Origin: Gammaproteobacteria bacterium
GTDB taxonomy: Bacteria > Pseudomonadota > Gammaproteobacteria > Eutrophobiales > Eutrophobiaceae
DNA length: 42,479 nucleotides
Direction: 5' to 3'
Assembly (NCBI GenBank): GCA_021773245.1
Contig: JAJFKK010000044.1
Location: forward strand, 1 to 42,479
Shown: positions 1 through 42,479 of the stretch, piece after piece
Numbering within the stretch: the first letter of the stretch is position 1
How the letters are laid out: every line of letters starts with the position of its first letter
Position numbers and translations under genes: made by a program
The notes under the pieces: generated by a model
What the model saw: the letters and a program-made list of their open reading frames with translations, nothing else
Database searches by the model: none
What the model was told of the DNA's origin: nothing

Positions 1-2
1 AT

Positions 3-215
3 GTTGGTGGTTCAAATTTTACTATTGCAGATATTGCCTGTTTCTTTCATCTTGGCTTTACAAATTTCCATACGAAAACAATTTACGATTGGGACATTAC
101 AAAAACCGATTCGGAAATCAATAAATATCTTGAATTACTTGCTGAGAGACCAGCTATTAAATCTGTTCAGTCCGAACTCGAAAAGATGTTAATGGAATTA
201 ATGAATAACAATTAA
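3..215 (+). CDS. Glutathione S-transferase, C-terminal fragment (cut by window edge)
   Basis: Only the last ~70 codons lie in the window, in phase 3, open to the left edge and ending at a TAA at 213-215. The translation contains [13 protein letters not shown], which carries the S/T-x-x-D capping box of the GST C-terminal helical domain, and later [10 protein letters not shown], the usual 'RP' helix near the GST end. From family knowledge this is a cytosolic thiol transferase or disulfide reductase; substrate unknown. The next gene, lipA, starts 28 bases downstream on the same strand. A different open frame (phase 1, 1-192) covers the same DNA but resembles nothing. The N-terminal thioredoxin-like half lies outside the window. 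Confidence 0.75.
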
Positions 216-243
216 ACACTATTTAAATAGAACTGAATATATT

Positions 244-1185
244 ATGAATCAGTACGGCATTAAAAAACGTGGCAATGAAAAAGTAATCCGTGGAACAGAT
301 AAGACAGTTTCTGTAGAAGGACTAAAAAAACCAGCTTGGCTTAAAGTCAAATGCATGGACACAGCAGAAGTGATTAAACTTAAAGTTCACCTGCGAAACA
401 ATAAACTACATACCGTTTGTGAAGAAGCATTTTGTCCAAACATCGGCGAATGTTTTTCTAATGGTACGGCAACCTTTATGATTCTGGGTGATATATGTAC
501 AAGAAGATGTAGTTTTTGTGATGTTGCTCATGGTAGGCCGTTAATGACAGATCCTGATGAACCAAGACGTTTGGCTGAAAGCGTTATTGCCATGAACTTA
601 AAATATGTTGTTGTTACTTCCGTCGACAGAGACGATCTTGAAGATGGTGGCAGTAAACATTTTATTCGCTGCATTAAAGCCATTAGAGAAAAAAATTCGG
701 ATATTCGTATTGAGATACTAATACCGGATTTTAAAAAATGTTTGAGCATTGCTTTAGATATCCTATCTACTCAATTACCCGATGTACTCAATCATAATAT
801 CGAAACTGTTCCTAGACTATATCGCAACGTTAGACCTGGCTCTGATTATAAACATTCATTAAAATTACTTGAGTCTTTTAAGATGAAACATCCATTAGTG
901 CCAACCAAGTCAGGTATTATGCTGGGTTTAGGTGAAACTAAAGATGAAGTTATTGAAGTTATACATGACTTAAACGATGTTGGTTGTGATCTAATCACAA
1001 TAGGACAGTACTTATCCCCCAGCAAACATCATATTGCTGTTGATCGCTACGTCACTCCTGAAGAATTTAAAGAATTAGCAGATATAGCTCTGAGCATTGG
1101 CATCAAGGACGTTGCATCAGGTCCCTTGGTGCGTTCTTCTTATCATGCTGATCAACAATCAAAACAAGTATTAACTACACAATAA
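244..1185 (+). CDS. lipA: Lipoyl synthase
   Basis: Radical SAM enzyme that inserts two sulfurs into protein-bound octanoyl groups to make lipoyl cofactor; cytoplasmic. Both iron-sulfur motifs are visible: the auxiliary cluster set C59-x4-C64-x5-C70 ([12 protein letters not shown]) and the radical SAM set C85-x3-C89-x2-C92 (CTRRCSFC). The C-terminal RSSYHAD, whose serine ligates the auxiliary cluster in the family, is present. At 313 residues it matches the usual ~320. No strong ribosome-binding site precedes the ATG. lipB, the usual partner, is not adjacent; instead thiS follows 7 bases after the stop. With lpd three genes down, the neighbourhood serves 2-oxo-acid dehydrogenase cofactors. Whether this is the only lipA of the genome cannot be told. 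Confidence 0.97.
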
Positions 1186-1192
1186 TACAGAT

Positions 1193-1393
1193 ATGAAAAT
1201 TTTAGTTAATGATAATGAAATGATTTTAAAAGAATCTATTAACGTCAACGAATTAATTAAAACTCTTGAATTAAAAGTTGAAAAAATTGCTGTCGAAATA
1301 AACAAGATGATTATTCCACGTAGTGAGTACGATATTTACTGCATGAAAGATAACGATAAAGTCGAAATAATTAATGCGGTGGGTGGCGGATGA
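1193..1393 (+). CDS. thiS: Sulfur carrier protein ThiS
   Basis: Small ubiquitin-fold protein of 66 residues that carries sulfur as a C-terminal thiocarboxylate and hands it to ThiG for thiazole formation in thiamine biosynthesis. The sequence ends in NAVGGG, giving the required terminal Gly-Gly, and has the short beta-grasp pattern typical of ThiS (MKILVNDNE start, VEKIAVEIN strand). It lies 7 bases after lipA and 19 bases before thiG. The activating adenylyltransferase ThiF, the cysteine desulfurase and the dehydroglycine enzyme (ThiH or ThiO) are not in the window. No thiamine-pyrophosphate riboswitch is recognisable upstream. Confidence 0.95.
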   Translation: MKILVNDNEMILKESINVNELIKTLELKVEKIAVEINKMIIPRSEYDIYCMKDNDKVEIINAVGGG

Positions 1394-1412
1394 ATTCTAA
1401 CAAGGAGATTAA

Positions 1413-2216
1413 ATGAATGTAACTAACGCACCTTTGGTTGTCGACGGTAAGGAATATCATTCTCGTTTACTTGTTGGCACGGGAAAATACATAAATCTGG
1501 ATCAAACGCGTGATGCTATTGAGGCAAGTGGTGCAGAGATAGTCACCGTTGCTATTAGAAGGACGAATATCGGCCAAAACCCAGATGAGCCTAATCTGCT
1601 TGATGTAATTAAACCAAGTGAATATACCATTCTACCTAATACAGCGGGTTGTTATTCTGCAGATGATGCCGTTCGTACATTACGTCTGGCACGAGAATTA
1701 CTTGATGGTCACTCTTTAGTAAAACTTGAAGTATTGGGAGATCCTAACACCCTCTACCCCAACGTAACTGAAACAATAAAGGCTGCTGAAACATTAGTAG
1801 ATGAGGGGTTCAGTGTAATGGCTTATACATCTGATGACCCAATTGTAGCTAAGGAACTTGAACAGATTGGTTGTGTCGCTGTTATGCCACTCGCTTCACT
1901 TATTGGTTCCGGTATGGGAATTATCAATCCATGGAACTTAAAAATAATAATTGATAATGCAAATGTCCCTATCATTATTGATGCAGGTGTAGGTACTGCG
2001 AGTGATGCTTCTATGGCAATGGAACTTGGCTGCTCAGGAGTACTAACTAATACCGCGATCGCTAAAGCTAACGATCCGGTGCTCATGGCATTGGCAATGA
2101 AAGAAGCTGTGCGGGCTGGTTATATGGCCTACCTCGCAGGCAGAATGGAGAAAAAAGAATATCAAGCCTCCGCTAGTTCACCTAGCGCAGGCAATATAGC
2201 ATCACACTCAAATTAA
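1413..2216 (+). CDS. thiG: Thiazole synthase
   Basis: TIM-barrel enzyme that joins 1-deoxy-D-xylulose 5-phosphate, dehydroglycine and ThiS-thiocarboxylate into the thiazole phosphate of thiamine. The family hallmarks are clear: [10 protein letters not shown] near the N-terminus, the VTVAIRR strand, [15 protein letters not shown], the LVKLEVLGD segment with the Schiff-base lysine, and the phosphate-binding [14 protein letters not shown] and [11 protein letters not shown]. Its 267 residues equal the family norm. A clear AAGGAG ribosome-binding site sits 6 bases before the ATG. It follows thiS and precedes lpd by 23 bases, so all four genes from lipA on probably share one transcript. Confidence 0.97.
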
Positions 2217-2239
2217 AATAAAAACACAGGAATAAATTA

Positions 2240-3652
2240 ATGTCAGATTATGATGTAGCCATTATAGGTGCTGGTCCCGGCGGTTATGTAGCAGCGATAA
2301 GATGTGCACAATTAGGATTAAAAACAGTTTGTATCGATAAATGGGTCAATAAACAATCCTCTGCTTCATTAGGAGGAACTTGTCTTAACGTTGGTTGTAT
2401 TCCATCTAAAGCGTTACTCGACTCCTCTCATTTGCATGAAACAATTAAAGATGAAGCTTCTGATCACGGAATTAACGCAAAAGTTGCATCCATTGACATT
2501 GCAAAAATGCAGGCACGGAAAAACACAATTATTAATAATTTCTCCAAGGGTATTGCTGGCTTATTTTCTAAAAACAAAGTTGAAAGTCTATTAGGTGCCG
2601 CAAAAATAATTGATGAAAATACAATTGAAATTACTAACGATAAATCCGAAAAAAAATTAATCACTAGCAATAATATAATTATAGCAACAGGCTCTGTTCC
2701 TATAGAAATACAACAAGCCATAGTTGAAGATAGTATTGTAGACAATGATGGAGCTTTGAATTTTGATGAAATACCAACCGATTTAGGTGTCATTGGTGCG
2801 GGTGTCATTGGCCTTGAGTTAGGTAGTGTTTGGCGTCGTTTAGGTTCAAACGTGACTTTGCTGGAAATGGCTGAAGATTTTTTGCCCATGGCCGACCATG
2901 AAATCGCAAAAGAGGCGTTAAAAATATTCAAATCACAAGGACTGAATATCAAGCTCGGTGCAAAAATGACCGAAACAGAAAACGATGAAGATTATGTCAG
3001 TGTCACCTATTCTGACAGCAAAGGCGAAGAAGAACTTGAGTTTGATAAACTCATCGTTGCCGTTGGCCGTAAACCAAATAGTGATAACCTGGGCTTAGAC
3101 GATATTGGCATTGAAACAAATGAACGAGGCTTTATAAAAACCAATAGCCAATGTCAAACCAATATAGAAAACATTTATGCCATCGGAGATGTCACACCAG
3201 GACCTATGCTAGCGCATAAGGCATCAAAAGACGGGATTATTGCTGCCGAAAATATTGCCAATGACGGTAACAAAAATACACACTACGAAAATATACCCTG
3301 GATCATATATACCTGGCCCGAGATTGCCTGGTCCGGCAAGACTGAACAGGAATTGAAAGCAGAAAATATTTCTTACAAGGTTGGCAAATTTCCTTTTCTT
3401 GCCAATGGCCGAGCCCATGCACTGAATTCACCCCAAGGCTTCATAAAAATCATTGCGGCTGATGATGACAAGGTATTGGGTATGCATATCATAGGTCCTT
3501 ATGCATCTGAATTAATTGCTACCGGTGTTACTGCTGTGGGACAATATCAATCTTATCAGGAAATTATTGATGAGATTCATGCCCACCCGACACTTTCAGA
3601 AGCAGTACATGAAGCGGCATTGGATATCGAAAACAGAACAATTCATATTTAA
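2240..3652 (+). CDS. lpd: Dihydrolipoyl dehydrogenase (E3)
   Basis: FAD- and NAD-dependent E3 component that reoxidises dihydrolipoyl groups of pyruvate/2-oxoglutarate dehydrogenase or the glycine cleavage system. Seen: N-terminal FAD Rossmann motif GAGPGG (residues 10-15), redox-active disulfide C48-x4-C53 in GGTCLNVGCIPSK, a second Rossmann motif GAGVIGLELG for NAD, the YAIGDVTPGPMLAHKA FAD segment, and the C-terminal HPTLSEA catalytic His-Glu pair. Length 470 is typical and there is no N-terminal lipoyl domain. No E1 or E2 gene is adjacent. It lies downstream of lipA and thiSG, which fits supply of 2-oxo-acid dehydrogenase parts rather than a full complex operon. Confidence 0.96.
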   Translation: MSDYDVAIIGAGPGGYVAAIRCAQLGLKTVCIDKWVNKQSSASLGGTCLNVGCIPSKALLDSSHLHETIKDEASDHGINAKVASIDIAKMQARKNTIINNFSKGIAGLFSKNKVESLLGAAKIIDENTIEITNDKSEKKLITSNNIIIATGSVPIEIQQAIVEDSIVDNDGALNFDEIPTDLGVIGAGVIGLELGSVWRRLGSNVTLLEMAEDFLPMADHEIAKEALKIFKSQGLNIKLGAKMTETENDEDYVSVTYSDSKGEEELEFDKLIVAVGRKPNSDNLGLDDIGIETNERGFIKTNSQCQTNIENIYAIGDVTPGPMLAHKASKDGIIAAENIANDGNKNTHYENIPWIIYTWPEIAWSGKTEQELKAENISYKVGKFPFLANGRAHALNSPQGFIKIIAADDDKVLGMHIIGPYASELIATGVTAVGQYQSYQEIIDEIHAHPTLSEAVHEAALDIENRTIHI

Positions 3653-3682
3653 CTTATTAAATAGATAATCAGGATTAAAATA

Positions 3683-4642
3683 ATGAACTTAAAGATACTA
3701 GCCCTTATAACCTTCACTACTTTACTTGCTGGATGTAGTAGCGAAGATAATCAAACAGAAGCCGCTTCTAGTAGCACCGTTAACAAAGCTCCTCAAAAAG
3801 AAATGGTTTCTGATAGCACAAATGCTGTTAGCAATGAAGATAAAATGACGTTAGCCTGGAAAGTAGATGGATTTAGCAATCCTGAATGCGTTATCTATGA
3901 TGAGAAACGCAATGTACTTTATGTATCTAACCTTGATGGTTCTCCATTTGAAAAAGATGGCAAAGGTACCATCTCAGTTGTGTCAATGGATGGAGAAGTG
4001 CTCGAGGCAGCATGGATTGTCGGACTCAATTCCCCTAAAGGATTGACAATCTATAATGATAAACTTTACGTGGCGGATATAGACACACTGGTTGAAATAG
4101 ATATTGAATCACGTTTGATATCGAACAGCTATCTTGCTACAGGTACAACGTTTTTGAATGATGTTGCTGTCTCTGATAGCGGCGAGATATTCGTAACAGA
4201 GACTAATTTGAATCGTATTTATAGGCTACATGATAAGCAGTTCGACATATGGCTTGAATCATCGGAGCTTGAAATGCCTAATGGTATATATGCTGAACAA
4301 CAACGTTTAATCATTGGTGCATGGGGAAATATGACTGATGGTTTTGCCACAGAAATACCGGGTCACCTCAAAGAAGTAAACCTTGACAGTAAAAAAATGA
4401 ACAGTCTTGGTAGTGGTACACCTGTCGGTAATATTGATGGCCTCAAGAGTGATGGCAATGGTAACTATTATGTTACTGATTGGATGGCAGGAAAATTATT
4501 CCTGGTCACTCCCACAGGCGAAGCGACACAATTACTCGAAATTGAACAAGGCACAGCTGATATAGAAGTCCTTTTAGATAAGAAAATGATTTTTATACCT
4601 TTAATGAAGAGTAATCAGTTAGTCGCCTATAAAATCAATTAA
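3683..4642 (+). CDS. SMP-30/gluconolactonase-like beta-propeller lipoprotein
   Basis: A 319-residue protein with a lipoprotein signal (LLAGCSS, lipid-accepting Cys at residue 18), then a Ser/Thr/Asn-rich linker to about residue 55 and a six-bladed propeller of the SMP-30/NHL type: PECVIYDEKRNVLYVSNLDG, SPKGLTIYNDKLYVAD, LNDVAVSDSGEIFVTE, MPNGIYAEQQRLIIG and NIDGLKSDGNGNYYVTDW. Family members are metal-dependent lactonases or phosphotriesterases, but many propellers only bind. It should sit in the outer membrane facing the periplasm. Start chosen by an AGGA box 10 bases upstream. It begins 30 bases after lpd and precedes a terminator that overlaps the next gene. A periplasmic lactonase would fit the GMC dehydrogenase two genes on; this is inference. 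Confidence 0.8.
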   Translation: MNLKILALITFTTLLAGCSSEDNQTEAASSSTVNKAPQKEMVSDSTNAVSNEDKMTLAWKVDGFSNPECVIYDEKRNVLYVSNLDGSPFEKDGKGTISVVSMDGEVLEAAWIVGLNSPKGLTIYNDKLYVADIDTLVEIDIESRLISNSYLATGTTFLNDVAVSDSGEIFVTETNLNRIYRLHDKQFDIWLESSELEMPNGIYAEQQRLIIGAWGNMTDGFATEIPGHLKEVNLDSKKMNSLGSGTPVGNIDGLKSDGNGNYYVTDWMAGKLFLVTPTGEATQLLEIEQGTADIEVLLDKKMIFIPLMKSNQLVAYKIN

Positions 4643-4658
4643 TTAATCGGTCATAAAA

Positions 4659-5444
4659 ATGTTTAACCTTATTTCCATTAATTTTTTAAGCATTAAAAAA
4701 GCCAGACATATATGTCTGGCCTTTTTTGTCACTGCTACATTTAATTGTCATCTTGTTATGGCAGATAATATTGACAACATTAGATACCCTGAGACTTTGT
4801 GGGATGGACAGGTTTTAAAAAAACTACTTTCCGGCCCTAGCTATCTCGACAAAAACATTGAATTCGACCTCCCTCCTCAAGCAGCTAATAGCAGCAAAGA
4901 AACACAGGATGAATTATCACTATTAAAAAAGTATGCTCGGGAAGAACGAACAGAAGAACAGATCAAAAAAATCCTTACCGAAGCAAAACAGGGTGAATTT
5001 TCAGAAATATATCTTGATGAAGGTCCGTTTGAAAAGTCTTTACGTGATGCTACATATCGTATTTTAAAATTTGCAGATAATGAAATTGTCTATTTTATTG
5101 TTCATTATAAAAAACGTTTTTCACGTCCACGTCCTTCACAACTGTTACCTGATTTGGAGCTGGTAGTGCCAAACCCTGGACATGCCGCCTATCCGTCAGG
5201 TCATGCAACACAATCAATGGTGTATTCAAAGATATTAAGCCTAATCGACCCGACACACGAAGATACTTATATAAAGTATGCGCTTGATATTGCTAAGCGA
5301 CGAGAGATAGCCGGTGTTCATTACCCAAGTGATAGTTCAACAGGACAACTACTGGCAGGAAAACTTGTTCAAGTACTCAACCAGGAACCTGAATTCAAAA
5401 GATTGCTGAATGAAGCAAAAGACCGTTATCAGAATAATAAATAA
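4659..5444 (+). CDS. Secreted PAP2-family acid phosphatase
   Basis: 261-residue member of the PAP2/vanadium haloperoxidase superfamily, closest in style to periplasmic class A nonspecific acid phosphatases. All three active-site motifs are present: K151-x6-R158-P159 (KKRFSRPRP), PSGH at 179-182, and R215-x5-H221 with D225 (RREIAGVHYPSD). The N-terminus from residue 13 (KKARH, then ICLAFFVTATF, ending MA-DN) looks like a signal peptide cleaved near residue 35. Those codons contain a strong intrinsic terminator (4695-4727). No good ribosome-binding site precedes ATG 4659; the next ATG (4758) would start after the signal peptide and yield a cytoplasmic protein, so I keep 4659. Substrate unknown. 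Confidence 0.85.
   Translation: MFNLISINFLSIKKARHICLAFFVTATFNCHLVMADNIDNIRYPETLWDGQVLKKLLSGPSYLDKNIEFDLPPQAANSSKETQDELSLLKKYAREERTEEQIKKILTEAKQGEFSEIYLDEGPFEKSLRDATYRILKFADNEIVYFIVHYKKRFSRPRPSQLLPDLELVVPNPGHAAYPSGHATQSMVYSKILSLIDPTHEDTYIKYALDIAKRREIAGVHYPSDSSTGQLLAGKLVQVLNQEPEFKRLLNEAKDRYQNNK
4695..4727. terminator. Intrinsic (bidirectional-looking) terminator inside PAP2 signal-peptide codons
   Basis: A run of six A, a perfect 10-bp self-complementary stem (GCCAGACATA at 4701-4710 against TATGTCTGGC at 4711-4720), then C and six T. The core GCCAGAC/GTCTGGC with a six-base ATATAT loop and following T-run is a textbook Rho-independent terminator for the lipoprotein gene ending at 4642. It works symmetrically on both strands. 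It encodes residues 13-23 of the next gene if that gene starts at 4659. Confidence 0.8.
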
Positions 5445-5482
5445 GATATGCTATTTGAAACTATGTAGAGGAAGAATATGTT

Positions 5483-6058
5483 ATGTATAAAAAACCGATT
5501 TCACGTAGACTTTTTTTAAAATTTGGTGGTTTCTCCACACTAACCAGTAAATATTTACTCACAAGTTCGGCAGGTTTACTTCATGCTCTTACTGTATATG
5601 CAAATGAGCCTGATTCTCTCGACGAAAATGATATTAAATTATTATTCTCAATTCTTAAGCAGATGTACCCTCATAACATTCTAAATGATCTTCATTATCA
5701 GAAAGTAGTAGAAAAAATTATAGAGTCATCTTCTTCCGACGAAGCAGTAAACAAAATAATTAAAAATGGTATTTCCAAGCTCAATGATACTGTCGATAAA
5801 ACCATGGTTAAAAATACATGGATTGAATCATCATCTGCAGAACAACTTGAGACCTTGAAGAAAATATCCAAAACTGAATTCTTTTCAAAATTGAAATCAA
5901 CAACAATTAATACTCTTTATAACGATGATGAAGTATGGGAATTATTTGGTTATGAAGGAGACGCCTTTAGTAAAGGAGGATATTTGTATCGAGGTTTTAA
6001 TGATCTTGATTGGTTACCCGAACCACCCGCAGAAGCCAGCCCTAAATTTAAAGGATAA
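5483..6058 (+). CDS. Tat-exported gluconate 2-dehydrogenase subunit 3-type protein (gamma subunit)
   Basis: 191-residue small subunit of a membrane-type GMC dehydrogenase. It starts with a perfect twin-arginine signal (SRRLFLK, residues 7-13) followed by a hydrophobic stretch ending near YANEP. The C-terminal half carries the family pattern LYNDDEVWELFGYEG then GGYLYRGFND. In characterised FAD-glucose and gluconate dehydrogenases this subunit chaperones the signal-less flavoprotein through Tat. That fits here: the GMC subunit begins 5 bases after this stop and has no signal of its own. An AGAGGAAG box 8 bases upstream supports ATG 5483. The middle of the protein is diverged and Lys/Ser-rich. 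Confidence 0.8.
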   Translation: MYKKPISRRLFLKFGGFSTLTSKYLLTSSAGLLHALTVYANEPDSLDENDIKLLFSILKQMYPHNILNDLHYQKVVEKIIESSSSDEAVNKIIKNGISKLNDTVDKTMVKNTWIESSSAEQLETLKKISKTEFFSKLKSTTINTLYNDDEVWELFGYEGDAFSKGGYLYRGFNDLDWLPEPPAEASPKFKG

Positions 6059-6063
6059 TTAGC

Positions 6064-7632
6064 ATGAATAAAATTAATTTCGACGATGATTCAGCCGTAT
6101 TAATAATTGGTTCTGGTGCTGGTGGCGGTACCTTGGCAAATGAGTTATGCCAAAAAGGTATCAAGGTTATTTTACTTGAAGCCGGTAAACATTATTCCAT
6201 ACAAGACTTCCATAACAACGAATGGGAAGCATTCAGTCAACTTGCCTGGCTCGATAAGCGAACAACTTCAGGCGACTGGCGAGTAGCACAAGATTTTCCT
6301 AATTTACCCGCATGGATATGCAAAACAGTTGGTGGCACAACAACACACTGGGCTGGCGCGAGTTTACGAATTCAGGATTATGAATTCAAGGCTAAGACGG
6401 TTTACGGTGAAATTGAAAATGCAAACCTACTCGATTGGCCTTTAGCTCTTGAAGATTTAGCTGATTATTATGATAAGGCCGAAGACAAGATGGGTGTGAC
6501 TCGCACTCATGGCATACCTGGTTTACCTGGAAATAATAATTTCAAAGTAATGCATGCAGGTGCGACGAAACTGGGTTACAAAAAAGTTAATACTGGTCAT
6601 ATGGCAATTAACAGCCGGCCTCGTGATGGTCGTGCATCATGTATGCAACTGGGTTTTTGTTTCCAAGGCTGTAAATCAGGCGCTAAATGGTCAACGCTTT
6701 ATACAGAAATTCCCGCTGCTGAGGCGACAGGTAATCTTGATCTCAGAACTGAAACTCATGTGTTACGAATAGAGCATAATGAATCAGGTAAAGTAAGTGC
6801 TGTGGAATACGTCGATAAAGACGGAAAACACCATCTACAAAAAGCGAAGATCATTTGTGTAGCAGGTAACTCAATAGAAACTCCTCGCTTGTTATTAAAT
6901 TCACAGACATCACAATATCCAGACGGTTTGGCTAATTCATCGGGACAGGTTGGCCGCAATTATATGCGTCATACAACCGGTTCCATTTTTGCCATGTTTG
7001 ATAAGCCGGTTAATATGCATAGAGGCACTACCATGGCTGGTATCATTCAAGATGAAAGTGGTCACGATCCAAAACGCGGTTTTGCAGGAGGCTACGAACT
7101 AGAAACATTAGCGTTAGGCTTGCCATTTATGGCAGCATTTCTTAACCCTGGTGCATGGGGAAAAGATTTTACGCACGCACTAGAAAACTACAAGCATCTT
7201 GCAGGTATGTGGATCGTTGGTGAAGACATGCCTCAAGAAAAGAATGGCGTCACATTACATGCCGATGAAAAAGATCAGTATGGAATGCCTGTACCTAATG
7301 TTCATTATGATGATCATGCCAACGATATAGCAATGAGAAACCATGCTTACAAACAAGGCATGGCGGTTTACGATGCCGTTAATGCGACTAATATTTATGA
7401 GGTTCCTCCCTACCCTTCAACACATAATCTTGGAACTTGCAGAATGAGCAAACGTTCTTCTGATGGTGTCTGCAACAAATGGGGACAAACACATGATATT
7501 GATAATTTATTTATATCGGACGGCAGTCAGTTTACAACGGGCGCAGCAGAAAACCCGACTTTGACTATTGTTACCCTGGCTATAAGACAAGCAGACTATA
7601 TTGCTGATCAACTTAACAGCAGAGAATTATAA
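6064..7632 (+). CDS. GMC-family FAD oxidoreductase (gluconate/glucose dehydrogenase-type catalytic subunit)
   Basis: 522-residue flavoprotein that should oxidise an alcohol or sugar in the periplasm. Seen: FAD Rossmann motif GSGAGGG (about residues 16-22) with LLEAG at the second strand; VGGTTTHWAGASLR, the GMC substrate/FAD loop; and the C-terminal THNLGTCRM and DGSQFTTGAAENPTLTI, with the catalytic His region. Three cysteines at 193, 199 and 203 (C-x5-C-x3-C) lie where FAD-glucose dehydrogenases hold a [3Fe-4S] cluster. The partner Tat subunit is immediately upstream. The third, cytochrome c, subunit of such complexes is absent from the neighbourhood. Substrate cannot be read from the sequence; a sugar, polyol or hydroxy-acid precursor is likely. 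Confidence 0.88.
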   Translation: MNKINFDDDSAVLIIGSGAGGGTLANELCQKGIKVILLEAGKHYSIQDFHNNEWEAFSQLAWLDKRTTSGDWRVAQDFPNLPAWICKTVGGTTTHWAGASLRIQDYEFKAKTVYGEIENANLLDWPLALEDLADYYDKAEDKMGVTRTHGIPGLPGNNNFKVMHAGATKLGYKKVNTGHMAINSRPRDGRASCMQLGFCFQGCKSGAKWSTLYTEIPAAEATGNLDLRTETHVLRIEHNESGKVSAVEYVDKDGKHHLQKAKIICVAGNSIETPRLLLNSQTSQYPDGLANSSGQVGRNYMRHTTGSIFAMFDKPVNMHRGTTMAGIIQDESGHDPKRGFAGGYELETLALGLPFMAAFLNPGAWGKDFTHALENYKHLAGMWIVGEDMPQEKNGVTLHADEKDQYGMPVPNVHYDDHANDIAMRNHAYKQGMAVYDAVNATNIYEVPPYPSTHNLGTCRMSKRSSDGVCNKWGQTHDIDNLFISDGSQFTTGAAENPTLTIVTLAIRQADYIADQLNSREL

Positions 7633-7663
7633 AAAATAAAATAATAATAAGCAGGAAATAGAA

Positions 7664-9334
7664 ATGACTTCATTTATTGCTGTCTTGCCCTTGTTAGTGG
7701 TGTTTGTATTGTTGGTTGTCTTCAGATGGTCTGCTCTTAAAGCCATGCCACTGGCTTTAATTCTGACCATTATTACAGCACTTTTTTACTGGGAAATGCC
7801 AAGCATTAGAATTGCTGCGGCCTCTATCGAAGGTTTACTTATTGCCGGTAAAGTCCTATACATTATCTTCGGCGCATTGTTATTGTTATTCGCCTTGATA
7901 CATTCCGGTGTTGTTAACACCATTCGTAATAGTTTCAAAAGCGTTTCACCAGACCCACGTATTCAAGCCATTATTATTGCTTGGACATTCGGGGCGTTTA
8001 TAGAAGGCGCTTCAGGATTTGGTACTCCGGCAGCTATCGCTGCACCCTTATTAGTTATGCTGGGATTCCCTCCTATGGCGGCAGTTATGTCAGCATTAAT
8101 TATTCAAAGTACACCGGTATCGTTTGGCGCAGTGGGTACACCTATTTTAGTCGGGGTACATGGCGGCTTACATAACAGCAATATCGTCAATCAATTTATC
8201 GCCTCATCAGATAGCATCCTTGATTTTCAGGAATTGATTTATCAAATAGGATTACAAGTCGCCATCTTACACGGCATCATCGGCACGATTATGCCATTAT
8301 TCGTTGTCTCGTTATTAACACGTTTCTTTGGTAAAAATAAATCATGGAAAGAAGGCCTTGAGGTCTATCCCTTTGCATTATTTGCCGGCTTTTGTTTTAC
8401 CATTCCTTACGTTTTATTTGCTTATTATTTCGGCCCGGAATTCCCTTCCTTGCTTGGTGGTCTTGTTGCATTGTCTATTTGTGTTTTTGTAGCGCATAAA
8501 GGTTGGTTGCAACCATCGAACATTTGGCAATTTCCGGAAAAAAAGAACTGGTTAAAAGAATGGAGTGGCGTTACTGAATTCACGCAAGTAGAAATCACAC
8601 CTAAACGTACTTCAATATTTGCAGCTATTTTTCCTTATTTTATTGTTGCATCACTGCTAGTTTTAACCCGACTACCGTCCTTACCTTTTAAGCAATGGTT
8701 ATCTAATTTCTCATTCCAGATTTCCGATATTCTGGGAACCGGTATCAATACCAGTATCAACTTATTTGTGTTGCCCGGTGGTGTATTCATCTTCACCGTT
8801 ATCTGCTGCATCTTTTACTATGGCATGACCCGCTCTCAGTGTACGGCGATGATGAAAGATACCAGCAAAGCATTATTGAGTGCAGCACCAGTTCTTTTAT
8901 TTGCCGTCCCTATGGTAAGAATATTTATACAATCACAAGAAAATGCAGCCGGCTTTGCAAGTATGCCTATAGAGTTAGCTCAATCCGTGGCAGCGATTAG
9001 TGGCGCAGCATGGCCAGCATTTGCAGCGGTGATAGGTGCTTTGGGCGCATTCATTGCGGGTAGTAATACAATCAGTAACCTGACGTTTTCTTTGTTTCAA
9101 TTCGGTGTTGGTTTGGAACTGACGTTATCACCTATATTAATAGTTGCTTTACAAGCTATTGGTGGTGCGGCGGGAAATATGATTTGTATACATAATATTG
9201 TTGCAGCATCTGCCACATGCGGCCTTGTCGGTCAGGAAGGTAACTTGATCAGAAAGACGATTATACCTACGGTTTATTACCTGTTTATGGCTGCAATACT
9301 GGGTTTAATATTGGCACAATTCACAACGAAATAA
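7664..9334 (+). CDS. lctP: L-lactate permease
   Basis: 556-residue inner-membrane transporter of the LctP/LldP family, importing L-lactate (also D-lactate or glycolate in relatives) with protons. Many hydrophobic helices are evident, and the family segments are intact: FGAFIEGASGFGTPAAIAAP, SFGAVGTPI, and near the C-terminus FIAGSNTISNLTFSLFQ and GNMICIHNIVAASATCGL. Full length for the family. A GCAGGAAA ribosome-binding site precedes the ATG. It starts 31 bases after the GMC gene and is followed 18 bases later by the Lin0512 gene. Together with lutABC downstream it makes a lactate uptake-and-oxidation pair. The substrate could be another small 2-hydroxy acid. Confidence 0.95.
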   Translation: MTSFIAVLPLLVVFVLLVVFRWSALKAMPLALILTIITALFYWEMPSIRIAAASIEGLLIAGKVLYIIFGALLLLFALIHSGVVNTIRNSFKSVSPDPRIQAIIIAWTFGAFIEGASGFGTPAAIAAPLLVMLGFPPMAAVMSALIIQSTPVSFGAVGTPILVGVHGGLHNSNIVNQFIASSDSILDFQELIYQIGLQVAILHGIIGTIMPLFVVSLLTRFFGKNKSWKEGLEVYPFALFAGFCFTIPYVLFAYYFGPEFPSLLGGLVALSICVFVAHKGWLQPSNIWQFPEKKNWLKEWSGVTEFTQVEITPKRTSIFAAIFPYFIVASLLVLTRLPSLPFKQWLSNFSFQISDILGTGINTSINLFVLPGGVFIFTVICCIFYYGMTRSQCTAMMKDTSKALLSAAPVLLFAVPMVRIFIQSQENAAGFASMPIELAQSVAAISGAAWPAFAAVIGALGAFIAGSNTISNLTFSLFQFGVGLELTLSPILIVALQAIGGAAGNMICIHNIVAASATCGLVGQEGNLIRKTIIPTVYYLFMAAILGLILAQFTTK

Positions 9335-9352
9335 AATTTAAGGAAAGTAATA

Positions 9353-9688
9353 ATGAAAAATCGTTACGTAACTGAAATGGGCATGGGTGTTGATGTGCAT
9401 GGTGGTGATTATACAAAAGCAGCTAAACGTGCAGTTTCCGATGCGATTAGGCATTCGAGCCTCAATTTTTTTCCTGTTTTGGGCAAATCTCCTGATGATA
9501 TGTTTATTACTGTAAAGATTGCTGCGGGTAATCCAGATGCTATTGACAAGAAAGCTGTTGCGGCAGAACTGCCTTACGGCACGGTAACGGTGGAACCTGT
9601 CAAAGGTGGACTTGACGTTCCCGGAGTTAATAATGATCTAATGGTCATTGTTAATGCCGTTGTGCTGGTACACCTGGATGATGACTAG
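9353..9688 (+). CDS. Lin0512-family conserved protein
   Basis: 111 residues, matching the short conserved family known as Lin0512 (function unknown). The recognisable parts are the N-terminal GMGVDVHGGDYTKAAKRAVSDAIRHSSL, in shorter pieces GVDVHGGDYT and AVSDAIRHSS, then DDMFITVKIAAGNP and the C-terminal hydrophobic strand VIVNAVVLVHL. The alternation of strands and helices suggests a small alpha/beta, possibly ring-forming fold, with no signal peptide, so it acts in the cytoplasm. An AAGGA box lies ahead of the ATG, 18 bases after lctP, so it is very probably cotranscribed. Its job with a lactate permease is unknown; a small-molecule binding or turnover role is possible. Confidence 0.75.
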   Translation: MKNRYVTEMGMGVDVHGGDYTKAAKRAVSDAIRHSSLNFFPVLGKSPDDMFITVKIAAGNPDAIDKKAVAAELPYGTVTVEPVKGGLDVPGVNNDLMVIVNAVVLVHLDDD

Positions 9689-9745
9689 TATTCGTCTCTT
9701 CTACTTTTTCACAGACAGTATTTATGCCGCTCTATAAATAATGTA

Positions 9746-10621
9746 ATGTCGAACTGTCTCGAAGATATAAAGACAAAAAAATTACATCCGCAGATAGGAT
9801 TGGAAATCAGCGGAGTTGAATTATCACAAGAAATACCTGACGAAGTCTTTAGTTATATTCTTGATGCCTTCAACAAATACGCCGTTGTTTTATTTCGAAA
9901 TCAACCTTTAAACGATAAACAACAAATCACCTTTAGTCGATTATTCGGTGAGCTTGAACCCACCAGTATAATGAAAGCTGCAACTAACCAGTTTATATAT
10001 CAGATTTCAAACATAGATGGTTATGGAAAAGTATTACCCGCAGACTCAAAAAAAAGAGCACTTCTGGAAGTTAATACAAATTGGCATATAGACAGTTCAT
10101 ACAAATCACCTCCTGCTCTGGCTTCAATCTTATCAGCACGTCAGATTCCAATATTTGAATCTAGTTATACCGAATTTTGCGCATTAATTCCCGCATATGA
10201 AGATTTATCTGACAATGAGAAGCAAACCCTGCGCGGACTAATTTGTATACATGATTATAATTATTCTTTGAATAAGAAAAACGCTACGGGTGTACCGCAG
10301 AATGAAAAAGATACACTTCAACCATGCGAACAACCTTTAGTTCATAAACATTCAGACAATGGTGAAACAAGCCTTTATCTGAGTAGTCACATCTCATCAA
10401 TAAAGGGTATGCCTGTCAATAAAGGACGTAAGATAGTGGATGACTTAATGAAAACATGCATAAACCCTGAGCATATTTACAGACATGAATGGCAACAAGA
10501 CGACCTTATAATATGGGATAATCGTTGCGTAATGCATCGCTCTACAGGCGTGCCATATAAAGAAGTTAGACGAGCACATAGAACTACAATCCGTTGTAAA
10601 ATGCCATTAGTTGCTGTGTAA
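9746..10621 (+). CDS. TauD/TfdA-family Fe(II)/2-oxoglutarate dioxygenase
   Basis: 291-residue non-heme iron oxygenase that would hydroxylate an organic substrate using 2-oxoglutarate and oxygen. The iron facial triad is visible: H114 and D116 in NWHIDSSYK and the distal H264 in DNRCVMHRSTG, with an Arg-rich RRAHRTTIR after it to bind 2-oxoglutarate. The N-terminal half has the usual VVLFRNQPL and FSRLFGELEP. One family segment is altered: the usual Gly-Gly-x-Thr stretch after the first strand reads ESSYTEFC. The substrate of this subgroup (taurine, chlorophenoxyacetate, alkyl sulfate and others) is not predictable. It is followed by a 100-base gap before lutA that may hold a promoter. Confidence 0.88.
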   Translation: MSNCLEDIKTKKLHPQIGLEISGVELSQEIPDEVFSYILDAFNKYAVVLFRNQPLNDKQQITFSRLFGELEPTSIMKAATNQFIYQISNIDGYGKVLPADSKKRALLEVNTNWHIDSSYKSPPALASILSARQIPIFESSYTEFCALIPAYEDLSDNEKQTLRGLICIHDYNYSLNKKNATGVPQNEKDTLQPCEQPLVHKHSDNGETSLYLSSHISSIKGMPVNKGRKIVDDLMKTCINPEHIYRHEWQQDDLIIWDNRCVMHRSTGVPYKEVRRAHRTTIRCKMPLVAV

Positions 10622-10721
10622 TTAATTATAAACTTATTGGCAACAAAGATGGCATGATAGAAGTAACTTTAATGTGTATTTATGTGTTAATTATTTTTAA
10701 TAATCAGAACTTTCTAATAAC

Positions 10722-11468
10722 ATGAAAATTGGTTTTTTTGTAACTTGTTTAGTCGATACATTACGTCCAGAGATAGCTATCGCATCGATAAAACTTCTTG
10801 AAGATGCTAATTGTGATGTCCATGTTCCTTCTCAACAAACCTGTTGTGCACAAATTGCTTTTAATAATGGAGATCTGGAAACGAGTAAAAGTATTGCAAG
10901 GAATGTAATTAATGTTTTTGAACCATTCGACTACCTTGTTGCGCCGTCTGGCTCCTGTCTGTCAATGATAAAAGTTCATTATCCCGAACTATTTAAAGAT
11001 GAAGCGAAAATGCTGGAACGAGCAAATAATCTTTCTGAAAAAAGCTATGAAATATTGACTTTTTTAAATGATATTCTTGATATAAAAATAAAAAAACGAT
11101 TTCCCGCGACAGTGACTTACCACGATAGTTGCTCAGGTTTGCGTGAGCTTGGAATAAAGTCTCAACCTAGAAAATTACTTTCTCAAATTAAAGACTTAAA
11201 GATTACTGAGATGCATGAACCTGAAGTTTGTTGCGGCTTTGGTGGGACATTCTGTGTCAAATACCCTGAGATTTCGACAAATATAGTGACAGAAAAATCT
11301 AATGATATAAAAAATACTGGTGCAGATATTCTAGTTGGCGGTGATCTTGGCTGCTTACTCAATATATCAGGTCGTTGTTCACGTATGAACATACCAATCA
11401 AATGTTTTCACACTGTAGAGCTATTGGCTGGTATTGACGATTGTTTGCCGATTGGAAAAACAAAATAA
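10722..11468 (+). CDS. lutA: Lactate utilisation Fe-S oxidoreductase subunit LutA (LldE)
   Basis: 248-residue subunit of the LutABC L-lactate dehydrogenase. It holds the two cysteine-rich motifs of the CCG (DUF3390-like) domain family: TCCAQIAFNNGD near residue 41, where the usual third Gly is Ala, and EVCCGFGGTFCVKYPEIS near residue 167, plus YHDSCSGLRELGI. These bind an iron-sulfur cofactor as in heterodisulfide reductase HdrB. Cytoplasmic, no signal. The gap upstream and the tight spacing to lutB (8 bases) make lutA the head of lutABC. No lutR or lutP-type regulator gene adjoins it. Confidence 0.93.
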   Translation: MKIGFFVTCLVDTLRPEIAIASIKLLEDANCDVHVPSQQTCCAQIAFNNGDLETSKSIARNVINVFEPFDYLVAPSGSCLSMIKVHYPELFKDEAKMLERANNLSEKSYEILTFLNDILDIKIKKRFPATVTYHDSCSGLRELGIKSQPRKLLSQIKDLKITEMHEPEVCCGFGGTFCVKYPEISTNIVTEKSNDIKNTGADILVGGDLGCLLNISGRCSRMNIPIKCFHTVELLAGIDDCLPIGKTK

Positions 11469-11476
11469 GACAGTCC

Positions 11477-12898
11477 ATGCCAAACACAAATACAGAATTT
11501 AAATACAAAGCAAGGGAAGCATTGAAAGATGAGCAATTGCAACAAGCACTTGTCGGGGTAAAGCAAGGACTTGTTAATAATCGTCTCGATGCCATTAAAG
11601 TTGTACCTGAATTCGAATCGTTTAGAAATGATGCTGCAGCTGTCAAACAACATGTCCTGGAAAACCTTGATTTATACCTGGAAGAATTTGAAGAAAATGC
11701 AATTTCATCAGGAGCAATCGTACACTGGGCGAAAACTGCTGAAGATGCACGTCAGATTATCCTTGATATATGTAAGCAAAATAATGCAAAAAATATTATC
11801 AAAGGAAAATCCATGGTTTCTGAAGAAATCAGATTAAATGAAGCACTTAAAAATAATGGACTAGATGTTGTCGAGACAGATCTTGGTGAATACATTGTGC
11901 AACTTGCAGATGAGCCACCCAGCCACATTATCATGCCCTGTATTCACAAAACACTAAGTCAAATTACGCAGTTGTTCAGAAAGAATCATACGGACATACA
12001 TAAGGCCGATAAAAATTATTCGGTTGCTGATATCGTTAATGAAGCACGTGAGGTAATGCGTAGAAAGTTTTTATCTGCTGATATTGGAATTATCGGTGCA
12101 AATTTCCTCATTGCTGAAACAGGTTCAATAGTGCTTGTAACAAATGAAGGTAACGGCGATCTATGCAGTTGCTTACCAAAAACACAAATCATCACCACCA
12201 GTATTGAAAAAGTTCTTCCAACACTCGACGATGCTTCCTTACTATTGAAAGTGCTCGCCAGAAGTGCAACAGGTCAACAAATAACTTCCTATAACACTTT
12301 ATTAACCGGTCCTAAACAAGATAACGATAAAGATGGACCAGAAGAAATGCATATTGTTCTGGTTGATAACGGTCGCAGCAAAATGTTGAAAACCGAGTTA
12401 AGGGAGATGCTAAGATGTATTCGTTGTGGCGCCTGTCTAAATCATTGCCCTGTTTATGGTTCTGTCGGTGGGCATGCTTATAATTCTGTTTATCCCGGCC
12501 CTATGGGTTCAATTCTGTCGCCAGCAATTGAAGGGCTGGAAAAATATTATGATCTTCCAAACGCCTGTACGCTTAATGGCCGCTGTGAATCAGTATGCCC
12601 GGTAAAAATACCCTTAACAAAAATTTTACGTCATCTGAGAAATGAGCAATTCAAAAAAAGACTAAATAATAAATCAACCAGGTTTTCGTTAAAGCTCTGG
12701 TCGTTTTTTGCCACGCGCCCTAAACTTTATCATCGATTTAATTCTTTATTTATCAATGCATTAAATATCTATATAAATATTCTTAATCGGTGTAGTGCAA
12801 TTCCTGTTTTTAGCAGTTGGTTAAAGTCTCGCGACTTTGCCCCATCCCAGCAGAAAACGTTTCAACAGATTTGGCAATCTCGGAAGGAAAATGACTGA
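11477..12898 (+). CDS. lutB: Lactate utilisation iron-sulfur protein LutB (LldF)
   Basis: 473-residue central subunit of LutABC. N-terminal LUD domain (KSMVSEEIRLNEAL, DLGEYIVQLADEPPSHI, AETGSIVLVTNEGN) and a C-terminal ferredoxin-like domain with C314-x2-C317-x2-C320-x3-C324 followed by P. The second motif reads C364-x2-N367-x2-C370-x3-C374, so one expected cluster cysteine is Asn. A frame extension to an ATG at 11441 exists but overlaps lutA; ATG 11477 gives MPNTNTEFK, matching the start of E. coli YkgF, so I prefer it. It lies 8 bases after lutA and overlaps lutC by 8. Electrons probably go to a quinone or cytochrome; the acceptor is not known. Confidence 0.95.
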   Translation: MPNTNTEFKYKAREALKDEQLQQALVGVKQGLVNNRLDAIKVVPEFESFRNDAAAVKQHVLENLDLYLEEFEENAISSGAIVHWAKTAEDARQIILDICKQNNAKNIIKGKSMVSEEIRLNEALKNNGLDVVETDLGEYIVQLADEPPSHIIMPCIHKTLSQITQLFRKNHTDIHKADKNYSVADIVNEAREVMRRKFLSADIGIIGANFLIAETGSIVLVTNEGNGDLCSCLPKTQIITTSIEKVLPTLDDASLLLKVLARSATGQQITSYNTLLTGPKQDNDKDGPEEMHIVLVDNGRSKMLKTELREMLRCIRCGACLNHCPVYGSVGGHAYNSVYPGPMGSILSPAIEGLEKYYDLPNACTLNGRCESVCPVKIPLTKILRHLRNEQFKKRLNNKSTRFSLKLWSFFATRPKLYHRFNSLFINALNIYINILNRCSAIPVFSSWLKSRDFAPSQQKTFQQIWQSRKEND

Positions 12899-13535
12899 TC
12901 TTATGTATTTAAATTCGAAACAACGAACGGATATTCTGGGTGATATTAAACTTACCCTAGATGATCTCGGCTTAAGAAAAGAAAGAAAGAAAAATAATTT
13001 AATTGATAAAAATACTGCGTCTAAAGATATAAATATCGAAAAATTTAAAAAATGCATCATTGATGCCTCTGCTACGATATCTATTGTAAATTCTCCAGAT
13101 AATATTTCTCTTGAAGTAAAAACCTTTCTACATGATAAGAATATTTCTTCACCAATCGCTATCATCGATCCTCAGTTATTTGATGAAATTGACGGTCATG
13201 GATTAAATATAACGAATGAATATGACCGTAATGATATTACTGTCAGTATGACAAAGGCATGGATGGCTATAGAAGAAACCGGTAGCTTGATAATGAAATC
13301 ATGCCCGAGAAATCCAACAAGTCTTAACTTCCTCCCTGATTACCATATAGTAATACTTGATAGAAATTCCATCGTTCACAATATGAATCAGGTTTGGAAA
13401 GAATTAAGGGAAAGTAAAAAAAGCCTACCGAGGACAATCAATATTATTACTGGTCCAAGTCGAACAGCAGATATCGAACATACTATCCAACTAGGCGCAC
13501 ATGGACCGCGTAGCCTTCATGTCATCGTTATTTGA
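12891..13535 (+). CDS. lutC: Lactate utilisation protein LutC (LldG)
   Basis: 214-residue LUD-domain subunit of the LutABC lactate dehydrogenase. The C-terminal half is diagnostic: AIEETGSLIMKS, LPDYHIVILDRNSIVHNM, INIITGPSRTADIEHTIQLG and GPRSLHVIVI. ATG 12891 has a GGAAGGAAA box just upstream and overlaps the lutB stop by 8 bases, a usual translational coupling. An ATG at 12837 would add 18 basic residues inside lutB and is less likely. The first ~90 residues are Lys/Asn-rich and diverged, as is common in LutC. Confidence 0.92.
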   Translation: MTDLMYLNSKQRTDILGDIKLTLDDLGLRKERKKNNLIDKNTASKDINIEKFKKCIIDASATISIVNSPDNISLEVKTFLHDKNISSPIAIIDPQLFDEIDGHGLNITNEYDRNDITVSMTKAWMAIEETGSLIMKSCPRNPTSLNFLPDYHIVILDRNSIVHNMNQVWKELRESKKSLPRTINIITGPSRTADIEHTIQLGAHGPRSLHVIVI

Positions 13536-13563
13536 TGCTGTTATAAATTAGATTAATTTATCT

Positions 13564-14214
13564 ATGAAAGAAATACTTATATTTTTTGATGCTGTTGGGA
13601 CATTGATATATCCAGATCCGCCTGTTTACGGGACCTATCAATCAATAGCAAATAAATATGGTTCAAATCTCACAGAAGACATCATTTCAAAAAGGTTTAA
13701 AGAATCATATAAAACACATTTTTCTATAAATCCCGAAATAAATACCTTATCAAACGAAAAACTGGAAAAACAAAGGTGGAAAAATGTTGTTGATGATATT
13801 TTTAATGAGACATCAGTCAGTAATCCTGATCTTTTTCTTGAACTCTGGCAACATTTTTCCGAGCCCAACCATTGGAAATTATATGACGATACAAAACAGT
13901 TTTTAGATAAGCTTATTAATACAGGAATATACGTAGGCCTTGCTTCTAATTTCGATGCAAGAATATTAACTATCAGCAAAGAACTTCTACCCACAATAGA
14001 CGCGTCACGAATTTTTTACTCTACTGATCTAGGCTTTGCTAAACCAAATGTTAATTTTTATAAATCTATTGGAAATGCTACACAAGGCAATCCGGAAAAT
14101 TATATTATGATCGGTGATGATTGGGAAAATGATATTGAAGCAGCAAATAATGCAGGTTGGACTGCAATACACAGAGATGATATAGATACGCTATATACGA
14201 AATTACACTTATAG
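13564..14214 (+). CDS. HAD-superfamily (subfamily IA) hydrolase
   Basis: 216-residue haloacid-dehalogenase-fold protein. Motif I is FFDAVGTLI with the nucleophile at D9; motif II is in GLASNFDAR; the conserved Lys is in GFAKPN; motif III is MIGDDWENDIEAANNAGW. The second Asp usually found two residues after the nucleophile in phosphatases is Val (D-A-V-G-T), a variant seen in the HDHD3/REG-2-like group. It may be a phosphatase or dehalogenase on a small organic substrate; the substrate is not predictable. It starts 28 bases after lutC and looks cotranscribed. Cytoplasmic; length normal for the subfamily. Confidence 0.85.
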   Translation: MKEILIFFDAVGTLIYPDPPVYGTYQSIANKYGSNLTEDIISKRFKESYKTHFSINPEINTLSNEKLEKQRWKNVVDDIFNETSVSNPDLFLELWQHFSEPNHWKLYDDTKQFLDKLINTGIYVGLASNFDARILTISKELLPTIDASRIFYSTDLGFAKPNVNFYKSIGNATQGNPENYIMIGDDWENDIEAANNAGWTAIHRDDIDTLYTKLHL

Positions 14215-14279
14215 CACCTGTTATTAATTAATATTTAAAATAATATTAACTAAAAATATAGAAAACGCGGTATATCTAA

Positions 14280-14882
14280 TTGAAAAAAATAATCATCTCA
14301 CTATTTATTTCCCTACTCTTAATCAGCACAACATATGCCAGAGATGCCACAGATGTTGTGTTTGATGTCGATCAATTTATTGCAGATGGAGCCATCAAGT
14401 TATTTCGTACTGGCTGTCTAAAATATTATACTAATCAGAGTGAGTTTGAATTTTGGGTAAACAGGAATTCTTTTAAACTCATACCTACATTTGCGGCAGT
14501 TAACCTTTTAAAAAAACCGGGAGGCAAAGCATATTCTGTTAGCAACAGAGACTCTGTTAATAACATAAATGTTGATTACGTTTTAGCTGCAGAAGCTGAA
14601 AATCAATGCACCGTATTTATAAATAAGGTCAATATCGATATAGTTAGAAAGTCATTTACAAAATTTAGAAGTGAATTTATGAAATCAAACCTTATCTTGA
14701 ACACTTCATCAAAAACAAAAGATATTTTAGGAGGAAAACTAAAGACCATTCAATATGAATATTACAAAAATGAACAATGGCAGATGACTTTAGAAGTTAT
14801 TGAATCAACATCTAAAAAAACGTTCTATCCTTTTATTATTAGCGCTAAAACGAAAAGAAGGATGGATAATAATTTCAAGTAG
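14280..14882 (+). CDS. Secreted protein of unknown function (TTG start)
   Basis: 200 residues beginning with a TTG codon that gives a clean signal peptide, MKKIIISLFISLLLISTTYA, cleaved before RDAT. The mature part has two cysteines (in RTGCLKYY and NQCTVFI) that could form one disulfide, and a mixed alpha/beta composition rich in Lys and Asn. I do not recognise the family. No ribosome-binding site is evident and there is no in-frame ATG that would keep the signal peptide. It is the last plus-strand gene before a convergent minus-strand gene only 10 bases away. Base composition is like its neighbours. Confidence 0.7.
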   Translation: MKKIIISLFISLLLISTTYARDATDVVFDVDQFIADGAIKLFRTGCLKYYTNQSEFEFWVNRNSFKLIPTFAAVNLLKKPGGKAYSVSNRDSVNNINVDYVLAAEAENQCTVFINKVNIDIVRKSFTKFRSEFMKSNLILNTSSKTKDILGGKLKTIQYEYYKNEQWQMTLEVIESTSKKTFYPFIISAKTKRRMDNNFK

Positions 14883-14892
14883 ACTATTAAAT

Positions 14893-16107
14893 TTAACGCA
14901 GAATTAAAATATCTTGGCCTCCATTACCTTTTTGAGAAGCCCTTCTTGCAATATACATATCGTTGATATTATCTCCATTGTAATCTGCCTCGTTTATATC
15001 AAAAACATTACCAGACTTACTTGACTCCTCAATATTGTTCAAACTGTCCAGATAAAATTTTCCGTCTCCATTATTTATATATGCATATAAAGTACCTGCA
15101 CCTTGTTTAAATATAATGGATGAGCCAGTTAGCACATCCAGATCACCATCATTGTCCAAATCAATAAATATTGCAGTAAAATTACTTTCCATGTCTTGCG
15201 GAAATTGGCTATTGTTAACATCTGTAAAAAAACCATTACTATTGTTTATCAATAACCGATCAGCAGGGTTTACTTTCATGGAAAACTGTACGTTAGCGTA
15301 ATATAAATCTATATCGCCATCATTATCGATGTCGCCAACAATTACCTCTCTACTTTCATCAATGGTTTTCGGTAGTCTATTTGAAGTCTCATCCTTAAAA
15401 TAACCTTTTCCATTATTAATATATATTTTATTTTGACCTTCATTTGCTTCCAGTAAATCGAGATCACCATCATTATCAACGTCAGCAAGATGTAAGTCTT
15501 GTGTCACATCGTCATTATCTGAATCCATTCTTTCCTGAGTCACATCAATAAAAGCACCCTCTCCATTATTTAATAAGATCTTATTTGCTCCATCGTTACC
15601 GATGATAATATCCATATAGCCATCATTATTAACATCAAAAACCACAACTGAATTCGATATGCCATCTACGGGAAGATTGTTGCTTGCATCAACAAAACTG
15701 CCATCACCACTATTAAAATAAAGTTCATTTTTTTTATCATCTTCAGAGACGAAAACAATATCTAGTTCACCATCATTATTAAAGTCTGCAACCCCAATAT
15801 CTTCACTGTCATGAGAATGACCAAAGCGGATAATGTCATCAAACTTTCCATTTCCATCATTTAGCAACACAATATTTTGACCGAATTCAATAGCCAGAAT
15901 AATATCGATATCACCATCCTTATCTATATCATGAGAAGCGGCATCCATTGTTTTACTTTTTACATCTAATTGCGCATGAGTAATTGTTGCCTTGGCATTA
16001 ATAACTGCTGATGAATAGACGGGTTCTGCAATTACAGAATTAATTTTAATCGGAAATAGCAGTACGACTAAGATCACTGTCGTTAATTTTTTAGTCTTTT
16101 TAACCAT
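14893..16107 (-). CDS. Secreted FG-GAP/VCBS-repeat protein
   Basis: 404 residues with an N-terminal signal (basic KKTKK, hydrophobic core to about residue 27, cut near IAEP). The rest is a row of about seven repeats of the FG-GAP/VCBS type, each with a calcium-binding loop D-x-D-x-D-G (DIDKDGDIDI, DFNNDGELDI, DVNNDGYMDI, DVDNDGDLDL, DIDNDGDIDL, DLDNDGDLDV, DYNGDNINDM) followed by a strand such as ILLNNGEGAFIDV. Such arrays fold as integrin-like propellers and act outside the cytoplasm in adhesion or ligand binding. No catalytic domain or anchor is seen. Monocistronic in appearance. Confidence 0.88.
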   Translation of the reverse strand: MVKKTKKLTTVILVVLLFPIKINSVIAEPVYSSAVINAKATITHAQLDVKSKTMDAASHDIDKDGDIDIILAIEFGQNIVLLNDGNGKFDDIIRFGHSHDSEDIGVADFNNDGELDIVFVSEDDKKNELYFNSGDGSFVDASNNLPVDGISNSVVVFDVNNDGYMDIIIGNDGANKILLNNGEGAFIDVTQERMDSDNDDVTQDLHLADVDNDGDLDLLEANEGQNKIYINNGKGYFKDETSNRLPKTIDESREVIVGDIDNDGDIDLYYANVQFSMKVNPADRLLINNSNGFFTDVNNSQFPQDMESNFTAIFIDLDNDGDLDVLTGSSIIFKQGAGTLYAYINNGDGKFYLDSLNNIEESSKSGNVFDINEADYNGDNINDMYIARRASQKGNGGQDILILR

Positions 16108-16169
16108 TGATTTTAAAGCTCAATATTTACTTTTTTTAAATATTTACCACAATCAAAATTCACTATATA

Positions 16170-16913
16170 TCATTGATTTAATTGATAATATTCTTCTATA
16201 GTTTGATTAATAATATAATCATCAAGTAGTAGAGGTAAATCGTTATTTACCCGTTCAAAGAATAGTAATGTTTTTTCATTGAGTCTTGCATAAAATTCTT
16301 TAGTCTCAATAAACTGAACTGCCTTATCAAGATAAGTCCCTCCGAGAAGATGCCGTAATTCATGTTGAAAGATTACCGCAGTAAAACCATTTAATCGGCC
16401 GCGTTGTATTTCTCCCTTGGCATTAAATGCTTCATACTCAATCCATTCGTAACTGGCAACATTGCCCAACTTCTCACCACTGGCACTAAGGCAACCATGC
16501 CAAAAGTTTTTTCTCTGTTTTGAAACCTTGGTTATTTTTGGATTAATAAAGACTTGAAAAGGAACAACATCTAGTTCTTCATGCCATAGCGAATGACTAT
16601 TTGCTTCGATTAAAAATAATTGAATATTCTTATTTACCTGATTTGCAGCAATACCTACTCCGTGCCAAAAATGCATCGCTGAACGTAATTCTTGAACAAA
16701 CCCATTAAGCTCCTGAGTATCAAATTCTTGCTTTTCAATTTTTCGGGAAGGCAAATAAAGTGTATTATTTATTCTTTCTTCTTTTTTAAATGTATGTTGA
16801 ACGAGACTGAAACCTTTTTCGGGTATCAGTAAAGAATCGATTTTTTCTGGTTTTATGTAACTGCATCCGCTAGAACAGATGAGAAGTAAAATAACTAAAA
16901 CATGAACCTTCAT
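16170..16913 (-). CDS. Peptide deformylase-like lipoprotein
   Basis: 247-residue protein with all three peptide deformylase motifs: GVGIAANQ at 85-92 (motif 1), GCLS with the metal-ligand Cys141 (motif 2), and QHELRH with H184, E185 and H188 (motif 3; the usual Asp of HExDH is Arg). The N-terminus is a lipoprotein-type signal ending SSGC with Cys17, so it should be exported and lipidated. Ordinary deformylases are cytoplasmic, ~170 residues, and sit next to fmt; this one has neither property, plus a ~60-residue N-terminal region and a C-terminal helical tail. Likely a periplasmic metallohydrolase with a deformylase fold; the substrate is unknown. Confidence 0.8.
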   Translation of the reverse strand: MKVHVLVILLLICSSGCSYIKPEKIDSLLIPEKGFSLVQHTFKKEERINNTLYLPSRKIEKQEFDTQELNGFVQELRSAMHFWHGVGIAANQVNKNIQLFLIEANSHSLWHEELDVVPFQVFINPKITKVSKQRKNFWHGCLSASGEKLGNVASYEWIEYEAFNAKGEIQRGRLNGFTAVIFQHELRHLLGGTYLDKAVQFIETKEFYARLNEKTLLFFERVNNDLPLLLDDYIINQTIEEYYQLNQ

Positions 16914-17132
16914 ACTTCAACCAAAGCCCTTATAATATTATTGATTAACATGCTGTAAAAAATAGATGAGCATTTATAGAATTATATCCCGGCTGCCCAG
17001 GTAATTACTCCTAACAAATGTCACAAAAATAAATCTTCATCAAATGTTACATTAGTATGTCCCATTACCGTAAACCATACTCTGCTCCATCATATTCAGA
17101 AACCATATTAACCTGCGATGATTTTCAAATTA

Positions 17133-17798
17133 TTAGATAACAAAATCGCGGATTACATCTACTTTTGATTTACCGCTTCCAGCCTCCATCTCGTCTGGAA
17201 TATCTTTGCCAATAATAACTGCCTCACGTTTGCCTATTTGTTCAAACCAACGCGTTAAATTAGGTAAACCCTCAATAGATAAACCAGACCATTCATGCCC
17301 GCTAATCCAGGGCCAGGTAGCCATATCAGCAATGGAATAATCACCAGCGAGGTATTCACTGTCTGCAAGTCGATTATCTAATACTTTATATAAACGCATA
17401 CATTCCTTTTGATAGCGGTCAATGGCATAAGGAATCTTCTCAGGTGCATATCGATGAAACACATTCGCCTGTCCCTGCATAGGCCCTACAGCCCCCATCT
17501 GGAACATCAACCACTGCATAACCAGAGATCGGCCTTTAGTATCTTTCAACATAAATTGTCCTGTTTTTTCCGCGAGATAAATTAATATTGCTCCCGACTC
17601 AAACACGATAAAATCTTCACAATCACGATCTACTATCGTCGGAATTCGACCATTTGGATTTAATTTAAGATACCAGTCTTCTTTTTGTTCTCTAGCACCA
17701 AGATCAATACGATGTGATGTATATTCTAATCCCATTTCTTCCAATGCAATTGTTACTTTGTGACCATTTGGAGTAGCTGCGGTGAAAAGTTCTATCAT
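17133..17798 (-). CDS. YghU/YfcG-like glutathione S-transferase (disulfide reductase type)
   Basis: 221 residues. The N-terminal thioredoxin-like domain begins [20 protein letters not shown], whose TPNG segment replaces the usual Tyr/Cys active residue, as in E. coli YfcG and YghU, which reduce disulfides with glutathione. [11 protein letters not shown] (cis-Pro loop) and [12 protein letters not shown] (Glu-Ser glutathione contact) follow. The C-terminal domain has the capping box [11 protein letters not shown]. It is divergently transcribed from glutathione reductase across an 89-base gap, so enzyme and the supplier of reduced glutathione probably share control. Confidence 0.92.
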
Positions 17799-17838
17799 TT
17801 TTTGCTATCATCCCTATTAAAATATTCAACTATAGAAG

Positions 17839-17869
17839 TTGACGTAATTACGTTAGTCTTCCCTAAAAT
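17839..17869 (+). promoter_or_regulatory. Candidate gor promoter with overlapping palindrome
   Basis: In the 89-base divergent gap a -35-like TTGACG (17839-17844) is followed 19 bases later by TAAAAT (17864-17869). The 12-bp perfect palindrome ACGTAATTACGT (17842-17853) overlaps the -35 end and could be an operator shared by gor and the GST. The spacer is longer than ideal, so the promoter call is tentative. Confidence 0.35.
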
Positions 17870-17887
17870 TAATGAGAACACAATATC

Positions 17888-19243
17888 ATGGCTAATTATG
17901 ATTTCGACCTTTTTGTTATCGGCGCAGGCTCTGGCGGCGTGCGTGCTGCACGTATGTCTGCTGGCCTTGGCGCACATGTGGCGATTGCTGAAGACCGTTA
18001 TTTAGGCGGCACTTGCGTCAATGTAGGTTGCGTCCCTAAAAAATTATTCGTCTATGCCTCGCACTTTACTGAGGACTTTGAAAATGCCAAAGGTTTTGGT
18101 TGGAACATTGGTTCTACCGATTTTGATTGGTCAAAACTAATAAAAAATAAAAATGCCGAAATTAAACGCTTGAATGGTGTCTATAAAAAGATACTCGATA
18201 ATTCCGGCGCTGAAACAATACACGGCCGTGCTACAGTCGTTGATGAACATACTGTTGAAATTAATGGTAAACAGATCACAGCTGAACGAATATTAATCGC
18301 CACTGGTGGTTGGCCAAGTGTTCCAGATATTCCCGGTAAAGAACATATCATTTCGTCAAATGAAGCATTCTTTCTAGACTCACTTCCAGAAAAAATAATT
18401 ATCGTTGGTGGGGGCTATATCGCTGTTGAATTCGCAGGAATTTTTCACGGATTAGGAGTTGATACAACATTACTTTATCGCGGGCCATTATTTTTACGTG
18501 GATTTGATCAAGATATTCGAGAAGCACTTGCCAATGAAATGATAAAGAAAGGTATCAATATTAAGTTTGAATCGAATATCTCTGAAATAGAAAAGATAGA
18601 AAACAAATTTATCGCAACACTTGAAGATGGCGATCAAATTGAAGCCGGACAAATCATGTATGCCACTGGCCGTAAACCGATGACAGAGAATCTTGGTTTA
18701 GAAAAAGCTGGAATTGAACTAGATAAAAACAATGCCATTAAAGTTAATGATGAATATCAAACTAACGTGCCATCAATCTATGCTATTGGTGATGTGACCA
18801 ACCGTGTCAATTTAACACCCGTTGCCTTAGCTGAAGGCATGGTGCTGGCAAAACGGTTTTATGGTAATGAAGATAAAGATGTAGATTATTCAAATATACC
18901 CACTTGTGTATTTAGCCAGCCTAATATTGGTACGGTCGGATTAACTGAAGAAGAAGCACGCAAAAAGTATGATGATATTGATATATATAAATCATCCTTC
19001 AAGCCAATGAAACTATCATTATCAGATAGCGATGAAAAAACGTTTATGAAACTGATTGTTGATAAAAAAAGTGATCTCGTTGTTGGTGTACATATGCTTG
19101 GGCCTGATGCTGGTGAAATCATTCAAGGCATTGGGATCGCAATTAAAGCAGGAGCAACAAAGAAAGTATTTGATTCAACTATTGGTATACATCCTACTGC
19201 CGCCGAAGAATTTGTCACTATGCGTGACCCAGTAAGTAATTAA
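17888..19243 (+). CDS. gor: Glutathione-disulfide reductase
   Basis: 451-residue FAD/NADPH enzyme keeping glutathione reduced in the cytoplasm. Seen: FAD motif GAGSGG (residues 12-17), redox disulfide C43-x4-C48 in [14 protein letters not shown] (the PKK after it is typical of glutathione reductase rather than Lpd), the NADPH domain [11 protein letters not shown] with an Arg further on in [22 protein letters not shown], and the C-terminal [13 protein letters not shown] with the catalytic His-Glu. Length matches E. coli Gor (450). A strong terminator follows 12 bases after the stop. Confidence 0.95.
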
Positions 19244-19255
19244 TACCTAGAAAGT

Positions 19256-19289
19256 AAAAAGCGGCAATAATTTCTCATTGCCGCTTTTT
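19256..19289. terminator. Rho-independent terminator between gor and the DUF805 gene
   Basis: A stem GCGGCAAT (19261-19268) with ATTGCCGC (19277-19284), an 8-base loop, preceded by A5 and followed by T5. With the A/T flanks paired the stem reaches about 13 bp. It ends gor on the plus strand and by symmetry the DUF805 gene on the minus strand. Confidence 0.9.
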
Positions 19290-19307
19290 ATGTAAATCTT
19301 TTATTTA

Positions 19308-19646
19308 CTAAGCCTTTGGATTGGCTCCATATTCATTATCACCATGGCTATCTTGTACAAGAAAAACCAAGAGCACGATAGCGCCAATCAGCGGAATTAG
19401 AATAATCAATTGCCACCAACCAGTACGGCCAGTATCGTGGAGGCGCCTAGCAGCAACACTAATACTAGGGAGAAGACAAACTAAATTAAATATTGCAGCG
19501 ATAAAAAAAGTACCAAGTACAGAATCCAGTACAGCTAAAGCGATATAAATTACCATAAATATCAGTATGTACATCCAATACTGTGTACGTGTTGCACGAC
19601 CAGAAAAATCGACATACTTCTTCATTGCATCAACAAAATGTTCCAT
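19308..19646 (-). CDS. DUF805 inner-membrane protein
   Basis: 112-residue membrane protein of the DUF805 family (E. coli YhaH/YhaI relatives), function unknown. The N-terminal KYVDFSGRATRTQYWMYILI and the central ISVAARRLHDTGRTGWWQL are the family's signature. Hydrophobic helices are at about 25-45, 48-65 and 78-97. The tail DSHGDNEYGANP is also typical. It stands alone between a terminator and a 62-base gap to the methyltransferase gene. Confidence 0.92.
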   Translation of the reverse strand: MEHFVDAMKKYVDFSGRATRTQYWMYILIFMVIYIALAVLDSVLGTFFIAAIFNLVCLLPSISVAARRLHDTGRTGWWQLIILIPLIGAIVLLVFLVQDSHGDNEYGANPKA

Positions 19647-19708
19647 CGTAATCTCCCCTTATTCTTATTGAAAAGTAACACTGCTCTCCCAACTAAGTCT
19701 ACCAGTGA

Positions 19709-20350
19709 TTAACTGCCTTTGGGTAGCGCTTCGCTAACAATTGCCAACCATGGTTGCTGTTCAAGGGGTTGACCTTCAGGTCGATAATAATGATGAATCA
19801 CCTTAAAACCGGCATTTTCTAAATAAGCTCTAGAGCTTTCAATTTCCATATAATGACCATAACGCTCTCCTTGCCAACCTTCTGTATTTCCTCTCGGGTT
19901 TGATGAAAAAAAGACTCCTCCAGAGCGTAAAGCACGATGTAATTGACCTAATACGCGCGCGAGTTCGATACTGGGGATATGAAATAGTGAGGCATTCGCA
20001 AAAATACCATCAAATGAATTTTCTTTTAATTCGAGACTTAAAAACTGCTGATGTAAGACAGGACACTCACTAAATTCTTCTGCCATCTGACAAAATGCTT
20101 TACTGCCATCTAATCCGACGGGCTGATGTCCTAAAGATTTAAAGGTTTGGAGATCACGTCCTGGGCCACAGCCAAAATCAAGAATATCTAAAGGTTTATC
20201 TTTGGGAAGTGCTTGTAATAAAGATTCAATATTCTGGCTTACATCATGATCCCGTGTTCCTTGCCAAAAAGAAGTCGCTCTATTTTCATAATGCGAAAGA
20301 GTTATACTTTCTATCTCATCTAAACTAGCTGAATCATTTTCTATAGGCAT
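19709..20350 (-). CDS. Class I SAM-dependent methyltransferase
   Basis: 213 residues. Motif I is LDILDFGCGPGRDL (glycine-rich SAM loop), followed by the acidic residue in PVGLDGS, FDGIFANASLFHI (motif IV region) and LHRALRSGGVFFSSNPRG (post-motif). The C-terminal AGFKVIHHYYRPEG is the usual last strand. Substrate not identifiable; the closest style is small-molecule methyltransferases of the UbiE/Methyltransf_11 type. It ends a run of closely spaced minus-strand genes; only 9 bases separate it from the DUF1456 gene. Confidence 0.88.
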   Translation of the reverse strand: MPIENDSASLDEIESITLSHYENRATSFWQGTRDHDVSQNIESLLQALPKDKPLDILDFGCGPGRDLQTFKSLGHQPVGLDGSKAFCQMAEEFSECPVLHQQFLSLELKENSFDGIFANASLFHIPSIELARVLGQLHRALRSGGVFFSSNPRGNTEGWQGERYGHYMEIESSRAYLENAGFKVIHHYYRPEGQPLEQQPWLAIVSEALPKGS

Positions 20351-20359
20351 AGAACAGCG

Positions 20360-20884
20360 TTAGTCTTCTTTCTTCTTATAATTATATTCAAACTTAACCG
20401 CTTTTACTTCGCTCCCCTTATTGTTATCTGGTCGATACTTTAATTGCATGCCTTTAAGAAAGTTACGCAGAATCTGGTCCTGACAAGTTCGATAATGTCT
20501 ATTTCCCGGTTTTCGAAAAAAGGCACTTAATTCATGTTTACTAATTTTGAATTCAGCCAAATCCATAATTTCTATGACATCTTCTGCTTTCAGGTTTAAT
20601 GCTATTTTTAATTTAGTAAAAATAATATTATTCGTTAATCGCTCCTCAGGCTCAGGTTGCTTGCCTTCTTTCTTTCCTCGCTTATCATTAATAAAGCCAT
20701 TCAAAAAGGTAGCCATTTGTGTATCACTACATTCTTTATAGGCAGGATCATCTTCTTTCTTTAGCCAGTCGCTTATTTGTTCTCGAGTAACTTTAAGCTT
20801 GGCTAGCCCAAATATGGAAATCATTTTTGAATCACCAAACTCAAAGGTATAGCGAATACGGCGTAATATATCGTTGTTATTCAT
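20360..20884 (-). CDS. DUF1456-family protein (YehS-like)
   Basis: 174 residues in two copies of one ~70-residue helical module: NDILRRIRYTFEFGDSKMI with LAKLKVTREQISDWLKKEDDP and CSDTQMATFLNGFI, repeated as NNIIFTKLKIALNL with LAEFKISKHELSAFFRKPGNR and CQDQILRNFLKGM. This duplication defines DUF1456 (E. coli YehS). Function unknown; the fold is compatible with nucleic-acid binding, which is only a guess. A charged KRGKKEGKQPEPEER linker joins the modules. It is 33 bases downstream of the GNAT gene. Confidence 0.92.
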   Translation of the reverse strand: MNNNDILRRIRYTFEFGDSKMISIFGLAKLKVTREQISDWLKKEDDPAYKECSDTQMATFLNGFINDKRGKKEGKQPEPEERLTNNIIFTKLKIALNLKAEDVIEIMDLAEFKISKHELSAFFRKPGNRHYRTCQDQILRNFLKGMQLKYRPDNNKGSEVKAVKFEYNYKKKED

Positions 20885-20917
20885 AAATAGAGTTTATCAG
20901 ATTGTGCTTCTCAGTGT

Positions 20918-21400
20918 TTAGAACGTCTTTTGCCAAAATAAGGCCTTACCGTTTGCAGGGTCTAATTCGTAAGCTTCGAAGCCATATTTTAAATATGCCT
21001 TTTTCGCAGCACTGTTGCCTTCCAGAACTTCTAAAGTCATTTTGCAGTAGTTTCTTTCTTTAGCAATCGCTTCAACTTTTTCTAACATGCGCTGACAAAG
21101 ACCAAGGCCACGAAATTCATTTAAGACAATAACATCATGAATATTAATTAATGGTTTACATTTAAAAGTAGAAAAACCTTCAAAGCAATTCACTAATCCT
21201 GCGGGTTTATCATCAACATAACAAATGATACTAATCGCATCTGATCGCTTTGATAATTCATTGATTAAATTATCACTCGCATATTCTGATAGCGGCTCAC
21301 CACCACCCATAGGGTCAAGTGCATAAGACTGTAAAAGTGTCATAATATCGATGCCATATTGCTCATTTGAATAATCTGCGAGAAAGAGCTCAATATTCAT
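20918..21400 (-). CDS. GNAT-family N-acetyltransferase
   Basis: 160 residues with the acetyl-CoA binding motif EFRGLGLCQRMLEKVEAIA (motif A) and the following NYCKMTLEVLEGNSAAKKAYLKYGFE (motif B), both typical of GNAT enzymes. The substrate amine is not predictable. Its ATG follows directly on the TAG of yjgA with no spacer, so the two are translationally coupled. Cytoplasmic; normal length. Confidence 0.9.
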   Translation of the reverse strand: MNIELFLADYSNEQYGIDIMTLLQSYALDPMGGGEPLSEYASDNLINELSKRSDAISIICYVDDKPAGLVNCFEGFSTFKCKPLINIHDVIVLNEFRGLGLCQRMLEKVEAIAKERNYCKMTLEVLEGNSAAKKAYLKYGFEAYELDPANGKALFWQKTF

Positions 21401-21904
21401 CTAGTTTTCTTGTAATTCTGATAAGTACTTAAATAATAACCGGGATGATTTAGGTGATTTGTTATTAGCCTGTTCTTTTTTTGCATTGCGTATTAATTGT
21501 CCGACATGTTGTCGTTCAAAATTTTCAAACTTGTTCGCTAAATCATTTATCAAATCTTGATCGCCTAGCAGTAAATGATCGCGCCATTGTTCTATTTCAT
21601 GAAATTGATTAACTTCATCTTTATGTGGCTTCTTCGCTTTTTCCAATGCTATTCGAATAGATGACTCATCTTCATTTAGCATTAAACCACCAATAAACTT
21701 AAGCTGTCGCTTCAATGCAGCTAACTTCATTGATCTGGCAGCAGTAATCGCCTCTCTCAACTTGTCCGAAATAGGAATAGATAAAAGATGTTTTTCTGGT
21801 AATTGAGAAAGCTGTTTACCCAGTGCATGTAATTCTTGTATTTCCCGCTTAACTTGCGATCTGCTTTTAGGTAACTCTTCGTATTCGTCGTATTCTTCTG
21901 ACAT
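21401..21904 (-). CDS. yjgA: Ribosome-associated protein YjgA / DarP (DUF615)
   Basis: 167 residues matching the YjgA (DarP) family, which acts in assembly of the 50S ribosomal subunit. Seen: KSRSQVKREIQELHALGKQL, LPEKHLLSIPISDKLREAI, and KRQLKFIGGLMLNED, all hallmark segments; the whole chain is helical and very charged. It begins with an acidic DEYEEYEE-like stretch (EEYDEYEELP). Upstream by 5 bases is the VF530-type gene; downstream the GNAT gene begins at its stop. Confidence 0.93.
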   Translation of the reverse strand: MSEEYDEYEELPKSRSQVKREIQELHALGKQLSQLPEKHLLSIPISDKLREAITAARSMKLAALKRQLKFIGGLMLNEDESSIRIALEKAKKPHKDEVNQFHEIEQWRDHLLLGDQDLINDLANKFENFERQHVGQLIRNAKKEQANNKSPKSSRLLFKYLSELQEN

Positions 21905-21909
21905 ATTAA

Positions 21910-22308
21910 TTAATCATCTTGCTCATTTTTCTTTTTCCAACCACCCCATACATCAGCCGGATTATCCGTTACTTCTTGTGATTCAGACTTCCTAGGAATT
22001 ACATCTTTAGGATTACCGGGTTTCTGCTCAAGAGGAATCGTTCTATCACGTGGCGGCAGCTCATATTGTTCATCATTCGGCCTCGGTAAGCCTTTAAATC
22101 GATACAAATAGAAGCTTTCAACCTTTTCCCTAGCCCAAGGTGTTTTACGAAGAAACTTTAATGAGGATTTGATACTTGGATTACTTTTAAAGCAATTAAT
22201 ATTGATATCTTCACCCAAAGACTCGAAACCATAATGTTCGACTAATTCAGTCAGCAACGCTTCGAGTTTAACACCATGTAATGGGTTGTTTTTTTGTACG
22301 TCAGTCAT
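21910..22308 (-). CDS. VF530-family DNA-binding protein
   Basis: 132 residues. The first ~70 ([29 protein letters not shown], read in parts [10 protein letters not shown] and HYGFESLGE; then [28 protein letters not shown]) are the VF530/DUF2132 domain, described as a small double-helix-hairpin DNA-binding fold. The remaining ~60 residues are Pro- and charge-rich ([26 protein letters not shown]) and probably disordered, longer than the usual family tail. It lies just downstream of the attC-like element and upstream of yjgA. Confidence 0.88.
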
Positions 22309-22332
22309 AGGGAAGGAATTTTAACGTTTAAT

Positions 22333-22412
22333 TCTGCTTTCGGCCAGAAGCAGACATTAACGCTTGAACTCACGGGCTTTTTCGCGCGTCGCTTTGGAGT
22401 GACTTGTTATAT
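22333..22412 (-). repeat. Integron attC-like site with adjoining hairpin
   Basis: Minus strand reads TATAACAAGTCACTCC ... CAAGCGTTAATG, the layout of an attC of the aadA type (TCTAACAA ... CAAGCGTTAGAT): TAAC at 22358-22361 pairs with GTTA at 22406-22409, and TCAC pairs with GTGA inside. The core sites are imperfect (GTTAATG instead of GTTRRRY). Right beside it is a hairpin TCTGCTT/AAGCAGA (22333-22354). The orientation is right for a cassette whose gene is the minus-strand reading frame 22370-22753, which runs into it. The resemblance is from memory and no alignment was run. Confidence 0.5.
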
Positions 22413-22753
22413 GACGATACTTTTTTTACAAATACATACTTATAAATACCTACCATTGTTTTGCCTCGAGATAATTCTACCTTATCACCAACAGTCAGAA
22501 TTACTCCAAAGGGGACTATCATGACAATTTCCCCTGTTTTGGGATTGTATATTGTTGCTCTTGGTGCACTCTCAATATTAGTTTCTGATAAGGACACTGC
22601 TCTTACTTCACCAATTACAATCTCGCTAGAAAACGGATAAAAAACCGCAAGGATTATTACGAAGGTTAGAACAGCAATTGTAAGAGAAATAATCCTTGTT
22701 CGATACTCATCCCACCAAAGCGCCAGCTCGGCTTTTCTACTTGGTCTAGCCAC
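22370..22753 (-). CDS. Small membrane-anchored protein, cassette-like
   Basis: 127 residues with a basic N-terminus, one membrane helix at about 20-42 (IISLTIAVLTFVIILAVFYPF) and an outside domain of short strands (GEVRAVSLSE, GEIVMIVPFGVILTVGDKVEL), which resembles a small beta-barrel or SH3-like domain. Family not recognised. The last ~14 residues (SSYNKSLQSDARKSP) are encoded by the attC-like element, and the stop codon lies inside it, as often seen in integron gene cassettes. It could therefore be a captured single-gene cassette. The natural C-terminus may once have been shorter. Confidence 0.65.
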   Translation of the reverse strand: MARPSRKAELALWWDEYRTRIISLTIAVLTFVIILAVFYPFSSEIVIGEVRAVSLSETNIESAPRATIYNPKTGEIVMIVPFGVILTVGDKVELSRGKTMVGIYKYVFVKKVSSYNKSLQSDARKSP

Positions 22754-22774
22754 CGGTTGTCATAATCTATATTT

Positions 22775-22803
22775 TAACGAACACTTTGCCCGATAAGGTG
22801 TTA
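22775..22803 (-). repeat. Short inverted repeat, possible second (truncated) attC-like site
   Basis: Minus strand reads TAACACC ... GTGTTCGTTAAAA. AACAC (22780-22784) pairs with GTGTT (22798-22802), and the end GTTAAAA approaches the GTTRRRY core. It stands 22 bases upstream of the cassette-like gene and in the same orientation as the site at its other end. At 29 bases it is shorter than functional attC sites, so it may only be a chance hairpin. Confidence 0.2.
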
Positions 22804-22963
22804 TATATTCTTAAAGGTAACATCGATAAAACTCTCCGCGTTTCAATAATATAAGTGATAACTTCATTATATTGACGATATATTCACAGTGTCCACTTTA
22901 CTATTTTCAATATCTAACAAAATTTCTGCTTTGGTTCGACAGTAACAGTTTAATCGAGATTAA

Positions 22964-24067
22964 CTATCGCCCTCCAGCTGAACGCATAGCTTCTTTCAAT
23001 TTACTTTCACTTATTCCTAACTTCCTAGCTGCACTACTAAAGTTTGGTGGTGGTGGCCCTAATGCACGCATTAATTCACGTTTACTAATACCAAGATTTT
23101 TAGCAACTACAGAAAGATTAGGTCGTCCCCGGCCAGAAGAACCTACACGTGTTTCTCCGCCACCGCGCATATCGCCTTGTGGTGCGGGTCGACGTTCTAA
23201 CATTGATTGATCAACTTCGCCTTTAAAGCAACCCAGTGTATAAGGAAATTCATTATTAATATGATAATGGTATTCGTTAATTTCATTTCCCAATCGATCA
23301 ATTGCTGTGCTTGTATGACCATGACATTCATCTAATTCTTTATTGGTAATAATTTTTCCACTCTCGCCACGCGCTCCATAAATACCAAATCCATCCAGGG
23401 CGTAACCTAGTTGTGGTGAGTGTTCTCCTTCTTTTCCTTGATCAAAACAGGGTGAGTTATGATGATAATGATATTGTCCTTGTTGTTGCGGATGACCTTC
23501 ACATGAATCTAATATTTCATTTGCAACAGCATCGCGTTTATCCGCATCAAGTGCATTGAAGAAAACACCACCACTTAATGCGATGCCAATTGCTCCCATG
23601 GGCAAACAAGTCGGATTCGATGCTATTTTTGGTTCAGCAGGTATAGCGTAAACAATGCGTTGTTCTTTAATTGAGTTTGGATTGCGATCATATTTATATG
23701 CTGTGGAACTAGAACTGACTGGAAAATCACCGGTAGGATGATCGGGTAAACCATTACCCGTTACTGCAATATTTGGATTGCTTTCATCAAATTTGATATT
23801 TGAACTCCATGTTTTACTACCTTTAACTGAAGGTTTTTTGAGTAAATAAACTGTACCATCGCTATCAACCCAAGGTCGGCTTAATGATCCACCCATTGCA
23901 GTAAACTGACAGGAATAAATTGTATCTCTACCGGGCTTGCTCATGGAACGGTGATCAGTTGCGCCTTTCGCTTCGGTATAACCTACTTTATCCCATTGCT
24001 GATCTGCATTAACTGATGTTGTAAATATAAGTAACGCTGTTAAGAAACTGATCTTTATTGGTTTCAT
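22964..24067 (-). CDS. Secreted YHYH-domain protein
   Basis: 367 residues with a clear signal peptide (MKPIKISFLTALLIFTTSVNA). The mature part is the YHYH domain, named for the motif seen here twice: GQYHYHHNSPCF and EYHYHINNEFPYTLGCFKG, with GYALDGFGIYG between them and GIALSGGVFFNALD before. Histidine clusters suggest metal binding; function is unknown. The C-terminal ~70 residues form a Pro/Arg-rich linker (RRPAPQGDMRGGG) and two short copies of LGIS-x3-L-x2-A-(L/M), a helix-turn-helix-like unit. It is 10 bases downstream of the small acidic protein gene, so probably in the same transcript. Confidence 0.88.
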   Translation of the reverse strand: MKPIKISFLTALLIFTTSVNADQQWDKVGYTEAKGATDHRSMSKPGRDTIYSCQFTAMGGSLSRPWVDSDGTVYLLKKPSVKGSKTWSSNIKFDESNPNIAVTGNGLPDHPTGDFPVSSSSTAYKYDRNPNSIKEQRIVYAIPAEPKIASNPTCLPMGAIGIALSGGVFFNALDADKRDAVANEILDSCEGHPQQQGQYHYHHNSPCFDQGKEGEHSPQLGYALDGFGIYGARGESGKIITNKELDECHGHTSTAIDRLGNEINEYHYHINNEFPYTLGCFKGEVDQSMLERRPAPQGDMRGGGETRVGSSGRGRPNLSVVAKNLGISKRELMRALGPPPPNFSSAARKLGISESKLKEAMRSAGGR

Positions 24068-24077
24068 TATTATTTCC

Positions 24078-24377
24078 CTATTTCCAGAACTCCCACCATT
24101 TTTTTTGATTCGTAGTTTGTGAATGATTCAGCGTTACTTTCGTACTGTCTTCTTGATTAATAAGTTCTAATAAATCGGGCGTAAACCAATATTCTGCATT
24201 GGGCTCTACGAATGCAACATTTATCACGTAATCATCTTTATCATCACCAATAAAATTAACTCCAGTTGATGAAGGTCTGGTTTCACCTAAAACTTCACCT
24301 ACCTTTCCAGCTAAACCGAGTTCATCCGTTTTGTCTGAACTCAATATTTTTACATTATCACCGTACGAAATTGTCAT
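24078..24377 (-). CDS. Small acidic protein with WWEFWK tail, unknown function
   Basis: 99 residues, no signal peptide. The N-terminal part MTISYGDNVKILSS then GLAGKVGEVLGET looks like an SH3/KOW-like small beta-barrel opening (a basic turn with G-x-V-G-x-V), followed by DDYVINVAFVEPNAEYWFTPDLLELI. It ends in a Gln/Asn/Thr linker and KKWWEFWK, an aromatic C-terminal tag that I have seen in other small proteins but cannot assign. It follows the ABC ATPase gene by 37 bases and precedes the YHYH gene by 10, suggesting one transcript. Confidence 0.7.
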   Translation of the reverse strand: MTISYGDNVKILSSDKTDELGLAGKVGEVLGETRPSSTGVNFIGDDKDDYVINVAFVEPNAEYWFTPDLLELINQEDSTKVTLNHSQTTNQKKWWEFWK

Positions 24378-24414
24378 CTACTCTACTTTTAACCTTTAAT
24401 TTAATTATTGATAT

Positions 24415-26055
24415 TCAAACTGTTGCCATGTTTTTTATACGCGGCACTGCTGAAAGTAATTCTTTGGTATATTCATTTTCAGGATGCAATAACACTTGTT
24501 CAACATCACCCTGCTCTACTATTTTCCCTTGATACATCACTGCAACGTAATGCGCAATGTATTCAACAACACTGATGTTATGTGTGATAAACAAATAAGC
24601 TAGTTGATGTTCTTTTTGTAATTTTCTCAGTAATGCAAGAATTTGAGCTTGTACGGATACATCAAGCGCACTGGTGGGTTCATCACAAATAATTAATTTT
24701 GGTTTAACTGCTAAAGCACGAGCGATACAAATACGTTGGCGTTGACCTCCAGAAAACTCATGCGGATAACGACTTTGATGTTCTGGCAATAATCCGACTT
24801 GTTCTAATAATTCAGCCGTCATCTTATCCCGTTCTTCTCTTGTTTCACCAATACCCTGTGCCAACATGCCTTCTTGAACAATATCTTTAACCATCATTCT
24901 CGGATTCATTGACGAATAGGGATCTTGGAATACAATCTGAATTTCTGAACGTTTACTTCTTAATGCTGCTGCATCTAATTGGCTTAAGTCCTGACCTTTA
25001 TACAACACTTCACCATCAGTTGTTTGCAATAATCGCAATATACCTTTGCCCATTGTTGTTTTACCACTGCCCGATTCACCTACGAGAGCAACAGTTTCAC
25101 CTGCATGAACATCAATTGAGACACCATCAACAGCGCGTACATGACCAACCACTTTTTTAAAGAGTCCTTTACGTATTGGGTAATGCACTTTTAAATCACG
25201 CACTGTCAGTAAACGTTGTTGTTCACTGCGGTCAACTTCTGATTCATTATCTTCAGATTGCCGTTTTTTCCAACTGGGAATGGCATCGAATAGTTGTAAT
25301 GTATAAGGGTGTTCAGGATTAGAAAATAAATTTTTCTTATCTTTAGCTTCAACAATCTTTCCTTGGCGCATTACTGCAACATGATCCGCTATTTGAGATG
25401 TCACACCTAAATCATGCGTTATGAATAAAATAGCCATATTGGTATCTTGTTGCAGCTGCCGTAACAAATCTAATATCTGAGCTTGTATCGTTACATCAAG
25501 CGCTGTTGTTGGTTCATCGGCTATTAACAAATCAGGTTCACCAGCAAGAGCAATCGCGATCATTATGCGTTGTTTCATTCCACCGGAAAATTGATGCGGG
25601 TATTCATTGATTCTGCGGTCTGGTTCTGGAATACCCACCGCATCTAAGAGTTCAACACTCCTTTTAATACAATCGTCTTTTGATAAGTTTTTATGTCTGT
25701 AAAGTGTTTCACTTATTTGCTGCCCCGCAGTTAACACTGGATTTAATGATGTTTGTGGTTCTTGAAATATCATGCCTATCTTGGCACCACGAACATCTCG
25801 CATTTTACTTTCAGGTAGTTGAAACAAATTCTGTCCATTTAGAATAACTTCACCACCACTAATATTGATAGCAGCAGGCAATAACCTCATGATTGATAAC
25901 GCACTTATTGATTTTCCACTACCTGATTCTCCAAGAAGAACAAAGGTTTCACCTTTATTAATTTTAAAACTGACATCATCAACGACATTAACTCTGCTAT
26001 CGCCAGAGCCAACTGAACTCGTCAAATTTTTAACTTCTAATAAAGTATCAACCAT
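24415..26055 (-). CDS. Peptide-type ABC transporter, fused double ATPase (YejF-like)
   Basis: 546 residues made of two complete nucleotide-binding domains of the Dpp/Opp type. First domain: Walker A GESGSGKS, signature FSGGMKQR, Walker [13 protein letters not shown]. Second: Walker A GESGSGKT, signature FSGGQRQR, Walker [13 protein letters not shown]. Each ends in the C-terminal extension seen in peptide importers (NPEHPYT and [11 protein letters not shown]). Such DppD-DppF fusions occur in E. coli YejF and in the Pseudomonas Npp system. It powers the permeases encoded upstream, with which it forms one operon; only the thioesterase gene lies between. Confidence 0.95.
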
Positions 26056-26057
26056 CG

Positions 26058-26459
26058 TTATTCTGTATCCAGATTAGGTAACTGTCTTGGCTTTCGATTT
26101 TCATCTAAAGCAACAAACGTTAATTCTGCCTGAGTTACTTTAACTATTTCTTTGTTTGATGGATTTCGTTCAGCATAAACTTCGACTTTTATTGTAATAG
26201 AAGTATTTCCAGTTTTGACAACATCTGCATAACAGCTGATAACGTCACCAACAAACACTGGTTCGTGAAACTCCATTGAATTAACAGCGACAGTAACAAC
26301 TCTTCCTTTTGCACGTTCTAATGCAGTAATGCCTGCAGCAATATCAATTTGCGACATAATCCAACCACCAAAAATACTACCTCCTGGATTAGTATCTTTT
26401 GGCATCGCTGCAATTTTAATTGCTGGGAGCTTATCTTTTGGTAACTCTACTGTTGTCAT
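26058..26459 (-). CDS. YciA-like acyl-CoA thioesterase (hotdog fold)
   Basis: 133 residues of the acyl-CoA thioesterase hotdog family. Seen: AMPKDTNPGGSIFGGWIMSQID, the helix carrying the catalytic Asp region, VTVAVNSMEFHEPVFVGDVISCYA and TSITIKVEVYAER, then TQAELTFVALDENRKP. YciA-type enzymes hydrolyse many CoA esters in the cytoplasm. Unusually it sits within a peptide ABC transporter operon: its stop is 2 bases before the ATPase start and the permease ends 20 bases upstream. The link to fabI and fatty-acid metabolism across the divergent promoter may be chance. Confidence 0.93.
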   Translation of the reverse strand: MTTVELPKDKLPAIKIAAMPKDTNPGGSIFGGWIMSQIDIAAGITALERAKGRVVTVAVNSMEFHEPVFVGDVISCYADVVKTGNTSITIKVEVYAERNPSNKEIVKVTQAELTFVALDENRKPRQLPNLDTE

Positions 26460-26479
26460 AATATTTTTGTGTGTATTTG

Positions 26480-27883
26480 TTAAACTTCACCACGTAAACG
26501 AGGGTCAAATGCATCTCGTACTGCATCAGAAAATAAATTTGCTGCAAGTACAAGAATAAACATAAAGATGAAAGCTGCTGCTAATGACCACCAAACGACA
26601 GGATCGCGTGCAATTTCTAACCTGGCACTATTAATCATATTACCCCAACTGTACATGCTTGGGTCGACACCAACACCAACATAAGAAAGTACTGCCTCTG
26701 CTAAAACAAGACCACTAAAATCCAAGACAATCGAAATCATCACAATGTGCATCACATTAGGTAATAAATATCGCAACATAATACTCAGGTTACCAACACC
26801 AAACGCCTGTGCTGCCTGAACATAATCGACCTCTCGAAGTTTTAATGCTTCTGCTCTTAATAAACGACATAAACCCGTCCAACTGGTAATGCCGAGTATG
26901 ATACAAAGAAACAATAATCTTAGATCAGCACGTTCTTCAAGACTGGTGAAATCTGCTTCATTATTACTGATATAGACTTGTAACAATAATATTGAAGCCG
27001 CAATTAATAACACGCCAGGAATTGAGTTTAATGTCGTATATAAATATTGAATAACATCATCAATCCAACCACGAAAATAACCCGCCATTAATCCCATCAT
27101 AATTGCAAACGGCAACATGACTAATGTCGTTAAGGTGCCAATAACTAAACCGGTACGAACACTTTTCAATGATTGATAAAGTACGTCCTGTCCTACTTTA
27201 TCAGTACCAAAAACATGATAATGCTGCGCTAGATTATAAATACAACTTATTGTGATAATTATGATACTTGTCGTAATAAACATTGCATACCAAGGGATTT
27301 CTAAATCATTCTGGATACATTTGTTTAATGTTGATTTAAAAGTTGATTTAGATTTTTTACTTATAATAGAAACAATCAAAGTAAACATTAATACACTTAT
27401 TAATATCCCTACCATGAAACCAAAAACAATTCGTTTCGTAATATCATCACTAGCCTGAGACTCTGGGTCGTCAAGGTGGGCTCCACCATATTTTAAACGA
27501 GGATAATCTCTTATTTGTTTCCCATCGGGTTGATCGATCATTTCTTTAGCAAACGCATAGCTTGCCAAAGGCGAGGAATATGTCCTCTCGGTATTTGTTC
27601 TTAAATCATTTAAGACGATATCAAGTACGCTTAATATTTCTGTTGAATAGATCGTCTCACTTGATTTGTTGTCCTCTAATTTCGGATGAAAGTGTAATGA
27701 ATCAAGTAAGCCAATAAGAACATAGACAGATAGAATGATTGCTGCTGAAATTGCTATCGGACGTCGCGCAACATCTTTCCACGGTGAACTCAAATGTTCA
27801 TGCTTACTTGCATAAAATGCAAAACCTAACACCATGAAGAGCAAGAGGAAGATAAATGCGTCAGTAATAAAAATAACAGGCAT
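26480..27883 (-). CDS. Peptide ABC transporter permease, YejE/OppC type with long N-terminal region
   Basis: 467 residues, inner membrane. The C-terminal ~250 are a binding-protein-dependent permease domain: HVFGTDKVGQDVLYQSLKSVRTGL, then the EAA loop RAEALKLREVDYVQAAQAFGV, YLLPNVMHIVM, and the ending RDAFDPRLRG typical of DppC/OppC. Before it lie three further hydrophobic segments (about 5-25, 43-63 and 155-178) and a soluble stretch of ~90 residues, making it longer than the ~300 residues of OppC or ~340 of YejE. It pairs with the YejB-type permease, whose stop is 2 bases upstream. Confidence 0.92.
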   Translation of the reverse strand: MPVIFITDAFIFLLLFMVLGFAFYASKHEHLSSPWKDVARRPIAISAAIILSVYVLIGLLDSLHFHPKLEDNKSSETIYSTEILSVLDIVLNDLRTNTERTYSSPLASYAFAKEMIDQPDGKQIRDYPRLKYGGAHLDDPESQASDDITKRIVFGFMVGILISVLMFTLIVSIISKKSKSTFKSTLNKCIQNDLEIPWYAMFITTSIIIITISCIYNLAQHYHVFGTDKVGQDVLYQSLKSVRTGLVIGTLTTLVMLPFAIMMGLMAGYFRGWIDDVIQYLYTTLNSIPGVLLIAASILLLQVYISNNEADFTSLEERADLRLLFLCIILGITSWTGLCRLLRAEALKLREVDYVQAAQAFGVGNLSIMLRYLLPNVMHIVMISIVLDFSGLVLAEAVLSYVGVGVDPSMYSWGNMINSARLEIARDPVVWWSLAAAFIFMFILVLAANLFSDAVRDAFDPRLRGEV

Positions 27884-27885
27884 TT

Positions 27886-28863
27886 TTAGTTCAACCTCAC
27901 TCTTGGATCAACCAAGGTGTAAGATATATCTGTCAATATCAATCCAATGATATATAACACTGAACCCAAGAAAACCATTGAACGTACAATAGCAAAATCC
28001 TGACTATTGATGGCATCTATGGTGTAGCTACCCAGTCCTGGAATAGCAAAAAAGGATTCGACAACCAGACTACCAATAAAAAGGCTAGGTAAAATAACAA
28101 CAACACCTGTCAATATTGGTATAAGTCCATTCATCAAAACGTGTCTATATAAAACAATCGTTTCAGATAAACCTTTTGCTTTTGCGGTTCGAACATAATC
28201 CTTACCCATTTCTTCGAGAAAAATTGTTCGATACCATCGTGTACTTGCACCGACTCCACCTACTAAACCAATGATTACTGGTAAAATCGTAAACTTAATC
28301 GCATTCAAGCCTGTGTCATAACCGGAGATAGGAACCAGATGTAGAACTTTTCCTATAAGAAATTGACCTCCTATAATGTAAAACAAACCAGATATAGACA
28401 TCATCGCAACGCATAAAATCACACCTGAAACATCGATATAACTGCCCCTAAAAAATGCAAGGATTAAACCAAAGGTAATATAAGCCATTAAACCTAATAT
28501 TAAACTGGGGACGGTAATCGAAAGACTAGGCCACATACGTTTACTAATATCATAACTAATATCACGTCCACTATCGGAACGACCAAAGTCAAATAAAAAT
28601 AATTTAACTGAATTTTGAAAGAAAATAGTATCCGTTATCTTATCTGTTGAGCCTACTTCACTATTCCATAGTATCGGTTTGTCATAGCCGCGCTCTTCTT
28701 TCCATTTTTCTATTGCTGCTTCGCTAACATGTTTTGCACCAAGTTGCATGCGCGCCATGTCATCAGGTGTATTAACCACAAAAAATAAAACAAAGGTAAT
28801 TACATTAACACCGATCAATATCGGGATAGCATAGGCAATTCGCCGTAAGATATAACTCATCAT
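27886..28863 (-). CDS. Peptide ABC transporter permease, YejB/OppB type
   Basis: 325-residue inner-membrane permease. Begins MMSYILRRIAYAIPILIGVNVITF, as nearly all OppB/DppB proteins do; the EAA loop is DYVRTAKAKGLSETIVLYRHVLMN, and the end SYTLVDPRVRLN is typical. Six hydrophobic helices can be counted. Its ATG overlaps the stop of the solute-binding protein gene by four bases (ATGA), so the two are translationally coupled. Substrate class: oligopeptides or similar. Confidence 0.94.
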   Translation of the reverse strand: MMSYILRRIAYAIPILIGVNVITFVLFFVVNTPDDMARMQLGAKHVSEAAIEKWKEERGYDKPILWNSEVGSTDKITDTIFFQNSVKLFLFDFGRSDSGRDISYDISKRMWPSLSITVPSLILGLMAYITFGLILAFFRGSYIDVSGVILCVAMMSISGLFYIIGGQFLIGKVLHLVPISGYDTGLNAIKFTILPVIIGLVGGVGASTRWYRTIFLEEMGKDYVRTAKAKGLSETIVLYRHVLMNGLIPILTGVVVILPSLFIGSLVVESFFAIPGLGSYTIDAINSQDFAIVRSMVFLGSVLYIIGLILTDISYTLVDPRVRLN

Positions 28864-31043
28864 AAGATTGATTCAGTCTCCTTACGTCGATAAGAAATGA
28901 TAGCTGGTAATAAAACTACAGTTAGTAGCAGCAACAATAGTGCTATAGGCCACCAGACAGGTGGATTCCATTCAACCCTTTTATCAGCACGAAGTGTCGG
29001 TTCTACACGTCTATATTTAAGTTTATTATTTGCCATTAAGTTTGGTTTTGCGTTGTGATACCAATCATGATGCAAAGAAAAACCGACAGGGTGGTAACCC
29101 CATAACCATGGTGCGTCTTTTCTGGCAATCTCTATCATTTGATTAATAACTTCTTGTCTCTCTGACGAATTGTTCATACTTTTCATTTCATTAAACAATT
29201 TATCAAATTCAATATTTTTATAATTGGATGCGTTCTCACCACTATGTTCGATCTTTCCATTTGGCCCATAGAGTAAAAATAAAAAGTTTTCAGGATCAGG
29301 GTAATCTGCGTTCCATCCCCACTGATATATTTGAGCTGTGCCTTTTCGAATTTTTTCTTGAAAGCGATTGTAATCTGTTGATCGAATTACAAGATTGATT
29401 CCAAGCTTTGAAAACTGTTTTCGCATCCAATCAAATGTTGCTTTTGCACCAGGTCCCGCAGCTGGCGTATCTAAATGTAATACTAAAGGCTTACCGCTAG
29501 TTTGCTCTCTCCCATTCGGATAACCCGCTTCAATCAGTAATTCTTTTGCTTCTTCAATATCACGTCTAACCGGTTTATCATTTTTCCATTCATATATATA
29601 AGGGTTAATACCCTCTTCTCCTTCAATAGCACCAAATATTCCGGGTGGAATGGGGCCCTGTGCCGGTTTACCGCGGCCATTTGAAAAGATTGAAATATAT
29701 TCTTCATAATCAACCACAATAGATATCGCTCGTCTTAACAATCTTGCCCGCTCGCTATCGCCACCAACAACATCATCTGCCATATTAAAACCCATGTAAT
29801 AAGTCGAAGTTGTTATTGCGGTAATTAATCGAATACCTTTTTCTTTCATTTCATCTGTGAGTTGTGCATCACCTTGCGCATTAAACTGCACCGCTTGATC
29901 AAAACTATCTGAGACAATACCGGAGGTATCATAATAACCTTGTAGAAATTTATTCCATGATGGAATAGATTCTTTTTCTAGACTGTAAATTGCCATATCA
30001 ATAAATGGCATTGTTTTACCTGTATCTTCTAGCAGACCTAACGCTTCATCCCCCTCTGCACCTTCTTCAGGATAGGTCTCTCCTCTAAAATTTGGATTTT
30101 GTTCGAGCACCATTCGAAGGTTGGGATTATTTTCCGTCAGCATAAATGGTCCTGTCCCAACGGGATACCAGTCCAGTGTGATATTTTTATCTTTCATGCC
30201 CTCTTGAGAATAAAAATAGTCAGCTTCCCAAGGCATAGGTGAAAAGAAAGACATTGATAACCAATAAAGAAATTGTGGGTATTTTTGTTTGAGTGTTATT
30301 TCAAAGCTTGTGTCATCAATAACTTTTACACCGGGTAATTCGTATTGGTTCAAATCAATATAATTTATTTTTGATGAATCTAGCTCATGAAGTTCTTTAG
30401 CAAGCTCGTTCAAGCCAACAATGTATTTACCCATTAAACCGGCGATAGGCGAATGAATTTTAGGATGCGCCATTCTTTTTATTTGATAGACATAATCATT
30501 AGCATTCATTTCCCTTGTACCAACGGTTTCAAAATCAGATAAGGTATGAATGTTTTCTAAATCTTTGGGCGAAAGCTCATGATAAAGATACTGTTCACTG
30601 GAATCTTTCGCAAAAGCCGGATGAGGTTGGTATAAGATATTTGATTTAATCGATATGGTATATTTAACATGATCAATTTCTTCAGGATCTACCTCATCTG
30701 ATATAACCTTCCCTTCACTGTCATAATAAACAGGCTTTGGTAATTCTGTCGCTGTCAGTGGAATTAATTCATAAGGGCGTTTCAAAAAATGATATTGCAA
30801 TGGCGGCTCGTATATTTGCCCCAAAAACACATACTCATTGGCGCTATATGAACTAACTGGGTCTAAATGTTTAGGACGCTCAGAAAATGAGTCGTAATAA
30901 ATACGTTTGCTCGAATCCTGCTCTGGATAGGGATTATTCCAGGCAGACTGTTCACAACCTGAAATAATCAAACATAAAAGGATAAATATCCAACTTAAGC
31001 CAAATTTTGCGTGATTTATTGTTTTTATATATTTTGTTGTCAC
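28860..31043 (-). CDS. ABC transporter solute-binding lipoprotein (peptide family 5) with C-terminal membrane anchor
   Basis: 727 residues of the extracellular solute-binding protein family 5 (OppA/YejA). N-terminal lipoprotein signal with LIISGC, Cys30; then DSFSERPKHLDPVSSYSANE, the usual start of the domain; FEITLKQKYPQFLYWLS, PVGTGPFMLTE; YMGFNMADDV and IYQWGWNADYPDPENF near the C-lobe. Unlike typical family members (~500-600 residues) it ends in a hydrophobic helix (~698-717, IALLLLLLTVVLLPAII) followed by SYRRKETESIL, so it appears anchored at both ends. First gene of the operon, divergent from fabI. Confidence 0.9.
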   Translation of the reverse strand: MTTKYIKTINHAKFGLSWIFILLCLIISGCEQSAWNNPYPEQDSSKRIYYDSFSERPKHLDPVSSYSANEYVFLGQIYEPPLQYHFLKRPYELIPLTATELPKPVYYDSEGKVISDEVDPEEIDHVKYTISIKSNILYQPHPAFAKDSSEQYLYHELSPKDLENIHTLSDFETVGTREMNANDYVYQIKRMAHPKIHSPIAGLMGKYIVGLNELAKELHELDSSKINYIDLNQYELPGVKVIDDTSFEITLKQKYPQFLYWLSMSFFSPMPWEADYFYSQEGMKDKNITLDWYPVGTGPFMLTENNPNLRMVLEQNPNFRGETYPEEGAEGDEALGLLEDTGKTMPFIDMAIYSLEKESIPSWNKFLQGYYDTSGIVSDSFDQAVQFNAQGDAQLTDEMKEKGIRLITAITTSTYYMGFNMADDVVGGDSERARLLRRAISIVVDYEEYISIFSNGRGKPAQGPIPPGIFGAIEGEEGINPYIYEWKNDKPVRRDIEEAKELLIEAGYPNGREQTSGKPLVLHLDTPAAGPGAKATFDWMRKQFSKLGINLVIRSTDYNRFQEKIRKGTAQIYQWGWNADYPDPENFLFLLYGPNGKIEHSGENASNYKNIEFDKLFNEMKSMNNSSERQEVINQMIEIARKDAPWLWGYHPVGFSLHHDWYHNAKPNLMANNKLKYRRVEPTLRADKRVEWNPPVWWPIALLLLLLTVVLLPAIISYRRKETESIL

Positions 31044-31131
31044 GTGTGCATTATAAACATCATCATTTTTCTGTACACTTTGATGTTAAAATAAGAAAAA
31101 GATTCACACATAATATTAGAAGGATGGACAG

Positions 31132-31908
31132 ATGGGATTACTTGAGAACAAACGTGCTCTAATCGTCGGTGTTGCCAGCAATCGCTCAATTGCATGGGGT
31201 ATCGCGCAAGCCATGCACCGAGAAGGTGCTGAAATAGCCTTTACCTATCAAAATGACAAATTACGTAGCAGAGTTGAAAAACTTGCTGCAGAACTAGGCT
31301 CGGAGATTATTGTTCCCTGTGATGTGTCTAATGATGAAGAGATTACAGCTGTTTTTGAACATTTAGATGATTATTGGGACGGTCTGGACATACTAGTTCA
31401 TTCTGTTGCATTTGCTCCTAAAGAACAGCTTGATGGCGAATACCTTGAGAATGTAACCCGCGAAGGCTTTTTACAAGCTCATGAAATTAGTTCTTATAGC
31501 TTTTCTGCTCTTGCTGATGCCTCTAGGGAAATGATGAAGGGCCGTAATGGCTCTATGCTGACGCTCAGCTATATTGGGGCTGTCCGTGCCATGCCTAATT
31601 ACAATGTCATGGGTGTCGCTAAAGCGAGCCTGGAAGCGAATGTCCGTTATATGGCATCGAGTCTCGGTCCAGAAGGAATTCGTGTCAATGCAATCTCAGC
31701 AGGCCCTATAAAAACTTTGGCTGCGGCAGGTATTAAAGGCATGCGTGACTTCTTAAGTCACGTTGAAAAAGTATCTCCATTAAGACGCAACGTGACTATT
31801 GATGAAGTTGGTAATGTGGCAGCCTTCATGTGCTCTGATCATGCCTCGGCAATCACAGGAGAAATAACTTATGTGGATTCGGGCTTCAATTCAATCGGAA
31901 TGGGATAA
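31132..31908 (+). CDS. fabI: Enoyl-[acyl-carrier-protein] reductase (NADH)
   Basis: 258-residue short-chain dehydrogenase doing the last reduction in each cycle of type II fatty-acid synthesis. Seen: the FabI nucleotide loop [29 protein letters not shown], active-site Tyr147 and Tyr157 with Lys164 ([19 protein letters not shown]), and [18 protein letters not shown]. Start supported by an AGAAGGA box about 10 bases upstream. The site is the usual fabI-ppiD neighbourhood, but here a symporter gene lies between and ppiD is on the opposite strand. FabI is the target of triclosan-type inhibitors. Confidence 0.97.
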
Positions 31909-31936
31909 AGCAGCAGCTTAATCAATATTTAAGACG

Positions 31937-33163
31937 GTGACTTTTAGTGAAAATAAACTAATTATTGCCATATTGATTGGTGCGGTCGCAGGAATCCTTA
32001 GCGGCTGCATCTTTGGCACTGCAATGGTGTCCGTTGTATGGATAGGCGATCTTTTCCTCGATGCATTAAAAATGATGATCGTGCCATTAGTTATTGCTGC
32101 CGTTATTAGTGGTGTTTCATCACTTGGTGACATTCGAAAATTGGGAAAAGTCGGTGGTGCCACACTCATCTATTATGCTTCCACAACAGCCATAGCTGTA
32201 TTGATCGGCCTGTTGGTTGTAAACCTGATTCAACCGGGTGTTGGTATTGGGCAGGCTGGAACAGCACTTTCAGAAGAAATATCAAATAAAGCTAATACCG
32301 GTTTTGTTGATATCATCCGTTCGATGATAAGCCCTAATATCATTAGTGCTGCCGCTGACATGAAACTACTGCCTCTAATCGTTTTTTGTCTTTTATTTGC
32401 TGCGGCTTTAACCACCATAGGTGATAAAAATATCACCATAATTAAATTCTTTGATGGCTTGAATGAAGTCATGATGAAATTAGTAATATGGGTAATGACA
32501 TTTGCTCCCATCGGTATTTTTGCATTGATTGCTGGAAAAATCGGTAGTGCTGGTGGTGCTGAAGCGATACAACAAGAATTGATTGCTGTAGGCAGCTATT
32601 GCTTTACCGTTATTCTTGGTCTTTCAATTCATTTCATCGTTTTGTTTATTATTCTTATTCTATTCAGTAATCAGGGACGTACTTTCTTAATAAAATTGTT
32701 ACGAGCATTAGTGACGGCTTTTGGCACGGCTAGTTCGTCTGCAACATTACCGTTAACTATGGAGTGCGCCTTAGAAGCTGGTGTTGATAAACGTTCAATA
32801 AAATTTGTATTACCTATAGGTGCAACAATTAATATGGATGGTACTGCGCTTTATGAATCTGTTGCAGTCATGTTCATTGCTCAGGCTTACGGCATATCAA
32901 TGGGTATTGGAGAACAAACTATTATATTTATTACGGCAACTTTAGCAGCTATTGGCGCGGCAGGTATTCCTCAAGCAGGATTAGTGACTATGTTAATAGT
33001 ATTAGAAGCTGTGAATTTACCGGCGGAAGGTATTGGTTTAATCCTGGCTGTTGATTGGTTTTTGGATCGATTCAGAACAACTGTCAATGTTTGGGGTGAC
33101 AGTGTCGGTGCAGCAGTTATTCAGCAATACTTACCTGAAGAAAATACTAAAGACTTAAAATAG
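31937..33163 (+). CDS. Dicarboxylate/amino acid:cation symporter (DAACS family)
   Basis: 408-residue inner-membrane symporter of the GltP/DctA family. Seen: MMIVPLVIAAVISGVSSLGD, the serine-rich reentrant loop FGTASSSATLPLTME, the metal/substrate motif ATINMDGTALYE and the second reentrant loop AAGIPQAGLVTM, all hallmarks. It would import glutamate, aspartate or C4-dicarboxylates with Na+ or H+. The start is GTG at 31937; no strong ribosome-binding site is visible. It begins 28 bases after fabI, so likely cotranscribed, an unusual partner for fabI. Confidence 0.94.
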   Translation: MTFSENKLIIAILIGAVAGILSGCIFGTAMVSVVWIGDLFLDALKMMIVPLVIAAVISGVSSLGDIRKLGKVGGATLIYYASTTAIAVLIGLLVVNLIQPGVGIGQAGTALSEEISNKANTGFVDIIRSMISPNIISAAADMKLLPLIVFCLLFAAALTTIGDKNITIIKFFDGLNEVMMKLVIWVMTFAPIGIFALIAGKIGSAGGAEAIQQELIAVGSYCFTVILGLSIHFIVLFIILILFSNQGRTFLIKLLRALVTAFGTASSSATLPLTMECALEAGVDKRSIKFVLPIGATINMDGTALYESVAVMFIAQAYGISMGIGEQTIIFITATLAAIGAAGIPQAGLVTMLIVLEAVNLPAEGIGLILAVDWFLDRFRTTVNVWGDSVGAAVIQQYLPEENTKDLK

Positions 33164-33164
33164 C

Positions 33165-33292
33165 TTTGCACGATGTCACGAGTGAAGACTAATCAAGATA
33201 AAAAGAAATGAAAAAGCGGAGTGTACACGTAGTACATGAGCATTTTGAGTTTCTTTTTATCGAAGAGAAGCCAAATGCAGTAATCGTGCGAA
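33165..33292. repeat. Nested three-tier inverted-repeat element between convergent genes
   Basis: Three nested complementary arms fill the gap: outer TTTGCACGAT (33165-33174) with ATCGTGCGAA (33283-33292), one G-T pair; middle GATAAAAAGAAA (33197-33208) with TTTCTTTTTATC (33250-33261), 12 perfect pairs; inner TGTAC (33222-33226) with GTACA (33232-33236), 5-base loop. Transcripts of either strand could fold into one long branched hairpin. It may act as a terminator for both the symporter and ppiD genes and could be a member of a dispersed intergenic repeat family. No open reading frame is apparent in it. Confidence 0.7.
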
Positions 33293-33299
33293 ATTATTT

Positions 33300-35234
33300 T
33301 TAGATATTTTCTTTAAACAGTTTAATGTCTGAATTACTCTTGGCATTTTGAATAAACTGTTGCCATTCATTTGTACCGCGTGTTCTTCGTAACTCCAAAT
33401 CTGTAGATTGACTTAGAAAATCAGCTTCCTCATCTTCAGTAATTTCTCCATCATGTACCGCTGTTACGATAATAATAGAATAATCTCCGCTACCAAGACG
33501 GTTGCTAGTTACTATAGGCTTATCTCCAGGGACACCGACTTGAAATGCATTACGTAAAACAGATCGATTAACTTCAACATCATCTCTCTTGGTTTTTTCA
33601 ACCGTGTTCCACTCAAGTTCTATATCACTTGTTACTGATTCGGCAGCTATACCAGAATTAAGCTGTTGAACGATATTATCTGCTGCTTCACTGACTTTTT
33701 TAGCAGCATTATCTAATCTTATTGCAGCAATAACTTCATCGCGGACATCCTCTAAACTTTTAGTTTTGGCAACCTGATGCTCTAAAACCTTAAGCACAAC
33801 AACATGATTATTAGATAACTCAATCGCTTCACTATTTTGACCAGTAGTTATTAATTCCTCATTAAAACTATTGGAAATAATTTGTGGTTTAGATAAAAGA
33901 CCTTCGCTCTCACTATCACGAGTGAAAAATTCTGTTTCAATTATTTCTGTACCAATTGCTTCTGCAGCAATATCAAGTGTATCTGAATGTTCGTAAGTTA
34001 AATTTACAAGTTGGTCAGATAGTTCAAAAAATTGTAATTCAGCTTGAGACTTTTTGTAATCATGCTCAACTTTTTCAGCTACTTTTTCATAAACGTTTTT
34101 CGGACCGCCTCTAATTTCACCGACTTTAACAATATTGAGCCCTCTTTCCGTCTCAATTATTTCACTAACTTCATCTTCATCAGCTGAAAATAGAAATTCA
34201 TCTACTTCTTTGTCTAAAATACCTTTAGTCATAAAAGCATTTTCACTAAACTGTAATGACCTTTTGCCTTCTTCTGTAAATTGCTCGATCACTTCTTCAA
34301 AAGTTTTTCCTTCTTTAACCATTGCCAAAGCCGATTCCATTGCCGATCTTGCCTTTGCCTTCTCGTCATCTGTAGCTTCTGTAATCTTTTTATCAGCATC
34401 TTCTTCAGCTGTGTTTATAAATAATTTAGTAATCGAACGTTGTTCAGCAACATCATAGGTATCTTTATTATTACTGTAATAAGCACGTAAACTTTCTTCA
34501 TCAGTTTCTACGGACTTAGCCAATTCTTCAACATCAAGTTCAAGGTAGGCAATTTTAACTTTTTCTGGATCAGCGAAATCAGCAGGGTTAGTCTTATAAA
34601 AAGTTTCAATTTCAGATTCACCAATTTCACTTTCTTCAATAAACGAAGTAAGACTTAGCGTTGTATAGCTTAAATCACGAGTTTGTGATTTTAATCGAAG
34701 AGCATCTTTTAATTCAGTTTCCAGCACAAAAAGACTTTCAGATAATCCTGCTTGTAACTGTTCAGTCATTAGATCCATGCGAAGTTGTGCTTCAAAATAG
34801 ACCGGATCCATACCCATACTGGTCACAGCGCGCTCATATTTAAGGCGATCAAAGCCTTCTTCACCTTTAAAAAACTCAAGACTTTTAATTTTCTCTACAA
34901 CGGTATCATTTGTTACGCGCAAACCATTATCGATAATGATTTGATTCACTAACTCCGTATCGACCATTTTCTGAAGCGTCTGTTCTTTCACAAACTCTTC
35001 TTCTTCTAATGAAAGGACATCACCACCGAGCAATGATTGCATCTGTTGGCGCAAGGTATAAAAAGAACGTTGAAAAGATTGGTATTTAATTTCGGAACCA
35101 TTAACTGTAGCAACGTATACATCGCCACCACCGAAATAAGAACTGACGCCCCAAAAGGCAAAGGAAATAATTAAAGCACCGACAATAATACCGGCTATCC
35201 AACCTGAAGCTTTATCTCTTATTGTTCCTAACAT
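33300..35234 (-). CDS. ppiD: Periplasmic folding chaperone PpiD
   Basis: 644-residue protein anchored in the inner membrane by one N-terminal helix (GWIAGIIVGALIISFAFWGV, about residues 11-30), with a large periplasmic part. It contains the SurA-like N-terminal chaperone region (VNGSEIKYQSFQRSFYTLRQ), a parvulin-type PpiC domain at about 260-370 (ESALAMVKEGKTFEEVIEQF then MTKGILDKEVDEFLFS and ERGLNIVKVGEI) and a long C-terminal region. PpiD helps newly exported proteins leave the Sec translocon. It follows hupB and two tRNA genes, separated by a terminator, so it probably has its own promoter in the 74-base gap. Confidence 0.94.
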   Translation of the reverse strand: MLGTIRDKASGWIAGIIVGALIISFAFWGVSSYFGGGDVYVATVNGSEIKYQSFQRSFYTLRQQMQSLLGGDVLSLEEEEFVKEQTLQKMVDTELVNQIIIDNGLRVTNDTVVEKIKSLEFFKGEEGFDRLKYERAVTSMGMDPVYFEAQLRMDLMTEQLQAGLSESLFVLETELKDALRLKSQTRDLSYTTLSLTSFIEESEIGESEIETFYKTNPADFADPEKVKIAYLELDVEELAKSVETDEESLRAYYSNNKDTYDVAEQRSITKLFINTAEEDADKKITEATDDEKAKARSAMESALAMVKEGKTFEEVIEQFTEEGKRSLQFSENAFMTKGILDKEVDEFLFSADEDEVSEIIETERGLNIVKVGEIRGGPKNVYEKVAEKVEHDYKKSQAELQFFELSDQLVNLTYEHSDTLDIAAEAIGTEIIETEFFTRDSESEGLLSKPQIISNSFNEELITTGQNSEAIELSNNHVVVLKVLEHQVAKTKSLEDVRDEVIAAIRLDNAAKKVSEAADNIVQQLNSGIAAESVTSDIELEWNTVEKTKRDDVEVNRSVLRNAFQVGVPGDKPIVTSNRLGSGDYSIIIVTAVHDGEITEDEEADFLSQSTDLELRRTRGTNEWQQFIQNAKSNSDIKLFKENI

Positions 35235-35260
35235 GACCTACTCAACTTTTCTTAATTTTG

Positions 35261-35297
35261 AAATTAAAACGGGTGTATCACTAACAATGATACACCC
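35261..35297 (-). terminator. Rho-independent terminator downstream of the tRNA pair
   Basis: Perfect 10-bp stem GGGTGTATCA (35271-35280) with TGATACACCC (35288-35297) and a 7-base loop. On the minus strand the stem is followed by GTTTTAATTT. It lies 12 bases after the tRNA-Asp 3' end and before ppiD, so it should end transcripts of hupB/tRNA-Val/tRNA-Asp. Confidence 0.85.
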
Positions 35298-35308
35298 GAA
35301 ATATATGT

Positions 35309-35385
35309 TGGCGGAGTGGACGGGACTCGAACCCGCGACCCCCGGCGTGACAGGCCGGTATTCTAACCAACTGAACTACCACTCC
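35309..35385 (-). tRNA. tRNA-Asp (GTC)
   Basis: 77 bases with full cloverleaf: acceptor GGAGTGG/CCACTCC, anticodon arm CCGGC-CTGTCAC-GCCGG with anticodon GTC, T-arm with GGTTCGAGTCC, discriminator G and an encoded CCA (35309-35311). It is 29 bases downstream of tRNA-Val. Confidence 0.97.
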
Positions 35386-35414
35386 GGAGTGTGTTCTGTA
35401 TTCTAATTTTAACT

Positions 35415-35490
35415 TGGTGGGTGCTGAGGGATTCGAACCCCCGACCTACGCCGTGTAAAGGCGACGCTCTACCAACTGAGCTAAGCACCC
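35415..35490 (-). tRNA. tRNA-Val (TAC)
   Basis: 76 bases: acceptor GGGTGCT/AGCACCC, D-arm AGCTCAGTTGGTAGAGC, anticodon loop CTTTACAC with anticodon TAC, T-arm GGTTCGAATCC, discriminator A and an encoded CCA (35415-35417). Its 5' end is only 10 bases after the hupB stop codon, so it is cut from the hupB transcript or shares it. Confidence 0.97.
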
Positions 35491-35500
35491 CAAGGGCGCG

Positions 35501-35773
35501 CTAGTTTATGGCATCCTTGAGTGCTTTTCCAGCCTTAAAACCAGGAACTTTAGAAGCCTTAATTTTAATTGCTTCACCCGTTCTAGGATTACGTCCAGTA
35601 CGTGCTGCACGCTTACGAACTGAGAATGTACCAAATCCAACCAAAGTTACTGTGTCTCCCTTTTTCAGAGCTTTGGTTATTGCTTCAATTGCTGCATCTA
35701 ATGCTCTACCTGCAGCTGCTTTTGATATATCAGCAGAATCTGCAACAGCATCGATAAGTTCAGCTTTATTCAT
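35501..35773 (-). CDS. hupB: DNA-binding protein HU-beta
   Basis: 90-residue nucleoid protein that bends DNA without sequence preference. [21 protein letters not shown] at the start (helical body), [22 protein letters not shown] covering the DNA-binding arm with the intercalating Pro in RNPRTGE, and [16 protein letters not shown] at the end are classic HU. The position after lon and before ppiD is the conserved hupB place. Its own promoter (35887-35915) gives a leader of about 100 bases; an AAGGGGA ribosome-binding site precedes the ATG. Confidence 0.97.
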
Positions 35774-35886
35774 AATTGTTATTCCCCTTGTAAATATATT
35801 CTCTTCAAGAACAGTTGACGTTAAATAATACTGATTCTGGAAGTTTATTTAGATTTTATATGATCCGAATATCTCTAAGCGCTAGA

Positions 35887-35915
35887 TTTATACCAAGAGC
35901 TGAAATACGCGTCAA
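35887..35915 (-). promoter_or_regulatory. Sigma-70 promoter for hupB
   Basis: Minus strand carries TTGACG (35910-35915), a 17-base spacer and TATAAA (35887-35892), close to the ideal sigma-70 promoter. It lies in the 171-base gap between lon and hupB, about 114 bases ahead of the hupB ATG, and should also drive the two tRNAs downstream. Confidence 0.75.
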
Positions 35916-35944
35916 GCAATGGTTTGCTACAAACTGAAAAATAT

Positions 35945-38353
35945 TTAATGTGGTCGGATTAAATCGTTTTTTCCTTTCCCTATAATCTCTTCAGACTTGA
36001 CTATATCAGATTTTGATTTACTTTTCGCACCAGGCTTTGGCATTTCTTCAAGCGCTACTTCAAGTACCTCATCTATCCATCTGACAGGCCGTATATCAAG
36101 ATTTTGTTTTATATTCTTTGGTATCTCAGCTAATTCTCGTTCGTTTTCATGAGGTATTAATACTGTTTCAATCCCACCTCTTAAAGCAGCAAGTAATTTT
36201 TCCTTCAAACCACCAATAGGTAAAACTTCACCTCGTAATGTAATTTCCCCTGTCATGGCAACACTTGATTTAACAGGGATCTGACACAATGCTGATACTA
36301 GTGCTGTACACATACCTACTCCAGCACTTGGCCCATCTTTAGGTGTCGCACCTTCAGGAACATGGATGTGAAAATCGTGTTCTTTATAAAAGTCAGAATC
36401 AATGCCAAGGACATCACTGCGACTACGTACAACTGTCATTGCAGCTTCGATAGACTCCTGCATGACTTCGCCTAATTTACCAGTACGTGTAATTTTGCCT
36501 TTACCATTAACCATTGCTGCTTCGATAGTCAGTAATTCTCCGCCAACCTCAGTCCAGGCAAGACCAGTTACCTGACCAATACGATTTTCTTCTTCAGCTT
36601 TGCCATAACGAAATCGTTTAACACCTAATAAAGACTCAAGTTTTTTCTGTGTAACAATAACGCCTTTATCTGTCGGTTTGAGTAGAATTTGTTTAACAAT
36701 CTTTCTGCAAATATTTGCAATTTCTCTCTCAAGACTACGAACACCGGCTTCGCGTGAGTAATAGCGAATGATATCGCGAATTGCACTTTCTCGAATAACT
36801 ACCTCGCCTTCTTTTAATCCGTTACGTTCATATTGTTTAGGAACGAGATAACGTTGTGCAATATTTATTTTTTCATCTTCGGTGTAACCAGAGAGTCGGA
36901 TAATTTCCATTCTGTCTAACAATGGACCAGGGATATTTAAACTATTCGCTGTTGTCACAAACATGACTTCTGATAAATCATAATCCACTTCAAGATAATG
37001 ATCGTTAAATGTACTATTTTGTTCTGGATCGAGAACTTCCAATAATGCCGAAGCCGGATCACCACGAGAATCCATTGCCATCTTGTCTATCTCATCTAGT
37101 AAGAAAAGAGGATTTTTCTTACCTACTTTTGACATACCTTGAACAATTTTCCCGGGCATAGAACCAATATAAGTTCGGCGATGACCTCGTATTTCAGCTT
37201 CATCACGAACACCACCCAATGACATACGAACAAACTTACGATTAGTTGCTCTCGCGATAGAACGTCCCAATGAGGTTTTACCAACACCAGGAGGACCAAC
37301 TAAACATAAAATTGGGCCTTTCATCTTTTTGACACGTTGTTGCACCGCTAAATATTCAAGAATGCGCTCTTTTACTTTTTCCAACCCATAATGATCTTCT
37401 TCAAGTATATCTTCTGCTTTTACAATCTCTTTTGAAACCTTACTGCGTTTCTTCCAAGGCACACCGACAAGCCAGTCTATATAATTTCGAACGACTGTTG
37501 CTTCCGCAGACATTGGTGACATCATTTTTAATTTATTTAATTCTGATTCAGCTTTTTCCTTAGCTTCTTTATGCATCCCGGCTTTTTCAATTTTTGAAGT
37601 CAATTCATCAATTTCATTAGGCACATCATCCATCTCGCCTAATTCTTTTTGAATCGCTTTCATCTGTTCATTCAGATAATACTCACGTTGACTCTTTTCC
37701 ATTTGTGACTTAACTCGACCACGAATTCGTTTTTCGACTTGTAATAAATCTATTTCTGATTCCATCATATGAATGAGGTGTTCAAGTCGTTCTTTAATAT
37801 CGATAATTTCAAGAACGTGTTGCTTCTCTTCAATCTTTATCGACATATGCGCCGCTATGGTATCTGCGAGACGGCTAGCATCATCTATGCTTGCCAATGA
37901 AGAAATTATTTCGGGAGGCACTTTCTTATTCAGTTTTACATACTGCTCAAATTGATTCATTGCTGAACGTGCATGTACGTCCATTTCCTGTTCATCAATA
38001 ACTACTGCTTCAAGCAATTCAACATCAGCAATAAACATTCCATCAATTTCTTTATAATCTTTTATACTTGCTCTGGCTGTTCCTTCTACCAAAACTTTAA
38101 TAGTGCCATCAGGTAATTTTAGTAACTGAAGAATATTCGCCATTGTTCCTATGTCATAGGTTTCATCCTGACCGGGATCATCTTCAGCAGCACTTTTTTG
38201 AGCAACTAATAGAATTTGTTTATTACCTTCCATTGCCTTATCCAAAGCTTTTATGGATTTTTCACGACCGACAAATAAAGGGATAACCATATGCGGATAT
38301 ACGACAACATCGCGTAGAGGTAATACAGGAAGAGCTTCAGTTTCTTGAGTCAT
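35945..38353 (-). CDS. lon: ATP-dependent protease Lon
   Basis: 802-residue soluble AAA+ serine protease that degrades misfolded and regulatory proteins. Domains in order: LonN substrate domain ([20 protein letters not shown]), coiled-coil middle, AAA+ with Walker A GPPGVGKT and Walker B FLLDEIDK, and the protease domain with catalytic Ser676 (PKDGPSAG) and Lys719 (GLKEKLLAA). It is ~18 residues longer than E. coli Lon because of a Lys/Ser-rich tail after [10 protein letters not shown]. It has its own gap of 135 bases downstream of clpX with a heat-shock type promoter candidate. Confidence 0.97.
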
Positions 38354-38402
38354 ATTCTTTATTATGTGTTCTTTCCTAAGAGCTAAGTATAGCTTCTTAT
38401 TT

Positions 38403-38431
38403 ATATTGTGACTTATTTATCTCTTTTCAAG
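38403..38431 (-). promoter_or_regulatory. Sigma-32 (heat-shock) type promoter candidate for lon
   Basis: Minus strand shows CTTGAAA (38425-38431), a 14-base spacer, then CACAATAT (38403-38410). The known sigma-32 consensus is CTTGAAA, 13-15 bases, CCCCATNT, so the -35 is perfect and the -10 matches at five of seven fixed positions. It lies 50 bases ahead of the lon ATG; lon is heat-shock controlled in relatives. Confidence 0.6.
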
Positions 38432-38488
38432 AGTACTTCAGTTGTCATGCATAATTCATGCAACTAAATGAGAGGATAAGGGAAATTA

Positions 38489-39769
38489 CTATTCAGATGC
38501 CGCCTTTGACATCTCTGATCCTTCATAAATCATGATTGGGTCAGATTCACCATTTATCACACCTTCATCTATGACTACCTTGGTAACGTCATCCATTGAA
38601 GGTAGATCGTACATGGTATCCAACAATACATTCTCCATGATTGACCGAAGGCCTCGAGCACCTGTTTTTCGTTCCATCGATTTTCTGGCAACAGCACGTA
38701 AGGCATCATCACGGAACTCTAAATCACAGCCTTCCATATCAAATAGTCGAGTATATTGTTTGGTTATGGCATTTTTTGGTTCAAGTAATATTTGTAATAA
38801 TTGTTCTTCATCAAGTTCAGATAAAGTCGCCGCAACTGGTAAACGTCCAACAAACTCTGGAATCAAACCATATTTAATTAGATCTTCAGGTTCTACAGTA
38901 TGAACAACTTCGCTAGCACTCTTCTTATCATCCTTACCTTTTACTTCAGCAGAGAATCCAATACCACCTTTTTCAGAACGCTCACGAATAATGCGATCTA
39001 ATCCAGCAAAAGCACCACCACAAATAAACAGAATATTTGCTGTATTTACCTGTAAAAATTCCTGTTGAGGATGTTTGCGCCCACCTTGTGGAGGAACAGA
39101 AGCAACGGTTCCTTCAATCAGTTTTAACAATGCTTGTTGTACGCCTTCGCCAGAAACATCGCGTGTAATTGAAGGGTTGTCTGATTTACGTGAAATTTTA
39201 TCGATCTCATCGATATAGACAATACCTGTTTCTGCTTTATCTACATCGTAATCACATTTTTGCAATAACTTTTGAATAATGTTCTCAACATCTTCACCAA
39301 CATAACCTGCTTCAGTTAGTGTTGTTGCATCAGCAATAGTAAAGGGTACATTCAATAAGCGCGCCATTGTTTCAGCTAATAATGTTTTACCACTACCGGT
39401 AGGACCAATCAGCAAGACATTACTTTTAGATAACTCAACATCAGATTTTTTGATGCCGACTTCCAGACGTTTGTAGTGATTGTATACGGCAACAGAAAGA
39501 ATTTTCTTTGCTCTCTCCTGACCAATAACATATTCATCTAGAATATGATTTATTTCATGAGGAGTAGGAAGTGCCGTTCCAACGCCGGTAACTGATTTTT
39601 CCTGAATTTCTTCACGAATTATATCGTTACATAGTTCAACACATTCATCACAAATAAAAACAGAAGGACCCGCAATCAGTTTCCTGACTTCATGTTGGCT
39701 CTTACCACAGAACGAACAATATAGTAGGCGATCTCCATCACCATTTTTACCCTCTTTATTATCAGACAT
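38489..39769 (-). CDS. clpX: ATP-dependent Clp protease ATP-binding subunit ClpX
   Basis: 426-residue AAA+ unfoldase that feeds proteins into ClpP. N-terminal zinc domain with C18, C21, C40 and C43 (CSFCGKS ... CDECVELC), Walker A GPTGSGKT at 122-129, Walker [10 protein letters not shown], the pore-loop GYVGEDV, and the ClpP-contact loop IGFSAEV (the IGF tripeptide). Sensor-2 region [13 protein letters not shown] is present. Cytoplasmic. Follows clpP by 36 bases; probably transcribed with tig and clpP. Confidence 0.98.
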
Positions 39770-39805
39770 TCGTTACTCCTGACATGTTTATACAATCAAT
39801 CATTA

Positions 39806-40459
39806 TTACTCTGATTCTTTTGCTGTTTCTTTTTCTTCATCTTCAGGCAAATTGCTTCTTTCATTCAATACATTATCAATCAAACCATATTCTTTCGCAG
39901 TTTCTGCACTCATGAAATTATCACGTTCCGTATCATTTTGAATCGTTTCGAGCGATTGTCCAGTATGTTCAGCAAGAATATGATTCAAGCGTTCGCGAAT
40001 ATAAAGTATTTCTTTTGCGTGGATATCAATGTCACTTGCCTGCCCTTGAAAACCACCTAAAGGCTGATGAATCATGACTCGGGAGTGAGGCAAGCTAAAA
40101 CGCTTTCCTTTTTCACCACCTGCTAATAACAATGCTCCCATACTGGCAGCCTGGCCAACACACATGGTGCTCACATTAGGTTTAATAAACTGCATCGTAT
40201 CGTAGATACCTAAACCTGCAGTTACAGAGCCACCAGGAGAGTTAATATAAAAATGGATATCTTTATCAGGGTTTTCTGATTCGAGAAAGAGAAATTGAGC
40301 AACGATGACATTTGCAACGTTGTCTTCTACTGGTCCTACCAAAAAGATAATGCGTTCTTTAAGAAGTCGGGAATAGATATCATAGGACCTCTCGCCCCTT
40401 GACGTCTGTTCAACGACCATTGGCACCAAATTAAGTGCTTGAGTTTCATTGTTATTCAT
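39806..40459 (-). CDS. clpP: ATP-dependent Clp protease proteolytic subunit ClpP
   Basis: 217-residue serine protease forming the double heptameric barrel. Catalytic triad visible as Ser106 (AASMGALLL), His131 (MIHQPLGG) and Asp180 ([10 protein letters not shown]), with the oxyanion GGSVTAG and the substrate segment [16 protein letters not shown] short propeptide precedes [14 protein letters not shown], as in other gammaproteobacteria. The C-terminus is acidic ([14 protein letters not shown]). Lies 33 bases after tig. Confidence 0.98.
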
Positions 40460-40492
40460 AGTTATCCATATCGGACAATAGCTGCAATAACT

Positions 40493-41809
40493 TTAGTTTG
40501 CAGTTTGCCCTTTATTCATTATATCGTCAAACGCACATACCTTCTCAGTTACGTCAGCATGCCCCAATATCCAGTCAACAACACCATCTTCTAAAGCTAA
40601 AGCTTCAACTTCAGCCAGGTTTTTTTGATCTGAATAGTACCAATTTATTACTGCATTTGGATCTTCGTAGCCTGATGCAGCTTGTTCTATCATTTCTCGA
40701 ACTTTTGCTGGATCAGCCTTTAATTCATTCTGTTTAATGATTTCTCCAACTATTAATTGCAGGGAAACACGTTTTTCAGCCTGTTCTTTAAAAAGGGATT
40801 CATCTGCACCAGAAATTGCACCCGCATCCATGCCTTGCTGTTTAAGGTTATTTTCCAATTCATGTTTCACACGGTGCTGTTCATTAGCCACTAATGCTGC
40901 AGGAAGTTCAACTTCATTTGCTTCACGAAGTGCTTCAAACGTTTTATCTTTTATCTGGCGACGCAAGGTCAATTCAACTTCGCGTTCCATATTACGTCTA
41001 ATCTCAGCCAGAAATGTCTCTTCCTTTCCATCCTTAACCCCAAACTGCTCCATAAAACTTTCGTCAATTTCCGGTAATACTGTCTCGTTAACTAAATTAA
41101 CTTTGACCTTAAACTCAGTTTCCTTGCCTTTTAGTTCTTCATTGCCATATTCATCAGGAAATTTCAGATTGAGCGATAATTCATCACCAGCTGATTTACC
41201 AGCAAGACCTTCTTCAAATCCTTCGATAAAGTTCTTCGAACCTAATTCAAGATCATGATTTTCGGCTTTTCCGCCTTCAAATGCCACTCCATCAATAAAC
41301 CCTTCAAAATTAATATTTACAATATCACCTTCTTTTGCGGTTCTTTCGACAGGTTTTAATTCGCGACGTTGTTTACGCAACATTTCAATCATGCCAGAAA
41401 CATCATCCTTAGAAACTTCACAAGTCGCTTTCTCAACCTTGATATCCTTCATCGGTTTAAGAGTAACTTCCGGGTATATTTCAAAAATGGCGGTATAGGC
41501 TAAATCTTTTCCTGCTTCATCATTCAATTCATCAATTCTAGGCTGACCAGCAGGATTCAAACTTTCCTGAGAAATTGCTTCATAAAGGCTGGATTGGACT
41601 AATTCACCAACCACTTCTTTACGCACTTGATCGCCATATCGGCCTTGAATCACCTTCAATGGCACTTTGCCAGGACGAAATCCCTGGATTTTCGTTGTTT
41701 TAGTCATATTTTGAAGTCGATTACTCACTTCAGAACTAACTCGATCTTCAGGTAACTCCACGCGAACTTTTCGCTCAAGTGAACTGGTACTTTCTACTGA
41801 TACTTGCAT
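40493..41809 (-). CDS. tig: Trigger factor
   Basis: 438-residue ribosome-bound chaperone and prolyl isomerase acting on nascent chains. N-terminal ribosome-binding domain with the signature GFRPGKVPLKVI, an FKBP-type PPIase domain at about 150-240 (EGDIVNINFEGFIDGVAFEGG, in parts NINFEGFIDG and LGSKNFIEGFEEGL), and the helical C-terminal chaperone domain. I start at ATG 41809 (MQVSVESTSSLERKV), which matches the conserved N-terminus of E. coli Tig (MQVSVETT); a frame extension to 41827 adds six residues without family support. Confidence 0.97.
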   Translation of the reverse strand: MQVSVESTSSLERKVRVELPEDRVSSEVSNRLQNMTKTTKIQGFRPGKVPLKVIQGRYGDQVRKEVVGELVQSSLYEAISQESLNPAGQPRIDELNDEAGKDLAYTAIFEIYPEVTLKPMKDIKVEKATCEVSKDDVSGMIEMLRKQRRELKPVERTAKEGDIVNINFEGFIDGVAFEGGKAENHDLELGSKNFIEGFEEGLAGKSAGDELSLNLKFPDEYGNEELKGKETEFKVKVNLVNETVLPEIDESFMEQFGVKDGKEETFLAEIRRNMEREVELTLRRQIKDKTFEALREANEVELPAALVANEQHRVKHELENNLKQQGMDAGAISGADESLFKEQAEKRVSLQLIVGEIIKQNELKADPAKVREMIEQAASGYEDPNAVINWYYSDQKNLAEVEALALEDGVVDWILGHADVTEKVCAFDDIMNKGQTAN

Positions 41810-41846
41810 CCTTTTAATCAACCTCAAATATTAAATAAATCAATAC

Positions 41847-41884
41847 CTTAATCACCCTTATAACAAAAAACTTGGATGATTAAG
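41847..41884 (-). repeat. Inverted repeat between tRNA-Leu and tig
   Basis: CTTAATCACCC (41847-41857) pairs with GGATGATTAAG (41874-41884), an 11-bp stem with one G-T pair and a 16-base loop. No T-run follows it on the minus strand, so it is not a good terminator; it may be a processing or leader structure for tig. Confidence 0.4.
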
Positions 41885-41893
41885 ATAAGTAAA

Positions 41894-41978
<85 letters not shown>

Positions 41979-42130
41979 ATGATATTTGGCTCAAGAAACA
42001 ATTACTGTTTCTCTGATATTTAAATAAGCACAAACCGTTCCGAATAATACTAAATTTTACTTAATTTTCAGCAATTAACCGATGGTTTTTTCTAAATCTG
42101 AATATAACAGGTGGGCTAATAATAACGTTT

Positions 42131-42400
42131 TCAAAAACATTCTTCAGTAAAAGATTTACAAACTCGCCTACATTTCCGACTACCCGTTCTTGGATTAAGT
42201 ATACAGTCTTCACCCCAACGTTCACATACTGTCATACATTTTTTTTCTTCAGCTTTATTATAATCATCGGGTAATAGTAATTCACCATCTAAAGGTTTCA
42301 CGCTTCGATCTTCCTCTTCTGAAAAGACAGGAGTAGATACCGAAAGTGAAAACATTATCAAGAATGTAATCAAGCCATAAAATATTTTGCTATCAATCAT
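42131..42400 (-). CDS. Small secreted cysteine-rich protein, twin CX3C-X6-C
   Basis: 89 residues with a signal peptide (hydrophobic core at about 8-22, cleavage near PVFS-EEED), then an acidic linker and a cysteine-rich C-terminus. Six cysteines at 55, 59, 66, 77, 81 and 88 form two copies of C-x3-C-x6-C separated by ten residues: CMTVCERWGEDC and CRRVCKSFTEEC. This suggests an internal duplication and disulfide-locked helices in the periplasm. I do not recognise the family. The protein is monocistronic; a 152-base gap with no clear terminator leads to tRNA-Leu. Confidence 0.7.
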   Translation of the reverse strand: MIDSKIFYGLITFLIMFSLSVSTPVFSEEEDRSVKPLDGELLLPDDYNKAEEKKCMTVCERWGEDCILNPRTGSRKCRRVCKSFTEECF

Positions 42401-42479
42401 ATTTTTTTAGACAGTTATTTTTGTTTATGTTCAAACAATATATAAACATATTGTAAAGCTTAATAATATTCTGTCACGT

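Follow-up and report, generated by a model that had tools for sequence, protein, structure and literature searches.

Peptide deformylases (PDFs) are regarded as cytoplasmic, ribosome-associated and essential enzymes, and as drug targets. A stretch of 42,479 nucleotides of gammaproteobacterial DNA (the window) encodes a PDF homologue with an apparent lipoprotein signal, which raises the question of whether deformylase chemistry could operate outside the cytoplasm and, if so, on which substrate. The gene and the parts of its product that define the fold are:

16170..16913, stop codon included, minus strand: gene for the PDF homologue, 247 aa (ORF, PF01327, full-length homologue)
16317..16760, minus strand: PDF domain, residues 52-199 (Pfam, AlphaFold model, Foldseek)
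16173..16316, minus strand: C-terminal region, residues 200-247, with the subfamily-conserved P227 and Y233 (PLLLDDYII) (invariant columns, pLDDT)

The 247-aa open reading frame starts with ATG; upstream of this codon it extends by one codon only (248 aa), and the other in-frame start codons are TTG54, ATG80 and TTG149 only. Thus, the N-terminal signal is not an artefact of a start set too early. Compared with a homologue from the same family as the window (G030/L033), which is 62% identical along its entire length, dN is 0.27 and dS is 1.47 over the whole gene, indicating that the sequence is constrained; for residues 1-50, the values are 0.47 and 1.03, respectively. The GC content of the gene (0.335) is slightly below the window mean (0.373), and that of its neighbours is similar to that of the gene.

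Residues 52-199 score 102.3 bits against PF01327 (gathering cut-off 22.8), which places the product in the superfamily, while the scores fall short of the cut-offs for the NCBIfam deformylase equivalog TIGR00079 (81.8 vs 103.95 bits) and for the subfamily model NF001159 (101.5 vs 125 bits). The AlphaFold2 model of the 247-aa protein has a mean pLDDT of 81.8 and a pTM of 0.80, with pLDDT values of 86-94 per 10-residue block from residue 201 onward, and Foldseek matches it best to crystal structures of PDFs (E 7.3e-14, TM by target 0.84). In total, the product is predicted to adopt the deformylase fold.

The active site is described by four features:

16638..16661, minus strand: motif I GVGIAANQ, residues 85-92; Q92 corresponds to E. 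coli Q50 (alignment)
16485..16499, minus strand: motif II HGCLS, residues 139-143; C141 kept, E88 replaced by H139 (alignment)
16452..16454, minus strand: Ser154 where Arg102 would stand (all 15 subfamily rows have T or S, all 61 others R)
16350..16364, minus strand: motif III HELRH, residues 184-188; H184, H188 and E185 kept, D135 replaced by R187 (alignment)

We aligned 76 PDFs, i.e. 15 members of the window protein's subfamily and 61 other PDFs, together with E. coli Def, which served as numbering guide. The 61 other PDFs came in part from a search with the window protein and in part from the top Pfam scorers, the latter part being tilted to ordinary PDFs; the selection pattern did not demand E88, R102 or D135. 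The metal ligands (C141, H184 and H188), the catalytic Glu (E185) and the oxyanion Gln (Q92) are intact in the window protein and invariant in 15/15 subfamily members of the tree. The initial annotation had described a PDF homologue with all metal ligands, and the three ligands and the Pfam score bear this out. By contrast, all 61 other PDFs keep E88, R102 and D135, none of which occurs in any of the 15 subfamily members. In these 15 members, position 88 is always H, position 102 is T or S, position 135 is N, R, K, W or A, and F86, W87, A93 and F130 (E. coli numbering) are invariant.

The three deformylase motifs had also been taken as kept. This holds for motif I, in which GVGIAANQ fits the pattern G-phi-G-phi-A-A-x-Q, but not for motif II, which reads HGCLS rather than EGCxS, nor for classical motif III (QHExDHLxG), which reads QHELRHLLG; the latter does fit the updated pattern HEXXH-phi-x-G (PMC12690207). 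HGCLS and the loss of Arg102 had been overlooked. The HELRH sequence, in turn, had been singled out as departing from HExDH, and R187 does replace the D; it is less remarkable than thought because HEXXH, and not HExDH, exceeds the 95% conservation cut-off in a 2025 survey, and motif III without the D is tolerated among accessory PDFs (PMC12690207). Since E88, R102 and D135 are all replaced, deformylase activity is not assured; our literature search found no text on contacts among these three residues.

These replacements bear on two alternatives. One, possible if rather doubtful, is a neofunctionalised hydrolase that has kept PDF chemistry but turned to a substrate other than formyl-Met: the concerted loss of three residues found in every other PDF of the alignment, together with the new invariant stretches FWHGCLSA and IFQHE and the invariant F, W, A and F, would mark a different substrate pocket. 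All catalytic residues are nevertheless intact, and PDFs with changed motifs can stay active deformylases (type 3 PDFs of T. brucei, cited in PMC12690207). The other, which we regard as highly improbable, is a PDF-fold protein that has lost catalysis and serves to bind formylated peptides; the loss of three otherwise invariant charged residues would fit, but the metal ligands, catalytic Glu and oxyanion Gln would be needless in such a protein and are invariant in 15/15 members.

The features that concern export are:

16866..16913, minus strand: signal sequence, residues 1-16, MKVHVLVILLLICSSG (hydrophobicity 3.28; signal in 8 clade members)
16863..16865, minus strand: Cys17, predicted lipidated residue (sequence)

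The N terminus has the hallmarks of a lipoprotein, i.e. a positively charged n-region (K2) and a hydrophobic h-region (Kyte-Doolittle 3.28 over 11 residues) followed by Cys17. Among the 47 window ORFs of at least 100 aa, which served as background, a hydrophobic stretch with a Cys occurs in four including the PDF homologue, whose value is the highest. Moreover, signal and terminal Cys are present in 8/8 members of the window's branch of the subfamily, from both Gammaproteobacteria and Bacteroidota, while most of the surrounding columns vary. The strict lipobox, for which we used a pattern like that of PROSITE PS51257, is passed by 2/7 branch members tested; the Cys is preceded by G in the window protein and by N, K, K, S, K and A in the other members, i.e. 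by K or N in four. The window protein itself fails because Cys13 sits at -4. The lipoprotein signal that had been proposed at Cys17 is borne out as a hydrophobic stretch with a conserved Cys and not as a strict lipobox, and so it is in most of the homologues, a search for which had been suggested; the case for a lipoprotein is built on how the homologues conserve this Cys. Export as a lipoprotein is, at the level of sequence, well supported, and Ser at +2 suggests the outer membrane by the Lol rule.

Residues 17-28 have pLDDT values below 50 (AlphaFold2), as expected for a linker behind an anchor. The extra N-terminal region noticed in the initial annotation is real: between the Cys and the PDF domain, the homologues share a partly conserved IPE.GF..VQH, which argues that translation truly begins at the ATG.

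We consider it improbable to a marked degree that the protein is an ordinary accessory cytoplasmic PDF whose hydrophobic N-terminal segment is not used as a signal. Such a protein would be in line with the failure of the strict lipobox and with the Francisella relatives, which lack any signal; it is difficult to reconcile with the hydrophobic stretch and subsequent Cys that all eight clade members from two phyla share, as read from the sequences, and with the top hydrophobicity among the four such window ORFs.

Subfamily members were searched for in ~1,770 genomes plus other collections, using whole-genome and contig searches. In a maximum-likelihood tree, which did not include reference type 3 PDF sequences, the subfamily is monophyletic (support 100/100), and the branch leading to it measures 2.08 changes per column; this long stem is in line with the neofunctionalised hydrolase considered above. 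The tree and the 15-row counts comprise 15 members and exclude the later-found L116. The window's branch has seven tree members (support 99/94) and consists, once L116 is counted, of eight: the window protein, one same-family relative and six from Bacteroidota. Its sister branch contains Francisella and Glo_16 members (support 100/88). The Francisella members (L037, L040-L042 and L046-L048) have no signal and are about 200 aa long, and the Glo_16 member, from a gammaproteobacterium, has a hydrophobic N terminus with no Cys behind it. Because the signal-less Francisella branch shares the altered active site, the latter is not a consequence of export, which also accords with neofunctionalisation; export is a property of one branch, and the two are separate traits. 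Orthologues without a signal had been named in the initial annotation as a finding that would refute the exported-lipoprotein reading; they exist in this sister branch, while the closest clade has the signal in 8/8 members.

The carriers are a MAG from the window's family, a Chitinophaga pinensis MAG, a Flavobacteriales MAG, a Persicobacter megaplasmid, Glo_16 and Francisella, with three further carriers (G501, G831 and G885) reached through Bacteroidota centres. Counting in each case the genome on which the search was centred, the subfamily is present in 2/53 genomes of the window's own family and 5/369 of its class, in 8/33 genomes of the order of Francisella (one copy being in two pieces), in 3/395 of the class of the Chitinophaga MAG, in 2/114 of the family of the Flavobacteriales MAG, and in 1/395 of a phylum sample, namely the search centre itself. 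The subfamily is therefore rare and patchy across two phyla. This patchy presence, together with the plasmid copy, points to horizontal transfer. ORFs near the Persicobacter megaplasmid copy look transposase-like.

Several observations were made alongside these searches. The copy in two pieces is L050 and L068/L070 (G439, Francisella genus). L116 (3177-3938, minus strand, in G885) has a TTG start codon; its motif II region reads HGCLRKKKKKRGN owing to 17 consecutive A in the DNA, which reflect either an assembly error or a slipped copy. The Glo_16 genome (G451) has five PF01327 genes, and its L071 (1342-2031, plus strand) encodes a PDF with EGCLS, HEIDH and a long hydrophobic N-terminal segment. 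A phage origin is not indicated: viral contigs yielded two PDFs only, 24-25% identical and with HEIDH, and phage PDFs were ordinary and less than 60% identical. Streptomyces plasmid matches that extended into the N-terminal region have EGCLS and HETDH and were rejected. Finally, 577 Klebsiella plasmid records contain a PDF-like match to the window protein, which fits published plasmid-borne PDFs.

The window genome encodes a second PDF, on contig C157, with 171.8 bits, EGCLS and HEIDH; the gene downstream of it, overlapping by four bases, looks fmt-like in sequence. The window gene is therefore an accessory copy. A higher-scoring ordinary PDF was likewise present in every other carrier genome checked, so that cytoplasmic deformylation is covered. 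Accessory PDFs on mobile elements that confer inhibitor resistance are documented (PMC12690207), and the patchy distribution and the megaplasmid copy near transposase-like ORFs would fit mobility. It is nonetheless unlikely that the protein is an envelope relative which, by binding or tolerating environmental, actinonin-like PDF inhibitors, shields the essential cytoplasmic enzyme: known resistance PDFs take over from the inhibited cytoplasmic enzyme, a role closed to a lipoprotein, and the Arg97-to-Tyr change that marks resistance does not match the basic residue which most members have at position 97 or close to it.

The surroundings of the gene comprise:

16932..16959, minus strand: promoter-like TTTACA-16-TATTAT, 5' of the ATG (consensus match alone, 10/12)
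14893-16107, minus strand: FG-GAP repeat protein, 404 aa, apparently carrying a signal sequence; its gene follows the PDF gene, on the strand they share, after a gap of 62 bases
L034 3433-4943, L035 3455-4965 and L079 6413-7291, 5' of the PDF gene: GNAT acetyltransferase (PF18014) loci

Promoter-like sites are common in the region (18 found vs 12.9 expected from shuffles). The G030 homologue has different neighbours, and the FG-GAP/PDF gene pair is therefore not conserved. In the three Bacteroidota loci, the GNAT gene lies directly upstream of the PDF gene, and in two of them it is preceded by a gene for a 216-aa protein without a Pfam match. Protein searches detected no relative of this acetyltransferase in the window, G448, Francisella, Glo_16 and G831 genomes tested; we therefore rejected it as a required partner. 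In L080, a gene of the OmdA/YdeI 'bacteriocin-protection' family (6478-7053, minus strand) stops 3 bases before the start of the PDF homologue.

SRP prevents deformylation of signal-bearing nascent chains, N-out membrane proteins have been proposed to retain the formyl group (PMC5454389), and exported proteins generally escape deformylation (PMC12690207). Given that formyl peptides exist in the envelope, they would be the target pool of an envelope deformylase. The pool outside the cytoplasm also feeds innate immune recognition and peptide salvage. The initial annotation had named extracytoplasmic peptides, formylated or acylated, as possible targets, and this is plausible.

At about even confidence, we propose that the protein is an active envelope-anchored metallo-amidase of the PDF type for extracytoplasmic peptides that bear an N-formyl or similar N-acyl group. 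The signal would direct the protein through Sec, signal peptidase II would cleave before Cys17, and the lipidated Cys17 would anchor the domain in a membrane, probably the outer membrane facing the periplasm. There, C141, H184 and H188 would hold the metal, E185 would act as general base, Q92 and the backbone of L142 would form the oxyanion hole, and an N-formyl or other short N-acyl group would be hydrolysed from extracytoplasmic peptides. Candidate substrates are membrane or exported proteins, and fragments of them, whose formyl-Met termini the cytoplasmic PDF has missed or, alternatively, formylated peptides from neighbours. The enzyme would thus probably act in the cell envelope on peptides inaccessible to the normal enzyme. 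PDF homology across the whole domain, the invariant catalytic residues, the conserved signal with Cys, the constraint on the sequence, the ordinary PDF in the carrier genomes checked and the presence of formylated substrates in the envelope support an envelope amidase; the strict lipobox failures, the loss of E88, R102 and D135, the TIGR00079 shortfall and the signal-less Francisella relatives argue against it. We put forward, more tentatively, that the subfamily is a horizontally spread, lipid-anchored clade that would apply deformylase chemistry in the envelope to something other than nascent formyl-Met proteins, in a rewired active site where E88, R102 and D135 were replaced together.

PDF homology as such is ordinary and accessory PDFs are common; what is new is a clade that combines an altered motif II with a signal plus Cys. 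In the openly licensed PMC literature, we found no paper on an exported, secreted, periplasmic or extracellular bacterial PDF. If a deformylase relative were indeed fixed in the envelope, the extracytoplasmic formyl-peptide pool would have its own processing enzyme, and the question would arise of how PDF chemistry proceeds in the absence of E88, R102 and D135. The FWHGCLSA signature makes members of the subfamily easy to find.

Compared with canonical Def (PF01327), the window protein shares the fold, metal ligands, catalytic Glu, oxyanion Gln and motif I; it differs in the N-terminal signal with Cys, E88H, R102S and D135R, the extended N- and C-terminal parts, and a gene that is not beside an fmt-like gene. 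Organelle-targeted eukaryotic PDFs also carry a targeting sequence, and in this they resemble the window protein; their destination is a compartment with formylated proteins of its own making, whereas the periplasm makes none. Accessory PDFs occur in about half of bacterial species (PMC12690207). Among these, V. cholerae Def2 and integron-encoded PDFs (PMC12690207) are likewise second, horizontally spread and patchy PDFs, but they replace the cytoplasmic enzyme and support growth, whereas the window protein carries a signal and a changed motif II and lacks the Arg97-to-Tyr signature. Type 3 PDFs, i.e. the accessory copies of S. aureus and S. pneumoniae and those of trypanosomatid mitochondria, are defined by substitutions in conserved motif residues (PMC5591237), and E88H and D135R would make the window protein a type 3 PDF by this definition; the window subfamily differs in that it keeps all metal and catalytic residues and in that its substitutions are fixed across the clade. 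The Francisella members of the subfamily share clade and altered active site with the window protein and differ from it in size and in the missing signal.
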